Shown piece after piece: positions 1 to 32,012 of a stretch of DNA of 32,012 nt (the first letter of the stretch is position 1; every line of letters begins with the position of its first letter). Below the pieces are notes generated by a model. The model ran no database searches and was not told the origin of the DNA. It saw only the letters and a program-made list of their open reading frames with translations. The position numbers and the translations under genes are program-made. The stretch comes from a virus. The stretch covers positions 1 to 32,012 of IMG/VR virus record IMGVR_UViG_3300037587_000445, one strand, 5' to 3'.

Positions 1-1
1 C

Positions 2-766
2 GACCATCTAACCAAAAAGGCAACGCATTATAACTGTGAGAACCGCACTTTTTACAGATTGATGAGTGGTGAGTTTGCCCAGGTGCTAACTGATTTAGAT
101 TGGATAGTCAGCGACTGCACAACTAACAGCGAGCTAATACACAACATCAAAGGCGAGTTTTGGTCATTGAATGGTACTTTCGCTAATCGCAGCGATGAAG
201 TAGCCACGGTCGACGGTAAGCGAGTAGAGCCGACATCAGAGCAGCAAGAGAACATGGGGCCGGGTGTTAGTGTAAGCGATTCAGAGTTGACCGAGTTTTG
301 CGCGAAGCTCGGAGTTGATGGCGTAGCTAGCTATAAGTCAACGTGCGAGCCACAATTAGGTAAGCCGCCGCTACAAGTAGGTGACACGATAGAAACAAAT
401 GACGGCGCGACACTTGAAAAGACCGGTGACAATACGTTTTTATGCATCAAGTCCGGTGATAAGCCGGTATTCACGCAAGCGGGTGCGAGACCTCCTGCTG
501 GCTGTCGCGCTATTCACATTGACGAAATGAACGAGGTTGAAATACTTTACAGCTCACCAAGTTTTATTATCTTTAAGGGTGAAGATGGAAAGGAGTGGAA
601 CGGCGGACAGAATTCATTTAAGCCAATAGACAACAGGACAGAAAATGAGCGACTTCGTGATGCAATTATCAAAGATGTGAGGGGTGGCGGCTGGAACGAC
701 TTAGAATATCTGTGCGATAAGCTTTTATCTAGCGATAAATTCACTATCACACTAAACAAGGAGTAA
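2..766 (+). CDS. Phage protein with THY-type motif, truncated at the window start
   Basis: The frame is open from base 2, so the true start lies upstream. The first ATG/TTG codons (59-64) have no ribosome binding site. The residues before them read THYN, then TFYRL, the THY...TFY(R) pattern I associate with repeated modules in accessory proteins of many phages, which argues that they belong to the protein. The C-terminal part (around residues 180-235 counting from base 59) contains EDGKEW and FKPIDNRTE, then a charged helix. No enzymatic motif is visible. It is followed after 3 bases by another small gene and then a terminator, so it is near the end of a plus-strand operon. Function unknown; coding is well supported, the start is outside the window. 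Confidence 0.7.
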   Translation, partial: DHLTKKATHYNCENRTFYRLMSGEFAQVLTDLDWIVSDCTTNSELIHNIKGEFWSLNGTFANRSDEVATVDGKRVEPTSEQQENMGPGVSVSDSELTEFCAKLGVDGVASYKSTCEPQLGKPPLQVGDTIETNDGATLEKTGDNTFLCIKSGDKPVFTQAGARPPAGCRAIHIDEMNEVEILYSSPSFIIFKGEDGKEWNGGQNSFKPIDNRTENERLRDAIIKDVRGGGWNDLEYLCDKLLSSDKFTITLNKE

Positions 767-769
767 GTA

Positions 770-958
770 ATGACAGATTGCATGAAAGAACTATTGGCTT
801 TTTTAGAGCTACATAAAAATCCAACAGTCAGAACGGCAAGCACCATAAAAAGCGGCTGCATAGTGTGTATCAGCCCAATACCCACGATTTGCGGTGCAGA
901 AGTGCTTTGCAATAGTAATGTTTACAATGATGTCGTGAGGGCCATTAGAGATAAATAA
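770..958 (+). CDS. Small hypothetical phage protein (62 aa)
   Basis: The start is an ATG preceded by AAGGAG at a good distance, inside the tail of the upstream gene, so the two are co-transcribed and probably translationally coupled. The protein has four cysteines, two of them in SGCIVC, and no membrane segment. It is the last gene before the terminator at 980-1001. I do not recognise the family. The strong ribosome binding site and the tight spacing support that it is real. Confidence 0.55.
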   Translation: MTDCMKELLAFLELHKNPTVRTASTIKSGCIVCISPIPTICGAEVLCNSNVYNDVVRAIRDK

Positions 959-979
959 TCACCAACACATAAGCCACTA

Positions 980-1001
980 AGCGCCTAACCGGCGCTTTTT
1001 T
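980..1001 (+). terminator. Rho-independent terminator closing the upstream operon
   Basis: AGCGCC (980-985), five-base loop, GGCGCT (991-996), followed by a T run. It separates the operon entering from the left from the terminase/structural transcript. Confidence 0.85.
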
Positions 1002-1018
1002 ATTACGCGCAAATAGTG

Positions 1019-1027
1019 TGATATAAT
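1019..1027 (+). promoter_or_regulatory. Extended -10 type promoter for the packaging/head block
   Basis: TGA-TATAAT lies 25 bases before the terminase small-subunit start and directly after a terminator. No convincing -35 box is present at the usual distance. The same TGnTAnAAT arrangement recurs before other structural blocks (about 14.06, 15.37, 16.28 and 24.88 kb). Confidence 0.55.
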
Positions 1028-1051
1028 CAATTTTTAACATTGGAGGCTTGG

Positions 1052-1576
1052 ATGAGCCAATCAACAAAATCAGATGATAAACGCATTGGCAATCAGTTCT
1101 GGAAAGCCAGGGCTAAACACGGAAGAAGTAAAATATTTAGCTCACCAAAACAATTATGGGATGCTGCTTGTGAGTACTTCCAGTGGGTATCAGACAACCC
1201 ACTAGGAAAGGCTATCGTTTATCAAGGTGTTGTAGCTAAAGAATCAGAATCATTAATGCGCGCAATGACAATGAAGGGGCTGTGTATTTTCCTCGGTGTT
1301 AACTCGGTTTATTTCAATCATTTTGAAGATGCGCTAGATTTGAAAAGGAAGCAGGGGAAAGATTTTTCTAAAGTCATAAGGGATATCAAAGATATTATTG
1401 AAGTTCAGAAGTTTGAAGGGGCAAGCGCGGGCCTATTAAATGCCAACATTATAGCGAGAGATTTAGGGCTGACAGATAAGCAATCAGTTGAAAGTAAATC
1501 CATAATTGTTGAGATTCCACCGGACGCATCACCAGAGGACGCAGCAAAGATATATAACGAGTTAATGAATAGTTAG
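1052..1576 (+). CDS. terS: Terminase small subunit
   Basis: 174 residues from ATG 1052, chosen because GGAGG sits 5 bases before it; a TTG at 1040 in the same frame lies before that site. The protein is helical and charged, with a region around residues 25-100 (LWDAACEYFQW, MKGLCIFLGV) typical of the N-terminal DNA-binding part of gp3-type small terminases. It ends in the widely conserved tail IVEIPPDASPEDAAKIYNEL. Known role: recognises the packaging site on phage DNA and loads the large subunit. It lies directly before the large terminase gene, the normal position. Assignment rests on position, length and tail motif. Confidence 0.85.
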   Translation: MSQSTKSDDKRIGNQFWKARAKHGRSKIFSSPKQLWDAACEYFQWVSDNPLGKAIVYQGVVAKESESLMRAMTMKGLCIFLGVNSVYFNHFEDALDLKRKQGKDFSKVIRDIKDIIEVQKFEGASAGLLNANIIARDLGLTDKQSVESKSIIVEIPPDASPEDAAKIYNELMNS

Positions 1577-1655
1577 CGCATAAACTATGAATAAACGAAT
1601 AAAAGTACAGATATTCACGGCAATGTATTATTAATTATGAATAAAAGGTGAATAA

Positions 1656-3254
1656 GTGCCTATTCCGTTCGAGTTTGATTTTAAAAACCCTGATTACACA
1701 TCTGTTTTTGTTCGTCGACAACAAAGGCTCAAAGCTTTACGGGCCAATTCAGAAAAACTGCCAATGATTAAAGCATTTTATAAAATGAATCCTGCGCAAT
1801 TCATTATTGATTGGGGCTGTACCTTTGATCCGCGAAATGTCGAACGAGGATTACCGGCTATCATTCCCTTTTTGCTATTCCCAAAGCAAGAGGAATGGAT
1901 TAACTGGTGCGTTAATCAATGGAAGATTCAAGAGCCAGCGCCAACAGTTAAAAGCCGAGATATGGGCCTGAGTTGGCTATCTGTCGGGCTTGCGTCAACG
2001 CTTTGTATGTTTAACCGAGAAATGGTTATAGGGTTTGGTTCCCGCAAAGAGGAATATGTTGACAAGATAGGTGCGCCAAAGTCTTTATTTTACAAGGCTA
2101 GAATGTTTTCTAAAATGGTTCCTCAAGAGTTTAGGGCGGGATTCGACGATAGAAAAACCGCACCACATATGCGGATCATGTTCCCTGGTACTGGATCGAC
2201 AATCATTGGCGAGTCAGGTGATGGAATAGGGCGGGGTGATAGGGCATCAATTTATTTTGTAGACGAGGCCGCTTTTCTTGAGCGGCCTCAATTAGTCGAA
2301 GCGTCATTATCACAAACAACCAACTGTAGAATTGACATATCGACACCTAATGGATCAAACAACCCGTTTGCAACAAAAGTGCTTTCGGGTAATTTTAATA
2401 CATTTACTTTCTTTTGGCGCGACGATCCACGTAAGGACGATGCTTGGTATGAAAAGCAAAAAAGAGAACTCGATCAAGTAACGATAGCCCAAGAGATTGA
2501 TATTGATTTCAACGCTTCGGTTGAGGGTGTATTAATCCCATCTGCCTGGGTGCAATCAGCTATTGACGCTCATATTAAATTAGGAATAGATCCATATGGT
2601 GAAAAAACATCAGCGCTAGATGTTGCTGATTGCGGCAAGGATGAAAACGCGCAATCATTCAGGAATGGAATATTACTAGAAGATGTAATTAGCTGGCATG
2701 GGAAATCTGTAGAGGACATATTCGGCACCACAAACAAAGCCTTTGATAATTGCGACGAGAAAGGCTATAGGCGGCTTAAGTTTGATTCTGACGGGCTTGG
2801 TGCTGGTGTTCGCGGTGATGGCCGGGTATTGAATGAAACAAGAAGCGGAAAAATAGAAGTAATACCTCACTATGGATCTGCTGGCGTTGTTAATGGCGAT
2901 GATCCTGTTTTTGAGAGTGATGACTCCGATCATCCAAGGCTAGTAAAAGAGTTTTTTGCTAATTACAAGGCACAAAGTTGGTGGTCGTTGAGAGAAAGAT
3001 TTAAGCTAACACATGAGGCAGTGACGGATGGCAGAGAGTTTGATTCTGCTGATATAATATCAATATCATCTAAGTTAAGTAATTTAAATAAGGCCACCAC
3101 TGAGCTGTCCCAGCCAACATACAAAAAAGATGGCAAAGGCCGAGTTTTAGTTAATAAAGCCCCAGATGACTCGAAGTCTCCCAATGATGCCGATTCAATC
3201 AATATGTGCTATGCTCCGCAAGAAGAATCTCAGACATTCGGTCTAATTTTTTAA
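1656..3254 (+). CDS. terL: Terminase large subunit (packaging ATPase and nuclease)
   Basis: 532 residues. Start is GTG 1656 preceded by AAGGTG. The N-terminal ATPase shows a Walker-A-like KSRDMGLSW (99-107), a Walker B strand IYFVDEAAF (199-207) and the coupling motif STPNG (229-233). The C-terminal RNase-H-fold nuclease has acidic residues in LDVADCGKDE (321-330), KFDSDGLGAG (375-384) and SPNDADSIN (508-516). The P-loop is the divergent SRDMGxSW type seen in some phage terminases rather than GxxxxGKS. It translocates DNA into the prohead and cuts it. A 79-base gap separates it from the small subunit; the portal gene follows after 12 bases. Confidence 0.93.
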   Translation: MPIPFEFDFKNPDYTSVFVRRQQRLKALRANSEKLPMIKAFYKMNPAQFIIDWGCTFDPRNVERGLPAIIPFLLFPKQEEWINWCVNQWKIQEPAPTVKSRDMGLSWLSVGLASTLCMFNREMVIGFGSRKEEYVDKIGAPKSLFYKARMFSKMVPQEFRAGFDDRKTAPHMRIMFPGTGSTIIGESGDGIGRGDRASIYFVDEAAFLERPQLVEASLSQTTNCRIDISTPNGSNNPFATKVLSGNFNTFTFFWRDDPRKDDAWYEKQKRELDQVTIAQEIDIDFNASVEGVLIPSAWVQSAIDAHIKLGIDPYGEKTSALDVADCGKDENAQSFRNGILLEDVISWHGKSVEDIFGTTNKAFDNCDEKGYRRLKFDSDGLGAGVRGDGRVLNETRSGKIEVIPHYGSAGVVNGDDPVFESDDSDHPRLVKEFFANYKAQSWWSLRERFKLTHEAVTDGREFDSADIISISSKLSNLNKATTELSQPTYKKDGKGRVLVNKAPDDSKSPNDADSINMCYAPQEESQTFGLIF

Positions 3255-3266
3255 CAAAGGTGTTTT

Positions 3267-4640
3267 ATGTTTGGCCTATCAAAGAAAGAAAAGAAAGAGA
3301 AATTAGTCGCTCAATATAACAGCGAGGTAAAAGATTTACTCATTCAGATTAACAGCAACACGGAAAGGTCAAATTTATTTGCCAGCATCCAGGGCGGCGG
3401 GTTTGATTTCGCTGATGCGCTGCACAATGTGTTCGAGGATTTCGGCTATCCGGCTAAATTACATTTCTTCAATTTCTGGAATATGTTTAGGCGGTTTGGC
3501 CCAGCTGCCGCTGTCGTTGAGATTCCGCCGAATCTATGCTGGTTATCGCCTCCTGAAGTTAAAGGTTCAGACCAATTTAATAGTGAGTTTGAAAAGCTCG
3601 CCAAGAATACGCGATTATGGAACCGATTAAAGGGACTGGATAAGCGGCAACGAGTCGGGCGATATGCCGGGCTGTTTATTCAGGTTGGCGATAACAAGAA
3701 ACCTAGTGAGCCTGTCGAGGCGTTAAACGGCATCGGTAATATTCACAACCTTAAGCCAATTTACGAGGGTCAATTAGAAGTATCAACCACTGACACGGAC
3801 GCAAAAAGCCCAACGTTCGGCGACCCAACGATGTATACCTTCTCATCGGGTAATACAGGCAACAGAGATGACAGGGCGGCTATTGCATTCCAGATCCACC
3901 CATCTAGGTTAATTGTCACCGCAGAGGGCGCAGATGACGGTACAATCTACGGCATTAGCGCACTGGAAAACATATTCAATGATCTAATGGATTTGAGAAA
4001 AATCAGCGGTGCCGGTGGTGAGGGTTACTATCAAAACACCCGAAGCGCTCCGGTAATAGAGGCCGAGGCGGGGTTCAAACCGCCAACCGGGAAAGATGGA
4101 ATGAAAGACCTAGAGCAAGAAATTGATGATTTTCTCAATAAATGGAGGAAGAAATTCGTCAGCCAAGGATTAAAGTTTGTATATCCTGACATCACTCTCG
4201 ACAACCCTAAAGAATTCGCGGAAAACTCTTGGAACAACATCGCAGCGGGTAGCGGTATCTCATCAAGTGTATTAAGAGGCACACAGACCGGCGTGTTAGC
4301 TGGCGATAAGGATAATCAATCAACATTAACAACCATGCAGTCAAGGCGCGAAAATTACCTAACAGAGCTTGTCACTGACTTTGTTGATTGGATGATACGA
4401 CACAAGGTTTTACCCGCGTCCGAATTTGAAATTATTTGGGATGACTTGCTGGCAATCGGGGACGATGAGAAATTATCTATGGGTGATAAGATGGCTGCAA
4501 TTAACGAAGCTTCGTTTAAGTCAGCGTTACCAGCAGTGTTCAGTGTGGACGAAATACGCGAAACCTCAGGATTTGAGAAGCTTGACTTTGAAATTCCCAC
4601 CGAAAAATTAGACGATGATGGTTCAGACGATGGCGAGTAA
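3267..4640 (+). CDS. Portal protein (DUF1073 type)
   Basis: 457 residues, ATG with AAGGTG upstream. N-terminal region LHFFNFWNMFRRFGPAAAVV, then WLSPPEV and the central IHPSRLIV...YGISALENIFNDLMDL segment match the DUF1073 class of portal proteins. The later part has the IAAGSGISSSVLRGTQTGVL segment, also typical of that class. Known role: forms the dodecameric ring at the capsid vertex through which DNA is packed and to which the neck attaches. The position directly after TerL fits. The C-terminus is very acidic and overlaps the start of the MuF gene by 11 bases. Confidence 0.9.
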   Translation: MFGLSKKEKKEKLVAQYNSEVKDLLIQINSNTERSNLFASIQGGGFDFADALHNVFEDFGYPAKLHFFNFWNMFRRFGPAAAVVEIPPNLCWLSPPEVKGSDQFNSEFEKLAKNTRLWNRLKGLDKRQRVGRYAGLFIQVGDNKKPSEPVEALNGIGNIHNLKPIYEGQLEVSTTDTDAKSPTFGDPTMYTFSSGNTGNRDDRAAIAFQIHPSRLIVTAEGADDGTIYGISALENIFNDLMDLRKISGAGGEGYYQNTRSAPVIEAEAGFKPPTGKDGMKDLEQEIDDFLNKWRKKFVSQGLKFVYPDITLDNPKEFAENSWNNIAAGSGISSSVLRGTQTGVLAGDKDNQSTLTTMQSRRENYLTELVTDFVDWMIRHKVLPASEFEIIWDDLLAIGDDEKLSMGDKMAAINEASFKSALPAVFSVDEIRETSGFEKLDFEIPTEKLDDDGSDDGE

Positions 4641-5574
4641 AGCCACAAGGCAAGAGCAAGACCCGACTAATCAAGCCGGGACTAGGCGAAGGGCTACCCG
4701 AGACAACAACCGCCGCCTAAACAATTCGGCGCGCGAAGTGTTGGCTATTTGGCGCAATGTCGGCGCGAAGAAAACCACCCGCAAGAAAATAATCAACCAA
4801 GAATCTGAAGCGCTGGATTTTTATGTCTATGACCTATCCGCTCAAGATAAGTCGGATTTATCTGTTGAGATATCTGATTCAGTAAATGAAAACCTAGAAA
4901 CGACCACCGCAGCGCCGCCCTTTAATTGGTATTATGAGCAATACATAGAGCAAGCGTATAGAGGCGGCACGATACAAGAAAACGCTGAAATTGCCGTTTT
5001 GCTTGCTCTAATCGCCGGTTCGATCACCATTGAAACCACTAGTATATTATCGTCATCGCGCTATCTTGATTTGTTAGAGGCTGCGGTAAACAAAAACTAC
5101 CCACTGTTTAAGGGACTATCCGAAACAACCAGCAAGCAAATATTTCAAGTGATTAACGATGGCATCGACGCCGGGTTAAGTAAGAACGCGATCAGGCGCA
5201 AGATTTTAGAGCGTTACGAGGTTGCCAAATCATCAGCCAAGCGAATAGTGGACACTGAGGTTAACCGGAAATACAACAACGCCAGGACTGACTTGATAAA
5301 GTTTTACCGGGACAATGGCGAGCCTTTAGCTGTTCAGCACATATCGGCGTTACTAGCAACGACAAGACGGCATCACGCCGCACGCCATGGACGGGCTTAC
5401 ACGCCAGAGCAGCAAGATAGATGGTGGGCCGAGGGAGTCAATCGAATAAATTGCCATTGTTCAATCAGGGCCATAGTCGTTAATCGAGACGGCACAGTCG
5501 CAAATAAAGAGGCTCAAAACAAAGTGATCGCTCGCGGTAAGGAAATATTCGAATCAATAAGTGAGATTGGTTAA
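4630..5574 (+). CDS. MuF-type phage head morphogenesis protein
   Basis: About 314 residues. The start is uncertain: in-frame ATGs occur at 4615, 4618 and 4630, all inside the portal gene, and none has a strong binding site; 4630 has a weak GATGG upstream. The C-terminal domain (about the last 110 residues) shows the SPP1 gp7/Mu gpF signature: DTEVNRKYNNAR, HISALLATTRRHHAARHG, DRWWAEGVNRINCHCSIR. Here RHHAARHGR and INCHCS hold the conserved His/Cys residues. Known role: minor capsid protein made with the portal. It lies between portal and protease, the usual place. The N-terminal 40 residues are basic. Confidence 0.88.
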   Translation: MASKATRQEQDPTNQAGTRRRATRDNNRRLNNSAREVLAIWRNVGAKKTTRKKIINQESEALDFYVYDLSAQDKSDLSVEISDSVNENLETTTAAPPFNWYYEQYIEQAYRGGTIQENAEIAVLLALIAGSITIETTSILSSSRYLDLLEAAVNKNYPLFKGLSETTSKQIFQVINDGIDAGLSKNAIRRKILERYEVAKSSAKRIVDTEVNRKYNNARTDLIKFYRDNGEPLAVQHISALLATTRRHHAARHGRAYTPEQQDRWWAEGVNRINCHCSIRAIVVNRDGTVANKEAQNKVIARGKEIFESISEIG

Positions 5575-5595
5575 AATGACCAAATTTTGGTTAGT

Positions 5596-5623
5596 TTGAA
5601 ATTAAACAAAACTAGCGTATAAT
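5596..5623 (+). promoter_or_regulatory. Promoter before the prohead protease/capsid block
   Basis: TTGAAA (5596-5601), 16-base spacer, TATAAT (5618-5623), 30 bases before the next start codon. A TAGTTT/AAACTA inverted repeat spans the -35 and spacer, and a short palindrome, ACCAAATTTTGGT, lies just upstream. This is the only structural-block promoter in the window with a good -35 box. Confidence 0.6.
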
Positions 5624-5653
5624 CATATCTAATAAATTAAGGCATAGGTAACA

Positions 5654-7012
5654 ATGAAAAGATTTCATTTTTGCACACAAAAAGTCAATCGCGATCACAT
5701 TAAGCGCGAAACCCGAAAGGGCGTTGAGCATATCATATTAACCTCTTTTACCTTGCCGCCTAATATTGTAATGAATGGCGGTTTATATCCTGCTGAAGAG
5801 GTAGACAAGTCGTTTGAGTCACTAAACCGCACACCGGTAACTGTTGAGCATCCAGAAATTGACGGAATGTTTGTTTCGGCAAGCGATCCGGAAACTGATT
5901 TTGATTTCCGTTTTGGCGCTTTCAATGAGAATGCTCGCAAAATGCCAGATGGCCGAATTGCTCTTGATAAAGTAATTAATGTTCAAAAAGCGTTAATGAC
6001 CGATAAAGGTAAGCGCTTACTTGATCGAATCGATGAGCTGGAAACAAACGACAATGCACGACCGATGCATACCAGCGTTGGCGTATTTCTTGATGTTGAA
6101 GAGGTTGAGCTTTCAACCAATGAAGCAGGTCAGGAATTTACTTGGATTGCTCGTGATATGATATTCGACCATGACGCCATCTTGCTTGATAGTGTTGGCG
6201 CATCGACTCCCGATCAAGGCACTGGAATTGGCATTAACAAAGAGCAGCTAAAGGTTAGTCATTTTGTTGTTGAATCACCCATTGAGCGAGAAGTAAAAGC
6301 CACCAATTATCTAACTAACGAATTATCGTTTGACCAAATCGAGCATGAGTTATTTAAAGAGCTTAACAAGGGCATAGAGGAGAATTTCAGTTGGATAGTA
6401 GCTGTATTCGATGACAGTTTCATCTTTCATACAAGCGAAGGTGAAATGTTCAGATCTAATTATACAGTTGATGATTTAGATAATGTAAGTATTCAAGACA
6501 CGCGGCTACCAGTGGAACGCGTTGTTGAATTCAAACCCATAAACACCACTGACACAAACGGAGATAGCGCTATGCGTGATCAAATCATTGCCGAACTTGC
6601 GAAGCTAGGGATCACGGTTAACGCCGAAATCACCGATGCTGAACTAATGGCGAAATACAATGAAGCGTTGACCGCCAATAAAGGCGATGATACGCAAGAC
6701 CCTGGTAATATTGCTGAGATTGTCGCTAACGCGGTAAAAGACGCTGTTGAACCATTAACCCAAAAGATTAACGGTTTAGAAACCAAGTTACAGGAAGATT
6801 CCGACAAAGAATTGACCGAGCTTGCTGACTATATTGTTAATTCAAAGCAACGACCAGAGTTTACAGCAGATCAAATCAAAGGGCTTGGCGTCGACACTGC
6901 CCGGTCAATTGCTGCTAACTGTGGCTTTTCTCAAGGCATTGGTTCAACAATGCAAGTCAATAACCATGAATCTGAAACGTTTGTTACAAACGTTGACGAT
7001 TTACCAGAATAG
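5654..7012 (+). CDS. Prohead protease with C-terminal scaffold domain (DUF2213-like)
   Basis: 452 residues, ATG with AGGTAAC upstream. The N-terminal half resembles DUF2213-type capsid maturation proteases: NGGLYPAEEVDKSF, then TPVTVEHPE with a candidate catalytic His, then MHTSVGVFLD and IFDHDAILLDSVGAST. The C-terminal half after about residue 300 is acidic and helical, with a likely coiled coil around residues 355-385, as expected for a built-in scaffold. Known role: scaffold for shell assembly, later self-removed by the protease. It sits between MuF and the capsid genes, and has its own promoter. Catalytic residues are inferred from the motif, not proven. Confidence 0.78.
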   Translation: MKRFHFCTQKVNRDHIKRETRKGVEHIILTSFTLPPNIVMNGGLYPAEEVDKSFESLNRTPVTVEHPEIDGMFVSASDPETDFDFRFGAFNENARKMPDGRIALDKVINVQKALMTDKGKRLLDRIDELETNDNARPMHTSVGVFLDVEEVELSTNEAGQEFTWIARDMIFDHDAILLDSVGASTPDQGTGIGINKEQLKVSHFVVESPIEREVKATNYLTNELSFDQIEHELFKELNKGIEENFSWIVAVFDDSFIFHTSEGEMFRSNYTVDDLDNVSIQDTRLPVERVVEFKPINTTDTNGDSAMRDQIIAELAKLGITVNAEITDAELMAKYNEALTANKGDDTQDPGNIAEIVANAVKDAVEPLTQKINGLETKLQEDSDKELTELADYIVNSKQRPEFTADQIKGLGVDTARSIAANCGFSQGIGSTMQVNNHESETFVTNVDDLPE

Positions 7013-7023
7013 GGGGCTAACTA

Positions 7024-7494
7024 ATGGCTACTAAAGGAAAACGTAATATCTATGTTGGCCCTGCTGATCACGGTCACGCAGGCAAGCCGCTAAACGTCGA
7101 GGGTAAGGCGCTTGGTGTTGTTCGTCCAGGCGCGTTATGTTCTGAGGCTGCAACCGGCATTGATGAAAACGCCGTTGCCGCAACGGTATTCGGTGCATCT
7201 CGATTGTGGGCTGATAAAGACCAACAACGCACGCGATCAGTTGATTTCGATTGGATTATCAACGAAAACATGGTTGCAATTCGCGCTCGCTCAGGTGAGT
7301 TTTTGAATGTGTTGGTCGCAACAGGTCAGGCAATTACTAAAAGCGGTACTCCGTTGAGTTCTAACGGTGATGGCACGTTAAAAATCGCAGTAACCCCGGC
7401 AGTCGTCGGCGTGACGAGCGAGGAAATTTTAGCGTATTCCGATGAAATCATAACAACCACAGGCGTCGAGCTTGTTCTTGTTGTAATAGCTTAA
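7024..7494 (+). CDS. Putative capsid decoration protein
   Basis: 156 residues, ATG with GGGGG upstream. It is a Gly/Ala/Val/Thr-rich, beta-type protein with no membrane segment or cysteine-metal motif beyond a single Cys. The start MATKGKRNIYVGPADHGHAG and the frequent short beta repeats look like a surface or cement protein. It lies between protease/scaffold and major capsid, the standard place for decoration proteins (as with lambda gpD). No family was recognised, so the role is inferred from position and composition. Confidence 0.6.
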   Translation: MATKGKRNIYVGPADHGHAGKPLNVEGKALGVVRPGALCSEAATGIDENAVAATVFGASRLWADKDQQRTRSVDFDWIINENMVAIRARSGEFLNVLVATGQAITKSGTPLSSNGDGTLKIAVTPAVVGVTSEEILAYSDEIITTTGVELVLVVIA

Positions 7495-7504
7495 GGAGCT
7501 AATT

Positions 7505-8581
7505 ATGATTTTTAATAAAACATTAGTTGCAAATAGCATTGCAGCAAAACGACAGTTACGAGAGCGTGACGCTATTCGTTCTTGTTTCAACATTAACGAA
7601 CAACGATTTGGCGGTGAATACCGGGCGCATGGCTTAAAGGCTAATGCCGGTCGAATTCCTGATGAAGTATTCCGCGAGTTTGACAATGTGACAGTTGAGC
7701 GCATGAAGCTTGATGAGGGTGATGCTTTCCTCAACGATCTAATGCCTATGTCTCGTGCATTGCCTATCGGTAAGCTAACGTTTGAGAATCGTCGCGCAAG
7801 CGATGCGGGTAACGTCCAAACGTCTATGACCGGGCAAATCGGTGTTAAGTTCGATAATGTTGATTTCAGCATTGACGGCACGATCATCCCGGTACACGAT
7901 AACGGATTCAGCCGCAACTGGCGTGAATTCTCAGCCGGTCAATCTGAGGGCTTTGACGTCTTAATTGATGACCAGCGTGAAAACGTATCGGCACACCGTA
8001 ATCACCTCGCTGATACGTTCCTTGATGGTCACAAGGACAAGAACAGCCAGGTTATCGTAGTTGATACTCGTAAGTGGGAAGGTATGCGGAATGACGCTCG
8101 CGTTGTTCAAATCGACCTCGGTGCTGGCGGTGTTAACTTTGACTTTACCGACCAAACCAAGACCGGCGATCAAATCAAAAACGCATTCATTGAGATACGC
8201 GATACCATGCGGATCACGAACAAATGTACCTCTGATTTGACTTACTATGTGTCGGAAGAAATCGCCTCGAATTTTGAGCGTAAATTCAGCACACAGTATG
8301 ATGCTCAGACCATCGAAGCCGAACTAATGCAGTTGCGCGGTGTTGCTGGTATCAAAGCGTCTAGCAAGCTTGGCAGCGCAGCGGTTATAGCTGGTAACGA
8401 GCTAATGGCATTCCCAATGAACGGCCTAGTACGGCCATTAACCGGTATGGGTGTTTCAACTATCGCGCAGCCACGACAAGTTTATAATGCAAATTATGAC
8501 TTTATCGTTGCATCCGCTATCGGTTGGGAAGTTCGTACCGATTTCTTCAACAACTCTTGTGCAATGAGCGCTAAGGATTAA
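7505..8581 (+). CDS. Major capsid protein
   Basis: 358 residues, ATG with AAGGAG upstream. Position (after scaffold and decoration, before neck genes), length and the strand-rich, acidic sequence fit an HK97-fold major capsid protein. Visible segments are FGGEYRAHGLKANAGRIPDE near residue 40, the central DDQRENVSAHRNHLADTFLD helix (a candidate backbone helix) and the C-terminal AIGWEVRTDFFN strand, a kind of ending common in major capsid proteins. Forms the icosahedral shell. Assignment rests on gene order and architecture; the exact family is not certain. Confidence 0.8.
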   Translation: MIFNKTLVANSIAAKRQLRERDAIRSCFNINEQRFGGEYRAHGLKANAGRIPDEVFREFDNVTVERMKLDEGDAFLNDLMPMSRALPIGKLTFENRRASDAGNVQTSMTGQIGVKFDNVDFSIDGTIIPVHDNGFSRNWREFSAGQSEGFDVLIDDQRENVSAHRNHLADTFLDGHKDKNSQVIVVDTRKWEGMRNDARVVQIDLGAGGVNFDFTDQTKTGDQIKNAFIEIRDTMRITNKCTSDLTYYVSEEIASNFERKFSTQYDAQTIEAELMQLRGVAGIKASSKLGSAAVIAGNELMAFPMNGLVRPLTGMGVSTIAQPRQVYNANYDFIVASAIGWEVRTDFFNNSCAMSAKD

Positions 8582-8583
8582 TC

Positions 8584-8772
8584 ATGGCTAAAAAGACATT
8601 TGTAGTTACTCACCCTAAACTTTATTTAAAAGTTGACGGCAAGTTAAAGCAGATTAAACCTGGCACTGAGTTATCGATGGATGCCAAGAGCGCCGCAAGC
8701 CTCCTTAAGCAAGGTAAAATCTTGGAAAAGGGGCAGGAAAAGAAGGTCGAAATTGGCGAAGCTGAAAAGTAG
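8584..8772 (+). CDS. Small basic protein after the capsid gene (62 aa)
   Basis: ATG with AAGGA upstream, 2 bases after the capsid stop. The sequence FVVTHPKLYLKVDGKLKQIK is followed by PGTELSMDAKSAASLLKQGK and a charged tail. This is a small beta hairpin plus helix like the short proteins found downstream of major capsid genes in many phages, where they may be head-associated. It is followed by a terminator-like hairpin. Role not known. Confidence 0.6.
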   Translation: MAKKTFVVTHPKLYLKVDGKLKQIKPGTELSMDAKSAASLLKQGKILEKGQEKKVEIGEAEK

Positions 8773-8782
8773 AGTCGATACC

Positions 8783-8805
8783 AAGCCCATTCAGTGAGTG
8801 GGCTT
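8783..8805 (+). terminator. Hairpin terminator after the capsid genes
   Basis: AAGCCCA (8783-8789) pairs with TGGGCTT (8799-8805), followed by a short T/A-rich tract. The tract is imperfect, so it may only attenuate and leave capsid mRNA in excess over downstream genes. Confidence 0.6.
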
Positions 8806-8828
8806 TATTATCAATTCTTGAGGTCGCT

Positions 8829-9104
8829 ATGTCTGATAATCTAATAAACACCCCATTAATTGCAGGTCAGGAAGTTGATCTATATGCTTTCAATAGTATT
8901 ACTGTCGGGACTAAAATAGAAGTCCAGAATATCGGCACAACGGACGTTAGTTTGTACTCACAAGCTGCAACACCAGTTATTAATGATGATGGTAACCAAA
9001 TAATTAAACGCGGCGAATACATGGAAAACGACGAGGGAGATTTGGGCGCATTTGCTATATCACCGCATTCTGACGGGCTGCTCAACGTTAAGGTTTCGTT
9101 ATGA
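8829..9104 (+). CDS. Putative small virion protein (91 aa)
   Basis: ATG with GAGGT upstream. Beta-rich and acidic, with LINTPLIAGQEVDLYAF and VEVQN-like strands (IEVQNIGTTDVSLYS) that resemble single-domain virion adornment proteins. The stop overlaps the next ATG (ATGA), so it is coupled to the 274-residue gene. Unrecognised family; probably head-associated by location. Confidence 0.55.
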   Translation: MSDNLINTPLIAGQEVDLYAFNSITVGTKIEVQNIGTTDVSLYSQAATPVINDDGNQIIKRGEYMENDEGDLGAFAISPHSDGLLNVKVSL

Positions 9105-9925
9105 GCTGGAGCCACGTTAGAAAAATACCAAAACAATTAATCGATTTGTTTATTGCATCATTCGAGATTGCGCAAGATGGAACAACTGCGCTAGGCGTTT
9201 TTATTCAAGACCAAACAACGCCGGATATTGATTTGTCATTTCATCGAAACCTGCAAGACGTAACGCTAGCGGCAACTACAATATTAGACACTCACACAAT
9301 AACATTCTCGCCGGGCCATGGCTTTACGTTCCCAGCAACTCCAAGTGAGGCCGTTTGCATTTTAGAAGGTCAAAGTTTTTCTCAGTTTAACGTTTTAGGC
9401 GTTGCTGGTGATGTGATCACAATTGATAGCCCGATGGATCACGTTTTTACATCAGCAGCAACAGCCACAAGGCACACCTTTGATATGCGATTTAATGGCA
9501 CACCAGCGTCACCAGGGACGTATATAATAAAACCTATCGCTGGCCAAAAATGGGACATCACACGAGTTATTATAGTTATAGAATCAGCTAACGCAATGGA
9601 CTTTTCAAAATTTGGTTCGTTGACGAGGCTCCTAAATGGGTGCGTTTTGAGAAAAAAAGACGGCGACAGGCAGAATCATTTCAATTTCAAAACTAATGGT
9701 GATTTTATAAACAGGTCGTTCGATCACGCATTCCAGACGAAAAGCGGCGGCGGTGGGTTTGGGTTTGTTTCTCGCCATACATGGGCCGGACAAGGCAAAC
9801 AGGGCGTAGTTGTAAGATTAGATGGTGACTTGGATGAAGAATTACAGTTATTAGTTCAGGACGCATTAGCGGCGGGATTAACATCAATGTTTATGATTGC
9901 CCAAGGGCATTTAGTGCAGGATTAA
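9101..9925 (+). CDS. Putative structural protein near the head genes (274 aa)
   Basis: ATG overlaps the previous stop by 4 bases and has AAGG upstream. The N-terminus is short and amphipathic; the middle is beta-rich (ITFSPGHGFTF, ILEGQSFSQFNVLG). The C-terminal half contains IIKPIAGQKWDITRVIIVIE and the glycine run SGGGGFGF. There is no signal peptide or membrane segment. Its position between capsid and head-tail connector suggests a virion component such as a head fibre or capsid accessory. I do not recognise the family. Confidence 0.55.
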   Translation: MSWSHVRKIPKQLIDLFIASFEIAQDGTTALGVFIQDQTTPDIDLSFHRNLQDVTLAATTILDTHTITFSPGHGFTFPATPSEAVCILEGQSFSQFNVLGVAGDVITIDSPMDHVFTSAATATRHTFDMRFNGTPASPGTYIIKPIAGQKWDITRVIIVIESANAMDFSKFGSLTRLLNGCVLRKKDGDRQNHFNFKTNGDFINRSFDHAFQTKSGGGGFGFVSRHTWAGQGKQGVVVRLDGDLDEELQLLVQDALAAGLTSMFMIAQGHLVQD

Positions 9926-9929
9926 AAAT

Positions 9930-10298
9930 ATGAGCAGAGTCACACCAACAGAAGTAAAAGCAATAATCGAAACGCCATTAACCGATCCGGTTATTCAGAT
10001 TTGGATTGATGGCGCTAATACGATAGTAACGGCTAACGCTGAGTGTATTGGCGGCGATGATGCTTTGTTAACCCAAGTGGAGCTATATCTATCGGCTCAT
10101 TTTGTGGGAATGCTTGACCCTGGTGTACGAGGGTTCATTACAAAAGAGAAGCTTGACGTATTCGAAACGACTTACTCTAACCCGGTCACGCTATCAAACA
10201 TAATCGATAACACCCCATACGGAACAACCGCCAATATGTTATCAGGCGGTTGCTTGGCTAATGTATCAGATAGGGCGATAACGTTATTTAGCGTTTAG
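9930..10298 (+). CDS. Putative head-tail connector (adaptor) protein
   Basis: 122 residues, ATG with AGGA upstream. It starts MSRVTPTEVKAIIETPLTD, followed by helices with LLTQVELYLSAHFVGM and DPGVRG, then KLDVFETTYSNP and TPYGTTANMLSGGCL. A short multi-helix protein of 100-130 residues with an LxxAHF helix matches gp6/DUF4054-type adaptors that bind under the portal ring. Its usual partners (closure, gp10-like, tail terminator) resume only at 14086, because island A is inserted right after it. The stop codon overlaps the last gene of that island by 4 bases, tail to tail. Confidence 0.65.
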   Translation: MSRVTPTEVKAIIETPLTDPVIQIWIDGANTIVTANAECIGGDDALLTQVELYLSAHFVGMLDPGVRGFITKEKLDVFETTYSNPVTLSNIIDNTPYGTTANMLSGGCLANVSDRAITLFSV

Positions 10299-10405
10299 GC
10301 AGTCATCTCGTGCAGCGCTGTCAAAATTATAAAGAAAATAATAATAACTGGTGATGTTATTGTTATAAAGCCCGCGCAGAAACGTTTTATTTTAGATAAT
10401 TTCAT
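10295..10405 (-). CDS. Island A gene 12: 36-residue membrane peptide
   Basis: ATG on the minus strand with GGAGG 8 bases upstream. Basic N-terminus (KLSKIKRF), then one hydrophobic segment over residues 11-31 (ITITSPVIIIFFIILTA) and a short polar tail. It is the last gene of the minus-strand island and ends 4 bases inside the oppositely oriented connector gene. It overlaps the preceding gene by 14 bases. Predicted inner-membrane peptide of unknown role; the strong binding site is the main support. Confidence 0.5.
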   Translation of the reverse strand: MKLSKIKRFCAGFITITSPVIIIFFIILTALHEMTA

Positions 10406-10598
10406 TTGTTTTGCCTCCATCAAGTACCATTGCTTGGGCCATAATTGTGGCGATCACGCTAACACCCACAGAGGTAGATTGAACATAGTTCGAAATTGAT
10501 ACTCCGCCTTGTATATTCCACCCTTCCGCGAGGTATTCGTCAACAAGTTTGCTTAAATGGTTTACGTTATTTGATGTTAATACTCGATATCTAATCAT
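10392..10598 (-). CDS. Island A gene 11: DUF1737-like protein (68 aa)
   Basis: The start MIRYRVL is chosen because its ATG overlaps the upstream stop (ATGA) with GGGG/AAGG before it; a longer frame to 10619 would overlap the neighbour needlessly. The sequence RYRVLTSNNVNHLSKLVDEY, then LAEGWNIQGGVS and AQAMVL fits the DUF1737 pattern (YRVLTG ... L..GW...G ... QAM). These small proteins are common phage and bacterial accessories with unknown function. Coupled within island A. Confidence 0.6.
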   Translation of the reverse strand: MIRYRVLTSNNVNHLSKLVDEYLAEGWNIQGGVSISNYVQSTSVGVSVIATIMAQAMVLDGGKTNEII

Positions 10599-10852
10599 CC
10601 TTTGCCCCCTATAAAGCATGGGCTGGCTGAAATGATCACAACTTCCTGATCTTCATCCGTGGGTTTATCACCTATCATCTCAAAAACCCATGCCACCGGA
10701 CTGTCACTAGGTAGCCCGGCAGCTATAATTTCGCCAACACTATTTTTATAGCAAGTCATCCCCTTCCATGTTTCGATTTTTTCAAATCCGATGTGAGTGG
10801 TATGGCCTATTTCAAAGCTAAATGTTTCGGTTTTGCGTATTGTTGCTTTCAT
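10595..10852 (-). CDS. Island A gene 10: hypothetical protein (85 aa)
   Basis: ATG with AGGAG 8 bases upstream, overlapping the preceding stop as ATGA. Sequence is polar with one likely beta sheet and FEKIETWKGMTCYKNSVGEI, then VAWVFEMIGD. No signal peptide, metal motif or membrane segment. Coupled on both sides. Function unknown. Confidence 0.55.
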   Translation of the reverse strand: MKATIRKTETFSFEIGHTTHIGFEKIETWKGMTCYKNSVGEIIAAGLPSDSPVAWVFEMIGDKPTDEDQEVVIISASPCFIGGKG

Positions 10853-12234
10853 TTGTTTTGCTCCTGCCATGCTTTAAGATATGGAATGCTAATCTTTGAT
10901 AGTTTCCACTCGTCGCCAGTAAGCTTGGGCATTTTAATTAGGAGTATTTGGTGCCAGAATTCTCCTGAAGCTGTGCAATATTCCCACAAATCCCCATTGT
11001 TACGGATATGCGAAACGCTATCATCAAACAAATCAGCATCAGGTAAATCTTTTAGCCAGTGGCGGGGGTCTACAACTTGGCACATATCAGCGCGAAAACA
11101 GCAGCTAGAGCCATTTTTATCACTTACAGCAACCATTCGTATACTTTTGCCATCGTCAAGCCCTAGGCCGTCAAATACCGCCATTACTTGAACTGGCACA
11201 TCGACAAGATGATCGGCATCACCCCAACGGTCGCGCCCGCCATCGACAATGACAGTCGAGCCAATAGTTAAATTAATCATTTTTGTTTCCTTTTGCTTGT
11301 TTAAATTATCAATAACTTTAGTGAGTTCGCGAAAAGCCTTTGCCGGATCGCCAACTTTAACTGTGCTGAAATCAATTATTTTTGTGTCCTTTTTCGTTGA
11401 TGGTTTGTGTTTTAGCGTTGCATCACTTGTTTTGATTTGAAACCACTCGTGCGTCCCAACGTCAGGATTAATACAAATAAGCAAGTCATCCATTTTTTTA
11501 TTGTCACTTACGTAAATGTTTACAACTTCAAGCGTTACCTCTTTGAAGAACCTAGTAACATTTGATTCTATGGTGAAATTTATGATCGTTCCACTTGTTG
11601 AGCATCTTATAACTTGCTCTTGTAATTTAGGGTTTATTAGATCACCTATTTTAAATTTACCTTTCATCTTATCTTCCTTTTTAATTTCATCGAAAAAATA
11701 CTCTTTAATGCTCATTAGCTTTTCGTCACTCCTAAAATAATCGCAAAGTTCCTTTCTTGATTTGCTGATTGCCTCATCTATTTGTTTCAGTATCGGGCCG
11801 CGAACTGGGCAATTTCTTATTTCTGCTTCTTCGAGATCTCGCTTTGTTTGCTTATCAAATTCTCTGTAAGCCTCTTTTGGCGTTCTTTCATCAAGACCCA
11901 ACTCGTAGCGGGTGTTTTGCCATTGTTGGCGTGTGTAATAACCGCTACTGCCTGAACCAACAGAAAAGCCGAAATCATTCCACTGGTCAGCTCTTTGGGG
12001 TTTATTCCTGCTGATGAAACCAAATCCACGCTCATTAATCCACTTAGCGCAGTTTACAGCTAGGTACTCAAGGTCGTTTTGTGGGATGAATTCGAAGTAC
12101 TCTTGAAGCTCATTTAGCCATGTGTAGCTATTATCAGTCCAGAATACGCATTGCCCATCAACACGCCCCACTGTTCTCTGATAGTTAGATGGGATGCCCC
12201 ATACCTGCCCCGCTTTCGGTGTTACGTTTTTCAT
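10849..12234 (-). CDS. Island A gene 9: 461-residue multi-part protein with internal start sites
   Basis: The largest island gene; ATG with GGAG upstream. Three parts can be seen. Residues 1-189 open with KAGQVWGIPSNYQRTVGRV and include WINERGFGFISRNKPQ and YYTRQQW; residues 190-318 start MKGKFKIGDLINPKLQEQV; residues 319-461 start MINLTIGSTVIVDGG and contain DPRHWLKDLP. Methionines 190 (nt 11667) and 319 (nt 11280) are each preceded by an AAGGAA ribosome site at normal spacing, as if three adjacent genes had been joined in frame or three products are made from one frame. Several VW/GD-type short beta modules occur. Cytoplasmic, no known catalytic motif. Function unknown. Confidence 0.6.
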   Translation of the reverse strand: MKNVTPKAGQVWGIPSNYQRTVGRVDGQCVFWTDNSYTWLNELQEYFEFIPQNDLEYLAVNCAKWINERGFGFISRNKPQRADQWNDFGFSVGSGSSGYYTRQQWQNTRYELGLDERTPKEAYREFDKQTKRDLEEAEIRNCPVRGPILKQIDEAISKSRKELCDYFRSDEKLMSIKEYFFDEIKKEDKMKGKFKIGDLINPKLQEQVIRCSTSGTIINFTIESNVTRFFKEVTLEVVNIYVSDNKKMDDLLICINPDVGTHEWFQIKTSDATLKHKPSTKKDTKIIDFSTVKVGDPAKAFRELTKVIDNLNKQKETKMINLTIGSTVIVDGGRDRWGDADHLVDVPVQVMAVFDGLGLDDGKSIRMVAVSDKNGSSCCFRADMCQVVDPRHWLKDLPDADLFDDSVSHIRNNGDLWEYCTASGEFWHQILLIKMPKLTGDEWKLSKISIPYLKAWQEQNK

Positions 12235-12235
12235 T

Positions 12236-12415
12236 TTATTTGCTCCAATTGTCAGGAAAAGTTAATTCAGCAATGAACCAACCAAGAATCATTACCGGTA
12301 TTAATGGAAACACCAACCAAAGAAGAATGAACATAAATAAATCTTCTTTATGTGTCATGCATCGTTTTAGTATTTCTATGTTTGAATAGAATAAATTAGT
12401 GGGTTTGAATTTCAT
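12236..12415 (-). CDS. Island A gene 8: small membrane protein (59 aa)
   Basis: ATG overlapping the preceding stop (ATGA). Residues 1-26 are polar/basic (NIEILKRCMTHKED), residues 27-50 form one strong hydrophobic segment (LFMFILLWLVFPLIPVMILG), and the tail is short and acidic. The next gene starts one base after its stop. Predicted single-pass inner-membrane protein of unknown function. Confidence 0.55.
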   Translation of the reverse strand: MKFKPTNLFYSNIEILKRCMTHKEDLFMFILLWLVFPLIPVMILGWFIAELTFPDNWSK

Positions 12416-12621
12416 TTCTTATCCTCCGTCAACATAGTTAGAATATCGGTAAACGTTGCGCCATTTTGACGCATAAGGCTAATGTGTGCGGCATATTGAG
12501 CTGTAAGACCCGCAGCCATAGCAACAGTAGCCGGACCAAGATTGGACTTAAGCACGATTAGCTCGATTTTGGACATTACTATTTTAGATATTATTTCGTT
12601 TTCCTTGCTCTTTTCGCTCAT
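12412..12621 (-). CDS. Island A gene 7: hypothetical protein (69 aa)
   Basis: The start MSEKSKENE is chosen for GGAGG 7 bases upstream; the frame extends further upstream but would run deep into the neighbour. Helical: SKIVMSKIELIVLK, then a small-residue segment GPATVAMAAGLTAQYAAHIS. Ends in a charged tail. It could associate with the membrane through the Ala-rich helix, but this is weak. Overlaps neighbours by 4 bases on each side. Unknown family. Confidence 0.5.
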   Translation of the reverse strand: MSEKSKENEIISKIVMSKIELIVLKSNLGPATVAMAAGLTAQYAAHISLMRQNGATFTDILTMLTEDKK

Positions 12622-12920
12622 TTCAAATCCTCCGCTGTTAGCTTGACTGTTTTTGCTAATGCTATTATGTCTGATTTGCTTAACGTAACCCCCTGGTCGC
12701 AATTTATAAAAACACCACCAATCGATCGGAAAGCGTGCGTTATGTCATTGTCGCTAAACCTATGATTAGTAATATCAAACTCTTTGCGCGGGATTGGTTT
12801 GAAATCTAGTCCGCGCTGATCCATCGCTAACCCGGTGAAATAAGGCTCATCTTTTTGTATTGAATAATAATTAGCCCAACTAGGCGCATCATCTATCTCT
12901 TGCTGTGTTAATGGCCTCAT
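12618..12920 (-). CDS. Island A gene 6: hypothetical protein (100 aa)
   Basis: ATG 12920 shares one base with the upstream stop (TGATG), with GGAG ahead. N-terminus RPLTQQEIDDAPSWANYYSI followed by PYFTGLAMDQRGLDF; the C-terminal helix region is LSKSDIIALAKTVKLTAEDL. The pattern QQEIDDAPxWA with an internal FxG resembles small phage-encoded accessory proteins. No catalytic or metal motif. Unknown role in the coupled island operon. Confidence 0.55.
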   Translation of the reverse strand: MRPLTQQEIDDAPSWANYYSIQKDEPYFTGLAMDQRGLDFKPIPRKEFDITNHRFSDNDITHAFRSIGGVFINCDQGVTLSKSDIIALAKTVKLTAEDLK

Positions 12921-13102
12921 CACTTACTCTCCAAATTAATCGTCATAGCAAAGCCATAAAAACCCATACCATCAGCCGTCATGCCGTAGGTTGGCTGTAT
13001 GCCCCACTTATGAACACCTATTGACTCGCCTATATTAAGTTCTGGTTTATCATCAATCATTGTGCAGGAAATGTCAGATATTGACTCGAATGTTATTTTC
13101 AT
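12920..13102 (-). CDS. Island A gene 5: hypothetical protein (60 aa)
   Basis: ATG with GAGGTGG upstream inside the end of the preceding membrane-protein gene. Beta-type with ISDISCTMIDDKPELNIGE and GVHKWGIQPTYGMTADG. Ends LESK; the codons for this end form the ribosome binding site of the next gene, a junction sequence seen three times in the island. Function unknown. Confidence 0.55.
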   Translation of the reverse strand: MKITFESISDISCTMIDDKPELNIGESIGVHKWGIQPTYGMTADGMGFYGFAMTINLESK

Positions 13103-13105
13103 TAA

Positions 13106-13282
13106 TTACCACCTCTCTAATAACCAAACAAAAGAAAAAACAAGGCACATGCTTAACACAACAATCCCATGTAAAATAGCAGCGACCACTATCCCACCAT
13201 CAGTAGAGAATGGTAGCACCCAAAATAATGCCGTATAAACAATGGCAATCAAAACAACCAATAAAACCCTATATATATTCAT
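13106..13282 (-). CDS. Island A gene 4: two-helix membrane protein (58 aa)
   Basis: ATG overlapping the previous stop (ATGA), GGGGG upstream. Two hydrophobic segments (about residues 5-24 and 31-55) are separated by a short PFSTDGG loop; the end is LLERW. Predicted small inner-membrane hairpin. Too short for common automatic gene cut-offs but well supported by coupling on both sides. Confidence 0.55.
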   Translation of the reverse strand: MNIYRVLLVVLIAIVYTALFWVLPFSTDGGIVVAAILHGIVVLSMCLVFSFVWLLERW

Positions 13283-13554
13283 CGCTTACCCCCACCTAAA
13301 TCTGTTACTTCATCTATTGGGGTGTATTTAAGAGCCTCAAAGCCTTCCCGGTCGAAAGTTTTAGGATCTTGATAGCAGGCAGAAGTTTTAACTCCACTTT
13401 CGTCTTGGATTCTTATCTCTTCAATATTATTTCCGTATGATTCAAACACCGCTACCCCGTCAATTTTTATCACAATATCGCTGCCGCACAACTTATCAGG
13501 GATTACGGCCTCCATGATCTGCTCATCACCTTTAATTTTATATTTGATTCTCAT
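13279..13554 (-). CDS. Island A gene 3: hypothetical protein (91 aa)
   Basis: ATG with GGAGAG 6 bases upstream, overlapping the previous stop. Beta-rich, starting MRIKYKIKGDEQIMEAVIPD; the middle reads DIVIKIDGVAVFESYG and the C-terminus GGGKR. Soluble and without recognisable motifs. Function unknown. Confidence 0.55.
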   Translation of the reverse strand: MRIKYKIKGDEQIMEAVIPDKLCGSDIVIKIDGVAVFESYGNNIEEIRIQDESGVKTSACYQDPKTFDREGFEALKYTPIDEVTDLGGGKR

Positions 13555-13835
13555 CGCTTACTCTCCAATTCGAAAATTAAAAAATCAGGGTGCGAAACAT
13601 CTTTAACTGGGTAAACCTTAAACCCGAGTAATGTCTGCCCAAAATAAAAATCGGCACGCATGTTGGTAATCTGGTAATGCTCACTATTACCAATCTCACA
13701 GAAACACTGATCAAAGTAATCGCAATTCATGTATATTACTAGCCTAATTTCGCCAACCACATCGAACGCTTGCGCCTCAAGGGTTGCTAGTCTGTGTTTA
13801 GCATGAACAGCTTCAATACATTCGTCTATTTTCAT
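13551..13835 (-). CDS. Island A gene 2: hypothetical protein (94 aa)
   Basis: ATG with GGAGAG upstream, overlapping the stop of the first island gene. N-terminal helix MKIDECIEAVHAKHRLATLE, then beta strands (EIRLVIYMNCDYFDQCFCEI). The three cysteines do not form a clear metal site. Ends LESKR, the repeated junction tail. Function unknown. Confidence 0.55.
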   Translation of the reverse strand: MKIDECIEAVHAKHRLATLEAQAFDVVGEIRLVIYMNCDYFDQCFCEIGNSEHYQITNMRADFYFGQTLLGFKVYPVKDVSHPDFLIFELESKR

Positions 13836-13993
13836 CGCTTGCTCTCCAATCCGTGAACCGCCATTATTAAAAATTCGTAATCCTTACCGCCTTTGCTATG
13901 GGTATAATACCAATCTTCTTTTCGGTCGATTAATACTAAAAACTCTTTTAGGGTATAACCCTTATTTTTAATCATCAAAGTAACTTCGTTCAT
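13832..13993 (-). CDS. Island A gene 1: 53-aa protein resembling a miniature helix-turn-helix regulator
   Basis: ATG with AGGAT upstream; leader gene of island A behind a TTGACT promoter. The sequence core KGYTLKEFLVLI, WYYTHSKGG, YEFLIM is clearly homologous to the 54-residue leader of island B (KGYSLDEFLTEI, WYRTHSKAG, YEFLVR). The order helix, [ST]LxEFL helix, turn, WYxTHSK helix, final helix resembles a shortened XRE/Aca-type helix-turn-helix domain, with WY in the expected recognition helix. I infer DNA binding, possibly of its own promoter, but no family was confirmed. It could instead be a small structural adaptor. Confidence 0.65.
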   Translation of the reverse strand: MNEVTLMIKNKGYTLKEFLVLIDRKEDWYYTHSKGGKDYEFLIMAVHGLESKR

Positions 13994-14024
13994 AAACCAT
14001 CCTATAAATCATTATGTATGCCCG

Positions 14025-14052
14025 ATTGTACAGGGTATGCGGTAAAAGTCAA
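14025..14052 (-). promoter_or_regulatory. Promoter of island A
   Basis: On the minus strand: TTGACT (14052-14047), 16-base spacer, TACAAT (14030-14025). GCATAC occurs twice, 19 bases apart, across the -10 region, and an imperfect inverted repeat ATGCCC/GGGTAT flanks the -10, so a bound regulator is plausible. The element overlaps the divergent plus-strand promoter. Confidence 0.65.
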
Positions 14053-14057
14053 TATTG

Positions 14058-14066
14058 TGTTAAAAT
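14058..14066 (+). promoter_or_regulatory. Extended -10 promoter of the neck gene block
   Basis: TGT-TAAAAT, 19 bases before the ribosome/start region at 14086. Its -35 position falls inside the island A promoter, so the two promoters probably cannot be occupied together. Confidence 0.5.
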
Positions 14067-14085
14067 TAACAAAAGAGGATTTCTA

Positions 14086-14454
14086 ATGACATACAATTAC
14101 CCAGCAAGCCGAAAGCAAGCGCAACGAATAATTTCAAAGTTTGGTGCGCCAGGCTCAGTCGTGAAGAAAGGCGAGCCAGGCGGCGGCTTTGACGTTAACG
14201 GCGATCCGGTAGCCGCTAGCCCTGATGTAACGCTTTTCGGCACTGTAACGCCGCTAGTGCGCTTTAAGACGGGCGAAATAGACGGCACGACCATTCTCAA
14301 AGGCGACTCGTGGGTGTTTTTCAATTCCGAAACCTCACCAGAAATTGATATGCAAATAACGCTGAATTTTGAAACGTTCAGAATTGTCGATTTAGAAAAG
14401 CTAACCTCAGTTGATGACATTAACGTTTTCAGACGATTAACCCTTAGAAAATAG
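14086..14454 (+). CDS. Putative head closure / neck protein (122 aa)
   Basis: ATG 14086 is chosen because AGAGGA precedes it; an upstream in-frame ATG at 14014 would overlap the divergent promoters. The sequence starts MTYNYPASRKQAQRIISKFG, followed by a Gly-rich loop, then LFGTVTPL and a beta-barrel-like C-terminus FRIVDLEKLTSVDDINVFRR. Small beta-barrel proteins at this position close the portal channel after packaging (head-closure, as SPP1 gp16/lambda FII class). First gene of the neck block after island A. Confidence 0.6.
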   Translation: MTYNYPASRKQAQRIISKFGAPGSVVKKGEPGGGFDVNGDPVAASPDVTLFGTVTPLVRFKTGEIDGTTILKGDSWVFFNSETSPEIDMQITLNFETFRIVDLEKLTSVDDINVFRRLTLRK

Positions 14455-14462
14455 GAACCATT

Positions 14463-14573
14463 ATGACCAAGAAGAAAGCAGCAAAGAAAGTGCCAGCTAA
14501 AAAATCAAGCGGCCAAGAGGTAATTGACGAAAACGGAAAGCGCTCGGTTAAAGTAATCGTTAAAAATGGCTAG
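14463..14573 (+). CDS. Lysine-rich peptide between neck genes (36 aa)
   Basis: ATG with AGGA upstream; reads TKKKAAKKVPAKKSSGQE then GKRSVKVIVKNG. The stop overlaps the start of the gp10-like gene by 8 bases. Strongly basic N-terminus suggests nucleic-acid or capsid interaction, but nothing more can be said. It is below usual length cut-offs; correct spacing and coupling support it. Confidence 0.5.
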   Translation: MTKKKAAKKVPAKKSSGQEVIDENGKRSVKVIVKNG

Positions 14574-14937
14574 CCAGTGGACTAGAATAGCTGACCGGCA
14601 AAAGCCTAAATTGCTTCGGGCGGCTAAAAACTCAGTCTTGTTTATGGGCAAGAAAATCATCAGGATTTCACCAGTCGATACGGGCCGGTTTAAAGAGAAT
14701 TGGTTAACGGCAATTGGCGAAATGAATACAGCGATTGATTTGCCTAGTGGCTTTGGTCTAACTCCAACGGTCAAGCTGTTGAGGCTGGGTGATACAATAT
14801 TCTTCACTAACTCGCTGCCATACGCCAGGCGTCTTGAGTTCGGATGGTCTGGTCAGGCACCCATGGGCATGGTCAGAATTACGGTAGCCGATTGGCAGGG
14901 CATAGTAGATCGAGAGGTTAAAAAGATAGCAGCATGA
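14566..14937 (+). CDS. HK97 gp10-like neck/tail completion protein
   Basis: 123 residues. The pattern ISPVDTGRFKENW (residues 34-46), then IFFTNSLPYARRLEFGWSGQ and APMGMVRIT is the hallmark of HK97 gp10-like proteins: SPVDTGxxRxxW, then N..PYA..lE.G.S..aP.Gm.r. Known role: tail completion or connector between neck and tail. Coupled by 8 bases upstream and 4 bases downstream. Confidence 0.85.
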   Translation: MASQWTRIADRQKPKLLRAAKNSVLFMGKKIIRISPVDTGRFKENWLTAIGEMNTAIDLPSGFGLTPTVKLLRLGDTIFFTNSLPYARRLEFGWSGQAPMGMVRITVADWQGIVDREVKKIAA

Positions 14938-15344
14938 TATCAAAATTTGATTTAGCGAAAGCTTTAAGAAACCAGGCTGTTATTGTCACTGATGCCAACA
15001 GTTTAAGGCTCGTCGGTAATGGTGAGAGCTTCAGTCCAGATGTTAACGAATCTCATGTAGAAGAAATCGTTTTATATGGCGATGACAACACGGTTGGAGT
15101 TGGTAATGACTCGAGTGATGTTCAAGTGGGCATTTATCAGTTATCCGCTCACACGCCGATAGCCCAACAAAAATGGGCCGGTTTATCAATAGTTGATATC
15201 CTCGCCGCTTCATTTACCAAAGGGCTAAAGCTTACGTTTAACAGTCAATTGGTGATCATAATGGAATCATCGATCGCTCAAATGATGACAAACGACACCC
15301 ACAATATTCACCACCTAAGCGTTCGCTTTAGTGTAATTAACTAG
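14934..15344 (+). CDS. Putative tail terminator protein (136 aa)
   Basis: ATG overlaps the previous stop. The alpha/beta content with DSSDVQVGIYQLSA near residue 65 and the position right after the gp10-like gene and before the tail tube match tail-terminator proteins (gpU/DUF4128 class), which cap the tail tube and join it to the neck. No diagnostic residue motif; assigned by gene order and size. Confidence 0.65.
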   Translation: MISKFDLAKALRNQAVIVTDANSLRLVGNGESFSPDVNESHVEEIVLYGDDNTVGVGNDSSDVQVGIYQLSAHTPIAQQKWAGLSIVDILAASFTKGLKLTFNSQLVIIMESSIAQMMTNDTHNIHHLSVRFSVIN

Positions 15345-15367
15345 AATTTAGTCATTTTGGCCAACCG

Positions 15368-15376
15368 TGTTATAAT
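15368..15376 (+). promoter_or_regulatory. Extended -10 promoter of the tail-tube genes
   Basis: TGT-TATAAT, a full match to the extended -10 consensus, 47 bases before the tail-tube start. No clear -35. A short palindrome AAATTTAAACGTTTAAATT lies between it and the ribosome site. Confidence 0.55.
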
Positions 15377-15422
15377 AATCTCGGATGATAAATTTAAACG
15401 TTTAAATTATTAAGGAATTATT

Positions 15423-15866
15423 ATGACTCAAACAAGTACGGGAACGCTGTTTGCCATTGTAGCAGCATCTCCCGCTACAATTGACGCAGCCGGGTTTGGT
15501 GCGTTAGTTTACACAAACGTTGGCGAGGTCGTCGACATTCCGGAGGTGGGCGCTGATGTCGCCGTGGTAACACACATGCCATTAGCAACCGGGATTGTTG
15601 AGAAGTTTAAAGGCTTTGAAAACTTCGGATCATTTGCGCTCGGTTTTGCTGATGATATCACTGACGCCGGCCAACTGGTTTTAGAATCTGGCGCTACAGG
15701 TGCAAACAAAAATGTACAGCATAGCGCAAGAATCACCCTTCAGGACGGAACTTTTATTTATTTTACTAATAAAATTTTCTCGTTCAAGATCAACCCTGGT
15801 TCGGCTGATTCGATTGTTGCAGCGACAACATCGATTGAGATCGAATCAAAATTAGTGAGGGTCTAA
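15423..15866 (+). CDS. Major tail (tube) protein
   Basis: 147 residues, ATG with AAGGA upstream. Beta-rich with the typical small tube-protein layout: TSTGTLFAIVAASPATIDAA, then YTNVGEVVDIPEVG, a loop GFENFGSFALGF and a final strand ATTSIEIESKLVR. It has the strongest isolated signals (own promoter, strong ribosome site) as expected for an abundant protein. It lies after the tail terminator and before the chaperones. Polymerises to the non-contractile tube. Confidence 0.8.
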   Translation: MTQTSTGTLFAIVAASPATIDAAGFGALVYTNVGEVVDIPEVGADVAVVTHMPLATGIVEKFKGFENFGSFALGFADDITDAGQLVLESGATGANKNVQHSARITLQDGTFIYFTNKIFSFKINPGSADSIVAATTSIEIESKLVRV

Positions 15867-15869
15867 ATC

Positions 15870-16217
15870 ATGGCAGTTATTACAGCAACAGATATGACCG
15901 GTTCAGGCTCACGAGCGGTCACGGTAACGACTTTGGGCGCGTCTGATACGTTCGTGTTCAATACCGACAAAACGCCGGTGCTTTATCTCAACAACGTGAC
16001 GGCAGGCGCTTTGACACCACTGATTGACGGCGATGGCGGCACAACAACCCCATGCCCTGGCGTTGGTGATGTTGACGTTTCGGCAGGCTTAACCCTTGCA
16101 TCAATCGGCATTGGCGATACGGTGGCTATTCCTCTAAACAGCATTAGCGCATACCTGAAAGGCGTCATTACTGTTACAACGGGCGATGGTATCGAGGCAA
16201 CATTGCTTGAATTTTAA
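15870..16217 (+). CDS. Putative tail-associated beta protein (115 aa)
   Basis: ATG with GAGGG upstream, 3 bases after the tube gene. Very rich in Thr/Gly/Val/Ala, with LYLNNVTAGALTPLIDGDGG and IPLNSISAYLKGVITV; a single beta-sandwich is likely. Located between tube protein and chaperones and followed by a strong terminator, so it is made in similar amounts to the tube protein; a tube decoration role is possible. Unrecognised family. Confidence 0.55.
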   Translation: MAVITATDMTGSGSRAVTVTTLGASDTFVFNTDKTPVLYLNNVTAGALTPLIDGDGGTTTPCPGVGDVDVSAGLTLASIGIGDTVAIPLNSISAYLKGVITVTTGDGIEATLLEF

Positions 16218-16233
16218 ATCAGCAAAGTGATGT

Positions 16234-16262
16234 AAAAGCCCGTCTAATTGACGGGCTTTTTT
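16234..16262 (+). terminator. Strong terminator after the tail-tube genes
   Basis: An 11-bp perfect stem, AAAAGCCCGTC with GACGGGCTTTT, and a 5-base loop, followed by T residues. Limits high tube transcription before the low-dose chaperones. Confidence 0.9.
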
Positions 16263-16277
16263 ATGTCAGCTATTTAA

Positions 16278-16286
16278 TGCTACAAT
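16278..16286 (+). promoter_or_regulatory. Extended -10 promoter of the tail chaperone genes
   Basis: TGC-TACAAT directly after the terminator, 100 bases before the chaperone start, leaving a long leader with a CATCCA/TGGATG inverted repeat (16329-16334 and 16358-16363). Confidence 0.5.
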
Positions 16287-16386
16287 AACAACTCGGCGGC
16301 GATAGTCTCGCGCAGACGACAGGCGAATCATCCACGCTTTCAAAGCCGTTCAACTTTTGGATGATACTAATGATGAAGGTAAAATT

Positions 16387-16806
16387 ATGGATCTTAATAA
16401 ACTAAACGTTACAGAATTGGCAAACAAAGGCACCGTTCTTGAATTACTAAACCCGTTCACCGATGAGTTACTAACCGACGAGGGCGAAAAGATAGCAGAC
16501 AAGGACAATGTTAAAACGTTCTTTGTGCGCTTGCTTGGCTCTGACTCTGACATTTACCGTAATACCATCAAGCGCCGGTTTGAGCGCAATCAAAACAAGA
16601 AAAGCCAAAAGCTTGATCTTGACGAGGCGCAAATTAAAGCCGCCGAATTATTGGCCAAATGCACTACCGACTGTTACATGATCGAAGATGGCAAGGTAGT
16701 TAACTGTACTCACTCAGAAATGACCCGGTTATACCTCAAATATAGCTGGTTACGCGAGCAAGCCGAAGAATTTATGGGTGATCGTTCGGTTTTAATGAGC
16801 AAGTAA
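16387..16806 (+). CDS. Tail assembly chaperone, upstream frame
   Basis: 139 residues from ATG 16387 (GAAGG upstream); an earlier TTG at 16357 has no binding site. Acidic and helical: NKGTVLELLNPFTDELLTDE, then FFVRLLGSDSDIY, then KAAELLAKCTTD. The LNPFTDE..L.D start and RLLGSDS segment are typical of gpG-class chaperones. It sits between tube and tape measure genes, with the next frame open across its end. Known role: keeps the tape measure protein assembly-competent, mainly as a 0-frame product. Confidence 0.8.
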   Translation: MDLNKLNVTELANKGTVLELLNPFTDELLTDEGEKIADKDNVKTFFVRLLGSDSDIYRNTIKRRFERNQNKKSQKLDLDEAQIKAAELLAKCTTDCYMIEDGKVVNCTHSEMTRLYLKYSWLREQAEEFMGDRSVLMSK

Positions 16807-16819
16807 GTGATGAGCTTAC
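16788..16819 (+). promoter_or_regulatory. Candidate -1 ribosomal frameshift site
   Basis: GGTTTTA (16788-16794) is read GTT TTA in the upstream frame, ten bases before its stop. Eight bases downstream, GTAAG (16803-16807) can pair with CTTAC (16815-16819). Slipping back one base at TTA/TTT continues as NEQVSDELTLYAKQ into the second frame. The heptamer is not a canonical X XXY YYZ, since the first tRNA would mispair, so the exact slip point is inferred. Confidence 0.5.
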
Positions 16820-17255
16820 GCTTTACGCTAAACAGTTGGCGTGGCTTCACGGCTCGCCAAAACGCCACAAGAACGACGAAAGCCCAAAATCAAGGGCTGA
16901 GTTATTAGATGATGATGACCCGGCTAAGTCGCTACCAGAGATTAACGGGTATTTGTCTAAGTGCTTTATGTTATCCGGTGTTTGTTTAAGTGGTGGCATG
17001 GCTATTGCCCCACTAACCTGGGTGGAAGTTGATTCGTTTGTTAATCGATCCGCTTATCCGCTTACAGGTTGGGAGTCAGAGCAAATTATACTGATGAGTC
17101 GGGCTTACGTTAATTATTCGCACAAAGCAAAAGACCTGGGTTGTCCTTCACCATTTAACTTAGCAGCAAATGATGAGGACGCGAAAGAGATAAACAGGGC
17201 CATAGTTAATGCAAGATTCACGTCGATGTTTAACGCGATGGACAATTCAAAATAA
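16794..17255 (+). CDS. Tail assembly chaperone, -1 frame extension (T part)
   Basis: The frame is open from 16782 to 17255 but has no ATG or GTG with a binding site near its start; the only candidate is TTG 16836. The residues before that TTG (SDELTLYAKQ followed by LAWLHGSPKRH) look like continuous protein. This and the exact -1 relation to the upstream frame point to a frameshift fusion of about 289 residues. The middle is MLSGVCLSGGMAIAPLTWVE and the end is helical. Known role: the fused part binds the tape measure protein (lambda gpGT). Coordinates are for the -1 frame portion. Confidence 0.65.
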   Translation, partial: NEQVSDELTLYAKQLAWLHGSPKRHKNDESPKSRAELLDDDDPAKSLPEINGYLSKCFMLSGVCLSGGMAIAPLTWVEVDSFVNRSAYPLTGWESEQIILMSRAYVNYSHKAKDLGCPSPFNLAANDEDAKEINRAIVNARFTSMFNAMDNSK

Positions 17256-17275
17256 GGGGCTACGGCTCCTTTTTA
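17255..17275 (+). terminator. Terminator after the chaperone genes
   Basis: AGGGGC/GGCTCCT-type six-pair stem with a TACG tetraloop, followed by TTTTTA. It overlaps the last bases of the oppositely oriented island B. Its first base is also the last base of the chaperone stop codon. Confidence 0.75.
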
Positions 17276-17362
17276 TTCCGACTTTAACCACATACCAAAT
17301 ACACAACCAAGAGTAAACGTGATCGTCATTACAGTAAGTAATTCGTCCATTGTAATAATCAT
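17273..17362 (-). CDS. Island B gene 4: 29-residue membrane peptide
   Basis: ATG overlaps the previous stop as ATGA, giving translational coupling. Polar start MIITMDELL, then one hydrophobic segment (TVMTITFTLGCVFGMW) and a KSE tail. It ends inside the plus-strand terminator. Very short; supported by coupling and membrane-peptide composition only. Function unknown. Confidence 0.4.
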   Translation of the reverse strand: MIITMDELLTVMTITFTLGCVFGMWLKSE

Positions 17363-17598
17363 AATTTATACCTATAAACAAACCAATTGTCGTGCATGTT
17401 TTTAATTTTCTGCTTTAATTCATGCTGATGAACATAGCGCAATGTATTCCAAAGAATCAGAACCCCAAGGCTACCAGCAATGTTTTCATGAAAAAAATTA
17501 TCAAGATTCAAATCAATTAATACTATGCCAATTATGACTAGGCAGTTACAGGTAGTAGCTATCACCAGTAATTTGAAGAATTCAGTTTTGTTTTTCAT
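17359..17598 (-). CDS. Island B gene 3: two-helix membrane protein (79 aa)
   Basis: ATG with GGGG upstream. Hydrophobic segments at about residues 9-30 (LLVIATTCNCLVIIGIVL) and 40-52 (AGSLGVLILW), then a basic, His-containing cytoplasmic-type tail (RYVHQHELKQKIKN). Predicted small inner-membrane protein. It begins 1 base after the preceding stop. Unknown family. Confidence 0.6.
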   Translation of the reverse strand: MKNKTEFFKLLVIATTCNCLVIIGIVLIDLNLDNFFHENIAGSLGVLILWNTLRYVHQHELKQKIKNMHDNWFVYRYKL

Positions 17599-17599
17599 T

Positions 17600-17920
17600 T
17601 CACGGCCCCTTGATTTTATTTAGTAAGTTTATTGCCGCAATATAATCACAATCATCTTTATGGTTCGGAAATTCATTGCCGCAATAATCACAAGAGCCAT
17701 TGCCATTCCAATTTAGTTTTTTAGTTATACTTTTCAAAGCTTCAACCAAAGCATCATGATTGTTTACGGCATGGCTGATTGATTTGTTTTGACTGCGCGT
17801 AGTATTTGCGGTGCTTGGCGGTGTCATATGGCCACCAAACTGCGCTTTGTATTTATCATCAGCAACAATTACTGCACTTTCAACGGCTGTTGGTAGCGTG
17901 AACTCATCAGACATTTTCAT
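17600..17920 (-). CDS. Island B gene 2: small zinc-finger-like phage protein (106 aa)
   Basis: ATG overlaps the stop of the island leader (ATGA); a second ATG two codons later (MSDEF) is equally possible. Low-complexity polar middle (TPPSTANTTRSQNKSIS), then VNNHDALVEALKSI, a phrase common in phage Ead/Ea22-type and related small proteins. The C-terminal part is SCDYCGNEFPNHKDDCDY (CxxC, then HxxxC), a likely zinc-binding unit, followed by AAINLLNKI. Role unknown. Confidence 0.6.
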   Translation of the reverse strand: MKMSDEFTLPTAVESAVIVADDKYKAQFGGHMTPPSTANTTRSQNKSISHAVNNHDALVEALKSITKKLNWNGNGSCDYCGNEFPNHKDDCDYIAAINLLNKIKGP

Positions 17921-18081
17921 TTTTTAATTTCCAATTCATCAATTTTTCTAACTAAAAATTCATACCGCGCAGCACCAGCTTTGCTGTGGGTGCGATACCA
18001 CCGAAGACTAAACCCGATTTCGGTTAAAAACTCATCGAGTGAATAGCCTTTTGATTCTATTTGTTTTCTTAACTCTTTCAA
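17917..18081 (-). CDS. Island B gene 1: 54-aa paralogue of the island A leader, helix-turn-helix-like
   Basis: Starts at TTG (18081-18079) with GAGG upstream; no ATG is available and the coding match to the island A leader begins here. Core KGYSLDEFLTEI, WYRTHSKAG, YEFLVR aligns with KGYTLKEFLVLI, WYYTHSKGG, YEFLIM of the other. Layout of four short helices with a WY-containing third helix resembles a minimal XRE/Aca-type DNA-binding domain. It is first in its operon behind a promoter with a perfect inverted repeat, so self-regulation is a reasonable inference, not shown. The TTG start would keep expression low. Confidence 0.65.
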   Translation of the reverse strand: MKELRKQIESKGYSLDEFLTEIGFSLRWYRTHSKAGAARYEFLVRKIDELEIKK

Positions 18082-18097
18082 TTGTAGACCTCATAAA

Positions 18098-18141
18098 TGC
18101 AAATATACACTAACAGTAAACGCATATTTGCACTAAGTCAA
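18098..18141 (-). promoter_or_regulatory. Island B promoter with operator
   Basis: Minus strand: TTGACT (18141-18136), 17-base spacer, TACTGT (18118-18113). TGCAAATAT (18098-18106) and its perfect inverse ATATTTGCA (18124-18132) flank the -10, centred 26 bp apart: one in the spacer, one at the expected transcription start. A typical repressor operator layout. Confidence 0.7.
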
Positions 18142-18180
18142 GGCTTTGTTTCAACAATACAAATCAATGCTGATTTAAGT

Positions 18181-18186
18181 TATAAT
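18181..18186 (+). promoter_or_regulatory. -10 element before the tape measure gene
   Basis: TATAAT, 29 bases before the start codon, without the TG extension and without a recognisable -35. Back to back with the island B promoter. Confidence 0.45.
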
Positions 18187-18214
18187 GAATTCAATTAATT
18201 TTTAGGTGTTCGTC

Positions 18215-21200
18215 ATGGCAGATATTGCGACTATTGGGTTTAAGGTTGACACAAAAGGCTTAAAAAGAGGCGAACAGGCTCTTGATAACTTTGCCAAAAA
18301 AGGTGAGCAAACAGAAAAGAGAATAAACGACAGTTTTAAACGCATATCAATGCGCATCCTCGGCATTAAAGATGTGATAGGTAAGGTTGGCCTTGAGTTT
18401 GTCGAATTGTCTAGCAAGACAGATGCTACTCGAAAGCTAGTAGTTAAAGACATGCAGCAAATGCGCAACGGTGTCAAAGACTTAAACAGAGAGGTTAAAA
18501 AAGTACCTGTTGGATTTGCCAGGGTATCGAGATCAGCAAAAGTCGCATCAGCAAGCACATCAAGCAGTCTCACGACAATAAAAAAGGAAGTAATATCCAT
18601 AGATAGAGCTGTCGGCCTTCTAGCTACAGCTTTTTTGTTTATTGGCGGCATACAGGTTGTGTCGGGTTTGGTGGCACAATCTGACGCATGGAAGGGCATT
18701 AATAGTCAAATCAGGCAAGTAACAAACTCGCAAGAAGATTTAATAAAAACTCAAAAGATATTATTCAATTTAGCAAAAGAAACGAGATCAGAACTAACAA
18801 ATACTGTCAATTTGTTTGCTGAGTTATCCAGGGGCACAAGCGAGCTTGGCATTTCGAGCGGCAGACTAGTCGGCGTAACAAGAACTTTAAATAACCTATT
18901 CGTTGCCGGTGGCAAACCTATCTCTGAAACCATCGGCGCAATCCGACAGTTAAACCAGGGTTTTGCGTCTGGCGTCTTACGCGGTGATGAATTTAATTCT
19001 GTCGCTGAAGGTGCGCCAAAGATAATGACGGCACTAACAAGAAGCCTCGGACTTACAAGGGGCGAATTAAGGGAGTTCGCAGCCACTGGTGGCATCACAG
19101 CACAAATAATGATCACGGCGCTAGAATCATTCAGCAGAGAAGCGCAGAAGCTAGCAGATCAAACACAAAAAACATTTGCGCAGAGCTTGCAGATATCAAC
19201 TACAAATATAACTAAATTTGTCGGAGAGGCTGAGCTTCTTAATAGCGTAATTGGATCGGTCGTTTTTGGCATGGAAGATTTAAGCGAAAACCTAAATGCG
19301 ACATCAGACGCCGCTAAAACGTTAGTTGCCGTTGTTGGCATTGGTTTGACTCCTATCATGTTTGGTTACATTAAATCGCTTGTTGGTGCTACAGTGGCCC
19401 AATTAACAGCCGGAACCACAGCAATTAGAACGGCCAACGCATTCGGAGTTGTTACAACAGCCGCCGCTACCACAACAGTAGCAACAAATGCATTAGGTAT
19501 AGCGACGAGATTTTTACTTGGCCCCTGGGGGTTGCTATTAACTGCAATTGGCGCGGCGGTTGCTGTGTATTCAGCATCAAAACAAGCAAGTGAGGAAATA
19601 ACAAAGCAATTCGAAATAGAAGAAAAAGCAATTGAAAAGCTTGGTAAGTCATATTTAAAAGCAAGCGTGGGAAGGTTAGGCGCTGATTATATAAAATCTC
19701 AAAGAAAAGCTATTGAAATAGATAGACAGCGCAATAAGATTCAAGAAAATATCATTTCAATACAAAACAGGATAGCCGCCGCCGAGGCTGTTGGCGGCAG
19801 GTTTAGGGATATATCACCATTTATTGATCAACTTAAAATACAGAAAGAAGCACTGAGCGCCGTAAATTTAGAATCCGAAGAAAACGCCAGGGTATTAAAT
19901 GTTATATCCGATGTTTTTGATAATCTTTTGCCCAAAGCTAATGAGTGGGGGAAAGTTTTAAGCGAGACAACCATAACCCTTGACGCACAATTAAAAGCTC
20001 AATTAAAAATAGGCGAGGCATTTGGTAACACAATTATTAGCCTAGAAACGCAGAGGCAAGAATTATTGCTTGGTGCCGATGCTTTTGAAATATACGCGGC
20101 TGAGATGCAGGCAATAGCGGATGGCGCAACCCCGGCGATGGTTGAGGCTATAACTAATGCAATCATAGTTAACCAAAAACTCAGGAAGGAACTTAAGAAA
20201 ACTGAGGACGCATTATCTTTTGAAGATTTAACTAGTGAAGTCGAGAATTTTGGCGGTGCATGGACAGCGACAGGCTCAATTATTGTTGATGCATTTGGCG
20301 GCATATCCGATGCCATAAACGACAATATTAAAATGATGAGCGCGTTAGAGAAGCAGCAGGAAAAAATAAACCAGTCGAGAAAAGCCGGTAAAATAAACGA
20401 CATTCAGCAACTTAAACTTGAGCAACGGCTAAATATTGATAAAAACATTGCTGAACTAAAAGGGTTAGGCGCGTTATCGAAAGCGTCAGGCTCATTATTC
20501 AGCGAAAAAACAGCAGCAGCAAAAGCCTTTGCGACATTAAACAAAATTATTGCTGTTGCCGAGATTGCATTATCATTTCAAAAAATGGCAGCAAGCACCA
20601 CGGAGGCCGGTGTTCACGTTGCCAATGAGGGCGTAAAACAGGGCGCTAACGCATTAACGGCTATCACATCAGCCTTTGCCGCACCATTCCCGATTAACTT
20701 TGTTGCCGGTGCCGCGATGATTGCAATAATGGCCGGATTGCTTGGCGGCTCATCGGGTGGCGGCGGCGCGGGATTCGGTGAGTCAGCAGCAGAGAATGCG
20801 CAAAAAACACAAGGCACTGGCACGGTATTTGGCAGCGATGACAAGTCCCAATCGATTATCAATGCTCAAGAACGATTTGAGGATATCGCAATTGATCAAC
20901 TCGCTGAATTGCGCGGCATACGAAACTCAATGACAGCGCTCAGTGATGGCATTAATAAACTTGCAGGTACTATAGTCGGCGGTGGCCTGGGTGAATTTGC
21001 CGGGCCAACTGGGATAACATCAGCCAGCCTGGGTGGGTTATTATCTAAAACAACTAAAACCGTTGTTGATGAGGGCGTATCCTTTATTGCTCAATCGCTC
21101 GGACTAATAATCGACCAAGGCATAATCAGTGCTCAATCATTTTTCGACATCACAACAAAGAAAAAGCGATTCTTCGGACTGTCTTCAAAAACCAGCACAA

Positions 21201-23233
21201 GCACTGAATTTCAGAACGTTGACATAGCCATCAGAACAGAGATAGGCGCTATATTCGGCAGTATTGGCGACACAGTAACCGAATCAGTGCGATTGCTCGG
21301 GTTGGACACGGAACGCTCTGTAAATGACTTCAGGGTCAATATAGGCCGCATTAGCTTTAAGGACTTAACCGGCGAAGAAATTCAAGCCGAGTTACAAGCG
21401 GTATTTAGCCAACAAGCGGATTTAATATCTACTTTCCTGGTTCCTGAGTTGAGAAATTTCCAACAAATAGGCGAGGGGCTTTTTGATACATTAATTCGAG
21501 TCACCCAGGAACAGGTTATTTTCAATGATGTGATGGATGAGATGGGATCGAATTTATCTGACCTGTCAAACATCATGCAGATAGAAGTTGCTCAATCGAT
21601 TATTGGCTTAATCGGCGGACTTGAGAGGTTCAGTGATTTAACAAACAAATTCTTTGACGAGTTTTTCACTCAAGAGGAAAAATTCGAACGTTTAAGTAAG
21701 TCATTAAACGAGGCAGTTTCAGGTCTTGGCGTTTCAATGTTCGAATCACGCGATCAGTTTAGATTTGTAATTGAGGGGATGGATAAAACAACGTTAGCCG
21801 GTCAACAGTTATTTGCCGGGTTGCTTGAATTGGTGCCAGCATTTGACGATTTCTTTGATGCAGTTGAGGAATCAGAGCAAACGCTAATTAACCAGCGCAA
21901 TAAAACAATCGAAGAAACCGCAAAACTAGCAGAGGCAGAGCGTAGAAGTGCGTTAGATTCTGTCAGGGCATCATTCGCAATGCTTCAAAAATCCGTTGCA
22001 TTAGAAAAACAGCGAGCATCGGCGGTGCTTGATGTTGCTAAAATTGCAAACAAAGAAGAGCTTGACAGAATATCAGGATTGCGCTCAACTCTTGAGGCTG
22101 AAAACGCAATAAGAAAAGCGGTTTTAACAGATGCGGAAGTGGCACTTAATAAGTCGTTTAACGCTGAGATTTCGAGAATTCAAGATCGAGCAAGTGCCGA
22201 CATAAAAGCAGCGCAAGATGTAGCAACCGAAGAATCAAGACTTATTCGAGATATTTCATCAGCTCGTATTGATAGCTTGAACGATGAGAAAAGCGCTATA
22301 AACGATACAGCAAACGCAATGCGCTCGTTAGTACAAAGAATAAATTCATCGCTTGGGCTAACTGGTGGTCTTGACCTTATTTCAGCTTTGGCAGCCGCTA
22401 AAGCTGGTGACTTTTCAAGGGCACAAGCTCTTGATATAAGTTCATTGTCTAATCTAGATCCGGCTAAGTTTGGAAGTGCTGTAGAGTTCCAAATTGCTCA
22501 AGCCGTAAATTTGAATAGGTTGGCAACATTGGGCGGTCTTGCCGGTGCTAGATTGACCGAGGCAGAGATTCAGCTTCAGGCGATTGACAGTCAAATCGAG
22601 GCTGGTAATTCAAATTCAGAAGCTCAAATTTTCGCACTAGAATTGCAATCAACAAAAGAGATCGAGGCGATACAAGAGCAAGCGGATCGGCAAATTGTTG
22701 AACTTGAGTCTCAGCGCAACGTATTGTTAGGTATCGACACGAGCATTTTAGACACCAGCGAGGCTATAGTTCAATTTAGAAATGCTCTCGTATCATCGCA
22801 AGAGCTTAATTTCGAAAAAGAGCTTGGCATATTGGATATACTCATAGTAAGCGCCGATGAAGTATTTGCTTTACATGAGCAGGGTTACGCTGACGAATTA
22901 AAACGACTTGATACGTTAATCGAAAGCGGCGAAGCGGTGCTAAATGCAGCGTTAGGGATTGATAATAGCGTATTATCGATTGCTGAAGCGATTACAGGTC
23001 TTAACGCATCACTAGCAGCCATCCCCGCCGCCGTTGTCGCGTCTAATGAGGCAGCAACGATAGCAACAAAAGAAAGCAACGAGGCTATTTTGCAATCAAT
23101 TAATGAAAGCTTAAAAGATGCTCAGGACGAAAACAGGGAATTGCAAATGGTTATAGTTAGAAATTCAACAACATCAGCCAGGGCATTACAGCAATTTAAG
23201 CTTGATGGAATCGAAACGAGGGCAATAGAATAA
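18215..23233 (+). CDS. Tape measure protein
   Basis: 1672 residues from ATG 18215 (AGGTG upstream; a GTG at 18206 lies in the ribosome site). Residues about 160-340 carry the tape-measure N-terminal domain: LIKTQKILFNLAKETR, LGISSGRLVGVTRTLNNLFV, GVLRGDEFNSVAEGAPKI. Long helical stretches follow, with hydrophobic or Gly-rich segments near residues 800-850 and a coiled-coil C-terminal third rich in Ala, Glu, Gln and Arg. Known role: sets tail length, is ejected with DNA. By the usual 0.15 nm per residue rule the tail would be near 250 nm. Preceded by chaperones and followed directly by a tail-tip gene whose ATG shares its last base. Confidence 0.95.
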   Translation: MADIATIGFKVDTKGLKRGEQALDNFAKKGEQTEKRINDSFKRISMRILGIKDVIGKVGLEFVELSSKTDATRKLVVKDMQQMRNGVKDLNREVKKVPVGFARVSRSAKVASASTSSSLTTIKKEVISIDRAVGLLATAFLFIGGIQVVSGLVAQSDAWKGINSQIRQVTNSQEDLIKTQKILFNLAKETRSELTNTVNLFAELSRGTSELGISSGRLVGVTRTLNNLFVAGGKPISETIGAIRQLNQGFASGVLRGDEFNSVAEGAPKIMTALTRSLGLTRGELREFAATGGITAQIMITALESFSREAQKLADQTQKTFAQSLQISTTNITKFVGEAELLNSVIGSVVFGMEDLSENLNATSDAAKTLVAVVGIGLTPIMFGYIKSLVGATVAQLTAGTTAIRTANAFGVVTTAAATTTVATNALGIATRFLLGPWGLLLTAIGAAVAVYSASKQASEEITKQFEIEEKAIEKLGKSYLKASVGRLGADYIKSQRKAIEIDRQRNKIQENIISIQNRIAAAEAVGGRFRDISPFIDQLKIQKEALSAVNLESEENARVLNVISDVFDNLLPKANEWGKVLSETTITLDAQLKAQLKIGEAFGNTIISLETQRQELLLGADAFEIYAAEMQAIADGATPAMVEAITNAIIVNQKLRKELKKTEDALSFEDLTSEVENFGGAWTATGSIIVDAFGGISDAINDNIKMMSALEKQQEKINQSRKAGKINDIQQLKLEQRLNIDKNIAELKGLGALSKASGSLFSEKTAAAKAFATLNKIIAVAEIALSFQKMAASTTEAGVHVANEGVKQGANALTAITSAFAAPFPINFVAGAAMIAIMAGLLGGSSGGGGAGFGESAAENAQKTQGTGTVFGSDDKSQSIINAQERFEDIAIDQLAELRGIRNSMTALSDGINKLAGTIVGGGLGEFAGPTGITSASLGGLLSKTTKTVVDEGVSFIAQSLGLIIDQGIISAQSFFDITTKKKRFFGLSSKTSTSTEFQNVDIAIRTEIGAIFGSIGDTVTESVRLLGLDTERSVNDFRVNIGRISFKDLTGEEIQAELQAVFSQQADLISTFLVPELRNFQQIGEGLFDTLIRVTQEQVIFNDVMDEMGSNLSDLSNIMQIEVAQSIIGLIGGLERFSDLTNKFFDEFFTQEEKFERLSKSLNEAVSGLGVSMFESRDQFRFVIEGMDKTTLAGQQLFAGLLELVPAFDDFFDAVEESEQTLINQRNKTIEETAKLAEAERRSALDSVRASFAMLQKSVALEKQRASAVLDVAKIANKEELDRISGLRSTLEAENAIRKAVLTDAEVALNKSFNAEISRIQDRASADIKAAQDVATEESRLIRDISSARIDSLNDEKSAINDTANAMRSLVQRINSSLGLTGGLDLISALAAAKAGDFSRAQALDISSLSNLDPAKFGSAVEFQIAQAVNLNRLATLGGLAGARLTEAEIQLQAIDSQIEAGNSNSEAQIFALELQSTKEIEAIQEQADRQIVELESQRNVLLGIDTSILDTSEAIVQFRNALVSSQELNFEKELGILDILIVSADEVFALHEQGYADELKRLDTLIESGEAVLNAALGIDNSVLSIAEAITGLNASLAAIPAAVVASNEAATIATKESNEAILQSINESLKDAQDENRELQMVIVRNSTTSARALQQFKLDGIETRAIE

Positions 23234-24141
23234 TGCTAGTAATTAAACCAATCACTATCGATGATGTAATTTTAACGTCTTCAACAATTGCCGAGCCTGA
23301 CGCGGGAGAAACAGTATGGACTGCCGGCACTAGATTACTTGGTGAGCAATTTATAAGTACTGTAACGCATAGGGTTTATGAGGTAGTCGCAGATCCAAGC
23401 ACCACGGACGATCCTGTTGTTGGTGTTGATGCTAACCCGCCAACATGGGTAAATATCGCGCCAACAAATAAATTCGCAATGTTTGACTTGGTAAATAGTA
23501 CTAAGTCGCTAGAAACAACATCGTTAGTTGTTGAGATTGAAACCGGCGTGATTACCAACTCAATTGCAGGTATAGATATCGATGGCGCAACGGCAATAAA
23601 TGTGACTATGACCGATCCAACTGATGGTGTTGTTTTTGACCGTGATATCAGCATGATTAATAATTCACAGGTAGGCGGATGGTGGGATTATTTTTTCTCA
23701 CCAATTATCAATCGAACATCATTTGTGATTTTGGATATGCCAACATTCCCGGACGCGGTAATAAAGCTAACCGTTACCGGCACGTCAATTGCTTTTGGTA
23801 ATTTGGTCGTAGGCAATCAAATAACGCTCGGAATAACTAATTTTGGAACATCGCTTGAATTGCTAGACTTTAGCCGAAAAGTTGTCGATGATTTTGGCAA
23901 TACAGTGGTTACTCAAGGCAGGACATCAAAGCTAGTCAATTTCAATGTGACCGTACAAAAAGCGCTGGTGGGCTACGTGTTCGATCAGTTAAATCAGCTA
24001 ACGGGCTTTCCGTCTGTGTACGTTGGCACCACTGAAACTGATGATTCAACGATTGTATTTGGATACTACCGTGATACGCAGATTAACATAAGCAGTCCGA
24101 CTATAACTGATATGACTTTGACTGTAGAGGGCTTAATATAG
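23233..24141 (+). CDS. Putative tail-tip protein (302 aa)
   Basis: ATG shares the last base of the tape measure stop (TAATG). Starts with LVIKPITIDDVILTSSTIAE, followed by a VYEV module of the kind seen in phage carbohydrate-binding segments (TVWTAGTRLLGEQFIS, VNIAPTNKFAMFD). The C-terminal half contains GTSLELLDFSRKVVDDFGN and a final strand SSPTITDMTLTVEGL. Probably the distal tail or tail-tip structural protein, by position after the tape measure. No enzymatic motif. Confidence 0.65.
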   Translation: MLVIKPITIDDVILTSSTIAEPDAGETVWTAGTRLLGEQFISTVTHRVYEVVADPSTTDDPVVGVDANPPTWVNIAPTNKFAMFDLVNSTKSLETTSLVVEIETGVITNSIAGIDIDGATAINVTMTDPTDGVVFDRDISMINNSQVGGWWDYFFSPIINRTSFVILDMPTFPDAVIKLTVTGTSIAFGNLVVGNQITLGITNFGTSLELLDFSRKVVDDFGNTVVTQGRTSKLVNFNVTVQKALVGYVFDQLNQLTGFPSVYVGTTETDDSTIVFGYYRDTQINISSPTITDMTLTVEGLI

Positions 24142-24765
24142 CTAGCTCGACCTGATTTCCGAGGCTATTCTAATTAAATAGCTTTTCAACGGCTCGGATT
24201 GTTGATTAGCTATTGACTCAACATGGTTTGACTTGAACGCTTTATAAACTTCACTAGCAGCCTCTGGCGTTTTAAAATATCCTAAAGTTTTTTGTTTTCC
24301 ATTAACAGAGCATAATGCGGAAAATCTATTGCCCCCAGAGTGAAGGTTAACACCTATAGGGTACTTTCCCCTTCTTCCTTTACTGTCTACTGTGATGTTG
24401 TTTATTTGACTTGTAACAAAAATACAAGTTCCTGGAGAGTAGATTTTATTACCTGTATATTTTAGGTCCTTATCGATCTGTTTATTGCGCCAATTTTGTT
24501 TGATCATCCATGCTCTAAACACCGAAAAAGTAAGCCACTCATTACAAACTGAACAACCGATATACGCTGGTTTTTTATTTTGATACTTTTCTGAATAACA
24601 ACGTTGAATCATGGTTTGCCACCTTGTATAAAATGGGCAATAAAACCTTTCTTTATTAATTATTGGATTTACTTTGTAATCAGCATCGTTGATACCAACG
24701 CCATGGACTGACCTTCTTCTTGATATAGAGTTTTGATTGGCTTTAATTATTGGGAATTCTTTCAT
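24142..24765 (-). CDS. Free-standing HNH/AP2-type homing endonuclease-like protein
   Basis: 207 residues; start MKEF is chosen for GAGGT upstream. Contains a CSVCNEW pair (residues 71-77), LKYTGNKIYSPGTCIFVTSQ (101-120) and an AP2/ERF-like DNA-binding domain at about 134-182 (KYPIGVNLHSGGNRFSA, LGYFKTPEAASEVYKAFK). This combination is known from phage HNH family homing endonucleases with AP2 domains. It faces the tail genes on the minus strand and starts right at the tail-tip stop, so it looks like an inserted mobile gene. A complete classic HNH triad was not located with certainty, so activity is unproven. Confidence 0.75.
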   Translation of the reverse strand: MKEFPIIKANQNSISRRRSVHGVGINDADYKVNPIINKERFYCPFYTRWQTMIQRCYSEKYQNKKPAYIGCSVCNEWLTFSVFRAWMIKQNWRNKQIDKDLKYTGNKIYSPGTCIFVTSQINNITVDSKGRRGKYPIGVNLHSGGNRFSALCSVNGKQKTLGYFKTPEAASEVYKAFKSNHVESIANQQSEPLKSYLIRIASEIRSS

Positions 24766-24878
24766 AATAACCTCACTAAGGTTTATCACTACGAAATGTT
24801 TTACGTCAAACCAAGGTAGTGAATCTTGGCTTTCAGCCGCTAAGCCTATGACGCTTGTTTATTATAACACGGTCGATG

Positions 24879-24887
24879 TGTTACAAT
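24879..24887 (+). promoter_or_regulatory. Extended -10 promoter of the fibre genes
   Basis: TGT-TACAAT, 28 bases before the fibre start, and the same GTGTtA-type context as at 14.06 and 15.37 kb. Two short hairpins lie upstream: CCAAG/CTTGG (24811-24829) and GGCTT/AAGCC (24828-24846). Confidence 0.5.
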
Positions 24888-24914
24888 AAGCTAAATTAAA
24901 AATTAAGGAATCTA

Positions 24915-26441
24915 ATGGCGATTTCCACGATCCCAATATTCACCGGTGACATCCCCGACAGGAACAGTCAATCGGCACCAGTTTTCACGGTAAACGCTAT
25001 TGACTGGCTTGATTACCAAGTTATTCAAATACCGGCTACAAACACCACAGTAGAGGGCATAAACCTCGCTGTAGTCAGCATTGACGCCAACACAATAGCG
25101 GCGGCGGCAAGTGCGGCATCAGCTAACATAAGCGACATATCATCACAGGCAAACGCGAATTTCAAAGGCAGATGGTCTGATGCTGTCGGGGCAGCTACGA
25201 TACCCGCAACGTACAGCAACAATGGTCAAACATGGCAATTGCTGCAAAACATCGCTGACATCACAGCAGACGAGCCTTTACCGCTAGCTGCTAATTGGCA
25301 GGTTGTAAACGACATCAACATGTCTAATGTCAACGTGTCCGAATTAGATAATCCTTTATTTCATGGCTTTAAAAAGAATAAATTCGTTGAGACATCAAAA
25401 GGCAACGTATCGGTAACTCGCAACACAATAGCAACGCGAGTCGACATTAACAAAGTTGTTCGTGATGTTGCAATCGATGACCCGCGAGAAGAAGAAACCG
25501 GGTGGTTGTTTGAGGGTGCTAGTGAGAATTTAGCCCTACATGATAGCGAGTTTGATAATGCAGTGTGGACTAAAACCACAAGTACAATCACGCCGAACGC
25601 CGCTTTAGCGCCAGACAATACTATGACGGCTGATAATTGGGTATCCACCGCTTTAGCCACTAATTCTGTTATGACTCAACCCATAACATTAACAAGCTCA
25701 TCTACCTACGTGATAAGTATGTACGTAAAATCAAACGGGGCGGGGAAAGATGATTTTCGGCTGTTGCTGGATAACGCTAGCAGTGCTAATAAAATTGCAA
25801 CTAACGACTGGGTTAGGCACATTTTTGTTGTTGTGGCCGGGGCGGGAGCGGACGTTGCCGGTATAAATAGACCAAGCGACGATACTGAGGTGGATTTATT
25901 AGTATGGGGGACTCAGGTCGAGTTATTACCTTTCCCGTCAAGCGGAATCGCTACGGGGGCAACCACTGAAACACGCAGCGCAGACGATCAATCATTCCCA
26001 AGCGCTGAAAACTTCAGAGAATCCGAGGGTGCTATATTTTTGAGGGCTGATGTTATTGGTGATACGGGGGGCAGTCAGAGTTTTGTAGAAATCAGTGATG
26101 GCACAGTGGATAATAGAATTATTATACTGCGTAGTACCAATAAAATACGTGTCCTGATAGTTAAAGGGGGTGTGACACAAGCTGCCATAGAAACACTATT
26201 CAATATGGATATTAATACGAATTTTAATGTAGCGTTGAATTATAAAAATAATGACGTAGAGTTATTTGTCGATGGAACTAGTATCGGTACGGACACATCT
26301 GCAACTATGCCAACAGGACTTACCACAGTTAGTGTCGGCAAATCTGTTGGAGGGTTAGCTATGTTCGGCCACATCCAAGACTTACGCTTCTATCCGAAAC
26401 GTAGAACTTTAGACGAAATTAAATATTTAGGGGGTACATAA
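24915..26441 (+). CDS. Tail fibre / receptor-binding protein with LamG-like domain
   Basis: 508 residues, ATG with AAGGA upstream. Order of parts: N-terminal region about 1-80 (IPIFTGDIPDRNSQSAPVFT), an Ala-rich short helix, a W-rich carbohydrate-binding module at about 83-135 (FKGRWSDAVGAATIPATYSN, GQTWQLLQN), a jelly-roll-like region with NLALHDSEFDNAVWTK (about 210-330), and a concanavalin/LamG-type C-terminal domain (about 370-505) with FVEISDG, VELFVDGTSIG and MFGHIQDLRFYP. Fibres of this type bind host surface glycans. Coupled to the next gene (TAATG). Host range would be set largely here. Confidence 0.8.
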   Translation: MAISTIPIFTGDIPDRNSQSAPVFTVNAIDWLDYQVIQIPATNTTVEGINLAVVSIDANTIAAAASAASANISDISSQANANFKGRWSDAVGAATIPATYSNNGQTWQLLQNIADITADEPLPLAANWQVVNDINMSNVNVSELDNPLFHGFKKNKFVETSKGNVSVTRNTIATRVDINKVVRDVAIDDPREEETGWLFEGASENLALHDSEFDNAVWTKTTSTITPNAALAPDNTMTADNWVSTALATNSVMTQPITLTSSSTYVISMYVKSNGAGKDDFRLLLDNASSANKIATNDWVRHIFVVVAGAGADVAGINRPSDDTEVDLLVWGTQVELLPFPSSGIATGATTETRSADDQSFPSAENFRESEGAIFLRADVIGDTGGSQSFVEISDGTVDNRIIILRSTNKIRVLIVKGGVTQAAIETLFNMDINTNFNVALNYKNNDVELFVDGTSIGTDTSATMPTGLTTVSVGKSVGGLAMFGHIQDLRFYPKRRTLDEIKYLGGT

Positions 26442-27064
26442 TGACTAAAGAATTTGGAATATGCGGGGAGGTGGCAGGGGCTAGATTGATAATGCCTCAA
26501 GTTACAAATGCGCAAGTATCAATAAGCATAAAGACAGCGACAGGAATAGCGGCAACATTAGGTGTAGCTGGGTCATATACCGCAATAGAAACCGACCACA
26601 CCCCTGTTGGGTATGATACAGCAACATTATCACAAGCAGCAGACACCACAGAGCAAACAATTGTTGATCTATCCGGATCGGGTGTTTTGACAAACGTTGT
26701 TTCTCCACCCATAACAGCTGGTGGCTCAACAATGACGATCCGAGTAACAATAGACGGCACTGTAACAACATTTACGGATGTTTTAGTTACAGCGGCTTCT
26801 TCCGTGTTAATGCTTGGGGGTTATATTCATCGAGCAACAAACACCGTGGAAGGTACATCCTATACAGGGCTTGCAGATGCCGGATATGGCGCGCAAACGC
26901 TGACGATGCTAACCCCGAATCAGGTAATCGAAAGGGGTGGCATAGGAATGGTTTTTAAAGCGTCTTTGAAAGTCACAGTTCAGGGGTCTACCGCTCTAAC
27001 TGCTGGCAGCGCTAGTAATAAAGCCATAGCCTGTTTCTCGCTAACCGTACCGGAAGGTTTATAA
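26441..27064 (+). CDS. Putative fibre-associated virion protein (207 aa)
   Basis: ATG overlaps the fibre stop. Thr/Ala/Gly/Val-rich beta protein: MTIRVTIDGTVTTFTDVLVT, LGGYIHRATNTVEG and a C-terminal strand AIACFSLTVPEGL. No known motif; low in charged residues, as virion adhesins often are. Position after the fibre suggests a partner or tip protein. Function unknown. Confidence 0.55.
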   Translation: MTKEFGICGEVAGARLIMPQVTNAQVSISIKTATGIAATLGVAGSYTAIETDHTPVGYDTATLSQAADTTEQTIVDLSGSGVLTNVVSPPITAGGSTMTIRVTIDGTVTTFTDVLVTAASSVLMLGGYIHRATNTVEGTSYTGLADAGYGAQTLTMLTPNQVIERGGIGMVFKASLKVTVQGSTALTAGSASNKAIACFSLTVPEGL

Positions 27065-27457
27065 ATGAAATATTTATTAATCGCAATGGTTTTATTAGTA
27101 TCAGCAAGCTCTTTTGCTGAAGCTCCACCACCGGCTAACGCATTTAGAGGCGCTTTATACGGCTATGAGATAGCAATATATCAAAACAAGATATTTAGCG
27201 GTCAAAATGGGCTTAGGACTATTTACAAAGTAGATGGAGAGTGGCGATATCTAGCTGAGCCTGATTATTACGAACAAAACGTAGACACTAAAGAAAAGGC
27301 TGATGCGGAATTTGCCAGGATGATAGACGAAATTAACGCGGCAGCATATGAGCAATTACAATCGATTAGCCTTGAGCCAGCATTGGGTCAGGATAGAATT
27401 CAGTGGCTAATAGAAAACAAACTTTCAATTATAGATAATGAACTGGTGGCAAATTGA
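27065..27457 (+). CDS. Exported protein with signal peptide (130 aa)
   Basis: ATG with GAAGG upstream, immediately after the previous gene. N-terminal signal peptide MKYLLIAMVLLVSASSFA with an A-E-A type cleavage site near residue 19, then APPPANAF. The mature part has YGYEIAIYQNKIFSGQNG, then a helical C-terminus (KADAEFARMIDEINAAAYEQ). It would act in the periplasm. It is followed by a lipoprotein gene overlapping it by 4 bases, so the two may form a two-gene envelope unit, spanin-like or superinfection-exclusion-like. Neither assignment is established. Confidence 0.65.
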   Translation: MKYLLIAMVLLVSASSFAEAPPPANAFRGALYGYEIAIYQNKIFSGQNGLRTIYKVDGEWRYLAEPDYYEQNVDTKEKADAEFARMIDEINAAAYEQLQSISLEPALGQDRIQWLIENKLSIIDNELVAN

Positions 27458-27582
27458 GAGTGTTAATATTAGTTTTATTTCTTGCGTCATGCAGCAGCGA
27501 AAAGCCGTCTGAATTTGACAGCTCTAATTATATACAAAACTTAATATCAAAACTAACAATCGAAAATAACAAGCTTCGATGA
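27454..27582 (+). CDS. Tiny lipoprotein (42 aa)
   Basis: Start TTG overlaps the previous stop as TTGA; a GTG two codons later is an alternative. The sequence RVLILVLFLASCSS is a clear lipoprotein signal with lipobox LASC; the mature protein of 30 residues is CSSEKPSEFDSSNYIQN plus a short helix. A serine at +2 and +3 after the lipidated Cys argues for outer-membrane sorting. This fits an Rz1-like o-spanin, but the expected proline-rich part is lacking. Too short for most gene finders. Confidence 0.6.
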   Translation: MRVLILVLFLASCSSEKPSEFDSSNYIQNLISKLTIENNKLR

Positions 27583-27611
27583 TTCTCCGCTACATCAGTA
27601 ACGGAGATAAT
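27581..27611. repeat. Inverted repeat between convergent operons
   Basis: TCTCCG (27584-27589) pairs with CGGAGA (27602-27607) plus an inner TAC/GTA and outer GAT/ATC. It lies between the lipoprotein and holin stops, so may act as a weak bidirectional terminator, although no T run follows on either strand. Confidence 0.5.
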
Positions 27612-27619
27612 CAAAACGG

Positions 27620-27985
27620 TCACTTGCCTTGCTTGGTGTTTGCGTAGTTAACCCCAAAGCTCGCGCTCACTATCACGCCGAACAGCGTAGTTATAGGCAC
27701 AAATAACTCAGTGACCTTAGTGGTTGCTATGGCTATCGCTTCCGCATCACCAAAGCCAAAAGCCTCACAGATTAACAGCATCAACGCAACAACTATATAC
27801 AAGGTGTACAATTGAGACACCTTATTTGATAAGTCCCGCCGCATCAAACCATTTGGATCAAGCGTTTTAACCATCAGCACTTTAGCTTCGGCGCTTTCCA
27901 TGTCAGTTTCGATCCATTCTGAAGCGATGTTTTCAATTGATTTAATTACGCCGCCGCCTGAAAATAAGCTACTTAAAAACCCCAT
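27620..27985 (-). CDS. Putative holin (GTA-type three-segment holin-like, 121 aa)
   Basis: The start MGFLSSLFSGGG is chosen for GGTGG upstream; the open frame extends to 28027 into the small upstream gene. N-terminal amphipathic stretch LFSGGGVIKSIENIA, a charged middle, then hydrophobic segments at about residues 58-78 (LYTLYIVVALMLLICEA) and 95-115 (LFVPITTLFGVIVSASFG). A short polar end KQGK. Layout matches phage holins annotated as 3TM/GTA type. It lies next to the endolysin, in the same operon. Forms membrane lesions that release the peptidase. Confidence 0.7.
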   Translation of the reverse strand: MGFLSSLFSGGGVIKSIENIASEWIETDMESAEAKVLMVKTLDPNGLMRRDLSNKVSQLYTLYIVVALMLLICEAFGFGDAEAIAIATTKVTELFVPITTLFGVIVSASFGVNYANTKQGK

Positions 27986-27986
27986 A

Positions 27987-28106
27987 TTATTTCCACCATA
28001 GCGCATGAATAGTAACACCAACACCATGGGTTACGACAGTAACTAACGCTACCGTACCAGCCCACACCCAAAAACTTGAAAATATAAATTGCATTATTTC
28101 TAACAT
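27987..28106 (-). CDS. Small membrane protein of the lysis cassette (39 aa)
   Basis: ATG with AGGGG upstream; ends one base before the holin ATG. Single hydrophobic segment (FIFSSFWVWAGTVALVTVV, residues 7-25) with a His-containing end (THGVGVTIHALWWK). Position between endolysin and holin suggests an accessory holin, pinholin or antiholin; not recognised as any family. Supported by the ribosome site and tight packing. Confidence 0.6.
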   Translation of the reverse strand: MLEIMQFIFSSFWVWAGTVALVTVVTHGVGVTIHALWWK

Positions 28107-28115
28107 ATTATTCCC

Positions 28116-28505
28116 CTAAATAATCTCAAAGTGAGGCATATCAACGAAGCTAGTCCAAAGACCGCCCCACGTGACTTTATACCCAAGAATTGCTGCAGAC
28201 TGCAGGATAGCCACTGCAATCGATGTTAAATGACCTTCATCCCAACTTGCTTTACCATCGACATAAGCAAAGACATCAACGGCTAAACCAGACTGATGCC
28301 GCGACTTCTTCTGCAGTCCATCGCACTTACTTACACCCTGGTTAAATAACTCTCGCTGAGTCTCGACAGAGCGAAACCCGCCGGTTGACGGGATTCCAAA
28401 ATCGACTTTAGTTAACGTGATCGCCTTTTTAATAATATAATGCCAGCGCAAATCAACGCCATCTAAATGTGATAATGATTTTTTGCTAAGTTTAAATTTA
28501 CTCAT
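28116..28505 (-). CDS. Endolysin: M15 (VanY-like) peptidoglycan peptidase
   Basis: 129 residues, ATG with AAGGAG upstream. Zinc-peptidase motifs: SRHQSGLAVD (residues 68-77; H70, D77) and DMPHFE (122-127; H125), with TGGFRSVETQRELFNQG upstream, matching the M15/VanY L-alanyl-D-glutamate peptidase type of T5 endolysin. Cleaves the peptide stem of peptidoglycan. No signal peptide, so release depends on the holin. A GCGCC-loop-GGCGC hairpin (28511-28528 region) sits just before its ribosome site. Confidence 0.93.
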   Translation of the reverse strand: MSKFKLSKKSLSHLDGVDLRWHYIIKKAITLTKVDFGIPSTGGFRSVETQRELFNQGVSKCDGLQKKSRHQSGLAVDVFAYVDGKASWDEGHLTSIAVAILQSAAILGYKVTWGGLWTSFVDMPHFEII

Positions 28506-28538
28506 AAGTCTCCTTTGCGCCCATAGGCGCGTTAAAAG

Positions 28539-29669
28539 TTAATATTTAAGTTCTTGACCGGTAATCTCGCCAGCAGCTAATGCTTGAACTGCCAATTTAG
28601 CGTTAACCGGATCCACCCCGAAAGCAATAAAATCATTCATTGCCTTGGTTTTTACGCCACGAGTGTGTTTCTTATCCGCTTCGAGTCTGCTTTTCTCGCG
28701 AGCAATCCGATCCGCTTCATCTTGCTGACTTCTTAACACGGCTTGTCGTGCATTTTCTGCCGCGGCATCGGTATTGCGTTTAGCTTGCTGCTCTGCTTCC
28801 TCGCGATCCTTTGCTTGCTTTTCCTGGCAATCTTTTAACTTTTGAATCGCTTCTTTTTTCGCTAGTTCTGCCGCGGCGCGAAATTCTTCAAAGCTTTCAT
28901 CGATGACAATTTTATCTTGTAACTCACGAAAAAGAACACCAAAAGGTTGAGGCGTACCACCTATAAGCCCCTTGCCACAATCGACGATGTGCTGAACCAT
29001 TCGCTCATGGTGATCAACCCTAATCTCTTCTTTGCGATCTTCTTCGTCTTGCTTAGCCTTGGCTTGTAAGTCGATAATATCTTGCTTGGCTTTGGCTTCG
29101 CGTTGTTGTGCTGATATTTTATCAAGCCTGGATTGTTCAATTTCTTCGGCGGCTTTTTGTTCTGCCTTAGCTTTAGCTTCCGCCGCGGCCTTGTTAATTT
29201 CAGCCTGGCGCTCTGCTTCTGCTTGCTTGGCTTTTAAATCGAATAGCTCGCCATCTCGATAACCCTCTTCCACATCGGCGGCGAATTTAATCAAATATGC
29301 CGCGGTATCTGCAATTTGCTTTTCTTCGGCTTTCTTGACCACTTCCCAGGCTGTCAATGGTGCGCGAGTATCATCACGAAGCTGATCCATCTTATCGCAA
29401 TATTCGCGCAACTCTTTGTCGATTAGCTTTGGCTGAGCCTTTAGAAACTTATTATAAGCCCGACCCGGCTTTTCAACCGCGGTTTTAGATCTTGATACTC
29501 CCGCGGCTAATGATGCTATCCTGTCTCGTCCAGGCTTTGTTAAAACATCCGGAACTTCACCTTCAACTTCGGATTTTGCGAATTGATAGAATGCGTCCAA
29601 ACCACCGACACAATATATTTTAGGGTAATTCTTTTCCGATACTTCCAATACTGCTAATTCAGTACTCAT
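28539..29669 (-). CDS. Large coiled-coil phage protein of the recombination operon (376 aa)
   Basis: ATG chosen for GAGGGAG upstream (MSTELAVLEVSE). N-terminal region residues 1-110 includes VGGLDAFYQFAKSEVEGEVP and RIASLAAGVSRSKTAVEKPG, a charged region with KxLDxQxxE-like character; then about 200 residues of Ala/Lys/Glu/Gln-rich coiled coil (KAEAERQAEINKAAAE). C-terminus ends AMNDFIAFGVDPVNAKLAVQ. Often labelled TolA-like only for composition. It lies downstream of the Rad52-type gene; proteins with this N-terminus are found next to phage annealing proteins. Role not known. Confidence 0.7.
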   Translation of the reverse strand: MSTELAVLEVSEKNYPKIYCVGGLDAFYQFAKSEVEGEVPDVLTKPGRDRIASLAAGVSRSKTAVEKPGRAYNKFLKAQPKLIDKELREYCDKMDQLRDDTRAPLTAWEVVKKAEEKQIADTAAYLIKFAADVEEGYRDGELFDLKAKQAEAERQAEINKAAAEAKAKAEQKAAEEIEQSRLDKISAQQREAKAKQDIIDLQAKAKQDEEDRKEEIRVDHHERMVQHIVDCGKGLIGGTPQPFGVLFRELQDKIVIDESFEEFRAAAELAKKEAIQKLKDCQEKQAKDREEAEQQAKRNTDAAAENARQAVLRSQQDEADRIAREKSRLEADKKHTRGVKTKAMNDFIAFGVDPVNAKLAVQALAAGEITGQELKY

Positions 29670-29732
29670 TATAAACTCCCTCTCGTTAAAATTTAATCTT
29701 ATCACCGATTTAGGCGGTGGATGGTCTTACCA

Positions 29733-30041
29733 CTAGCAATCCCAAACGTGACTGCTTAATGGTCGGTTAATTATAATACCCATCACAACAGTTGGGTTTA
29801 TTTTCTGTTCTTTCTTCGCTGGCTTTTTCGTAGATCTTTTAGTTCTCGCTTTCTCCCTTTCTGAATGACAAATAACGCAAGTTGCAGACATGGTATACCT
29901 GGCCGCAATGTGTCCTTTTTTGCAAGGCTTTCCGGTGAAATAATATTTCAGGTCTTTATCAATTGATTGCCGCCTAACTGACGGAAGATTTTTTAGATCT
30001 TCCTCATCAAATGATCGCCAGTCCGCATGGTTAACGTTCAT
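29733..30041 (-). CDS. Short HNH-type zinc-finger protein (102 aa)
   Basis: Start MNVNHADW overlaps the Rad52 stop (ATGA). Contains the segment YYFTGKPCKKGHIAARYTMS followed by CVICHSE: the CxxGH/CxxC zinc module that normally opens phage HNH endonucleases, here followed by only a basic tail (KARTKRSTKKPAKKEQK). No HNH catalytic part follows, so this is either a truncated homing endonuclease or a free zinc/DNA-binding protein. The end IIINRPLSSHVWDC is unusual. Confidence 0.6.
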   Translation of the reverse strand: MNVNHADWRSFDEEDLKNLPSVRRQSIDKDLKYYFTGKPCKKGHIAARYTMSATCVICHSEREKARTKRSTKKPAKKEQKINPTVVMGIIINRPLSSHVWDC

Positions 30042-30475
30042 TTTGGTATCGCCCATTTTGGTAACGATGGCGTTCCAACTAGCTTGCCATTGTTTAAATT
30101 AGTCCACACGGTCGGCAAATAATACAAATACCGGCCAACTCCCCATAGTACGGCGGCGCGTTTGAATGAGTCAGAGCCTTGACCCTTTTCTCCTTCAATT
30201 TGAGTTTCCCCCGCCATGTTTGATCGCCATAACCATTCATCACCGATTTTGATCCCAATTCGACAGCAGCCTTTAAACGGGTATTCAACTTGCCAGTCAT
30301 CGCCGCACACGTCATCCAGGCGCTTCATAACATCTCGCGCATCCAGATAGGCAAGTGCGATGCCGCTAGTGGCTTGCCATGGCTTACAGCCTAGTTTCTT
30401 GGCGTTTGTTGAGCCTACTCGCCAGTGAAGAACTTTCGGATCGAACGGATTTTTTAATTGCTCAGTTATTGTCAT
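30038..30475 (-). CDS. Rad52/22-family single-strand annealing protein
   Basis: 145 residues; start MTITEQL chosen for GGAG upstream. Family segments: LAYLDARDVMKRLDDVCGDD (residues 41-60), WQVEYPFK, GDEWLWR, GETQIEGEKGQGSDSFKRAA (89-108) and WGVGRYLYYLP (111-121). Known role: anneals complementary single strands; in phages it drives recombination and replication. Shares the operon with the coiled-coil protein and small zinc proteins. The eukaryotic C-terminal part is absent, as in phage versions. Confidence 0.92.
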   Translation of the reverse strand: MTITEQLKNPFDPKVLHWRVGSTNAKKLGCKPWQATSGIALAYLDARDVMKRLDDVCGDDWQVEYPFKGCCRIGIKIGDEWLWRSNMAGETQIEGEKGQGSDSFKRAAVLWGVGRYLYYLPTVWTNLNNGKLVGTPSLPKWAIPK

Positions 30476-30575
30476 CGTCACCACTCCAAAATTTTAAATC
30501 ATCTTCATGCGCTTGCTCTGGCGTTTTTCCCTGCCTGGTAGCACATTCATCAAGAAAAGCTTTTTCTGAATCCAT
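30462..30575 (-). CDS. Small acidic protein before the annealing gene (37 aa)
   Basis: ATG shares the last base of the upstream stop (TAATG), with GGAGG 8 bases ahead. Sequence MDSEKAFLDECATRQGK, then PEQAHEDDLKFWSGDDDNN. Acidic tail. Overlaps the Rad52-type start by 14 bases. Conserved packing and a strong ribosome site support it. Function unknown; possibly an ssDNA or replication accessory. Confidence 0.5.
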   Translation of the reverse strand: MDSEKAFLDECATRQGKTPEQAHEDDLKFWSGDDDNN

Positions 30576-30841
30576 TATTTAATCCTCCGTTTTGGGTAAT
30601 AAAGCTCTGACATTTCATCTGCTGACAGTGGCTTGCGCTTGATGTTATTACGAAGCCTGGCCATCATCTTAAGACTTTCAGCGTTACTTCGAGCCATCGC
30701 CTCGCATGCTGCTGTGTGCCGTAATTTAGCATCCTGGGCGCTTACAGCAAAGCCGACCAGTTTAGCCTGTTCCATTTGCTCAATGCCCCCGGCAATGGCT
30801 GCTTGAGTAGTTGGATAGCCACGGCGCTTATTCATGATCAT
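30575..30841 (-). CDS. Hypothetical helical protein (88 aa)
   Basis: Overlaps the upstream gene by 14 bases; ATG 30841 or the ATG two codons later (NKRRGYP). Basic N-terminus (NKRRGYPTTQAAIAGGIEQM), then a long helix to RNNIKRKPLSADEMSELYYP. No metal motif or membrane segment. Unrecognised; part of the early minus-strand operon. Confidence 0.55.
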   Translation of the reverse strand: MIMNKRRGYPTTQAAIAGGIEQMEQAKLVGFAVSAQDAKLRHTAACEAMARSNAESLKMMARLRNNIKRKPLSADEMSELYYPKRRIK

Positions 30842-31013
30842 CTTCTAGTTCTGGTGGGTATTCTTCATATTCACAATACTTACAATACACAGTATCACCA
30901 TCTTGATACGCATCGGCGTTACCGCACCCGTTACAAGTTAACTCTTCCTGATTCCAAGGGAGCGATTGATCAGTTCTTGACTGCATGTTATCTGGTAGGT
31001 TTGGGTTGTTCAT
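30828..31013 (-). CDS. Zinc-ribbon protein (61 aa)
   Basis: ATG with AAGGGG upstream, inside the end of the previous gene (26-base overlap). Acidic, with CNGCGNADAYQDGDTVYCKY then C: two CxxC pairs separated by 14 residues, a rubredoxin/ribbon-type zinc fold. No other domain. Likely a small zinc-binding accessory protein of phage DNA metabolism or transcription; role not known. Confidence 0.6.
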   Translation of the reverse strand: MNNPNLPDNMQSRTDQSLPWNQEELTCNGCGNADAYQDGDTVYCKYCEYEEYPPELEDDHE

Positions 31014-31200
31014 TTACTTTCCCCTTTAGCCGTTCAAGTATTTCATCGTCGCCATAATCCTTGGCTACTCGCTTCAACCTGGCCCTTAACGATGCGGCAT
31101 AAATATCATCGCGAGACTTTTCTATTTGACCGCCAGTTAATTTATTTAAATCTTTCTCATTTCTTGCTGTTTCTTTCGAAACATTTAATCGTCTTAACAT
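30988..31200 (-). CDS. First gene of the minus-strand early operon (70 aa)
   Basis: ATG with GGAGG upstream, right behind a good sigma70-type promoter. Very charged, helical: MLRRLNVSKETARNEKDLNK, then LTGGQIEKSRDDIYAASLRA and RLKRVAKDYGDDEILERLKG. It could be a small nucleic-acid binding or regulator protein, and is the obvious candidate to act on the repeats just upstream, but no domain is recognised. Confidence 0.55.
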   Translation of the reverse strand: MLRRLNVSKETARNEKDLNKLTGGQIEKSRDDIYAASLRARLKRVAKDYGDDEILERLKGKVNEQPKPTR

Positions 31201-31224
31201 CTTGTTGCCTCCTTTGTTTTATCT

Positions 31225-31254
31225 ATAGTATTACAAACACCAATAAACTGTCAA
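31225..31254 (-). promoter_or_regulatory. Promoter of the recombination/lysis operon
   Basis: Minus strand: perfect -35 TTGACA (31254-31249), 18-base spacer, TACTAT (31230-31225). The three 12-bp repeats begin 5 bp upstream of the -35. Confidence 0.75.
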
Positions 31255-31259
31255 CATAA

Positions 31260-31295
31260 ATAGTGCTAAATATAGTGCTAAATATAGTGCTAAAA
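31260..31295. repeat. Three tandem 12-bp repeats between divergent promoters
   Basis: ATAGTGCTAAAT at 31260, again at 31272, and ATAGTGCTAAAA at 31284. A fourth GTGCTAA box (31320-31326) overlaps the rightward -10. Likely operator array for a phage regulator, or iterons of an origin. Confidence 0.8.
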
Positions 31296-31299
31296 TTAC

Positions 31300-31329
31300 T
31301 TGACTCTCCCGATTAAACCGTGCTAAGTT
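31300..31329 (+). promoter_or_regulatory. Rightward promoter of the second early operon
   Basis: TTGACT (31300-31305), 18-base spacer, then TGC-TAAGTT (TG at 31321-31322, hexamer 31324-31329). The -10 contains the fourth GTGCTAA box. Weaker hexamer than the leftward promoter. Confidence 0.55.
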
Positions 31330-31363
31330 GGTTGCATAAACCGAAACAACAAAGGAAGGCATC

Positions 31364-31480
31364 ATGGATATCAAAAAATGTACTAACTGCGGAAGTGAGT
31401 ATTCTCACGAATGCTATGATTGCGATGAGTCCGAAGTGGCCGAGCTTGAGCAAGAAGAATACGACTCACTGGCTGACTAA
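31364..31480 (+). CDS. 38-residue double-CxxC zinc-finger peptide
   Basis: ATG with AAGGAAGG upstream. Reads MDIKKCTNCGSEYSHECYDC followed by an acidic tail (DESEVAELEQEEYDSLAD). Two CxxC pairs in 15 residues form a minimal zinc knuckle. It is the first gene rightward of the repeat array, and is followed by a strong terminator, so it is probably expressed on its own short transcript at high level. Such a tiny zinc protein might bind RNA polymerase, DNA or RNA; no family recognised. Confidence 0.65.
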   Translation: MDIKKCTNCGSEYSHECYDCDESEVAELEQEEYDSLAD

Positions 31481-31485
31481 CTATC

Positions 31486-31505
31486 GCGCCTTCGGGCGCT
31501 TTTTT
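31486..31505 (+). terminator. Terminator with UUCG-type loop
   Basis: GCGCC (31486-31490), TTCG loop, GGCGC (31495-31499), then six T. Directly after the zinc peptide; downstream genes need read-through, antitermination or a promoter not seen. Confidence 0.9.
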
Positions 31506-31523
31506 GGGTAACAAGGGGGCAAC

Positions 31524-31763
31524 ATGAAACTCGAACAGGCGAAATCACAATACCCGATACAGATAATGATACAGGGCGTTAAAACTCCTCTACTGGCAAC
31601 CGTTCAGTATTCGACACGGGTGAAAAAAATGGAGATAGTTGACCTAGTTTTGAGAGCTTCTAATGTCGACTATCACGTATTATCTCTAATATTAGATGAG
31701 ACAATTTACAACGAAGCGATATATCAGATGCAAAATCAAATAGAACAAGAGCGTATATCATGA
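31524..31763 (+). CDS. Hypothetical protein (79 aa)
   Basis: ATG with GGGGG upstream. A strand-rich start (YPIQIMIQGVKTPLLATVQ), then VEYS-like and helical MEIVDLVLRASNVDYHVLSL; C-terminal helix IYQMQNQIEQERIS. No membrane or metal motif. Overlaps the next gene by 4 bases (ATGA). Function unknown. Confidence 0.55.
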   Translation: MKLEQAKSQYPIQIMIQGVKTPLLATVQYSTRVKKMEIVDLVLRASNVDYHVLSLILDETIYNEAIYQMQNQIEQERIS

Positions 31764-31855
31764 AATGGCTAAGCTATTTTCTCAACTCGCCGCTATTTCC
31801 ACTCACTGTCGTTTTAGTGTTGATAGCGCTTGATTATTGGGGGCTGTGGTCATGA
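31760..31855 (+). CDS. Membrane peptide (31 aa)
   Basis: ATG overlaps the previous stop by 4 bases. Reads MKWLSYFLNSPLFPLTVVLV, then LIALDYWGLWS, with one hydrophobic helix at about residues 11-25. Coupled to the next gene by a 4-base overlap. Short, supported by coupling only. Confidence 0.45.
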   Translation: MKWLSYFLNSPLFPLTVVLVLIALDYWGLWS

Positions 31856-32007
31856 AAGGGCGACACATTTACACACTAACGCTGTTGTTAGTCGCTACAG
31901 TGACAGCAACGGCTTATATCTGGAGGCTGCAGCATGAAGAAAAGCAAGTTAATCCACTATCAAAAGAAGTGGCGCAAAAAGCACCTAGTAACTGGCGGCG
32001 AGGATAA
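31852..32007 (+). CDS. Small single-pass membrane protein (51 aa)
   Basis: ATG overlaps the previous stop by 4 bases. Basic start MKGRHIYTL, hydrophobic residues 7-24 (YTLTLLLVATVTATAYIW), then a polar tail. Its end overlaps a further gene start at 31934 by 74 bases in another frame, which is unusual; one of the two may not be translated. Confidence 0.45.
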   Translation: MKGRHIYTLTLLLVATVTATAYIWRLQHEEKQVNPLSKEVAQKAPSNWRRG

Positions 32008-32012
32008 TCCCA
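31934..32012 (+). CDS. Basic protein, truncated at the window end
   Basis: ATG 31934 has a textbook GGAGG 7 bases upstream, and is open to the last base. Visible residues: MKKSKLIHYQKKWRKKHLVT, then GGEDNP. Strongly basic start suggests DNA or RNA contact. The strong ribosome site makes it a better supported gene than the overlapping frame. The remaining sequence lies outside the window. Confidence 0.5.
   Translation, partial: MKKSKLIHYQKKWRKKHLVTGGEDNP

Follow-up and report, generated by a model that had tools for sequence, protein, structure and literature searches.

Among the closest described systems are the Aca regulators of phages, where the operator lies inside the core promoter and autorepression shields other phage genes from runaway transcription (PMC9410906). 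Like Aca1-10, the proteins considered here (referred to as mini-regulators) are small, have a helix-turn-helix, predicted in this case, and are encoded in short phage accessory operons (islands) with a candidate operator in the core promoter. An aca gene is usually located behind acr, while the mini-regulator gene stands first to third. Furthermore, unlike acr-aca operons, the islands read against the virion genes, and their cargo is not known Acr. Foldseek did return structures of Aca1, but none with an E value better than 3.7, and sequence searches of the PDB gave no Aca match. Because Aca proteins bind inverted repeats, whereas the candidate sites of the mini-regulators are mainly tandem direct repeats, the latter are, on the features compared, not filed as Aca proteins.

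By their predicted fold and by most of the structures nearest to it (none significant), the mini-regulators are also connected to HTH_3, i.e., lambda Cro/CI-like repressors, from which they differ in having only about 54 residues and four helices and in matching no Pfam helix-turn-helix profile. With respect to genome position, a study of P2-like phages and P4 satellites describes hotspots of variable accessory genes within genomes that are conserved elsewhere (PMC9122126) and, to that extent, the islands are similar, with variable accessory genes amid conserved phage genes. P2-like phages are temperate, whereas the 24 mini-regulator records that were searched are without an integrase. We know of no common head regulator or operator of the P2/P4 hotspots. 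The lambdoid nin region has conserved boundary sequences and small genes with a ribosome-binding site and stop/start overlaps at their junctions. The islands share junctions of this type, built from a repeated sequence, but nin genes are read in the direction of their operon, and no dedicated helix-turn-helix regulator stands at their head. In the open-licence literature, no earlier description was found of antisense islands in structural operons headed by a helix-turn-helix gene. Our reading is that each mini-regulator, as a small helix-turn-helix protein, probably autoregulates the island it belongs to and is part of an Aca-like autorepressor module for accessory genes that are placed backwards in the late operon.

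The Window and Its Two Minus-Strand Islands

The window, i.e., the whole stretch of DNA that was analyzed (32,012 nucleotides), is a 32-kb uncultured virus record in which a head, neck and tail operon occupies the plus strand. The genes of this operon include those of the portal (phrog_146), head morphogenesis (phrog_758), Hc1 (phrog_161), Neck1 (phrog_169), tail terminator (phrog_179) and major tail (phrog_158) proteins. An earlier note on this DNA had described two homologous small proteins, each leading a minus-strand island with a TTGACT promoter of its own, and this description was borne out. Both open reading frames are present, each opening a minus-strand run within the plus-strand virion operon: the gene of mini-regulator 1 at 13832-13993 (ATG start, 53 residues), which is the first gene of island 1, and that of mini-regulator 2 at 17917-18081 (TTG start, 54 residues), which is the first gene of island 2. 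Protein 1, used as the query against the window, retrieves protein 2 at E 3.7e-10, with 48% identity over 50 residues.

Island 1 (10295-13993, minus strand) consists of about 12 genes and is flanked by a head-tail gene and the Hc1 gene. Its cargo (10295-13835) begins with genes at 13551-13835, 13279-13554, 13106-13282 (membrane-like) and 12920-13102, continues with 12618-12923 (phrog_34522), 12412-12621 and 12236-12415 (membrane-like), and ends with 10849-12234 (461 residues), 10595-10870, 10392-10619 and 10295-10423, all on the minus strand. Overlaps of 4 bp (ATGA) recur between these genes. A repeated gene junction, TTGGAGAGNAAGCGATGA, which combines a ribosome-binding site with a stop/start overlap, is found on the minus strand at 13832-13849, 13551-13568 and 12917-12934 (chance expectation 0.04). 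Island 2 (17247-18081, minus strand) is composed of about four genes and is located immediately before the tape measure gene. Its cargo (17247-17920) comprises minus-strand genes at 17600-17920, 17359-17598 (membrane-like) and 17247-17381, and a terminator-like hairpin is found at its far, convergent end (17254-17271).

The TTGACT -35 boxes stand ahead of the respective islands at 14047-14052 and 18136-18141. The predicted island 1 promoter (14025-14052, minus strand) combines this box with a 16-bp spacer and TACAAT at 14025-14030 (10 of 12 consensus matches). That of island 2 (18113-18141, minus strand), read by eye, has a 17-bp spacer and TACTGT at 18113-18118; a consensus promoter scan did not list it. 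Promoter matches by themselves occur at chance frequency in this region, and their support comes from conservation in relatives.

A Family of Small Predicted DNA-Binding Proteins

AlphaFold2 models of the two proteins display the same four helices, including a helix-turn-helix (residues 15-21 and 26-32), with pLDDT values of 92.6 for protein 1 and 84.7 for protein 2. Foldseek comparison to the PDB returned mostly lambda-repressor-like DNA-binding domains, Aca1 included, none of which is significant (E 0.8 or worse), while the closest BFVD structure is A0A2I7RDX4 (TM 0.75, E 0.1). The family consensus is approximately MNKLTRKIRNKGYTLLEFCEVIGYSLRWYREH..NELESK, with residues K11, G12, Y13, E17 and F18 invariant. 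The median dN/dS among family members is 0.37, a value that suggests purifying selection.

Profile searches of Pfam with the family gave nothing significant, and none of the Pfam helix-turn-helix profiles (HTH_3, i.e., Cro-CI, included) was matched. Among the PHROGs profiles no covering family was found; the best score was 0.0032, with one member, and phrog_8 (transcriptional regulator) gave weak matches to 6 of 24 members (0.0061 at best). Sequence searches of the PDB with the family also yielded nothing significant, and 50,697 phage and 72,556 plasmid records contained no convincing relative. The single weak candidate, in Vibrio phage 1.112.O, was not accepted (E 3; unannotated, co-directional, and placed between NinX and a membrane protein gene); it sits downstream of the terminase. 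In IMG/VR, on the other hand, relatives were found in at least 60 other contigs, all from uncultured viruses, many of them fragmentary and some near-duplicates. Among the GTDB genomes the family was found in one Colwellia metagenome-assembled genome (MAG) only, on three separate phage-like contigs (1 of 395 genomes of the order of that MAG), and this MAG is the only source other than uncultured virus contigs. The 54-residue family is thus predicted, from the modeled fold, to represent previously unlisted DNA-binding proteins of the helix-turn-helix type.

Candidate Operators and Recognition Helices

At island 2, the candidate operator (18098-18136, minus strand) is composed of direct repeats, TTAGTGCAAATA at 18125-18136 and TTAGTGTA at 18106-18113, 23 bp apart, and it also holds a perfect 9-bp inverted repeat (TGCAAATAT at 18098-18106 and ATATTTGCA at 18124-18132). 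The candidate at island 1 (14016-14040, minus strand), in which GCATAC occurs at 14035-14040 and again at 14016-14021, is assigned with low confidence, and the motif is not conserved in the nearest relative, L008, which is 74% identical to protein 1. Among the 24 promoters that were measured, half-sites start at +8, +30 and +39 from the -35 box and sometimes also at +17, and the main pair is 22 bp apart, i.e., two helical turns. Direct repeats predominate, and the extra inverted repeat is seen at island 2 of the window and at a few other promoters.

When the proteins are grouped according to their recognition helices, RTGCAAA is found at least twice at the promoters of 17 of the 24 SLRWYR proteins, RTGNCAW at 6 of 10 of the LRTYR type, RTGTCA at three of the four SLSxYR promoters and AACTACG at 5 of 17 for RKxxWW. 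The strict motif catches only 5 of 17 in the last group because its half-sites vary; a spaced RKxxWW pattern outperforms the strict motif count. Occurrence of a half-site outside its own group is near zero, except for RTGCAAA at 3 of 10 LRTYR promoters. Across the promoters compared, the half-site thus changes along with the recognition helix.

The earlier note had also suggested that the two proteins of the window could regulate each other. The sequences speak against this suggestion: the recognition helices differ (SLRWYRTHSK and RKEDWYYTHSK) and the island 2 half-site TTAGTGCAAATA is absent from the island 1 promoter, even when two mismatches are allowed. Cross-regulation of the pair was therefore rejected, as the two promoters have no common half-sites.

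Operators as Predictors of the Regulator Gene

In a blind test, one operator pattern was scanned, using DNA only, over 2.9 million viral contigs. The pattern matched 19 contigs, with one match per contig. In 16 of these a family gene is located 26-514 bp downstream on the same strand. Inspection of the whole records revealed a complete gene at 563 bp in the 17th contig and a gene cut by the contig end in the 18th, while just 117 bp of sequence remain in the 19th. Hence, all 18 contigs with enough sequence encode the regulator within about 600 bp of the operator, and 7 of the 19 had escaped the protein searches. A second operator, that of the RKxxWW group, matched 15 contigs, 14 of which have a regulator gene 10-14 bp downstream. 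Protein searches had already identified these 14; the remaining contig, of 126 kb, agrees with a rough estimate that a few matches would arise by chance.

Operator and regulator are separated in many islands by an unrelated gene, which may belong to any of several families, and the pairing persists. The two are therefore more than neighboring parts of a single gene, even if their linkage could partly reflect inheritance as one block.

Placement of the Regulator Gene in Other Phages

In all but three contigs the regulator gene occupies one of the first three positions in a run of small genes that is antisense to both flanking long genes; the exceptions are L006, L030 and L055, where the regulator gene is on the structural strand. 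The antisense islands are flanked by portal, terminase, capsid, neck or tail genes. Among the family contigs, for which genes outside the window were called with a simple open-reading-frame script, 39 antisense runs of at least two genes between long majority-strand genes have a regulator and none lacks one. Because these contigs were chosen via the family, this count means that unmarked islands do not occur there, while other phages may have such islands. Eight single-gene antisense runs without a regulator are also found in the family contigs. Since relatives in at least 60 other phage contigs are placed alike, the placement is beyond chance. The proposal of the earlier note that a new helix-turn-helix family marks accessory islands is supported by the predicted fold, the antisense placement and the matching operators: the check for a DNA-binding fold returned a helix-turn-helix, and the homologues, instead of being scattered, reside at or near the head of an island in all but those three contigs.

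Alternatively, the islands may be ordinary accessory clusters in which the helix-turn-helix gene is chance cargo, their common placement reflecting shared ancestry of one insertion. Such genes are common in phages and many of the contigs are from similar phages. However, the genes flanking the islands encode members of 32 protein families, among them portal, large terminase, head morphogenesis, major head protein, scaffold, Hc1 and head-tail adaptor, and over 20 pairings of flanks are seen. Moreover, at the site between portal and terminase, different phages have regulators and operators of three different types, and the blind operator scans predict the regulator. We consider this explanation highly improbable.

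Related phages vary in which sites are filled, and islands are present or absent at no fewer than three sites. Site 1, before the Hc1 gene, has an island in the window, L003 and L056 and none in L103. At site 2, before the tape measure gene, L056 lacks an island, which the window, L003 and L103 have. Site 3, between the head morphogenesis gene and phrog_760, is occupied in L103 and L010 but not in the window. The island at site 2 sits between a terminator-like hairpin and a structural promoter, and the empty site has both as well, the hairpin in L056 being similar to that of island 2. This presence and absence would fit mobile cassettes, in which the small protein would be excisionase-like and the direct repeats recombination sites. 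Xis-type proteins use tandem direct sites, which those of the mini-regulators resemble, and the repeated gene junctions point in the same direction. Yet the 24 records gave no integrase match, the operators are located on promoter elements, one match per contig, rather than at both island ends, and no target-site duplication was seen by eye at the compared junctions, which makes a cassette of this kind very unlikely.

A Back-to-Back Promoter on the Structural Strand

The structural strand carries an extended -10 sequence, TGTTAAAAT (14058-14066, plus strand), which precedes the Hc1 gene and is back-to-back with the island 1 promoter, and a -10 sequence, AGTTATAAT (18178-18186, plus strand), is placed in the same manner relative to the island 2 promoter, before the tape measure gene. 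An extended -10 (TGnTATAAT, at least 7 of 8 positions) is found on the structural strand near the island promoter at 44 of 52 islands, compared to 19.5% of 415 upstream regions and 18% of shuffles used as controls. A few of the 44 matches are located elsewhere and may be other motifs. Where both elements can be placed, the extended -10 is 35-36 bp from the island -35 box, a spacing at which the polymerase sites of the island and the structural operon overlap.

This geometry raises the possibility that the regulator acts chiefly on the structural promoter, as an activator or switch. From a position beside the -35 region of this promoter, it would turn the structural genes on and the island off, in the manner of lambda CI at PRM/PR. 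The fixed distance of about 36 bp and mutually exclusive polymerase sites at most islands would suit such a role. However, promoter-like sequence is also found on the structural strand at sites 2 and 3 where these are empty, i.e., without island and regulator (L056 and window 5574-5654, respectively), such that dependence on the regulator is not needed, and extended -10 promoters often work without an activator. We regard a primarily activating role as possible but doubtful.

Cargo and Lifestyle

The islands comprise 167 genes, which were sorted into a small number of shared families and 88 groups with one or two members each. Shared cargo includes membrane-like proteins with an RE(V/I)xCWYFKINK motif, a small cysteine-rich protein, YopX, and a family of 328-461 residues starting with NVxPxAGQVW. 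The island of L010 encodes a D12-class DNA methyltransferase, identified by a PADLOC match, and another of its proteins resembles, by eye, the HNH endonuclease of the window.

Anti-defence islands, which the earlier note had in mind, would be those in which the cargo inhibits host immunity and the regulator is a functionally new Aca. The architecture is acr-aca-like, and the methyltransferase, a plausible anti-restriction gene, offers weak support. On the opposite side, nine other cargo proteins had no PADLOC match and the recognized cargo consists of YopX, membrane-like or unknown proteins. Anti-defence cargo is thus possible, if barely evidenced, and islands dedicated to this function appear unlikely. 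The islands do have moron-type features, i.e., their own predicted promoters in a late operon and, at island 2, the terminator-like hairpin. Morons in the lysogen sense, the other term used in the earlier note, are disfavored, as none of the 24 partly fragmentary records matched in a phage integrase search, a temperate lifestyle being judged here from integrase absence alone, and the family is almost absent from bacterial genomes.

A Possible Mechanism

With autoregulation as the preferred reading, each island is an accessory operon that lies between two virion genes, on the strand opposite to them, beside a structural promoter. Host RNA polymerase would transcribe the island early in infection, starting at its TTG-type promoter. 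The regulator would then occupy the tandem half-sites, the first of which starts 2 bp past the -35 box and the second, two helical turns away, at the -10 box. In this way it would shut the island promoter, presumably acting by repression rather than activation. As a consequence of this shut-off, antisense collision with the late operon would be avoided and the back-to-back structural promoter left free, which may benefit late transcription.

A broader interpretation, offered tentatively, is that regulator and back-to-back promoters together constitute a portable switch with which many different phages might lodge early accessory genes backwards within the late virion operon. Polymerase would be shifted from the island to the structural promoter, and the operator/recognition-helix pairs would diversify, keeping the islands of a genome independent.

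Regulator and operator together would provide a sequence handle for accessory islands in uncultured phages, as aca genes do for anti-CRISPRs. The natural recognition helices with their matching half-sites may serve as a ready specificity series in a very small class of phage regulators. Finally, the placement of the islands makes it possible to test how phages stop antisense accessory genes from harming late transcription.

Junction Repeats and Possible Regulator Remnants

In island 1, the minus-strand run of small genes headed by a regulator copy, the sequence TTGGAGAGNAAGCGATGA is repeated at gene junctions (13832-13849, 13551-13568 and 12917-12934, all on the minus strand), where it combines the ribosome-binding site with the stop/start overlap and where 0.04 would be expected by chance. 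Similar tail-junction repeats were found in 7 of 53 islands as compared to one in the mid-gene control, and the small genes might be shuffled by recombination that is aided by such repeats. A possible trace of recombination inside the regulator gene itself is the end of a cargo protein in locus L046 (3456-3737), of which the C-terminal stretch NKQNELIKSGIESL resembles the C-terminal part of the regulator and is missing from the relative in L015. In contig 3300023279_000251 (L008/L061) the regulator is found in tandem (7677-7832 and 7916-8056), the second copy following immediately after the intact one and being interrupted by an internal TGA.

One small, membrane-like cargo protein is conserved (14 members, motif RE(V/I)xCWYFKINK) and is found in islands of L013, L017, L018, L022, L028, L035, L040, L049 and L073.

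Sites and Genes outside the Islands

Lone genes that lie antisense between structural genes, where the regulator is absent, are seen in the window (an HNH endonuclease, 24142-24789, minus strand), in L003 (6819-7550) and in L023 (2453-3112), the latter two genes carrying no annotation. A promoter-like site (TAGTCA, 16 bp, TATAAT, with TG ahead of the -10 element; 15349-15376, plus strand) is located in the island-free gap upstream of the major tail protein gene of the window.

Candidate Host

In a Colwellia MAG (G001), each of three phage-like contigs, C68, C101 and C179 (loci L104, L105 and L098, respectively), harbors a member of the regulator family, with two half-site types represented. 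Because these three regulator-bearing contigs reside in one MAG, the data point to Colwellia as a candidate host.
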